A stretch of DNA of 36,401 bases from Pseudonocardia sp. Lineage in GTDB: Bacteria; Actinomycetota; Actinomycetes; Mycobacteriales; Pseudonocardiaceae. A model generated the notes under the pieces. It did not search any database. It was not told where the DNA came from and worked only from the letters and a program-made list of their open reading frames with translations. The stretch covers positions 1 to 36,401 of the forward strand of contig JAQSWF010000006.1 of assembly GCA_029266775.1 (NCBI GenBank), in the 5' to 3' direction. A program made the position numbers and the translations under genes. This document shows positions 1 to 36,401 of this stretch, in pieces. Every line of letters starts with the position of its first letter. The first letter of the stretch is position 1.

Positions 1-342
1 CCCGCCGAAGGTCTTGAACAGCGCGGACTTGCCTTCCATGACGGGCAGCGCGGCACGCGGACCGACGTCGCCGAGGCCGAGCACCGCGGTGCCGTCGCTG
101 ACCACCGCGACCAGCCGCTCCGCCCACGTGTAGCGGGCGGCCAGCGCGGGGTCGGCGGCGATCGCCCGGCTCATGTAAGCGACACCCGGGGTGTAGGAGA
201 TGGCGAGGTCGCGGTCGTCGCGCAGGGGCGTGGTCAGGCCGGTGGCGAGCTTGCCGCCCCGGTGGGCGGCCATGATCTCGTCAGCGCCGGGCCCGGTGTC
301 GGGCAGGCCGGTGTCCGGCAGGGTGGCATCGATGGTCATGAC
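1..342 (-). CDS. NAD-dependent malic enzyme, N-terminal part (runs off the left edge)
   Basis: Reverse-strand translation from ATG at 342: MTIDATLPDTG...ADEIMAAHRGGKLATGLTTPLRDDRDLAISYTPGVAYMSRAIAADPALAARYTWAERLVAVVSDGTAVLGLGDVGPRAALPVMEGKSALFKTFGG, the classic malic enzyme N-domain. Confidence 0.9.
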
Positions 343-512
343 GCGTCGCTTCCTCGGATGCGCAGGTGGGGGCGGGCGCAGCGCGCCTGCTCGCCGTGCA
401 CCGGAGGCTCGCGGGTGTCGGCCGGTCGCGGTGCCGGACGGCCCCTCCTAGAGGGCACGCCGGATGTGGCGAGTCCGACCGGAGGCAGGGCTGTCGGGTA
501 CTGAGGCGGACT

Positions 513-830
513 CTACCGGGTCGGGGTGCCCGTCCGGGGCAGGCGTCGCGGTCGTGGCCACAGCCGGAGGCCGACCACGGCGAGGACCTGTGCGGGTCCG
601 AGATCGCGGGAGTCGGTGGAGCCGAAGGGGTTGTCGCCCTCCACCCACCAGCAACCGTCGGCCGGTCGGACGGCGCGCTTGACGGAGAGCTGGCCCGGCC
701 GCGCGGCCCAGCGCACGAGCACCACGTCGCCAGGCCGGACGGGCGCACCGAAGTTCGCGAGCACGACGTCGCTGTCGCGCAGCACCGGCGACATGGACGG
801 GCCGCGCACCGCGACCCTGCGCCAACGCAC
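513..830 (-). CDS. sodX: Nickel-type superoxide dismutase maturation protease (S26 signal peptidase family)
   Basis: GTG at 830: VRWRRVAVRGPSMSPVLRDSDVVLANFGAPVRPGDVVLVRW...QLSVKRAV...WWVEGDNPFGSTDSR; S26 Ser (GPSM) and Lys (VKR) motifs; divergent to and adjacent to sodN. Confidence 0.85.
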   Translation of the reverse strand: MRWRRVAVRGPSMSPVLRDSDVVLANFGAPVRPGDVVLVRWAARPGQLSVKRAVRPADGCWWVEGDNPFGSTDSRDLGPAQVLAVVGLRLWPRPRRLPRTGTPTR

Positions 831-923
831 CCGCGTTCCCTCCGTGTTCGGACCCCGTGCCCCGGGTACGGGAAGAGTACTGTCAGCACAACCCAGGACG
901 ATCATCGAGACGAGGGAGCACCC

Positions 924-1340
924 ATGCGGCTGCTGTCGTACATCCTGCGTCCGCGCCTGGAGGCCACCGCACACTGCGACCTCCCCTGCGGCGTGTACGA
1001 CCCGGCTCAGGCCCGCATCGAGGCGGAGTCGGTGAAGGCCATCCAGGAGAAGTACCAGGGCAACGACGACCCGGCGTTTCGCGCCCGCGCTCTCGACATC
1101 AAGGAGCAGCGCGCGGACCTGGTCAAGCACCACCTCTGGGTGCTGTGGACGGACTACTTCAAGCCGCCGCACTTCGAGAAGTACCCGGAGCTGCACGAGC
1201 TGTTCAACAAGGCCACAAAGAAGGCGGGCGGCGGCCCGGGCGGCGTCAAGTCGTCGACGGACCCCGCCACCGGTCAGGAGCTCCTCGACCTGATCGCGCA
1301 GATCGACAAGGTCTTCTGGGAGACGAAGGCCGCGGCCTGA
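924..1340 (+). CDS. sodN: Nickel superoxide dismutase
   Basis: ATG at 924: MRLLSYILRPRLEATA-HCDLPCGVYDPAQARIEAESVKAIQEKY...; the HCDLPCGVYDP Ni-hook follows a short propeptide. Confidence 0.96.
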   Translation: MRLLSYILRPRLEATAHCDLPCGVYDPAQARIEAESVKAIQEKYQGNDDPAFRARALDIKEQRADLVKHHLWVLWTDYFKPPHFEKYPELHELFNKATKKAGGGPGGVKSSTDPATGQELLDLIAQIDKVFWETKAAA

Positions 1341-1483
1341 CGGTTCCGGCTCGCCACGCGGCGCCGATCCCCGATGCGGGTCGGCGCCGCGTCGCCGTTC
1401 ACGGCGTCGGCATGGTCTCCGGCCACCAACTCGCGGGTGACGGCGATCTGCTCGCAGAATCGGGTCACCGCGCGCGGCATGGC

Positions 1484-1578
1484 GCGCGCAACTCCTCAGC
1501 CCGCGCGCAACGCCTGAACTCGCGCGCAACGCGTTACCCGTGGGCGGCCACCAATCCCGTGGGCGGCCGCAATACGGC
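1484..1578. repeat. Five-unit intergenic array with exact 19-bp periodicity
   Basis: GCGCGCAAC box at 1484, 1503, 1522 and TGGGCGGCC box at 1541, 1560, each starting exactly 19 bp after the last. Confidence 0.8.
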
Positions 1579-1585
1579 GCGTCCT

Positions 1586-2068
1586 TCAGCGCGCTCCCAG
1601 CTGCGCGACCAGCGTGACGTGGTCCCAGAGCGTGCGCGACGCGGCCATCAGCGAGCGGGTGCGATGGGCGTTGACGCGGGAGTGCGTGAAGGTGGTGATG
1701 GAGATCGCGACGACCTCGGCGCGACGATGGGTCGGCGCGGCGCCGGGCAGGAGCCACGGCAGCTCCCGGTCGTGGGTGAAGCGGACGATCGACTCCTCGA
1801 CGACCCGAAATTTGTCCACCGTCCGCGACACGCGCCGGAAGGCCAGGTCGTCGGGCAGGTGCGGGAGGACGTCGTCGGCGAGGTACCGACGCAGGTCCCC
1901 GGCCTTCTCGGTGCCGGTGCCGACGGGGGTGTTCACCAGGCTGCAGTCCTCACGGGCGACCTCGAGCGCGGCGCTGACGTCGCGGCGCACGTAGACCGCC
2001 TCGTGGAAGGCGTCGCGAAGGCGCTCGATCTCCCACATCAGCTGCTGGATCGCGACGGTCACGGCCAC
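1586..2068 (-). CDS. Hypothetical protein (160 aa, family not recognised)
   Basis: Clean ORF from GTG 2068 (VAVTVAIQQLMWEIERLRDAFHEAVYVRRDVSAALEV...) to TGA 1586; balanced composition unlike the antisense artefact ORFs. Confidence 0.65.
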   Translation of the reverse strand: MAVTVAIQQLMWEIERLRDAFHEAVYVRRDVSAALEVAREDCSLVNTPVGTGTEKAGDLRRYLADDVLPHLPDDLAFRRVSRTVDKFRVVEESIVRFTHDRELPWLLPGAAPTHRRAEVVAISITTFTHSRVNAHRTRSLMAASRTLWDHVTLVAQLGAR

Positions 2069-2119
2069 GATCGTGTCAGGGGACGAGCCGGTCCGCCGGG
2101 CTCCCGAGTCGAGGCCTTG

Positions 2120-2210
2120 CGCGCGGATTGCGGCGTCGCGCGCGGGTGGGGGCGTTGCGCGGGCCATGGCGCGCGCGGCGGTCGCTCTCCGCGCGCAGGT
2201 TCGCAGAGGG
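2120..2210. repeat. GCGCGC-rich intergenic repeat between divergent genes
   Basis: TGCGCGCGGATTGCGGCGTCGCGCGCGGG...GGCGTTGCGCGGGCCATGGCGCGCGCGGCGG...; 18-bp match (one mismatch) to 21338-21355. Confidence 0.55.
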
Positions 2211-2239
2211 TGGCGCCCGAAGCCGCTAGGGTCCGGCCG

Positions 2240-2857
2240 GTGACCGACCTCCACCACGCCCCGGACGCTCCGGGCCGGGTCCTGCTGCTGCGTCACGGCG
2301 AGACCGAGTGGTCGGCAAGCGGTCGGCACACCGGCCGCACGGACATCCCCCTCACCGAGCGCGGCCGGGAACGGGCCCGGGAATCCGGCGAACTCGGCGC
2401 CAAGCTGCTGGGCGGCAGGCCCCCGGCGCTGGTACTGGCCAGCCCTCGGGTGCGCGCCCGCACGACCGCGGAGCTGGCCGGGCTGCACGTCGACCGGGTG
2501 GACGACCGGCTCGCGGAGTGGGACTACGGCGACTACGAGGGGCTGACGACCCCGCAGATCCGCGAGACCGCGCCGGGCTGGACGGTCTGGACGCAGCCCG
2601 TCCCAGGCGGCGAGACGCCCGCACAGGTGCAGGCCCGCGCCGACGCACTGCTCGCCGACGTGACGGCCGTGCTGCCGCGGGGCGACGTCGTGCTGGTCGG
2701 GCACGCCCACTTCTCGCGCGTGCTCACGGCGCGGTGGATCGCACTGCCTGCCACCGAGGGCGTCCGATTCGCGATGGACCCGGCCGCGTGGACGGTGCTG
2801 GGCCACGAGCGCGGGGTGCCGCGCTGCACCCACGTGAACCTCTCCGTCCTGTGGTGA
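2240..2857 (+). CDS. Histidine phosphatase family protein (phosphoglycerate mutase-like)
   Basis: VTDLHHAPDAPGRVLLLRHGETEWSASGRHTGRTDIPLTERGRERA...VLVGHAHFSRVLTARWI; RHGE and GHxH motifs. Confidence 0.9.
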   Translation: MTDLHHAPDAPGRVLLLRHGETEWSASGRHTGRTDIPLTERGRERARESGELGAKLLGGRPPALVLASPRVRARTTAELAGLHVDRVDDRLAEWDYGDYEGLTTPQIRETAPGWTVWTQPVPGGETPAQVQARADALLADVTAVLPRGDVVLVGHAHFSRVLTARWIALPATEGVRFAMDPAAWTVLGHERGVPRCTHVNLSVLW

Positions 2858-3350
2858 CAGAAACGATCCGGGAGGTCGAGGAGCGCGACGTCGACGCCGT
2901 CGTCACGCTGGTGCACGAGCTGGCCACCTACGAGCGAGCGCCGGAGCACTGCACCTGACGACGCAGCAGCTCCGGACGGCGCTCTTCGGGTCGGTGGTGC
3001 CCGGCGCCGGGCCCGCCCTGCTCGGACACGTGGCGATGGTCGACCGCACGGTGGTCGGCTGCGCACTGTGGTTCCTCAACTTCTCGAGCTGGCGCGGCGT
3101 GCACGGCATCTACCTCGAGGACCTCTACGTCCAGCCGGCGCACCGCGGCCGCGGTCTCGGCCGCACGCTGCTGGCCCGCCTGGCCGCGGTGTGCGCCGAG
3201 CGCGGCCTCGCCCGGCTCGAGTGGGCGGTCCTCGACTGGAACGCGCCCTCGATCGCCTTCTACCGCTCGGTCGGAGCGGTGGCGCTCGACGAGTGGACGA
3301 CGTTCCGGCTGGACGGTGAGGCGCTGGCGGCGCTGGCCCACGGCACGTGA
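2854..3350 (+). pseudogene. GNAT family N-acetyltransferase interrupted by a single-base frameshift near 2955
   Basis: Frame 1 encodes VTETIREVEERDVDAVVTLVHELATYERAPEHCT then TGA; frame 3 continues TTQQLRTALFGSVVPGAGPALLGHVAMVDRTVVGCALWFLNFSSWRGVHGIYLEDLYVQPAHRGRGLGRTLLARLA... GTG start overlaps the upstream stop (GTGA). Confidence 0.8.
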
Positions 3351-3396
3351 CGGACGAGACCCACCGCGGCCGGGCAGGTGTCCCCGCGGGGACGTA

Positions 3397-3849
3397 CTAC
3401 TCCTCGTCGTCCGGCAGGTCGGCGCCCATCGACCACATCCGGGACCGCTCGTTGATCAGCAGCATGAACGCGGCGAACACCACTGCTCCGGCGACCAGCC
3501 CGATCAGCACCTGACGCGACGGACCGATCAGCGAGTAGACCACCGGCAGCAGCAGGAGCTGGGTGACGATCGCCGGCGTCCGCGCCCACCGCCGCCCGGA
3601 GACCAGTCCGAACGCCACGAAGCCCAGGGTCGTCGCCACGAGGAGGAAGAAGCCGGCCTCCCCGAGCACCGGGCCCACGCCGAGCTGTGCCGAGCCCGCT
3701 CGCATCGCGAGGGCCACCGTGAACACGAGCGCCGCGAGCGCCTGCAACCCGACCAGCACGCCGGCCACGCGCACCGGCGCCGGTGGCGTGGCCCGCGCGT
3801 GCGCGGAGGCGCCGCGATCGTGGCGGGCAGGGCTGTCGTCGCGTGCCAC
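3397..3849 (-). CDS. Integral membrane protein (about 4 TM)
   Basis: MARDDSPARHDRG...VRVAGVLVGLQALAALVFTVALAMRAGS...AGFFLLVATTLGFVAFGLVSGRRWARTPAIVTQLLLLPVVYSLIG...VLIGLVAGAVVFAAFMLL. Confidence 0.75.
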   Translation of the reverse strand: MARDDSPARHDRGASAHARATPPAPVRVAGVLVGLQALAALVFTVALAMRAGSAQLGVGPVLGEAGFFLLVATTLGFVAFGLVSGRRWARTPAIVTQLLLLPVVYSLIGPSRQVLIGLVAGAVVFAAFMLLINERSRMWSMGADLPDDEE

Positions 3850-3875
3850 AGTGCCGAGAATAGGCCGGGCTGGAG

Positions 3876-3893
3876 GTCCACCTGGAGTTCACC
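3876..3893 (+). promoter_or_regulatory. PHO-box-like direct repeat (GTCCACC-N4-GTTCACC)
   Basis: Two 7-mers exactly 11 nt apart (3876 and 3887) in the divergent intergenic region upstream of the lipid kinase. Confidence 0.35.
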
Positions 3894-3945
3894 GGCTGGC
3901 TGCGCTGCGGCCATTGACCGCCGGGACAGGCTCTAGGCTGCCGAG

Positions 3946-4884
3946 GTGCGCGCGCTGCTGGTGGTGAACCCCAACGCGACGACGACGACCGCGGCCGGCC
4001 GCGACGTCCTCGCGCACGCCCTCGCCAGCGAGCTCAAGCTGGAGGTGCTCCTCACCCGCTACCGCGGCCACGCCGCGGAAGCCACGGCCCAGGCGGTGCG
4101 CGACGGGGTGGAGCTGGTGGTCGCCCACGGCGGCGACGGCACCGTCAACGAGGTCTGCAACGGCATGCTGCAGGGCACCGGCGGGCCGGTGCGCCCGGAT
4201 CCGGCGTCCGGCCCTGCGCTCGCCGTCGTCCCGGGCGGGTCCGCCAACGTCTTCGCCCGCGCGCTCGGCATCCCGCCGGATCCCGTCGAGGCCACCGCCG
4301 GCATCCTCAACGCGTTGACCGCCCGCCGAAGCCGCCTCGTCGGGCTCGGCCGGGCCGACGACCGGTGGTTCACGTTCAACGCCGGCATGGGCTGGGACGC
4401 GGACGTGGTCGCGGAGGTGGAGCAGATGCGGTTCCGCGGGCTGGCAGCCACCCCGCTGCGCTACGCCGCGACCGCACTGCGCCAGTACTACCGGCAGTGG
4501 CGCGACCCGAAGCCCATGACGGTCGCCGTGCCCGGGGTTCTCGAACCGACCGAGGTGCGGGTCACCTTCGTCAGCAACACCTCGACCTGGACTTACCTGG
4601 GGTCACGGTCGGTGCACACCAACCCCGGGGCGTCGTTCACCACGGGACTGGGCCTGTTCGCGCTGCGGAGCCTCGGCATCGCCACCGTCGCGCCGGTGCT
4701 CTGCCAGATCCTCAAGACCGGGGGCGACCCCCGCAGCCGCTACCTCGTCCGGCACGACCATGTCCCGCTCGTCCGGGTGACCTGTGAGACACCGGTGGCG
4801 CTGCAGCTCGACGGGGACCACCTCGGCGAGCGCAGCGACGTCGAGTTCCTGTCCGTGCCCGCCGCGCTGCGCGTCGTCGTCTGA
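3946..4884 (+). CDS. Diacylglycerol/lipid kinase family protein
   Basis: VRALLVVNPNATTTTAAGRDVLAHAL...VVAHGGDGTVNEVCNGML...LAVVPGGSANVFARALGIPPDP; DAGK catalytic GGDGT motif. Confidence 0.9.
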   Translation: MRALLVVNPNATTTTAAGRDVLAHALASELKLEVLLTRYRGHAAEATAQAVRDGVELVVAHGGDGTVNEVCNGMLQGTGGPVRPDPASGPALAVVPGGSANVFARALGIPPDPVEATAGILNALTARRSRLVGLGRADDRWFTFNAGMGWDADVVAEVEQMRFRGLAATPLRYAATALRQYYRQWRDPKPMTVAVPGVLEPTEVRVTFVSNTSTWTYLGSRSVHTNPGASFTTGLGLFALRSLGIATVAPVLCQILKTGGDPRSRYLVRHDHVPLVRVTCETPVALQLDGDHLGERSDVEFLSVPAALRVVV

Positions 4885-4885
4885 A

Positions 4886-4917
4886 CACCTCTTCCGCACG
4901 TCGTCGCCTCAGAGGTG
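4886..4917 (+). terminator. Possible terminator hairpin after the lipid kinase
   Basis: CACCTCT...AGAGGTG inverted repeat immediately 3' of the stop at 4884. Confidence 0.35.
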
Positions 4918-5193
4918 CTGTTCGTCGCACCACGGGTGAACACGACCTGCGAAACCCCGGAAAAGCCGGTCCGTTCGTCGATTCCGGCGTACCGTCGAGC
5001 TGCACAGGGCTCGCACCTGGGGAAACGATGCTCCAAGGTGGGTACAGCGACAAAGAGCAACAGCGGGGGCACCTTACCCGCATGGTCCTTCGGCAGCGGG
5101 GTAACCGGCGCCGGTGGGCAGGGAGTGGTTCGCCCACTGCCGACTCGCGGGCGTCACCGTATCCGACGGTGCGCAAGCCGGTGGCAGTGGGTG

Positions 5194-5209
5194 GGTGACA
5201 GTGCTCACC
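5194..5209. promoter_or_regulatory. CRP-like palindrome 1 upstream of whiB1 (GGTGA-N6-TCACC)
   Basis: Perfect 5-bp half-site inverted repeat with 6-bp spacer, about 118 bp upstream of the whiB1 ATG. Confidence 0.5.
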
Positions 5210-5244
5210 GAGCGGAACCGGTTCCCTTGAAGAACGTCACCGCT

Positions 5245-5260
5245 CGTGAAACGATTCACA
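5245..5260. promoter_or_regulatory. CRP-like palindrome 2 upstream of whiB1 (CGTGA-N6-TCACA)
   Basis: CGTGAaacgatTCACA, close to consensus TGTGA-N6-TCACA; 51 bp centre-to-centre from palindrome 1. Confidence 0.5.
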
Positions 5261-5326
5261 AGCGGCGAAAACCGCGTTAACGATCGGCGCGACCCCGATC
5301 GCGCAGCACTGAGGAGCGTAACCACC

Positions 5327-5578
5327 ATGGATTGGCGTCACCGCGCTATCTGCCGGGACGAGGACCCGGAGCTGTTCTTCCCCGTGGGGACGAGCGGGCC
5401 GGCTCTCCTGCAGATCGCCGAGGCGAAGTCGGTCTGCCGGCGCTGCCCCGTGGTCAGCGAGTGCCTCACCTGGGCGCTCGAGAGCGGGCAGGACGCCGGT
5501 GTGTGGGGTGGCATGAGCGAGGACGAGCGGCGCGCCCTGAAGCGTCGCAGTGCACGCACCCGTGCTCACACCGCCTGA
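5327..5578 (+). CDS. whiB1: WhiB-family [4Fe-4S] transcription factor WhiB1
   Basis: MDWRHRAICRDEDPELFFPVGTSGPALLQIAEAKSVCRRCPVVSECLTWALESGQDAGVWGGMSEDERRALKRR; four Cys plus GVWGG. Confidence 0.95.
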   Translation: MDWRHRAICRDEDPELFFPVGTSGPALLQIAEAKSVCRRCPVVSECLTWALESGQDAGVWGGMSEDERRALKRRSARTRAHTA

Positions 5579-5620
5579 CCACATCACCTTCTACGACCAC
5601 AGACAACCACGACACTCCCC

Positions 5621-5670
5621 CGATCGCGGGCCCGGACGCCGGACACCACCCGGCACCGGGCCCGCGATCG
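5621..5670. terminator. Bidirectional intrinsic terminator between convergent whiB1 and pdtaS
   Basis: Perfect 15-bp inverted repeat CGATCGCGGGCCCGG / CCGGGCCCGCGATCG. Confidence 0.7.
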
Positions 5671-5813
5671 TCGTACCGAGCTCGGCCTGCGCGCGAGCGG
5701 TGCACACCGTCCCGGGGGACCGCCCACCTCGCGGCCGTCGCGCCGGTCGAGGCGTTCCGCGGGCGGCGCACGGGCGCGACCCCGGTGCGGGGCCCGCGGA
5801 CACGCTCGAGAGG

Positions 5814-7352
5814 TTAGCGCGCGTGCAGCGGCAGGCTGACGACGGCCTCCGTTCCGCCACCCGGCCGGGCACGTACCAGAAGCGAGGAATCCAGCTCCGA
5901 GCCCAGCAACGTCCGGACGATCTGCAGGCCCAGGCCCGCGGAGCGCTCGAGATCGAAGCCGGGCGGTATGCCGACCCCGTCGTCGGCGACCACCACGTCG
6001 AGCCGCCCATCACAGCGGTGCGCGGTCACGCACACCTCACCGGTGCGGCCGGGTTCGAAGGCGTGCGCCAGCGCGTTGTGCACGAGCTCGGTCAGCACGA
6101 GCACGAGCGGCGTCGCCAGTGCGGCGGGCAGGGTCCCGAAGCTGCCGTCGCGCCGCACCTTCGCGCGAGACTCGGCCGTGGCACCGTCTCCGATCGCCGG
6201 CAGCACGGTGTCGACGAGTTCGTCCAGATCGACCAGCTCGGAGACCGATCCCGACAGCGACTCGTGCACGAGTGCGATCGAGTCCACGCGCCGGACGCTC
6301 TCGGTCAGCGCTCGCCGAGCCTCCGGAATCGATGTGCGGCGGGCCTGCAGCCGCAACAGCGCGGCCACCGTCTGCAGGTTGTTCTTGACCCGGTGGTGGA
6401 TCTCGCGGATGGTCGCGTCCTTGCTGAGCAGCGCGAGGTCGCGACGACGGAGGTCGGTGATGTCGCGCACCAGCACGAGAGCGCCGGCCGCCGTGCCGCG
6501 CGGCCGTAGCGGCAGCGCCCGCACCAGCATCGCCGCGCCTCGGGCCCGGACTTCCAGGCGTAGCGAGTGCCGGCCGTCGAGGGCCGTCCGGATTCGGTCG
6601 GCCGCCTCGGCGGCGTCGAACGCGTCGCTGACGAGCGCTCGCGTGGCAGCGGCGAGCGGCAGCCCCACCAGGTCGCTGGCGTGGCCCATCCGGTGATAGG
6701 CCGACAGCGCGTTGGGGCTGGCGTAGGCCACGTGGCCGTGGACGTCGAGCCGGATCAGCCCGTCGCCGGCCCGAGGGCTGGTGTCCGCCCCCGCGACCGA
6801 CGCGAGCGGCGGGAACGTGCCGTCCGCGACCATCTGGCACAGGTCCGAGGCGCTGCCCAGGTAGGCGATCTCGAGCGGGCTGGGCACCCGCGGCATGGCG
6901 AGGTTGGTGTCGCGCGAGAGCACCGCCAGCACGCTGGTGCCGCGCCGGACCGGGATCGTCTCCCGCCGCACCGGCACCTCCAGGTGCCAGCGCGGGTCCT
7001 CCTCCCGGCAGATGCGGCGCTCCACGACCGCCCGGCGCAGCTGCGGGTTCTCCTCCGTCGTCACCCGGGCCGTGACCGCGTCCTCGGGGTGCGCGGTGGG
7101 CGCGGTCGTGGGGCGGGCCTGCGCCACGCACAGCCACTCGACCGCCGTGGCGGGGTCACCGAGCAGCGGTGTCACCGATGAGCCCCCACCCGCAGCCGTG
7201 CGCTGTTCGGACAGGAGCGGGACCCAGAGGAGGAAGTCGGCGAAGGACATGTCGGCCAGCAGCTGCCACTCGGCGACGACCCGCTGGAGGTGCTCGACGG
7301 CCTCGCTCCCGAGCCGGGTGTACTCGGCGAGCAGCTCGCTCAGCGTCGACAC
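5814..7352 (-). CDS. pdtaS: Sensor histidine kinase, PAS + HisKA_2 + HATPase (PdtaS-like)
   Basis: MSTLSELLAEYTRLGSEAVEHLQRVVAEWQLLADMSFADFLLWVP...IREIHHRVKNNLQTVAALLRLQARR...LVLTELVHNALAHAF...VVADDGVGIPPGF; adjacent to whiB1 as in M. tuberculosis Rv3219/Rv3220c. Confidence 0.9.
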   Translation of the reverse strand: MSTLSELLAEYTRLGSEAVEHLQRVVAEWQLLADMSFADFLLWVPLLSEQRTAAGGGSSVTPLLGDPATAVEWLCVAQARPTTAPTAHPEDAVTARVTTEENPQLRRAVVERRICREEDPRWHLEVPVRRETIPVRRGTSVLAVLSRDTNLAMPRVPSPLEIAYLGSASDLCQMVADGTFPPLASVAGADTSPRAGDGLIRLDVHGHVAYASPNALSAYHRMGHASDLVGLPLAAATRALVSDAFDAAEAADRIRTALDGRHSLRLEVRARGAAMLVRALPLRPRGTAAGALVLVRDITDLRRRDLALLSKDATIREIHHRVKNNLQTVAALLRLQARRTSIPEARRALTESVRRVDSIALVHESLSGSVSELVDLDELVDTVLPAIGDGATAESRAKVRRDGSFGTLPAALATPLVLVLTELVHNALAHAFEPGRTGEVCVTAHRCDGRLDVVVADDGVGIPPGFDLERSAGLGLQIVRTLLGSELDSSLLVRARPGGGTEAVVSLPLHAR

Positions 7353-7453
7353 GTACGTCCGTCCCCTCCAGCGCCGCCCCCGGCATCCATCCCATCACAT
7401 GGAAGACTCGGCACGAGCACGCTGACGACCACTGACGATGAAGCGGAGGACCC

Positions 7454-7528
7454 ATGTCCCGTCGCGCCCGCAAGCGCCGCGAACGCAAGAAGAACTCGGC
7501 GAACCACGGCAAGCGGCCCAACACCTAG
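7454..7528 (+). CDS. 50S ribosomal protein bL37 (24 aa; AURKAIP1/COX24-domain type)
   Basis: ATG at 7454: MSRRARKRRERKKNSANHGKRPNT* with GGAGG upstream. Too short for the ORF track. Confidence 0.85.
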   Translation: MSRRARKRRERKKNSANHGKRPNT

Positions 7529-7539
7529 GACGTGGTCGA

Positions 7540-7575
7540 CCGTGGCCACGGCGCCGAGGCGCCCCGTGGCCACGG
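7540..7575. terminator. Terminator hairpin between convergent bL37 and anti-sigma factor
   Basis: CCGTGGCCACGGCGCC-gag-GCGCCCCGTGGCCACGG. Confidence 0.6.
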
Positions 7576-7614
7576 CATCGGCGATGACGACCCCGATGGG
7601 GCCGCCGTGCCGGA

Positions 7615-7950
7615 TCAGATCCTTCGCTCGATCCGGGTGGCGCGCACCTCGACGACGGTGCCCTCCGCACTGGACTCCATTGTCACCTCGGCCTGCTCGA
7701 TCACCGTGGCGCGGATCGAGCGCCGCAGCCGGTCCTTCAGTCCCGCCGGGGCGTGCTCACCGGCGCACTTGGCGGCCAGCAGCTTCTTGAGCTTGTCGTC
7801 GAGGCCGTACTCCGCAAGGCAGGGATGGCACTCGTCAAGGTGCTGCTCCAACAGCCGCCGCCGCGCGTCGTCGCACTCGTGGTCCAGATAGAGCCACACC
7901 TGCGCCAGCACCTCCGCGCACTCGGTCTCGTGGGGCTTGCCGCAGCTCAT
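7615..7950 (-). CDS. rshA: Zinc-binding anti-sigma factor (RshA/RsrA type)
   Basis: [49 protein letters not shown]...; Cys3, Cys11, His37, Cys41, Cys44 spacing of redox zinc anti-sigma factors. Confidence 0.9.
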
Positions 7951-8852
7951 GACGTGACCTCCTGCCCACGCAGGAAGCCGCGCTCACGGGCGGTGTCGGT
8001 GAGGATGTCGCGCAGCTGGCGTCGCCCGCGGTGCAGGCGCGACATCACCGTGCCGATCGGCGTGCCCATGATCTCGGCGATCTCCCGGTAGGCGAACCCC
8101 TCGACATCGGCAAGGTAGACCGCCATCCGGAAGTCGTCCGGCAGCTCCTGAAGGGCGTCCTTGACCGCGCTGTCCGGCAACCGGTCCAGGGCTTCCATCT
8201 CGGCGGACGGCAGCCCGCGCGACGTGTGCTCACCGGCCTGCGCGATCTGCCAGTCTGTGATCTCGTCGGTCGGCGCCTGCAGCGGCTGGCGTTGCCGCTT
8301 CCGGTACCCGTTGATGTAGGTGTTGGTCAGGATGCGGTAGAGCCAGGCCCGCAGGTTCGTGCCGGCGCGGAACGAGCCGAAGGCCGCATAGGCCTTGAGG
8401 AAGGTCTCCTGCACGAGGTCTTCGGCGTCAGCCGGGTTGCGGGTCATGCGCAGGGCGGCGCCGTAGAGCTGGTCGATCAGGGGCATCGCGTCGCGCTCGA
8501 ACCGGGCGGCGCGCTCCTCGGTGGTCTCGCGCTGCTGGTCGACAGCGCCGTCGTCGGGCGAGGCGTCGAGCTGGCCGTCGACGGCCGGACTGTCGTGATT
8601 CCCGTCGAGGTGGGCAGATTCGTTGGCGGAGGGCTCGTCCACCGCAGGAACGACATCGCGACGGCGGGCGCCGTCCGCATCGCTCGGGCCGCTGGGCACC
8701 GATGTGCCGGGCACCGCGCTCCTTCCGTTGCCGGCCGGCACGCCGGCCGCGGGGACGACCGCGGGGGCCGCCTCGGGACGTTCCGAGCCTACGCGGTCAT
8801 GCCTCGCGCGGCGCGATGGCGGCGCCGCCGGCACCTCCAGCAGTGCAAGCAT
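7947..8852 (-). CDS. sigH: RNA polymerase ECF sigma factor SigH/SigR (long form; shorter form possible from GTG 8642)
   Basis: [74 protein letters not shown]...[30 protein letters not shown]; overlaps the anti-sigma start. The open frame extends far upstream of the sigma-2 region. Confidence 0.9.
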
Positions 8853-8865
8853 CACGTCGAGTGAG

Positions 8866-8892
8866 AACGCCACCGCAGACCCGGCGATTCCC
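8866..8892 (-). promoter_or_regulatory. SigR/SigH-type autoregulatory promoter
   Basis: Reverse strand reads GGGAAT(8892-8887)-N18-GTT(8868-8866), exact GGAAT-N18-GTT, ending 13 nt before ATG 8852. Confidence 0.75.
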
Positions 8893-8924
8893 GGCCGCGA
8901 TGCAGCCCCGCTACGGTCGCCGCC

Positions 8925-9398
8925 GTGGCAGGCACAGGGACACCGGCGACGGCGCTGCTGGCCCGGCAGAAGGTGGAGCACCGGCTGCTCGCGTACCCGC
9001 ACCGCGGTGGCCAGGCGTACGGACCGGAGGCCGCCGAGGCGCTCGGGCTCGATCCGGCGCGGGTGTTCAAGACGTTGGTCGCCGAGGTGGACGGGACGTT
9101 GACCGTGGGGATCGTGCCCGTCTCGGCGACGCTCGACCTGAAGGCGCTGGCGGCGGCCGTCGGCGGCAAGCGCGCCCGGATGGCCGAGGTCTCGGCGGCC
9201 GAACGAGCCACGGGCTACGTCGCGGGCGGGATCTCGCCGCTCGGTCAACGCAGGCGGTTGCGGGCGGTCGTCGACGCGTCGGCGCAGGGACTGGCGACGA
9301 TCTACTGCAGCGGTGGGCGTCGCGGGCTCGAGGTCGAGCTCGCGCCCGCCGATCTTGCCCGGCTGACCGGGGCGACGTTCGCGCCGATCGCCGGCTGA
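8925..9398 (+). CDS. ybaK: YbaK/EbsC-family aminoacyl-tRNA deacylase
   Basis: [57 protein letters not shown]...[39 protein letters not shown]. Confidence 0.92.
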
Positions 9399-9418
9399 GC
9401 GTCACATCCCGGCGCGCT

Positions 9419-10036
9419 TCATGGGGTTCCGTCGCCGAGAACGGTGGGCAGCCAGGCGGCGACGGTCGTGGCGATCCTCGGTCCGGCGGTCCGCAGGGCG
9501 TGGTCGCCGGGCACCGTGATCACCCTACGGCCCGGCGCGGGCGGCGGGCGCCCGAACGGGTCGCGCTCCCCCGCGACCACCAGCACCGGGACGGTCGGCA
9601 AGGCCAGCTCGGTGAGCCGGTCCTTGTCGGGGCGGCCCGGCGGGTGGACGGGGAACGCCAGGCAGAGCACGCCGACGGCGTCGGTCGCGGTGGCCGTTCG
9701 GCACGCCACCCGGGCGCCGGAGCTGCGTCCGCCCGCCACGATCGGCAGGTCGGCGAGCTCCCCCCGCAGTGCAGCGACGACGGCGATCCACGCCGCGTCG
9801 AGTTGCGGGGCGGGCGCAGGCGCGCGGCGCCCGGCCACCCGGTAGGGCTGCTCCACCAGCCCGACGTGCAGACCGGCGTCGCCCGCGGCGGCGGTGGCGG
9901 CGCGCAGGTCCGGCGCCGCGAACCCGCCACCGGCACCGTGCCCGAGCAGCAGGACGCCGCGGGGGCGCTCGACCGGATGCAGGGTGACGCGGGCGGGCCC
10001 GTGCGGCGTCTCGACGCTCCGGACGCCGTTGATCAC
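9419..10036 (-). CDS. Alpha/beta-hydrolase (dienelactone hydrolase / KANL3-Tex30-like)
   Basis: [44 protein letters not shown]...[17 protein letters not shown]...[14 protein letters not shown]...VPGDHAL. Confidence 0.8.
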
Positions 10037-10842
10037 CGGGGGTTGGGGCCTGCCAGGAGGTCCAGCTGCAGCGGCTCGGCGACCTCCTCGGGCGGCAGCT
10101 CGTCCAGCAGCTCGGGCCCGTTGTTGCGCACGTTGTTCACCCGCGGCGACACGGGGCGCAGCTCCATCCGGGCCACCAGCTCGGGCGAAGGCTGGGCGAG
10201 CAACGCGGCGACGGCCTCGTCGTCCGGGCCGCGGTCCGGGTCCAGCCACGCCTCCCACGCGGACGGTGGGAGCACCAGCGGCATCCGGTCGTGGACCTGC
10301 GCGAGCGGGCCCACCGCGTCCGTGGTGAGCACGCAGGCCGTGACGAGACCGTCCGGGTACTGCGCCTTCAGATCCTGGCCGTCCGGGTCGTCCTTGGGCT
10401 TCCAGTACTCCCACAGCCCGGCCAGCGCAATCGAGCTGCCGTCCGTGTAGTGCGTGTAGTACGGCTGCTTGTGGTCGCGCCCGCGCTGCCACTCGTACCA
10501 GCCGTCGGCCGGGAGGATGCAGCGTCGCGCCTTGAGTGCGCGCCGGAACGCCGGCTTCTGCGCGGCCGACTCCACCCGCGCGTTGATCATCCGTGCGCCG
10601 CCGGACGCGTCCTTGGACCACGACGGCACGAGCCCCCATCGCAGCATCCGCAGCGTGCGCTCGACCTGCTCCGGGTCGGGGGTGCCGTCGGCGTCCCGCG
10701 GGTGCCGCTCGACCACCGCGACGACCTGCTTCGTGGGCGCGACGTTGAAGTCGGCCACCTTCACACCGTCTGTCGCATCGACGGCCCGGAACTCGTCGGC
10801 CAGATCAGCGGGAGCCTTCACCGAGGCGTAGCGACCGCACAT
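10033..10842 (-). CDS. SOS response-associated peptidase (SRAP; HMCES/YedK family)
   Basis: [18 protein letters not shown]...[13 protein letters not shown]...[13 protein letters not shown]...[34 protein letters not shown]; catalytic Cys2, NARxE. Confidence 0.95.
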
Positions 10843-10880
10843 GTGCCCATCGTGGCACGCCGCACCGGTCAGCCCGCCGA

Positions 10881-10933
10881 TTGCAGGAAAGCCACCTTCC
10901 TGCAACCACGTTGCGTGAAGGTGGCTTTCCTGC
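10881..10933. repeat. Long inverted repeat (GAAAGCCACC family) in the aroA upstream region
   Basis: GCAGGAAAGCCACCTTC (10883-10899) / GAAGGTGGCTTTCCTGC (10917-10933), perfect 17 bp, with inner GCAAC-cac-GTTGC; a competing nested hairpin TTGCAGGAA/TTCCTGCAA spans 10881-10905. Confidence 0.8.
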
Positions 10934-11037
10934 ACGTTCTCGACCGGGGCAGAGGCCACCTGGTGGGACGGCTCCAGTGCCGGCAACACGCGCCGACCGG
11001 GCTGCACGGGCGGCCGCGCGCCTGGAACGATGTGCGC

Positions 11038-12327
11038 GTGACCCCGTGGCCGGCACCCGTCGCCGACGGGCCGGTCCGCGGCTGCGTCGTCGTGCCGGGC
11101 TCGAAGTCGGTCACCAACCGCGCCCTGCTGCTGGCGGCCCTGTCCGGGGGGCCGGCCACCGTCAGCGGGGCCCCACCCACCCGTGACACCGCTCTCATGG
11201 TCGACGCGCTGTGCGCCCTCGGCGTTCCGATCGCGGTCGACGGCGAGCGGGTGGCCGTCGCGCCGCACGACGGCCTGCGCGGCGGCGAGCCCGGCCGCGA
11301 CTGCACCGTCGACTGCGGCCTCGCCGGCACCGTCATGCGCTTCGTCCCGCCGGCGGCTGCCCTCGCCGATGGCCCCGTGCGGTTCGACGGCGATCCCCGC
11401 GCTCGCGAGCGCCCCATGGGCACCGTGCTGGAGGCACTACGGGCGCTGGGCGCCCGGATCGAGGGCGACCGGTTGCCGTTCACCCTGCACGGGACCGGGG
11501 GCCTGCCCGGCGGCCAGGTGGTCATCGACGCGTCGGCGTCGTCGCAGTTCGTCTCCGGGCTCCTGCTCTCCGGTGCCCGCTACGACAAGGGCGCCGCCGT
11601 CTTCCACGACGGCAAGCCGGTGCCGTCGCTGCCGCACATCGCCATGTCGGTCGCGATGCTGCGCGAGGCCGGCGTCGAGGTGGACGACGCGGAGCCGAAC
11701 ACCTGGCGGGTCGCCCCGGGCCCCGTCGCCGCCCGCGACTGGACGGTCGAGCCGGACCTGTCCAACGCGGCGGTGTTCCTCGCCGCCGCGGCGGTCACCG
11801 GCGGGGAGGTCACGATCGCGGGGTGGCCGGCGCGGTCCACGCAGCCGGGCGTCGGGATCCTGCCGGTGCTGGAGCAGTTCGGCGCGACGGTCACGCCCGG
11901 GGCGGACGGGATGTCCGTCCGTGGCCCGACCACGGTGCAGGGCGTCGACGTCGACCTGCACGACGTCGGCGAGCTGACTCCGACGGTCGCCGCCGTCACC
12001 GCACTCGCGACCACCCCGTCGCGGCTGCGCGGGGTCGCGCACCTGCGCGGGCACGAGACGGATCGGCTGGCAGCGCTGGCCACCGAGCTGACCGCGCTCG
12101 GCGGCGACGTGTGTGAGACCGCAGACGGGCTCGCGATCCGGCCCGCCACCCTGCACGCCGGCGACCGGCCCTGGGCCGCCTATGCCGACCACCGGATGGC
12201 CACCGCCGGAGCCCTGCTCGGGCTGGTGGTGCCCGGGCTGCTGGTCGACGACGTCGCATGCACCGCCAAGACGATCCCCGACTTCCCCGGCCGCTGGGCC
12301 GCGCTGGTGACCCGGGACCGCGACTGA
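11038..12327 (+). CDS. aroA: 3-phosphoshikimate 1-carboxyvinyltransferase (EPSP synthase)
   Basis: [36 protein letters not shown]...[12 protein letters not shown]...[14 protein letters not shown]...[18 protein letters not shown]...[15 protein letters not shown]. Confidence 0.97.
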
Positions 12328-13337
12328 GACGCCGGCAGTACGACGAGTCCGACGTCCGGGTCCGCCCCGGTCGCGGTACTCGCCCCCGCAGCAAGCGCCG
12401 CCCGGAGCACGCGGACGCCGAGCCGGCCATGGTCACCACCGTCGACCGGGGGCGCTGGACGTGCGCGCTCGACGGCGACGCGACCCGACCGCGCGTCGTC
12501 GCGATGCGCGCCCGCGAGCTCGGCCGCACGCCGGTGGCCGTCGGCGACCGCGTCGGGCTCGTCGGCGACCTCAGCGGGGCACCGGACACCCTCGCCCGCA
12601 TCGTCCGGGTCGAGGAGAGGACGACGCTGCTGCGCCGGACCGCCGACGACACGGACCCGGTGGAGCGGGTCGTGGTGGCCAACGCCGAACTCCTGGTGAT
12701 GGTCACCTCGGTCGCGGATCCGCCGCCCCGCACCGGCTTCGTCGACCGCTGCCTCGTCGCCGCATACGCCGGCGGCCTGTCCCCGCTGCTCTGCCTGACC
12801 AAGACCGATCTGGCCGACCCCGCGCCGTTCGCCGCCCAGTACGCCGAGCTGGACCTGCCCGCGCTCACCACCCGCCGCGACGACCCGGACAGCGTGAACG
12901 CGCTGGCGGACGTGCTGGCCGGGAGGGTCTCCGCCCTGGTCGGGCAGTCGGGAGTCGGGAAGTCGACGCTGGTCAACGTCCTCGTGGCAGATGCGGATCA
13001 ACGGGTGGGCGAGGTCAGCGGGGTCGGCAAGGGGCGGCACACGACGACGGCCGCGCTGGCCCTTCCCCTGCCCGCCGACCGGGGTGGCTGGGTGATCGAC
13101 ACCCCCGGCCTGCGCTCGTTCGGGCTCGCCCACGTGACCCCGGACGACGTCATCGCGGCCTTCGGCGACCTCGCCCAGGCGATCGAGGACTGTTCACGCG
13201 GTTGTGGGCACCTCGGACCGCCCGCGGATCCGGAGTGCGCGCTCGACGCGCTCGTCGCGCAGGGTCAGCTGCGGCCCGGCCGGCTGGCCGCGCTCCGCCG
13301 CGTGCTCGTCGCGCTCCGGTCACCGACGTGGGCCTGA
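12258..13337 (+). CDS. rsgA: Ribosome small-subunit-dependent GTPase A (start uncertain, overlaps aroA)
   Basis: [28 protein letters not shown]...[17 protein letters not shown]...[18 protein letters not shown]...[13 protein letters not shown]...[11 protein letters not shown]; circularly permuted GTPase motifs. No obvious start near the homologous position. Confidence 0.92.
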
Positions 13338-13360
13338 GGCAGGTGGGGTCCCTGACGTTG

Positions 13361-13424
13361 CGTTGCCGCCCGACGGAGCGAAAGCGGCGTTGGCAACGGT
13401 AGACGTGGCGAAAGCCGCGTTCGC
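13361..13424. repeat. Intergenic repeat: two GCGAAAGCSGCGTTSGC units 30 bp apart plus CGTTGCC/GGCAACG stem
   Basis: GCGAAAGCGGCGTTGGC at 13378 and GCGAAAGCCGCGTTCGC at 13408; CGTTGCC 13361-13367 / GGCAACG 13392-13398. Confidence 0.6.
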
Positions 13425-13451
13425 TCGGTAGAGAACCGGCTCAGCTGCGGC

Positions 13452-16277
13452 ATGCTGACCCGCATGGCGGCGCGCCCGGAGCCGGTCGGCTCGACGCTGC
13501 TCGGCCGGGAACGGGAGCTGGCCGAGCTGGAGGCGTGGCTCGACGCCGCGGCCGCGGGTCACGGACGGCTCGTGCTCGTCGTCGGGGAAGCGGGCATCGG
13601 CAAGACCCGCCTGGCACAGGAGGTCGCCGGCCGCTCGTCGGAGGCGACCGTCGCCTGGGGGCGCTGCGTCGACACCGAGGGTGCGCCTCCGTTCTGGCCG
13701 TGGCGCCAGGTGCTCCGTGCACTGGACGCCGCCGACGTTCCGGCGGCCGACGCCGCATCGCCGCAGGACCGGTTCCGGGTCGTCGACGCTGTCGCGGGCG
13801 CGGTCGTCGAGGCCGCCGGTGCGCAGCCCCTGCTGGTCGTCCTCGACGACGTCCACTGGGCCGACGAGTCCTCGCTGCTCGTGCTGCGCCACCTCGCCGA
13901 CCGCGCTCCCGCGGCGCCGCTCCTGCTGCTGGCCACGCTGCGCGACGCTGAACCGGACACCCCGCTCGCGGCGGCGCTGCCCGACCTGAACCGCGCGCCG
14001 AACGCCGAGTTGCTACGGATGGCCGGGCTGGCCGAGGTCGACGTCCGCCGGCAGCTCGACGCGCTCGGTGCCGCCGGCGTGACCGCGGCCGCGGTGCACG
14101 ACGCCACCGACGGAAACCCGTTCTTCGTCCGCGAGGTGGCGCGCGCCGTCATCGACGGGACGTGGACGCCGGGCAACCCGCCGCGCACGGTGCGCGACGC
14201 GGTCCAGGCCCGAGTGGACCGGCTGGCACCGCAGGCTCGCCGGTTCGTGCAGGCCGGGGCGGTGGTCGGGCGACGCTTCCCGCTCGCGGCGGTGGCCGAC
14301 ATGCTCGACGTCCCGGTGCCCGACTGCCTGGCCGTCGCCGACGTCGCGGTCAGCTCGGGACTGGTGGGGCAGGCCGGAGGCGGCGAGCTGCGGTTCGCGC
14401 ACGCTCTCACCCGTGACGCCGTCCGTGCGTCGATCCCCACGTCCGACGTCGTGGCGCTGCACCGCGCCGCGGGCGATGCGCTCGAGACGCACTGGGCCGG
14501 CGAGCTGGACGCGCACCTCGCCGAGCTGGCCTGGCACCGCATCGCGCTCGCCCCGTACGGCGGAGGCGAATCGGCGCGGGGCTGGGCGCTGCGTGCCGCG
14601 GCCGACGCCGTTCGCCGGCTCGCCTTCGAGGAGGCGGTCCGGCTGTACCGAGCGGCCCTCGGCGTCGCCGCGCCCTGGCCGGACGGCACCTCGCCGGGCC
14701 GCACGCAGCTCGACCTCGCCCACGCCTGCGCGCTCGCCGGAGATCCGGCCGGGGGCTTGGCTGCCGCCGTCGCCGCGGCCGACGAGGCCCGTGCCACTGG
14801 CCGCGCGGAGCTGCTCGCCGAAGCGGCGCTCGTGCTCGAGCCCGTCCCGGATCCGGCGACGTGCGCGGTGCTCGCACGGTTGTGTGAGGAGGCGCTCGGC
14901 GCGTACGCAGCGGCCGACGGAGCTGTGCGGGCTCGCCTGCTCGCGCGCCGCAGCCAGCTCGCCTTCTACGCCGGCGACCACACGTTGACCCGCGACGCGG
15001 GCATCGCGGCTCTGGAGCTCGCCCGCGCCGCCGGCGACGACCGAGCCCTGGTCGCGGCGCTGCGTGCTCGGCACGACGCCTGTCCCGGGCCCGCGGGCCG
15101 CCGGGAGCGAATCCGGCTGGCGGCCGAGATGCTGGCGCTCGCCGACCACACCGGTGCTGCGCCCACCGAGATGTGGGGACGGCTCTGGCGCATCGACGCG
15201 CTCGTCGAGGACGGCCGGATCACCGAGGCCGCGGACGAGCTGGGCCCCCTCACGGCAGCCGTCGAGCGGGTCGGGGGACCCGTCAGCGCCTGGCACCGCG
15301 ACCGGGCGACAGCCTGCGTAGCCCAGGCGCTCGGCCGCTTCACCGAGGCGCGGGCAGCGGCCCGGCGCGGCTACGAGCGGATGCGGGTGATCGAGCGGTC
15401 ACCGGCGACCGGCGCGTTCCTCGGCACGGAGTGGATTCTGGCCCGCCACGTCTCGCCGTCCGACGAGGCCGTCGAGCTCGCCCGGTCCTGGGTCGAACCT
15501 CCCCCGCGGTTCCGCACGATGGGTCGGATCTCGCGGGCGCACCTGCTGCTGCGGGCGGGCCTGGTCGACGAGGCCGCGGCCCAGTTCCGGCAGGCCGGAC
15601 CGCCGCAGGCCTGGACGTGGCCGGTCTTCTTCGTCGCCACCGGTTCGGTGCAGGCCGCGCTCGTGGCGATCGGGCTGGACCGGCCCGACGAGCTGGCTGC
15701 CGCGCTGGCGGCCCTGGAGCCGTTCCGGGGCCAGCACGTCGTCGGCAGCGGCGTGAGCTACTGCGGGCCGGCCGAGGTCACCCTGGGGCTCGGCGCGCTC
15801 GTCCAGGGCAGGCTCGACGACGCCGTCGCGGAGCTCGAGGTCGCCGTTCACATGTGCGACCGCTCCGGTGTGCCCGCCTACCTCGCCGAGGCCATGCACC
15901 ACCAGGCCACGGCGTTCGCCGCCCGCGCGGCTCCGGGAGACCGCGTGCGCGCACGCGCGGTGGCCGGCGAGAGCGACCGGCTGGTGCGCGCGCTCGGGAT
16001 GACGGCGTTCACCGAGCGCAGCGCCGAGCTGCTGCGCCGGCTCGGCCCGGGGGACGGCGGCCTATCCGCCCGGGAGTCGGAGGTGGCCGCACTGGTCGCG
16101 GACGGACTGACGAACCGGCAGATCGCCGCCCGGCTGGTGATCTCCGAACGCACCGCCGGCAACCACGTCGCGCACATCCTGACGAAGCTCGGCTTCACCT
16201 CGCGCAGCCAGATCGCGGCCTGGATGAGCAGAACGGTGAGCGTGACGACTCATGCCCGTCGGCCGCCGCCTGCCTAA
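13452..16277 (+). CDS. Large ATP-binding LuxR-family transcriptional regulator (LAL)
   Basis: [48 protein letters not shown]...[23 protein letters not shown]... and C-terminal [54 protein letters not shown]. Confidence 0.92.
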
Positions 16278-16328
16278 TGTCGCCCGATCAGCCGCCGCGG
16301 TCGGCGGCGTGAGCGCAGGGAGGCAGCC

Positions 16329-16607
16329 ATGACCTACATCACCATCGTCGACGACGCGCCCGCCGGCACCGTCGAGAACCTGGACACCCTGATGACCGAC
16401 ATCCTCGCCGAGCCCGACGGCCTGGCCGCCCGGTACGGCGGCATGGTGAACGGCAAGCTGTGCATCGTCGCGGTCTGGGACTCCCGCGCGCACGCCGAGG
16501 CGTTCATGACGCAGCGGCTCGGGCCCGGTCTGACGCGCCTGCTCGGCGAGAAGCCGGCGCCCGTGCGGTCGCTGGGCGTCGAGGTCGAGCACTCGTACGT
16601 GCGGTAG
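16329..16607 (+). CDS. Small conserved hypothetical protein, probable ferredoxin-like dimeric alpha/beta-barrel
   Basis: MTYITIVDDAPAGTVENLDTLMTDILAEPDGLAARYGGMVNGKLCIVAVWDSRAHAEAFMTQRLGPGLTRLL... Confidence 0.65.
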   Translation: MTYITIVDDAPAGTVENLDTLMTDILAEPDGLAARYGGMVNGKLCIVAVWDSRAHAEAFMTQRLGPGLTRLLGEKPAPVRSLGVEVEHSYVR

Positions 16608-16731
16608 CCGAGCGAATGTCCACGCCCGCCGCGCCGATGCCGGCCGACGGTTGACGAGCCGATCAACCGGAGGCATTCTGCGGCCGTCGGACCCGCCGGC
16701 GCACGACGATGACGGGAGCGCGGAGCCGGGC

Positions 16732-17730
16732 ATGCACCCCCGAACGGCCGGTCCCTACACGCTGCTGCGCGCGCTGGGACCCGGCCGGGTCGGCGCGCTC
16801 CACCTGGGTCGCACCGACAAGGGCGCCCGCGTGATGATCACCATCATTCGCGCCGAGTTCACCCGCGACCCGTCGTTCCTCGCCTGCCTGCGCGAGGACC
16901 TCGACCTGGCTTACCGGGTCCGCAGCCCGCGGGTGACGGCCGTCCTGGACGGCGACCTGCAGGCCGAGCTGCCCTGGTTGGCCACCGAGTACGTCGAGGC
17001 GCCGACCATGCGCGAGGTGCTGGCCGAGAGCGGGCCGCTGCCGCCCGAGGACCAGCAGCTGCTGGGGGTCGGGCTCGCAGAGGCGCTCGAGGCGATCCAC
17101 GCGGCCGGGACGGCACACCGCGACCTCACGCCCGACACGGTCGTGCTCGCTCCGGACGGTCCCCGCGTCACCGACCTCGGCATCGCCCGCGCCCTCGTCG
17201 CGACCCCGCTCACCCGGGGAGGCACCCTGCTCGGCACACCGGGCTACGGCGCCCCCGAACAGATCGCGGACGGGGTGGGCGAGCCCGCGTCGGACGTCTT
17301 CGCGCTCGGCACCGTGCTGGTGCACGCGGCGACGGCGCGGTCGCCGTTCGGCTCGGGTGACCCGGTCGCGGTGTTCGACCGGGTGCTGCACTCCTGGCCG
17401 GTGATCGACGGCGTCCCACCGGAGTTCGCCCCGATCGTCGAGGCATGCCTGAACCGGGATCCGGCCGAGCGGCCCGAACCGCGGCAGATCCGCGACGCGC
17501 TTGCCGGGATCGATCTGCGTCCGACCGGCTACCCGGAGGCGATCCAGGCGCAGCCGACGGCGGTCACGCGGCGGATCGGGCAGCCGTCCCGCGGGTGCCG
17601 CGCCTTCCGGTTGACCGCGTCGGCGCTCCAGATGGCGGTGCTCGTCACGCTCCTGCTCGCCGTGCTGCACGGCCCGGCGTGGGTCGAAGGTGTCGCCCAG
17701 TCCATCCAGGCGGCACTGGCCCGCTTCTGA
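16732..17730 (+). CDS. Serine/threonine protein kinase-like protein with C-terminal TM; probable pseudokinase
   Basis: MHPRTAGPYTLLRALGPGRVGALHLGRTDKGARVMITIIRAEFTRDPSFLACLREDLDLAYRV...GTAHRDLTPDTVVLAPDGPRVTDLGIARAL...GTPGYGAPEQIADG...SDVFALGTVLVHAATARSPFG; beta3 Lys and HRDxKxxN Lys/Asn replaced. TTG 16651 is an alternative start. Confidence 0.85.
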   Translation: MHPRTAGPYTLLRALGPGRVGALHLGRTDKGARVMITIIRAEFTRDPSFLACLREDLDLAYRVRSPRVTAVLDGDLQAELPWLATEYVEAPTMREVLAESGPLPPEDQQLLGVGLAEALEAIHAAGTAHRDLTPDTVVLAPDGPRVTDLGIARALVATPLTRGGTLLGTPGYGAPEQIADGVGEPASDVFALGTVLVHAATARSPFGSGDPVAVFDRVLHSWPVIDGVPPEFAPIVEACLNRDPAERPEPRQIRDALAGIDLRPTGYPEAIQAQPTAVTRRIGQPSRGCRAFRLTASALQMAVLVTLLLAVLHGPAWVEGVAQSIQAALARF

Positions 17731-17732
17731 AC

Positions 17733-18239
17733 TCAGCCGAGCTCGACGAGGAACGCCACCTCGCCCGGGTCGTACCAGGCCAGCTCGTGGTCTTCGGCCT
17801 CGCCGACGAGGAACTCGGCGTCGAGGTCGCCGAGGTCCGCGACGTCGACCGCCGCCGCGGCCTGGCGCACGGCGAACTCGGCATCGGGGGTGTCGACGTG
17901 CACGGAGGCGATCGCGGCGACGTCGACCGGGCCGCGCAACCGGACGGCGCCGTCGTCGAGGTCGGGACGGAGGGTGACGTCGTCGAGGTCGGCGGCCACG
18001 ACGACCCGTCGCGCCGGTGTGCTGTCTTCCCCGAGCCCGAACTCCACCGCGAGCAGCCGCAGCGAGGCGCGCGCGGCCTCGGTCATCGCGGCGTATTCCA
18101 GCTCCTCCTCCTCGCCCGCGACGTAGGACTCCCGCAGCGCCGGGGTGAGCGCGAACGCCGTACCGCCCACGGGGTCGAACCGGCCGTTCGCGGCGAGCGC
18201 GCGCAGCATCGGCCAGGTGGCGGGGATGTAGACGCGCAT
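17733..18239 (-). CDS. DUF6912-like conserved protein (M. tuberculosis Rv3231c-type)
   Basis: MRVYIPATWPMLRALAANGRFDPVGGTAFALTPALRESYVAGEEEELEYAAMTEAARASLRLLA...; ATG overlaps the TGA of the upstream acyltransferase. Confidence 0.7.
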   Translation of the reverse strand: MRVYIPATWPMLRALAANGRFDPVGGTAFALTPALRESYVAGEEEELEYAAMTEAARASLRLLAVEFGLGEDSTPARRVVVAADLDDVTLRPDLDDGAVRLRGPVDVAAIASVHVDTPDAEFAVRQAAAAVDVADLGDLDAEFLVGEAEDHELAWYDPGEVAFLVELG

Positions 18240-19642
18240 CAGGCTCCGCTTCTCGTGTGCGGCGTCGCCCGCAGCTCGTCGAGCGACTCGCCGATCATGC
18301 CCGCGAGCAGGTCGACGTCCGGCATCGCATCGCGGTCGCCGGTGAGGCCGTAGAAGAGCCCTCCGTCGTAGGAGGTGACGCCGATCGCGAGACCCTGTCC
18401 CTGCACCAGCGGCACCACCGGGAACATCTCGATGAGGCGGGCGCCCGCCGCGTACAGGGGGACCTGCGGCCCGGGCACGTTGGTCACGACGACGTTGAAG
18501 ATCCGCTTCGAGATGCCGGTGACGGCCCGGGCGCCCAGCGCGTGCAGCGTGGGCGGCGCGTAGCCGCCGATCCGGGCCAGCGTGCCGGCGCGGACCGTGC
18601 GCCCGCCCGCGGTGTGTTCGGTCATCGCGTGCGCGACGTGCCGCAGGCGCAGCGTGGGGCTGGACTCCCCGACGGGGAGGTCGACGAGGGTCGAGCGCAC
18701 GCGACCGTCGGGTGGCCCGGAGTCCGGGCGCGTCCAGAGCGGCACGAGCGCGCGAACCCGGCTGGCCGCCGTGACCGGCTCACCGCGGGAGAGCAGCCAG
18801 CTGCGCAGCGCGCCGGTGATCACGGCCAGCACGACATCGTTGACGGTGCACCCGTGCGCGGCCCGCACCGCCCGGTAGCTCTCCAGGGGACTGCGGGCGA
18901 CGGCGAACCGGCGCTGCGTCGACACGTCGACGTTGAGCGGCGACCCGGGGGCCAGCCGTCCGCCGGGCAGCATCGCCCCGACAAGCTCGCCGACTCCGCG
19001 GACGATCCGCGACGCCTGGGCGACGGCGTCGTTCGTCGCGTGGCGCACCGCGTCGATCACCTGGCCCGGCCGCCCGACGGCCTCCGCCACCGCATCGGTG
19101 ACCAGCTGGACGTCGCTCGGTTCGGGCCGCGGCATCCAGACCCGGTCCGGGACGTCGACCGGGTGCGGGGTCGGGTCGAGCAGCACCTGGCCGATGTCGA
19201 TCGTGTTCACCCCGTCCACCATCGCCTGGTGGGTCTTGGTGATCACGGCGAACCGTCCGTCGGACAGGCCCTCCACCAGGTACAGCTCCCACAGGGGGCG
19301 GTCGTGGTCGAGCGGACGCGACATCAGGCGCGCCACCAGCTCGCTGAGCTGGAGCTCGGTGCCCGGCCGGGGCAGCGCCGAGCGGCGGACGTGGAACGCG
19401 ACGTCGAAGTCGCCGTCGTCCACCCACACCGGCCGGGCGAGGTTGCCCGGCACGCGGCGGACCCGCTGCCGGTAGCGCGGCGCCCTGACCAGCCGCCGCT
19501 CGACGGTCTCGACGAGGTGGTCGTAGTCGAAACCGCCCTCCGGGGCGCGGAAGATCGCTACCGCGCCGACGTGCATGGGCGTCCGCGGCTGCTCCAGGTA
19601 GAGGAACGACGCGTCGACGGCGGACAGCCGGGGCGGCGGCAT
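18239..19642 (-). CDS. Wax ester synthase/diacylglycerol acyltransferase (WS/DGAT) family protein
   Basis: MPPPRLSAVDASFLYLEQPRTPMHVGAVAIFRAPEGG...DRPLWELYLVEGLSDGRFAVITKTHQAMVDGVNTIDIGQVLLDP...VVVTNVPGPQVPLYAAGARLIEMFPVVPLVQGQGLAIGVTSYDG. Confidence 0.92.
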   Translation of the reverse strand: MPPPRLSAVDASFLYLEQPRTPMHVGAVAIFRAPEGGFDYDHLVETVERRLVRAPRYRQRVRRVPGNLARPVWVDDGDFDVAFHVRRSALPRPGTELQLSELVARLMSRPLDHDRPLWELYLVEGLSDGRFAVITKTHQAMVDGVNTIDIGQVLLDPTPHPVDVPDRVWMPRPEPSDVQLVTDAVAEAVGRPGQVIDAVRHATNDAVAQASRIVRGVGELVGAMLPGGRLAPGSPLNVDVSTQRRFAVARSPLESYRAVRAAHGCTVNDVVLAVITGALRSWLLSRGEPVTAASRVRALVPLWTRPDSGPPDGRVRSTLVDLPVGESSPTLRLRHVAHAMTEHTAGGRTVRAGTLARIGGYAPPTLHALGARAVTGISKRIFNVVVTNVPGPQVPLYAAGARLIEMFPVVPLVQGQGLAIGVTSYDGGLFYGLTGDRDAMPDVDLLAGMIGESLDELRATPHTRSGA

Positions 19643-19722
19643 GGGGGGATCTTAGGCTGCGCGATCGACGGATCTGCCCGGCCGGGAGCAGCGGTCGGCG
19701 GTCGGCGTGACACCCTGCGCCG

Positions 19723-20478
19723 GTGGCGTCCCGGTCTCCGAAGGACACCTTCATCACCGTCTACGGCCGCAAACCGGTGCTCGAGGCGCTCGACGACGCC
19801 GACCTCGCCGTCGACAAGGTCGTGCTGGCCGATGGCGCGCGCGGCGAGCCGGTCCGGGCCATCCTCGCCGCGGCGCGTGCCCGCGGCGTGCCGGTGCAGC
19901 GGGCGTCGGCCCACCGGGTGAAGGTGCTCGCCGGCAACGGTCGTCACGACCAGGGCGTGCTCGCCGACGTCGTCGCGCCGCGTATGCAGCCGGTCGACGA
20001 CTTCCTCGACGCCCTCGGCAACGACGCCGCCGCCGTGCTCGTGCTGGACCGCGTGACCAACCCGGCGAACGTCGGGATGGTGCTGCGCAGCGCGACCGCG
20101 GCCGGGCTCGACGGCGTCGTGCTGCCCCGGCGCGGCGTGCCGGCAATCGATCCGCTGGTCGTGAAGGCGTCCGCAGGTGTGGCGTTCCGCGCCCCGGTAC
20201 TCCGCGCGGCGACAGCCGAGGAGGGCTGCGCGGCGCTGCGCGGCGGCGGGTTCACCGTGTTCGGGCTGGACGCACGCGGCGCGTCGCTGCTCGAGGCGGC
20301 GCTGCCCCGGCGGGTCGCGCTCGTGCTCGGCAACGAGACCGACGGGCTGTCGGACGCGGTTCGGTCGGTCTGCGACGCAATGTTGGCGATTCCGATGCAG
20401 GGCGGGGTGGAGTCGCTGAACGTGGCCAGCGCCGGCGCGGTCGCGGCGTTCGAGCTCATGCGCCGCCGGGCCCGATGA
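19723..20478 (+). CDS. SpoU-type RNA methyltransferase (RlmB/TrmH family)
   Basis: VASRSPKDTFITVYGRKPVLEALDDADL...VLVLDRVTNPANVGMVLRSATAAGLDGVVLPRRG...ALVLGNETDGLSD...IPMQGGVESLNVASAGAVAAFEL. Confidence 0.92.
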   Translation: MASRSPKDTFITVYGRKPVLEALDDADLAVDKVVLADGARGEPVRAILAAARARGVPVQRASAHRVKVLAGNGRHDQGVLADVVAPRMQPVDDFLDALGNDAAAVLVLDRVTNPANVGMVLRSATAAGLDGVVLPRRGVPAIDPLVVKASAGVAFRAPVLRAATAEEGCAALRGGGFTVFGLDARGASLLEAALPRRVALVLGNETDGLSDAVRSVCDAMLAIPMQGGVESLNVASAGAVAAFELMRRRAR

Positions 20479-20522
20479 CCGCCCGCGCTGCGGAACGACG
20501 CGGCGCGGTGGACAGTGGAGCC

Positions 20523-20825
20523 ATGGGTTTGGGTGACTTCGCGAACAAGGCCAAGGACTTCGCCGACCAGCACGACGAGCAGGTCGACCAGGGCCTGGAC
20601 CGGGCCGGCGACGAGGCCGGCAAGCGCCTCGCCGGACACGAGAGCCAGGTCGACGGGCTCGTGGACAGAGGCAAGCAGTCCACGGGTGGAGGAGACACGA
20701 CCGCAGCATCGGCCGACGCGGCGCCGGGCACCCCCGCCGAGGGCGACGAGCCCGCGGGAGAGGTTCCCGGCGGCCCGCAGGTCGACGTCCCGGCCGGCCC
20801 GGGCAACGTGCCGCCCCAGGAGTAG
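20523..20825 (+). CDS. Rv0909/MT0933-type antitoxin-like small protein
   Basis: MGLGDFANKAKDFADQHDEQVDQGLDRAGDEAGKRLAGHESQVDGLVDRGKQSTGGG... followed by an acidic/Pro-rich tail. Confidence 0.65.
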   Translation: MGLGDFANKAKDFADQHDEQVDQGLDRAGDEAGKRLAGHESQVDGLVDRGKQSTGGGDTTAASADAAPGTPAEGDEPAGEVPGGPQVDVPAGPGNVPPQE

Positions 20826-20866
20826 GCGCTCGTTTGGCGGGGTCGGCGCCGGTGGAACCCGCAGGC

Positions 20867-21292
20867 ATGACCACCGACGCCGGCAACGCCGCCGCTCCCG
20901 AAGACAGGGCCACCGAGGAAGCCGCAGGAGGTCGACCGGGCCTCGAGTCGTCGGATCCGGGCTCGGCCGACTCCGCGACCACGAGCGAGCGGACCGCGGA
21001 CGGGGGAATGGAAGGTTCCGCGGATGCGGAGGGCTCGATCGACAACGAGTCTTCCGGGGTGGACGAGGCAGGAACGGACTCGGCGGCTTCGGACGAGCTC
21101 GGTACCCGTGGCGCAGACCCCGACGAATCCGGCTTCCTCGGCGGCATGCTGCGCGAGGCCATCGTCACCGGGCTGCCCGGCGAGACCGGGGCCCCGCCGG
21201 CCGAGCCGTACGCCCCGCAGGCCCAGCAGGAGGGCGACGAGCCGGTGGGCGCCGAGCCACCGCGCGGCGACAACCCTCACGGCGTCGACTGA
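20867..21292 (+). CDS. Acidic, low-complexity (probably disordered) protein
   Basis: MTTDAGNAAAPEDRATEEAAGGRPGLESSDPGSADSATTSERTADGGMEGSADAEGSIDNESSGVDEAGTDSAASDELGTRGADPDESGFLGGMLREAIVTGLPGETG... Confidence 0.55.
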   Translation: MTTDAGNAAAPEDRATEEAAGGRPGLESSDPGSADSATTSERTADGGMEGSADAEGSIDNESSGVDEAGTDSAASDELGTRGADPDESGFLGGMLREAIVTGLPGETGAPPAEPYAPQAQQEGDEPVGAEPPRGDNPHGVD

Positions 21293-21331
21293 CCCGCGCC
21301 CGGGCGCAGCCACCCGCGGTGGCGCGTCGCG

Positions 21332-21390
21332 GCGCGCATTGCGGCGCCGCGCGCGATTCGGGCGCGCGCGAGTTTTGGCGCGCGCGGTAC
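21332..21390. repeat. GCGCGC-rich intergenic repeat between convergent genes
   Basis: GCGCGCATTGCGGCGCCGCGCGCGATTCGGGCGCGCGCGAGTTTTGGCGCGCGCGG; shares ATTGCGGCGYCGCGCGCG with 2127-2144. Confidence 0.6.
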
Positions 21391-21408
21391 CGGTCAGCAG
21401 GTTCGGGA

Positions 21409-21786
21409 TCAAGCGGGCAGGGCGAGCAGGATCTCCACCTCGGCGACGGTCGTGTCCGGGTCGTCGTGCAGCACCCCGATGGCTCCCGCCGCACGCGCGC
21501 CCCGGACGTTGCGGGCGAGGTCGTCGACGACCACGCAGTCCTCCGGCTCGAGCCCGAGCAGCTCGGCCGTCCGCCGGTACACGTCGGGATCAGGCTTGCG
21601 CGCACCGACCGCGAACCCGAGCACCAGCACGTCGAACAGCTCCGCGACGGCCCCGGGCACCGAGTCTGCGTCGGACACCAGTGCCGTCGGCCGTCCCGCC
21701 GCGCGAGCCCGGCGGGGCAGGTCGAGCATCGCGACGCCGTCGGTGAGAACCCCGCCGTAGTCCATGATCAGCCCGCGTGACGCCAC
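21409..21786 (-). CDS. HAD family hydrolase (short)
   Basis: MASRGLIMDYGGVLTDGVAMLDLPRRARAAGRPTALVSDADS...LGFAVGARKPDPDVYRRTAELLGLEPEDCVVVDDLARNVRGARAAG. Confidence 0.88.
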   Translation of the reverse strand: MASRGLIMDYGGVLTDGVAMLDLPRRARAAGRPTALVSDADSVPGAVAELFDVLVLGFAVGARKPDPDVYRRTAELLGLEPEDCVVVDDLARNVRGARAAGAIGVLHDDPDTTVAEVEILLALPA

Positions 21787-21956
21787 CGCCGCAGGCTAGT
21801 GCGACGACCCCGCATCCTGCCGCGCGAGTCGGCGAGAATCGGCACACGACGCACCCCCTCGCTCGACCGCGGCCGCTCCTTCGTCAGACGTCTGGACCTC
21901 GCTGATTCGCACGCCCAGACGTACCGGCTCACGGACCAAAGACGCCGGAAACCGTC

Positions 21957-22010
21957 GACTCGCGCCCCAGATCGTAGCGACTCGCGTGCCGGTTTGTAGC
22001 GACTCGCGCG
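21957..22010. repeat. Three-unit intergenic array, 22-bp period (GTAGCGACTCGCG boxes)
   Basis: GACTCGCG at 21957, 21979, 22001; units 2 and 3 share GTAGCGACTCGCG. Confidence 0.7.
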
Positions 22011-22081
22011 GGGATCGCGCGGCAGCATCGGGGATACGGCGCCTTCAGGCGTTGCGGCGGCTGCACGAGGGGCCGCTGTCC

Positions 22082-22501
22082 CTAGACACTCGCGTCGGCT
22101 GCGGCCAGCACCGCGAGCAGCCACGCACGCACCGCCGTCTCGTGCGCGGGGTCGGGCTGCGGGAGGTCGGGCAGCGGCTGCTCGGCAGCCGCGAGACGCG
22201 CACGGCCCGCCGCGGTGCGCTGAACCCGCACGACCCGCCGGTCGGCCGGGTCGCGATCACGGCGGACGTCCCCGGCCGCCTCCAACGCGTCCAGCACCGG
22301 CGTCAGCGTCGCCGGGCTCAGTCCCAGGAGACCGGCCAGCTCGCGGTGCGACGGCGCGCCGCCAGGACCGAGGGCGCCGAGCACGTCGATCGCGGTCGGG
22401 GTGAGCCCGTGCCGCGCGGCCAGCCGACGGCGATGCCGCGCGACAGCGGCACCCGCCCGCGGGAGCAGCACCTCGAGGGGCGACACGACGCCGTCGGGCA
22501 T
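22082..22501 (-). CDS. MarR-family transcriptional regulator
   Basis: MPDGVVSPLEVLLPRAGAAVARHRRRLAARHGLTPTAIDVLGALGPGGAPSHRELAGLLGLSPATLTPVLDALEAAGDVRRDRDPADRRVVRVQRTAAG. Confidence 0.85.
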   Translation of the reverse strand: MPDGVVSPLEVLLPRAGAAVARHRRRLAARHGLTPTAIDVLGALGPGGAPSHRELAGLLGLSPATLTPVLDALEAAGDVRRDRDPADRRVVRVQRTAAGRARLAAAEQPLPDLPQPDPAHETAVRAWLLAVLAAADASV

Positions 22502-22602
22502 CGCGGCATCCTATGGCGCCGAACGGTTCGGGCACGGACGGTTCGGCGACGTCGCGTCACAATCGGCCACGACGCGACGCCGCAGCCGACGAGCCTGCTG
22601 CC

Positions 22603-23169
22603 ATGACCACCGCAGCCGCCGCGGCGCCCGCCGGCCCCGGCTCCGCGCTCTCCCCGGTCCCCCGCTCACCCGGCGTCGCAGCCGGGCCGCGCCTGCGCCT
22701 GCTGCGCTACGAGCCCGATCCGGACCACGACCCGTCCGCCTCCGCGGACATTCGGCCGGACCTTTCGTCCGACGCGAGCCCTCCCGTCGTCACCGACCTC
22801 CGCGAGACGCCGGCGCTCCGCCGGAGGGCCCTCGCCGTGCTCCGGCTGACCCTGGAGGTGCTCGACGGCAGGCGGCCGCTCACGCAGCTCGCGCCGCACC
22901 TCGACCCGTCCGCCCTGCGCTACGTGCGAGCCGCGCACGCCCAGAGCCACCCCGTTCGCATCCATTCAGCGCAGCGAGCACCCGTGCGGCACCCGTCGCG
23001 ACTGACCTCGGTCCACCTCCGCCGCGCGCGCGTCGACGCCGTCGAGGTGGCCGCCGTCTACCGGCTCGGCCCGCGGGCCCGGGCGCTGGCGGCCCGCTTC
23101 GAGGGCCCGGCCGCCGGACCGGCAGACGACGCGAGCCGGTGGCGGTGCGTCACGCTGCGGCTCCTGTGA
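22603..23169 (+). CDS. Rv3235-family protein
   Basis: MTTAAAAAPAGPGSALSPV...RRRALAVLRLTLEVLDGRRPLTQLAPHLDPSALRYVRAAHAQ...RLTSVHLRRARVDAVEVAAVYRLGPRARALAARFE...RWRCVTLRLL; convergent with secA as expected by synteny. Confidence 0.8.
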   Translation: MTTAAAAAPAGPGSALSPVPRSPGVAAGPRLRLLRYEPDPDHDPSASADIRPDLSSDASPPVVTDLRETPALRRRALAVLRLTLEVLDGRRPLTQLAPHLDPSALRYVRAAHAQSHPVRIHSAQRAPVRHPSRLTSVHLRRARVDAVEVAAVYRLGPRARALAARFEGPAAGPADDASRWRCVTLRLL

Positions 23170-23181
23170 TGAGCCAGCGGC

Positions 23182-26130
<2,949 letters not shown>

Positions 26131-26241
26131 TTCCCACTTGAGTCAGGACGCATCATGGTTGACGGTCGTGGGGCGTCGAGTCGTCAGCGCCCGTCGCGTC
26201 CAGGGTAGCGAAACCGCAACCATCGCTTGCCCGAGCGGCAG

Positions 26242-26275
26242 CGGGGTGCGCTCCGTCACGACGGAACGCACCCCG
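26242..26275 (-). terminator. Strong hairpin 3' of hpf
   Basis: CGGGGTGCGCTCCGTC-ac-GACGGAACGCACCCCG, 15 of 16 bp paired. Confidence 0.7.
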
Positions 26276-26297
26276 CAACACCCGGGCTCGCGGCGCG

Positions 26298-26999
26298 TCA
26301 CTGCGCCAGGCGGATCACCCCGTAGTCGTAGCCCTTGCGCCGGTAGACGACGGACGGCGCGCCGGTGTCGGCGTCGGCGAACAGGTAGAAGTCGTGGCCG
26401 ACGAGCTCCATGCGCGAGAGGGCCTCGTCGACGCTCATCGGGTGAGCGGTGTGGACCTTGCGGCGGACGATCTGGCCCGGGCGGTGCTCTTCGGGGTCGG
26501 CACCGTCAGCGGCCGTGGCGAGCGGGTCGTCCATGACGTCGGTGGTGGTGGCCGCCGCGCCGTCGCCGTCCGTCTCGGAAAGCCCGGGAAGATCCGGCGC
26601 GACCTCGGAGCCGTCGAGCAACATGGTCTGGCCCCCTCGGCCCACGAGGACCGTCGTGCGGCGGCCGGTGATGCGGCGGCGATCGTGGGAGCGCCGCAGA
26701 CGCGACTCGAGCTTGGCGACCGCCGCGTCGAGAGCCGAGTAGAAGTCCTGCGCACTCGCCTCAGCCCGGGCCGCGGGACCGCAACCACGGCCGGTGATCT
26801 CCACGCGTTGGCAGTTCTTCAACTGACGGCGGTTGCGTTCGTGGAAGAGCTCCACCTCCAAACCGACGATCTTGTGGTCGTACCGCTCCAACCGCTCGAC
26901 CTTCTCGGCGACGTGCACCCGGAAATGATCCGGCACCTCGACGTTCCGGCCGGTGACAACGATCTCCACTCGCACTCCTCGCTCTCTGACGACGGGCAT
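26298..26999 (-). CDS. hpf: Ribosome hibernation promotion factor, long form
   Basis: MPVVRERGVRVEIVVTGRNVEVPDHFRVHVAEKVERLERYDHKIVGLEVELFHERN...IVRRKVHTAHPMSVDEALSRMELVGHDFYLFADADTGAPSVVYRRKGYDYGVIRL. Confidence 0.95.
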   Translation of the reverse strand: MPVVRERGVRVEIVVTGRNVEVPDHFRVHVAEKVERLERYDHKIVGLEVELFHERNRRQLKNCQRVEITGRGCGPAARAEASAQDFYSALDAAVAKLESRLRRSHDRRRITGRRTTVLVGRGGQTMLLDGSEVAPDLPGLSETDGDGAAATTTDVMDDPLATAADGADPEEHRPGQIVRRKVHTAHPMSVDEALSRMELVGHDFYLFADADTGAPSVVYRRKGYDYGVIRLAQ

Positions 27000-27159
27000 C
27001 AGTGGGCGGACGCGCCGGGGACGCCCCGGCGACACGATCGGCGTTCCTCCTCTGGAAACTCGGACGCGTTCCAGGCGTTGTACGCGTCACGGTACTGGCC
27101 ATAACAGCCCGGCAACAGGTGCTGAGCTCGAGTGACCCTGATCGGGGCAAGTACGACAT

Positions 27160-27867
27160 TCAGGAGTTTTCTCGACCGCGACACGGGTACGCCTTCGCGT
27201 TTCTTCCAGACGTGGCGTCGGCGAGGACGAGGACGGCCACGACGTCTTGACGGGTGGCTCCGAGCGCGCGCCAGCAGGCGTGCACTGTCGCTCCAGTGGT
27301 GACGACGTCGTCGACGAGCAGGACCGGTGCGCCCGGCGGCGGCAGCAGGTCGCGGCGCACGCGGACCCGCCCCGCGAGGTTCGCCGCGCGCTGCACGGGG
27401 CTCAGGCCGACCGAGTCTTGCACGCCTCGCGCGAGCCGCAACGCCGGGGCAACCGACAGCTGCGCATCGCCGCGGGCCAGCTGCCGGCACAGGCGCAGCA
27501 CGTGGTCACCGCCGCGAGCGCGCGCCGCGGCCGGGCGGGACGGTGCCGGCACGAGCCACCACCACGGTTCGAGGGGCGGTGGGCGGGCCGCGACCAGGGC
27601 AGCGCCGAGGAGGCTCGCGAGCGGGACGGCCAGATCGCGCCGTCCGCGCTCCTTGTACGCCAGCAGGGCTCGGCGCAGGGGACCGCGGTACCGGCCAACG
27701 GCGAGCACCGGCGGGCCGCCGAGCAGTGTCGGCCGCAGTGGCGGGCCCAGCGATGCGGCACACGCTACGCACCAGCCGCTGCCGGGTGCGTCGCAGCCGC
27801 CGCAGCTCGTGGGCAACAGGAGGTCGAGCAGGGCGGCGCCGAGGGCGCGCAGCGCGGGGTTCTCCAT
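27160..27867 (-). CDS. comF: ComF family protein (phosphoribosyltransferase-like)
   Basis: MENPALRALGAALLDLLLPTSCGGCDAPGSGWCVACAASLG...LLAYKERGRRDLA...APVLLVDDVVTTGATVHACWRAL. Confidence 0.92.
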   Translation of the reverse strand: MENPALRALGAALLDLLLPTSCGGCDAPGSGWCVACAASLGPPLRPTLLGGPPVLAVGRYRGPLRRALLAYKERGRRDLAVPLASLLGAALVAARPPPLEPWWWLVPAPSRPAAARARGGDHVLRLCRQLARGDAQLSVAPALRLARGVQDSVGLSPVQRAANLAGRVRVRRDLLPPPGAPVLLVDDVVTTGATVHACWRALGATRQDVVAVLVLADATSGRNAKAYPCRGRENS

Positions 27868-28104
27868 GCGGTCAGCGTGCCCGCATACCCCGACCGCGCC
27901 CGCCCCTCGACCCTTCCGCGCCCCGAGTTGTCCACAGGCGCCGGGCTGGTCGCGGAGGTGTCCATTCGTGCGCGGTGAGTCGGGCCGTTTCCGTGCTGCG
28001 AGGTGCGCATATCACCGATGCGAGTTGTCGGCTTTTTGTAGAGGGAGGTGCGCCCGCCGCGGTCACAATGTGCACGACGTGATCTCGGCGTGCCCCGGTC
28101 GACG

Positions 28105-28175
28105 ACTCGCCGTGCACAGGTGCACAACTCGCCGTGCACAGGTGCACAACTCGCCGTGAATGCACAACTCGCCGT
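28105..28175. repeat. Intergenic tandem repeat, unit ACTCGCCGTGCACAGGTGCACA (22 bp)
   Basis: ACTCGCCGT at 28105, 28127, 28149 (22-bp steps) and 28167. Confidence 0.8.
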
Positions 28176-28199
28176 ACCGAGATGGAGAACTCGGACCAA

Positions 28200-30017
28200 T
28201 CAGCCGGGGTAGAGGGGTACGGCATCGGGGACGCCGCCGACGACCTGCCGCCAGCTCTCGAGCTGGCCACCGGCGAAGCTCCAGACGCCACCCTGGTCGG
28301 TGACGAGCACGGGGCGGTTGGGGGCGGCGGCGACCGCTCGCAGCGGCGGGGTGAGGTTGCTGCTGGGCACGAGCTGCCAGCTCAGACCGTCCACCGAGAC
28401 CTGCGACACCGGGCCCTCGTTGCGGCGGCTGACGGCCACGACCGTCTCGGGCGCTTGCCAGTCCGCCGCGACGACCTCGCCCAGATCGCCGGGCCGCAGG
28501 GGGCGGACGGTGCGCACCGCCACGTCGCCGTCCGGCTCGCGCGCCACGGCTCCGGTGTACAGCCCTCCGTTGATCACCGCCGCGACCCGCATCCCGTCCC
28601 GCGAGAGCCGCAGGTCCTGCACCCGGCCGAGCGTCGTGAGCGCTGCGGCGTCGACCTGGCCGAGCCGCGGGTTGCCATCGCCGTCGAGCAGGACGCGGAC
28701 GACATCCTTGGCGTCGCGCACCGTCCAGACCTCGGTGCCCGACGGCGCCCAGGACGGGCGCGTCAAGGAGGTGGCGTCGACCGGGACCGGGACGGCGGGA
28801 CCGTCCGGGGCGCCGAGCAGCAGCCGGCGCCGCGGGCCGTCCCCGGACACGACGGCCACCCGCCGCCCGTCCGGGCTCGACGCCGCCGACTGCACCACGA
28901 GGTCCCCGTTCCCGACCGCACCGGGCAGCGCAGCGTCGATCTGCCCGCCGCTGAGCTCGTGCACCCGCCCCCCGTACACGACCAGCGCCGGAACCATCGC
29001 CGGCGGCGGCTCGGCGACCAGCGCCGCAATGTCGTTACGGGTGATGTCGGTGCGATCCGGCAGGAGCGGTGCGCCGTCGACCAGCACCCGGACGCGCCCG
29101 ACGCTGACCTCCGCCAGCGAGAGCACGACCTGGGCGGCGAGGAGCCGGCGGCCGGTGTCGTCGAGCTCGCCGACCTGGGTCAGGTCGACGATCAACGCCC
29201 CCTCGGGGCTCGTGGCGACGTTCGACCGCAGCTGTGCACCCGCCGGCAGCATGCTCGTCGCCGCGTCCTGCAGCGCGGTGGACGGCCCGGTCAAGAGCAG
29301 CTCCATCGCCCGCGCGGACTGGGCTCGGGTTGGGCTGACGGGGAGGTAGCGCAGGTCCGGGACCGCGACCCGTCGGACGGGGTCGACGAACCAGGTCTTC
29401 ACCGTGCGGTAGTTCGAACGGAGGTCCGACAGGCGCACGAACACGCCGTCGGGCAGGCGCGCGATCCGCCACTGGTTGTCGCGGCGCGCCACCGTGACGT
29501 CGACCTGGACGGGCGCGGGCGCCGCCTCGAACCACCCATCTGCGGTCAGCCGGCCCAGCGCCGTGCCGCGGATGCGCACGGTCCGCGTGTCCGCCTGCGG
29601 GTCGACTGCGCCCGGATAGACGGTGTCGAACTGCTCGTCGAGCACGGTGAGCCCGGCCCCGTCGTTCCAGTCCGTCGCCTCCGGGGCGAGGAAGCGGCGG
29701 GCCGCGCCATGGCGGTCCGTGCTGCTGCCCGACGAGTAGACGAAGCCGCGCACGAGGTCGAGCGCGTTGCTCCCGTCGACGGGACCGGGCGGCAGCACGG
29801 GCGTGTCGCCCTCGCCGACCCGCCGCAGCACCTGCACCGGCGAGCTCTCCGGCACGCTCGCGCAGCCGGCCAGCCCGGCCAGGACGAGCAGCAGGGCCAG
29901 CACTGCGACGCGCCCTCGCCCCCACCAACGCCGCACTTCGGAGCCATAGTGCTGCTGATCGGGCCCTGAAACAGCAGTGTGGCTCCGAAGTGCGGGAGAA
30001 GGGGGGCGACCGATCAT
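28200..30017 (-). CDS. lpqB: Lipoprotein LpqB (MtrAB-associated)
   Basis: ...VRRWWGRGRVAVLALLLVLAGLAGCASVPESSPVQVLRRVGEGD... lipobox LAGC. ATG 30017 overlaps the mtrB stop (ATGA) with upstream GGGGA; alternative start GTG 29936. Confidence 0.93.
   Translation of the reverse strand: MIGRPPSPALRSHTAVSGPDQQHYGSEVRRWWGRGRVAVLALLLVLAGLAGCASVPESSPVQVLRRVGEGDTPVLPPGPVDGSNALDLVRGFVYSSGSSTDRHGAARRFLAPEATDWNDGAGLTVLDEQFDTVYPGAVDPQADTRTVRIRGTALGRLTADGWFEAAPAPVQVDVTVARRDNQWRIARLPDGVFVRLSDLRSNYRTVKTWFVDPVRRVAVPDLRYLPVSPTRAQSARAMELLLTGPSTALQDAATSMLPAGAQLRSNVATSPEGALIVDLTQVGELDDTGRRLLAAQVVLSLAEVSVGRVRVLVDGAPLLPDRTDITRNDIAALVAEPPPAMVPALVVYGGRVHELSGGQIDAALPGAVGNGDLVVQSAASSPDGRRVAVVSGDGPRRRLLLGAPDGPAVPVPVDATSLTRPSWAPSGTEVWTVRDAKDVVRVLLDGDGNPRLGQVDAAALTTLGRVQDLRLSRDGMRVAAVINGGLYTGAVAREPDGDVAVRTVRPLRPGDLGEVVAADWQAPETVVAVSRRNEGPVSQVSVDGLSWQLVPSSNLTPPLRAVAAAPNRPVLVTDQGGVWSFAGGQLESWRQVVGGVPDAVPLYPG
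29933..29993. repeat. Inverted repeat, GCACTTCGGAGCC family, copy 1 (inside the lpqB leader frame)
   Basis: GCACTTCGGAGCCATAGTGCTG...CAGCAGTGTGGCTCCGAAGTGC, 20 of 22 bp paired. Confidence 0.8.
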
Positions 30018-31942
30018 CTGACGTCCCCGGCGGGCGTCGCGCGCGAATGCTCCGCGCCCGATGGCTCCGCGCCCGAATGCTCCGCGCCGGAATGCGTGGC
30101 GTCCGCGTGCGATCCCGCCGGGTGCGATTCCGCCGGGTGCGGGGCGGCCGCGTGCGGGGCGGCCGGGTGCGGGGCGGTCACGGTCGCGCGGATCACGGGC
30201 AGCCCGTGCATCGGCGTCGGCACCGATCCGGCGGCAGGGGCGGAGGTGGACGACGACGGCGCCTCCTCGGAGTCACCGCCGAGGCCCGCACGGCCGGTGG
30301 CCCGGTCGTCGGGCACCAGCGGCAGCGGGCTCGCGCTCAGCCGTTCGCCAATCGTGCGGGGCAAGGTCAGGCGGAAGGCCGAGCCACGCCCCGGCTCCCC
30401 CCACGCCTGCAGCCACCCGCCGTGCAGCCGGGCGTCCTCGATGCTGATCGACAGGCCGAGCCCGCTGCCGCCGCTGCGCCGCGCCCGCGACTCCTCGGCC
30501 CGCCAGAACCGGTTGAACACCAGCGCCGCCTCGCCCGGCCGCAACCCCACCCCGTGGTCACGGACCACGACCGCAACGGCCTGCTCGTCGCCGGCGAGCG
30601 TGACATCGACCGGCCTCCCCTCGCCGTGGTCTATCGCGTTCGCCACGAGGTTGCGCACGATCCGCTCCACCCGCCGCGGGTCGACCTCCGCGTACACCCC
30701 GACTGGCAGGTGCAGCCGCAGCGCCGTGCCCGCGTCGTCGGCGAAGCCGCGGACGGCCTCCACCGCGCGGGTGACGACGCCGTGCATGTCGACGCGGTCC
30801 GCGGTCAGGTCGGCGACACCCGCGTCGAGGCGGCTGATCTCCAGCAGGTCGGCCAGCAGCGCCTCGAACCGGTCCAGCTCGGTCACGAGCAGCTCCGAGC
30901 TGCGCCGCAGCGCGGGCAGCAGCTGGTCCTTGGATGCATGCAGGACGTCCGCCGCCATCCGGACGGTCGTGAGCGGCGTGCGGAGCTCGTGGCTGACGTC
31001 GGAGGTGAAGCGCCTCTGCAGCGCGCCGAACTCCTCGAGCTGGCGGATCTGCGTCTGAATGCTGCTCGCCATCTCGTTGTAGGACTCGGCGAGGCGCGCG
31101 ACCTCGTCGTCGCCCCGAACGGGCATCCGCTCGTCGAGGTGCCCGTCGGCGAACCGTTCCGCGATCTCCGCGGCCTGCCGCACCGGGCGCACGACCTGGC
31201 GGGTGACCAGGCTCGCGATCCCGGCCAACAACACGAGGAGCACGAGGCCGCCGACGATCAGCGTGCTCTGGACGAGCGAGAGGGTGCGCTGCTCGGAGTC
31301 GAGCGGGAACAGCAGGTAGAACTCCAGGTCCCCGCCTGCGGTGCGCACGGGCTGGCCGATGATCAGCGTCGGGATGTCGACGCCCTGGTCGGAGATCGTG
31401 GCGTAGCGGCGCGCCAGCGCCCCCTCGGCGACGTGCCCGCGCAGGTCCGCCGGGACGTCCGCGACGGGCCCGGCAGACACCTCGTCGGCCCCGCGGTCCC
31501 GAGGTCCCGTCGTGAGCACGGCGCGGAACTCCCCCGCCGACGGCGAGCCGGCCGCGTCGGACACGCTGGCGTTCGTCAGCAGGTCCAGTGCGTTGTTCAG
31601 CTCACCCTGCGCGCCCTCCCGATCCGGGTCCACCCCGGCCAGGTCCCGTTCGAGCAGCGCGCGGCCGGCCTCGGCCTGGCCCAGGGCGTCGACCTCCTTG
31701 CCCTGCAGGATCCGCCCGGCGATCTGCGTCTGCAGCACGAGGCCGAGCACGAGGACGACGGCCGTCGAGAGCGCGAGGGTGCTGACGACCACCCGCACCT
31801 GCATCGAGCGTCGCCAGATCGCGGCGACCAGCGTCCCGACCTCGAGGCCGAGGAGGCGCAGCTGTGCGACGGTGCGCCGCACCCGGCGGGCGAGCGGGAG
31901 TCGTTCCCACCGCGTCCGCAGCCGGGCGACCGCGCTCGTCAC
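30014..31942 (-). CDS. mtrB: Two-component sensor histidine kinase MtrB
   Basis: RSMQVRVVVSTLALSTAVVLVLGLVLQTQIAGRILQGKEVDAL...HAMP...FTSDVSHELRTPLTTVRMAADVLHASKDQLLPALRRSSELLVTELDRFEALLADLLEISRLDAG...; next to mtrA and lpqB. Confidence 0.96.
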   Translation of the reverse strand: MTSAVARLRTRWERLPLARRVRRTVAQLRLLGLEVGTLVAAIWRRSMQVRVVVSTLALSTAVVLVLGLVLQTQIAGRILQGKEVDALGQAEAGRALLERDLAGVDPDREGAQGELNNALDLLTNASVSDAAGSPSAGEFRAVLTTGPRDRGADEVSAGPVADVPADLRGHVAEGALARRYATISDQGVDIPTLIIGQPVRTAGGDLEFYLLFPLDSEQRTLSLVQSTLIVGGLVLLVLLAGIASLVTRQVVRPVRQAAEIAERFADGHLDERMPVRGDDEVARLAESYNEMASSIQTQIRQLEEFGALQRRFTSDVSHELRTPLTTVRMAADVLHASKDQLLPALRRSSELLVTELDRFEALLADLLEISRLDAGVADLTADRVDMHGVVTRAVEAVRGFADDAGTALRLHLPVGVYAEVDPRRVERIVRNLVANAIDHGEGRPVDVTLAGDEQAVAVVVRDHGVGLRPGEAALVFNRFWRAEESRARRSGGSGLGLSISIEDARLHGGWLQAWGEPGRGSAFRLTLPRTIGERLSASPLPLVPDDRATGRAGLGGDSEEAPSSSTSAPAAGSVPTPMHGLPVIRATVTAPHPAAPHAAAPHPAESHPAGSHADATHSGAEHSGAEPSGAEHSRATPAGDVR

Positions 31943-32012
31943 GGCAGCGCCGACGCCTGCCCGGCCACAGCCGGCGGGGCCGTGGCCGCGCGCATCGGGC
32001 CGGGGTGACAGG

Positions 32013-32690
32013 TCACGGAGGGCCGGCCTTGTACCCCACGCCGCGGACGGTCAGGACCACCTCCGGGTGCTCCGGGTCGCGCTCGACCTTGGAGCGCAGC
32101 CGCTGGACGTGCACGTTCACCAGACGCGTGTCCGCGGCGTGCCGGTAGCCCCACACCTGCTCGAGCAGCACCTCGCGGGTGAACACCTGTCGCGGCTTGC
32201 GGGCGAGGGCGACGAGCAGGTCGAACTCCAGCGGCGTCAGCGCGATGGGCTCGCTTGCGCGGAGCACCTGGTGGGCGGGCACGTCGATGCTGATGTCGCC
32301 GATGGAGAGCTGCTCGGCCGGCTCGGCCTCCACCCGCCGCACCCTGGCCCGGATGCGGGCGACGAGCTCCTTGGGCTTGAACGGCTTCACGACGTAGTCG
32401 TCGGCGCCGGACTCGAGGCCCAGGACGATGTCGACGGTGTCGCTCTTGGCCGTGAGCATCACGATCGGCACGCCGGACTCGGTGCGGATCGCTCGGCACA
32501 CGTCGATGCCGTTCATGCCGGGGAGCATCAGGTCGAGGAGCACGACGTCCGGGCGCAGGTCGCGCACGGCCGGCAGCGCTCGGGTGCCGTCACCGACCAC
32601 GGCGGTGTCGAAGCCCTCACCCCGCAGCACGATCGTGAGCATCTCGGCCAGGGCCGGGTCGTCGTCAACCACGAGTACGCGCGACTTCAT
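32013..32690 (-). CDS. mtrA: Two-component response regulator MtrA (OmpR family)
   Basis: MKSRVLVVDDDPALAEMLTIVLRGEGFDTAVVGDGTRALPAVRDLRPDVVLLDLMLPGMNGIDVCRAIRTESGVPIVMLTAKSDTVDIVLGLESGADDYVVKPFKPKELVARIRARVRR... Confidence 0.97.
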   Translation of the reverse strand: MKSRVLVVDDDPALAEMLTIVLRGEGFDTAVVGDGTRALPAVRDLRPDVVLLDLMLPGMNGIDVCRAIRTESGVPIVMLTAKSDTVDIVLGLESGADDYVVKPFKPKELVARIRARVRRVEAEPAEQLSIGDISIDVPAHQVLRASEPIALTPLEFDLLVALARKPRQVFTREVLLEQVWGYRHAADTRLVNVHVQRLRSKVERDPEHPEVVLTVRGVGYKAGPP

Positions 32691-32742
32691 GGACGTCAAT
32701 ATCCCACCTCGCTCCATCGGTGTTCGAAAGCCCCTGATTGCA

Positions 32743-33384
32743 CTACTGCAGCAGCCCTTCGGCGAGGGCCTCCGCGTCGACGGCGCCCGCCCCGTCCACG
32801 ACCGTCCACGGCGACAGCCAGCCGGCTGCCGCCAGGCCGCGGTAGACCGCGCCCGTGCGGTCCTGCAGGCCCGCGTCGACCTCGTAACGGTCGCGTGGGC
32901 GGCCGGGCTCGCTGCGCGCGCGGAAGGCCGCCCGCTCGGCGGCGACGGCCTGCGGCACATCGAGCAGCAGCTGGCGGGCGGGGACGGGCACGGCGAACCG
33001 ATCGACCTCCAGGGCCGCCACCCATGCCACGAACTCCCCGCCGGCGTCCTGGTGCAGGCGCGCCGCGCCATAGGCGGCGTTGGACGCCACGTAGCGGTCG
33101 ACCACGACGACGTCGTGCGCGGCCACCGCGGCACGGAGACCCTCTGCGGCGTCCCGGCGGTCGAGGGCGAACAGCACCGCCATCCCGTGCACGGAGTCGG
33201 GAAGGTCGCCGAGGCGCCCGTGCAGCGCGTCGCGCGCCAGCTGGGCGTGCACGTCCGCGTCGTAGCGGGGGAAGGCGACGGTGGTGGTGCGCGCACCGCG
33301 GGCGGTCAGGCCGGCGAGGAGGCGGTCGGTGAGCGTGTGCTTCCCGGCTCCGTCCAGGCCCTCGAGGACCACCAGTCGTCCCAC
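32743..33384 (-). CDS. tmk: Thymidylate kinase
   Basis: VGRLVVLEGLDGAGKHTLTDRLLAGLTARGARTTTVAFPRYDADVHAQLARDALHGRLGD...VVVDRYVASNAAYGAARL; P-loop and DRY motifs. Confidence 0.9.
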   Translation of the reverse strand: MGRLVVLEGLDGAGKHTLTDRLLAGLTARGARTTTVAFPRYDADVHAQLARDALHGRLGDLPDSVHGMAVLFALDRRDAAEGLRAAVAAHDVVVVDRYVASNAAYGAARLHQDAGGEFVAWVAALEVDRFAVPVPARQLLLDVPQAVAAERAAFRARSEPGRPRDRYEVDAGLQDRTGAVYRGLAAAGWLSPWTVVDGAGAVDAEALAEGLLQ

Positions 33385-33418
33385 GGCGGCGCACCCTAAC
33401 CGCCCATATGAAGCCAGA

Positions 33419-33453
33419 GTGGCTTCGGGTGCACTCAGCGCACCGAAAGCCAC
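33419..33453. repeat. Inverted repeat, GAAAGCCAC family, between tmk and Nudix genes
   Basis: GTGGCTTCGGGTGC / GCACCGAAAGCCAC (12 of 14 paired), continuing to ATTCGCTGC. Confidence 0.65.
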
Positions 33454-33475
33454 ATTCGCTGCATCCGGACCGGGG

Positions 33476-33925
33476 TCAGCCGATCTCCTGCACCGCCTCC
33501 CAGGTCGCGGCGAACCCGGGGTGCAGGGGCAGCTCCGGCACCGCGTCCACGACCACCCAGCGCAGGTCGATCGTCTCCGGGGTCAGCGCGCTCGGCACGA
33601 AGGCGCTGGGCGCGCGGCCGACGACGGTGGTGTACGACCAGCCGCCGTGGTCGTCGACGAACTCCCCGACCACCGCGTAGCTGTCCGGCACGACGCCCGC
33701 CTCCTCGGCGGCCTCCCGCTGGGCGGCGTACGCAGCCGTCTCGCCGCTGTTGCGGGCCCCGCCGAGGACGCCCCACGTGCCGCCGTGGTGACTCCACAGC
33801 GCGCGGTGCTGCAGCAGCACCCGCTCGACCCCGGTGGCGTCGGCGTGGCGCAGCAGCAGGCCCGCCGCGCCGAAGATTCCCCAGTGCCGGGCCGAGGGCG
33901 CAGCGGGTCCAGCCGTCGCCGTCAC
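33476..33925 (-). CDS. Nudix hydrolase
   Basis: VTATAGPAAPSARHWGIFGAAGLLLRHADATGVERVLLQHRALWSHHGGTWGVLGGARNSGETAAYAAQREAAEEAGVVPDSY; Nudix box GG-x5-E...REAAEEAG. Confidence 0.9.
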   Translation of the reverse strand: MTATAGPAAPSARHWGIFGAAGLLLRHADATGVERVLLQHRALWSHHGGTWGVLGGARNSGETAAYAAQREAAEEAGVVPDSYAVVGEFVDDHGGWSYTTVVGRAPSAFVPSALTPETIDLRWVVVDAVPELPLHPGFAATWEAVQEIG

Positions 33926-33958
33926 CGAGAGGCAGCACACTCCCAGCCTAGGCAGCTT

Positions 33959-34019
33959 GCACTTCGGAGCCGTACTGCTGTCGGCGGCCGGCGACACGAG
34001 CACTTCGGCTCCGACTTGC
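33959..34019. repeat. Inverted repeat, GCACTTCGGAGCC family, copy 2
   Basis: GCACTTCGGAGCCGTACTGCTG ... CGGCTCCGACTTGC between Nudix and ahcY; 5' arm nearly identical to copy 1. Confidence 0.7.
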
Positions 34020-34034
34020 GACGTGACACCCGGG

Positions 34035-35552
<1,518 letters not shown>

Positions 35553-35680
35553 CGGGTCAAGCCTCCAGCGCGGGCGCGTCGGCCCGTCGGTCGGTGTGCG
35601 GGTGCAGCGGGAACGCCCGCTCGCGGCCGGACCGATCTGGGTGTCGCACGGGATGGGGCACGACTCCTCCGAACGGTCCG

Positions 35681-35751
35681 GAGGCGCCCTTGTGCTCGAA
35701 CAGCCGCAGGCCGAGCGTGGCGGACGTGGTCCGCTGCAGCGCCTCTCGACC
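35681..35751 (-). ncRNA. SAH-riboswitch-like element in the ahcY 5' leader
   Basis: Minus strand GGTCGAG-AGGCGC-TGCA-GCGGAC-cac-GTCCGC-CACG-CTCGGCC-...ACAAG-GGCGCCT: P1 GGTCGAG/CTCGGCC, P2 hairpin GCGGAC/GTCCGC, pseudoknot AGGCGC/GCGCCT, conserved GCGCTGCA core. Confidence 0.75.
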
Positions 35752-35830
35752 CGGGCAGGTGGTTCAGCTCCAGGATGCCAGCACGGAGCCACATCGGGAA
35801 ACCGGGTCAGCCGTTCACTGATGACACCCG

Positions 35831-36401
35831 TCAGCCCAGCAGGTGTTCGTGCAGCAGCGTCGTCGCCGAGGCCGTGTGCCCGGCCGCCGCGAGAAGCCCG
35901 GCCGGGGTGACGGCGAAGTCGGTGTCGAGCGCGACCCGGGCCGTCGCGAGCAGCGGCGCGAGCACCGCGTCGGCCCGGAGCGTCGCGACGACGGCGCCCA
36001 GCCCGCTCGCGTCCGGCCGACGGAAGACGCCGCCGGTCAGCACCAGGAGTTCGACGTCCGCGGGCTTGCCGGGCACCACCGCCGCGCGATGCCGGCGCAG
36101 GGCGAGCACGGCGGCCAATGCGGCGATCCGCCGGTCTTCCGCCGCGCTGCCGGCGTTCCGAGGCACGTAGGCGACCTCGCTGGTCATCCGGCGAACGGTC
36201 GGACCGAGCAGATCGGCCTCGACCGGGTCGACGACGCCCTCCGCCTGGCCCTCGACGAGAACGCCCGCGGCCGCCGACCGCATGCCCAGGTCACCCTCGA
36301 CCGTCCGGCTCGGGCCGGCCGTCGGCTCGGGACAGGCCCCGTGCACGTCCGTGGTGGCGCAGCCGATGTCGACGACCAGCACGCGCACCCCGAGCGCCCG
36401 G
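35831..36401 (-). CDS. Glutamate mutase L (GlmL/MutL)-like protein, C-terminal part (runs off the right edge)
   Basis: [51 protein letters not shown]...[19 protein letters not shown]...; ASKHA-type DIGxATTDV and [10 protein letters not shown] motifs. Confidence 0.75.

Follow-up and report, generated by a model that had tools for sequence, protein, structure and literature searches.

Is the leader of ahcY, the gene for S-adenosylhomocysteine (SAH) hydrolase, an SAH riboswitch in this Pseudonocardia sp., and if so, by which route would it act on the gene? Pseudonocardia is a soil actinobacterium, and the hydrolase destroys SAH, a toxic leftover of methylation reactions. The window that we analyzed (the whole stretch of 36,401 nucleotides) carries ahcY on its minus strand. 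The preliminary description of this DNA reported an SAH-riboswitch-like layout in the leader, at 35681-35751, and the sequence that it quoted is present there on the minus strand. It also suggested a search with the Rfam SAH model. We searched a 401-base segment against all 4227 Rfam families using an E-value threshold, and RF01057 (the Rfam SAH riboswitch) was the sole sensible match, covering model positions 1-78 of 78 with 31.9 bits (E = 2.8e-4 for that search scope). The match exists, though it lies below the RF01057 gathering cut-off of 37 bits, a sub-threshold score that the description had omitted; at gathering thresholds, Rfam gave zero matches in the window. This cut-off is a matter of detection, not of structure, and sister species carry elements at this locus that exceed it (42.8 bits in L178, 39 in L166 and 38.4 in L016). 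Across the whole 3.4 Mb draft genome, RF01057 yielded a single match, in the ahcY leader (E = 5.7e-4); the best candidate for a second SAH switch in this assembly, which is 88.5% complete, reached 21.3 bits (E = 0.2).

We then used a covariance model, R1, made from 44 related actinobacterial elements across the order, with the window left out of training. R1 scored the window copy at 70.3 bits (E = 1.4e-13) and united it with the three sister-species elements. As a control across phyla, R1 detected the ahcY leader of Burkholderia glumae (36.3 bits; E = 3.8e-7) despite its actinobacteria-only training, and Rfam assigns this leader to the SAH class with 55.2 bits. Plain thermodynamic folding energy of the window leader was unremarkable (z = -0.43), a measure that is uninformative for a pseudoknot. 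With the leader as query, a search for remote DNA similarity among plasmids returned chance matches only. The 23 kb record of the B. glumae plasmid pBGF2 (L254, 955-1120) places ahcY and an SAH riboswitch beside the flagellar genes fliA and flhG, a chromosome-like segment on a plasmid. The features of the locus are collected in Table 1.

Table 1. Features of the ahcY locus, in window coordinates
Feature	Position	Strand	Basis or remark
ahcY, S-adenosylhomocysteine hydrolase	34035..35552	-	Pfam PF05221 (E = 8.5e-144) and PF00670
34-codon uORF, GUG start, UGA stop	35557..35661	-	frame ends 4 nt ahead of the ahcY AUG (35552)
Predicted OFF hairpin	35662..35688	-	pseudoknot 3' strand with Shine-Dalgarno GGAGGAG (35670-35664); RNAfold -16.1 kcal/mol, 4 pairs
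SAH riboswitch aptamer (P1, P2, pseudoknot), predicted	35675..35753	-	RF01057 and R1
Pseudoknot 3' strand GCGCCU	35682..35687	-	within the anti-Shine-Dalgarno strand GCCUCC
P1 3' strand CUCGGCC	35709..35715	-	sequence and RF01057 alignment
P2 hairpin GCGGAC-CAC-GUCCGC	35720..35734	-	RF01057 alignment, covariation; GCGGAC 35734-35729 with GUCCGC 35725-35720
Pseudoknot 5' strand AGGCGC	35739..35744	-	pairs with 35682-35687
P1 5' strand GGUCGAG	35745..35751	-	pairs with CUCGGCC 35709-35715; outer pairs covary
Promoter-like element TTTCCC (35801-35796), 18-nt spacer, CATCCT (35777-35772)	35772..35801	-	position as in relatives

The three helices named in the description can all be drawn: P1 with 7 bp (one of them U-G), P2 with 6 bp and the pseudoknot with 6 bp. 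The description was also correct that GA-to-AG on the 5' side of the pseudoknot is matched by a compensating change on the 3' side, which amounts to two complete pair exchanges (GAGCGC/GCGCUC in Rfam, AGGCGC/GCGCCU here); relatives present the further variants AAGCGC/GCGCUU, AGGCGU/ACGCCU and GGGCGC/GCGCCC. In the order-wide alignment of 44 elements, standard pairs occupied 94.6% of the pair cells versus 87.5% when shuffled and at most 41% when slid. Changes on both sides of a pair were observed at four pairs of P1, four of P2 and two of the pseudoknot, so that compensatory changes, which the description had proposed to look for in relatives, were found in each helix. Within Pseudonocardia, 95.0% of the pair cells were standard and the pseudoknot was 100% paired in every sequence covering it (99.6% of pseudoknot cells order-wide). 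Because the R1 structure did not include the pseudoknot, which was added by hand, these pairing counts were not forced by the model. The conserved core is kept (GCGCUGCA, CCA.GCUCG and GGCGC), and departures are confined to the compensated positions and an A to G after GCA. A second actinobacterial departure from the Rfam consensus combines two changes, CCACG for CCAGG and AAGGG for AACGG, and looks like a probable G-C to C-G exchange joining the P2/P1 junction to the base preceding the pseudoknot strand; the ahcY leaders of B. glumae and Acinetobacter present the G...C form at these positions. Two outcomes that the description had named as refuting, a missing significant covariance-model hit and missing compensatory changes in relatives, did not occur. 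Covariance models, covariation in relatives and gene context together indicate that the window element is almost certainly an aptamer of the SAH riboswitch class, and its ligand is very probably SAH.

We further analyzed the distribution of the element. RF01057 matched at E <= 1e-3 in 66 of 399 genomes of the order (25 above the cut-off) and in none of 14 control genomes. Set against one another, the 82 matches had, with a single exception, GAGAGGCGCUGCrACGG ... CCGCCACGCUCG ... AAGGGCGCCUCC in common, with small variations. One match of the order search (L152) was judged false by eye, as the putative pseudoknot strands and the signature were absent, and a match of 33 bits in a different actinobacterial lineage (L241) was doubtful and left out. 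Among 61 sources (the window plus 60 Pseudonocardia ahcY loci), R1 matched 50, and a genome-wide search found the element in 48 of the 60 sampled Pseudonocardia genomes. The Rfam cut-off was passed by 4 of the 20 tested Pseudonocardia loci, all R1-matching (L016 belongs to the training set). Among the named loci, the element also precedes ahcY in Herbihabitans, Actinoplanes palleronii, Jidongwangia, Dactylosporangium and Actinomycetospora. A survey of the class gave matches in 74 of 395 genomes, including a large genus with genomes of 4-7 Mb from another family of the order, in which the examined copies precede metH; this is consistent with the SAH riboswitches reported in Mycobacteriaceae in 2013 (PMC3766115). 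Beyond the class, the element hardly occurs. The description was right that these riboswitches are best known from Proteobacteria, but members from Mycobacteriaceae had already been published.

The main targets of the element in relatives are ahcY and metH (S-methyl_trans domain), and Pfam domains revealed several other genes behind it. In L119 and L128, metK follows directly and is itself followed by ahcY. An adenosine deaminase stands behind the element in L130 (similarly in L004 and L138); as a target this enzyme makes sense, since it would clear the adenosine released by AhcY. A MOSC-domain protein occupies this position in L120 (similarly in L002 and L005). The gene directly behind the element in L161 (the same place as L237) encodes a class I SAM-dependent methyltransferase; there, SAH would raise an SAH-producing enzyme.

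The region downstream of the aptamer was overlooked in the description, and this platform with its uORF is the more informative part of the locus. Whatever the lineage, the 3' strand of the pseudoknot continues as a pyrimidine run (GCGCCUCC) that is complementary to downstream purines, and three arrangements of these purines were observed. Before metH and other genes, they are the gene's own Shine-Dalgarno, as in GGGCGCCUCC...GGGAGG...start, and where the strand reads GGACGCCUUCC its partner is GGAAGG. Many ahcY leaders outside Pseudonocardia instead build an intrinsic terminator on the same strand, with a GGCGCC-hairpin ahead of a U-run. The ahcY leaders of Pseudonocardia have no U-run, and the purines form a Shine-Dalgarno that usually stands ahead of a short reading frame starting with AUG or GUG; in the metH leaders of this genus, the masked Shine-Dalgarno directly precedes metH. 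RNAfold was applied to 62 leaders of Pseudonocardia (51 of ahcY and 11 of metH); in 56 of them, the window included, it joined the pseudoknot strand to the Shine-Dalgarno by at least three pairs. We suggest from these modeled pairings, for the first time here, that the 3' pseudoknot strand doubles as an anti-Shine-Dalgarno. Since the masking before metH and the terminators elsewhere use the same strand, this strand appears to be a shared switching element. The pseudoknot and the masking hairpin share bases and are mutually exclusive, so ligand binding should unmask the ribosome-binding site, and the predicted direction of control is that of an ON switch. The published SAH riboswitch class is likewise an ON switch, according to the literature cited in PMC7057144.

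The masked Shine-Dalgarno of the window belongs to a short uORF. A recognizable uORF was present in 40 of the 51 aptamer-bearing Pseudonocardia ahcY leaders and absent from 11, counts for which the ahcY starts of L208 and L212 were set by hand. These uORFs range from 7 to 70 codons and are unrelated in sequence beyond close relatives. Their GC-content at the three codon positions (0.72/0.73/0.76 versus 0.68/0.41/0.96 in ahcY) presents no coding signature. We considered the uORF as a conserved small protein and ruled this out, given that neither a codon-position signal nor a conserved peptide was found. Without codon-position signal the peptide is probably irrelevant, and only the frame can be under selection. 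The stops cluster at the ahcY start, most often as an AUGA overlap. Relative to a null that resamples the leader by a first-order Markov model, draws the frame at random and, as an approximation, treats 21 sequence clusters as independent, 16.1 stops versus 7.1 expected fell within -25..+4 of the ahcY start (about 1e-5), and 11.3 versus 4.75 formed the exact AUGA overlap (5e-4). Other start codons of the same leaders ended at the ahcY start less often, in 16-24% of cases, where the set of other starts omits the uORF frame and is biased low and the aptamer-region set is unbiased. There are exceptions: in a few leaders the Shine-Dalgarno stands straight before ahcY (L194), the uORF of L180 is in frame with ahcY, and several uORFs of the genus stop 40-110 nt too early. 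The window itself has no AUGA overlap and shows a 4-nt gap instead, and ahcY carries its own Shine-Dalgarno (GGAGG at 35566-35562, 9-nt spacing), which together imply that strict coupling is not obligatory.

Upstream of the aptamer, most Pseudonocardia relatives present TTGACA, a spacer of about 17 nt and nAnnnT just before P1. In the window, the -10 of this promoter-like element is preserved as CATCCT, whereas the -35 is weaker, and the sigma-70 scan found nothing. Transcription probably starts a few bases upstream of P1, which would make the aptamer the 5' end of the message. The next gene upstream (35831-36400, minus strand) encodes a MutL-family PF13941 protein and is cut by the contig end; a MutL-family gene, read from the sequence, also lies upstream of ahcY in L016. 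Downstream on the same strand (28200-34003) follow genes for a NUDIX protein, a thymidylate kinase, a response regulator, a histidine kinase and a lipoprotein, with gaps of about 31 nt after ahcY and about 22 nt after the NUDIX gene. From gene order, we take the last three to be an MtrA-type regulator, an MtrB-type kinase and an LpqB-like lipoprotein. An SAH switch heading an ahcY-NUDIX-tmk-mtrA-mtrB cluster might touch the MtrAB system.

Our computations show the fold of a conserved aptamer, two pairings that exclude each other and a uORF whose end is not random, and we propose the following mechanism. At low SAH, the 3' side of the pseudoknot would pair with GGAGGAG and leave the 34-codon uORF untranslated; ahcY would then be poorly expressed because coupled translation is lost, because the leader is exposed to Rho, or both. 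The ligand SAH, the ON direction and a last step through coupling or Rho are inferred. With SAH bound, GCGCCU would be drawn into the pseudoknot and GGAGGAG freed, the uORF would be translated, and ribosomes stopping 4 nt upstream of the ahcY AUG would re-initiate and turn ahcY on. The locus is, in our judgment, best explained by an actinobacterial subtype of SAH-class riboswitch, switching ahcY on as SAH accumulates, and we regard this as likely. That its platform is coupled to the uORF is a reading we favor with moderate confidence. More tentatively, the uORFs of Pseudonocardia could be sequence-independent relays in which selection acts on the positions of start and stop only, with SAH switching ahcY, and perhaps tmk-mtrA-mtrB, by termination and re-initiation and switching metH directly.

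Several alternatives have to be weighed against this proposal. The uORF might be incidental to an SAH riboswitch, the freed GGAGGAG merely opening the leader and ahcY responding through Rho-dependent termination or its own Shine-Dalgarno. The GGAGG that ahcY has at 9-nt spacing fits this alternative, as do the unconserved peptides without codon bias, the 11 of 51 leaders lacking a uORF and the many chance open frames of high-GC DNA; however, the uORFs stop at the ahcY start about twice as often as expected, and the metH leaders start a gene from the same Shine-Dalgarno. We consider an incidental uORF rather unlikely. A platform ending in an intrinsic terminator, as in many ahcY leaders of other genera, is much less probable: the same strand builds a GGCGCC-hairpin and U-run before ahcY in L007, L009, L028, L146 and L150, but the OFF hairpin of the window is followed by no U-run and a scan of the minus strand found no terminator.

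The remaining alternatives concern the aptamer itself. The actinobacterial form departs in fixed ways from what is consensus in Proteobacteria (pseudoknot GA to AG; CCACG for CCAGG with AAGGG for AACGG), and adenosine deaminase, MOSC and methyltransferase genes occur among the targets; both could suggest that specificity has shifted to SAM or another adenosyl compound. These departures nevertheless seem to compensate each other (GC to AU, AU to GC and, probably, G-C to C-G), the core is otherwise intact, and ahcY and metH, which are the known SAH regulon, are the main targets, which leaves another ligand very improbable. A chance resemblance or decayed remnant would agree with the score below the Rfam cut-off and the non-significant plain folding, but it has to face the match to an independent model at E = 1.4e-13, the occurrence in most sampled Pseudonocardia genomes and three intact helices. 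Of this pair, decay has hardly any probability, and chance resemblance is already refuted by the R1 score, the conservation and the intact helices.

Neither the riboswitch class nor its presence in the phylum is new, but the Pseudonocardia platform, which joins aptamer, masked Shine-Dalgarno, relay uORF and ahcY, appears to be a new variant. In a literature search that covered a minority of subscription papers, we found none that links SAH riboswitches to a uORF or to Pseudonocardia. Our results indicate that RNA-based SAH sensing is widespread among Pseudonocardiaceae and related actinobacteria and mostly escapes the current Rfam threshold. They also provide candidate additions to the SAH regulon: the metK-ahcY pair, adenosine deaminase, the methyltransferase and the MOSC protein. 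The genus further offers a natural comparison in which the same aptamer would drive metH directly and ahcY through a relay uORF, and why actinobacterial riboswitches use uORFs becomes a testable question.

Finally, we compared the locus to known systems. The element resembles RF01057 in the layout of P1, P2 and pseudoknot, in the core GCGCUGC...CCA.GCUCG...GGCGC and in its place before ahcY; it differs by the pseudoknot AGGCGC/GCGCCU, by CCACG...AAGGG and by its sub-cut-off score. The metK-ahcY pair found under the element in two relatives is a further difference, as metK was not controlled by SAH riboswitches in the 2014 survey of Proteobacteria (PMC4239095). The SAM/SAH riboswitch RF01727, located before metK in Rhodobacterales (PMC2864571), binds SAH, the predicted ligand here, forms a pseudoknot and shares the metabolic context, but its fold is another, smaller one, and the 4227-family search gave no match to it in the window leader. 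Parallels for the platform come from Mycobacterium tuberculosis. There, the Mg2+ Mbox controls a uORF before pe20 (PMC12810186), also an actinobacterial translational platform acting on a uORF and Rho-coupled in that case; its uORF is a conserved small protein, whereas the uORF peptides of Pseudonocardia are unconserved. The M. tuberculosis gene ppe2 has a B12 riboswitch leader, and experiments established that PPE2 expression needs a uORF with an AUGA overlap (PMC11260477), a dependence that for the ahcY uORF is suggested by sequence comparison alone. Aptamer and ligand are different, control is OFF there and predicted to be ON for ahcY, and ppe2 lacks the Shine-Dalgarno of its own that ahcY has, with an AUGA overlap where the window presents a 4-nt gap. 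Both systems nevertheless combine a riboswitch leader with a short uORF that ends at or close to the start of the regulated gene.
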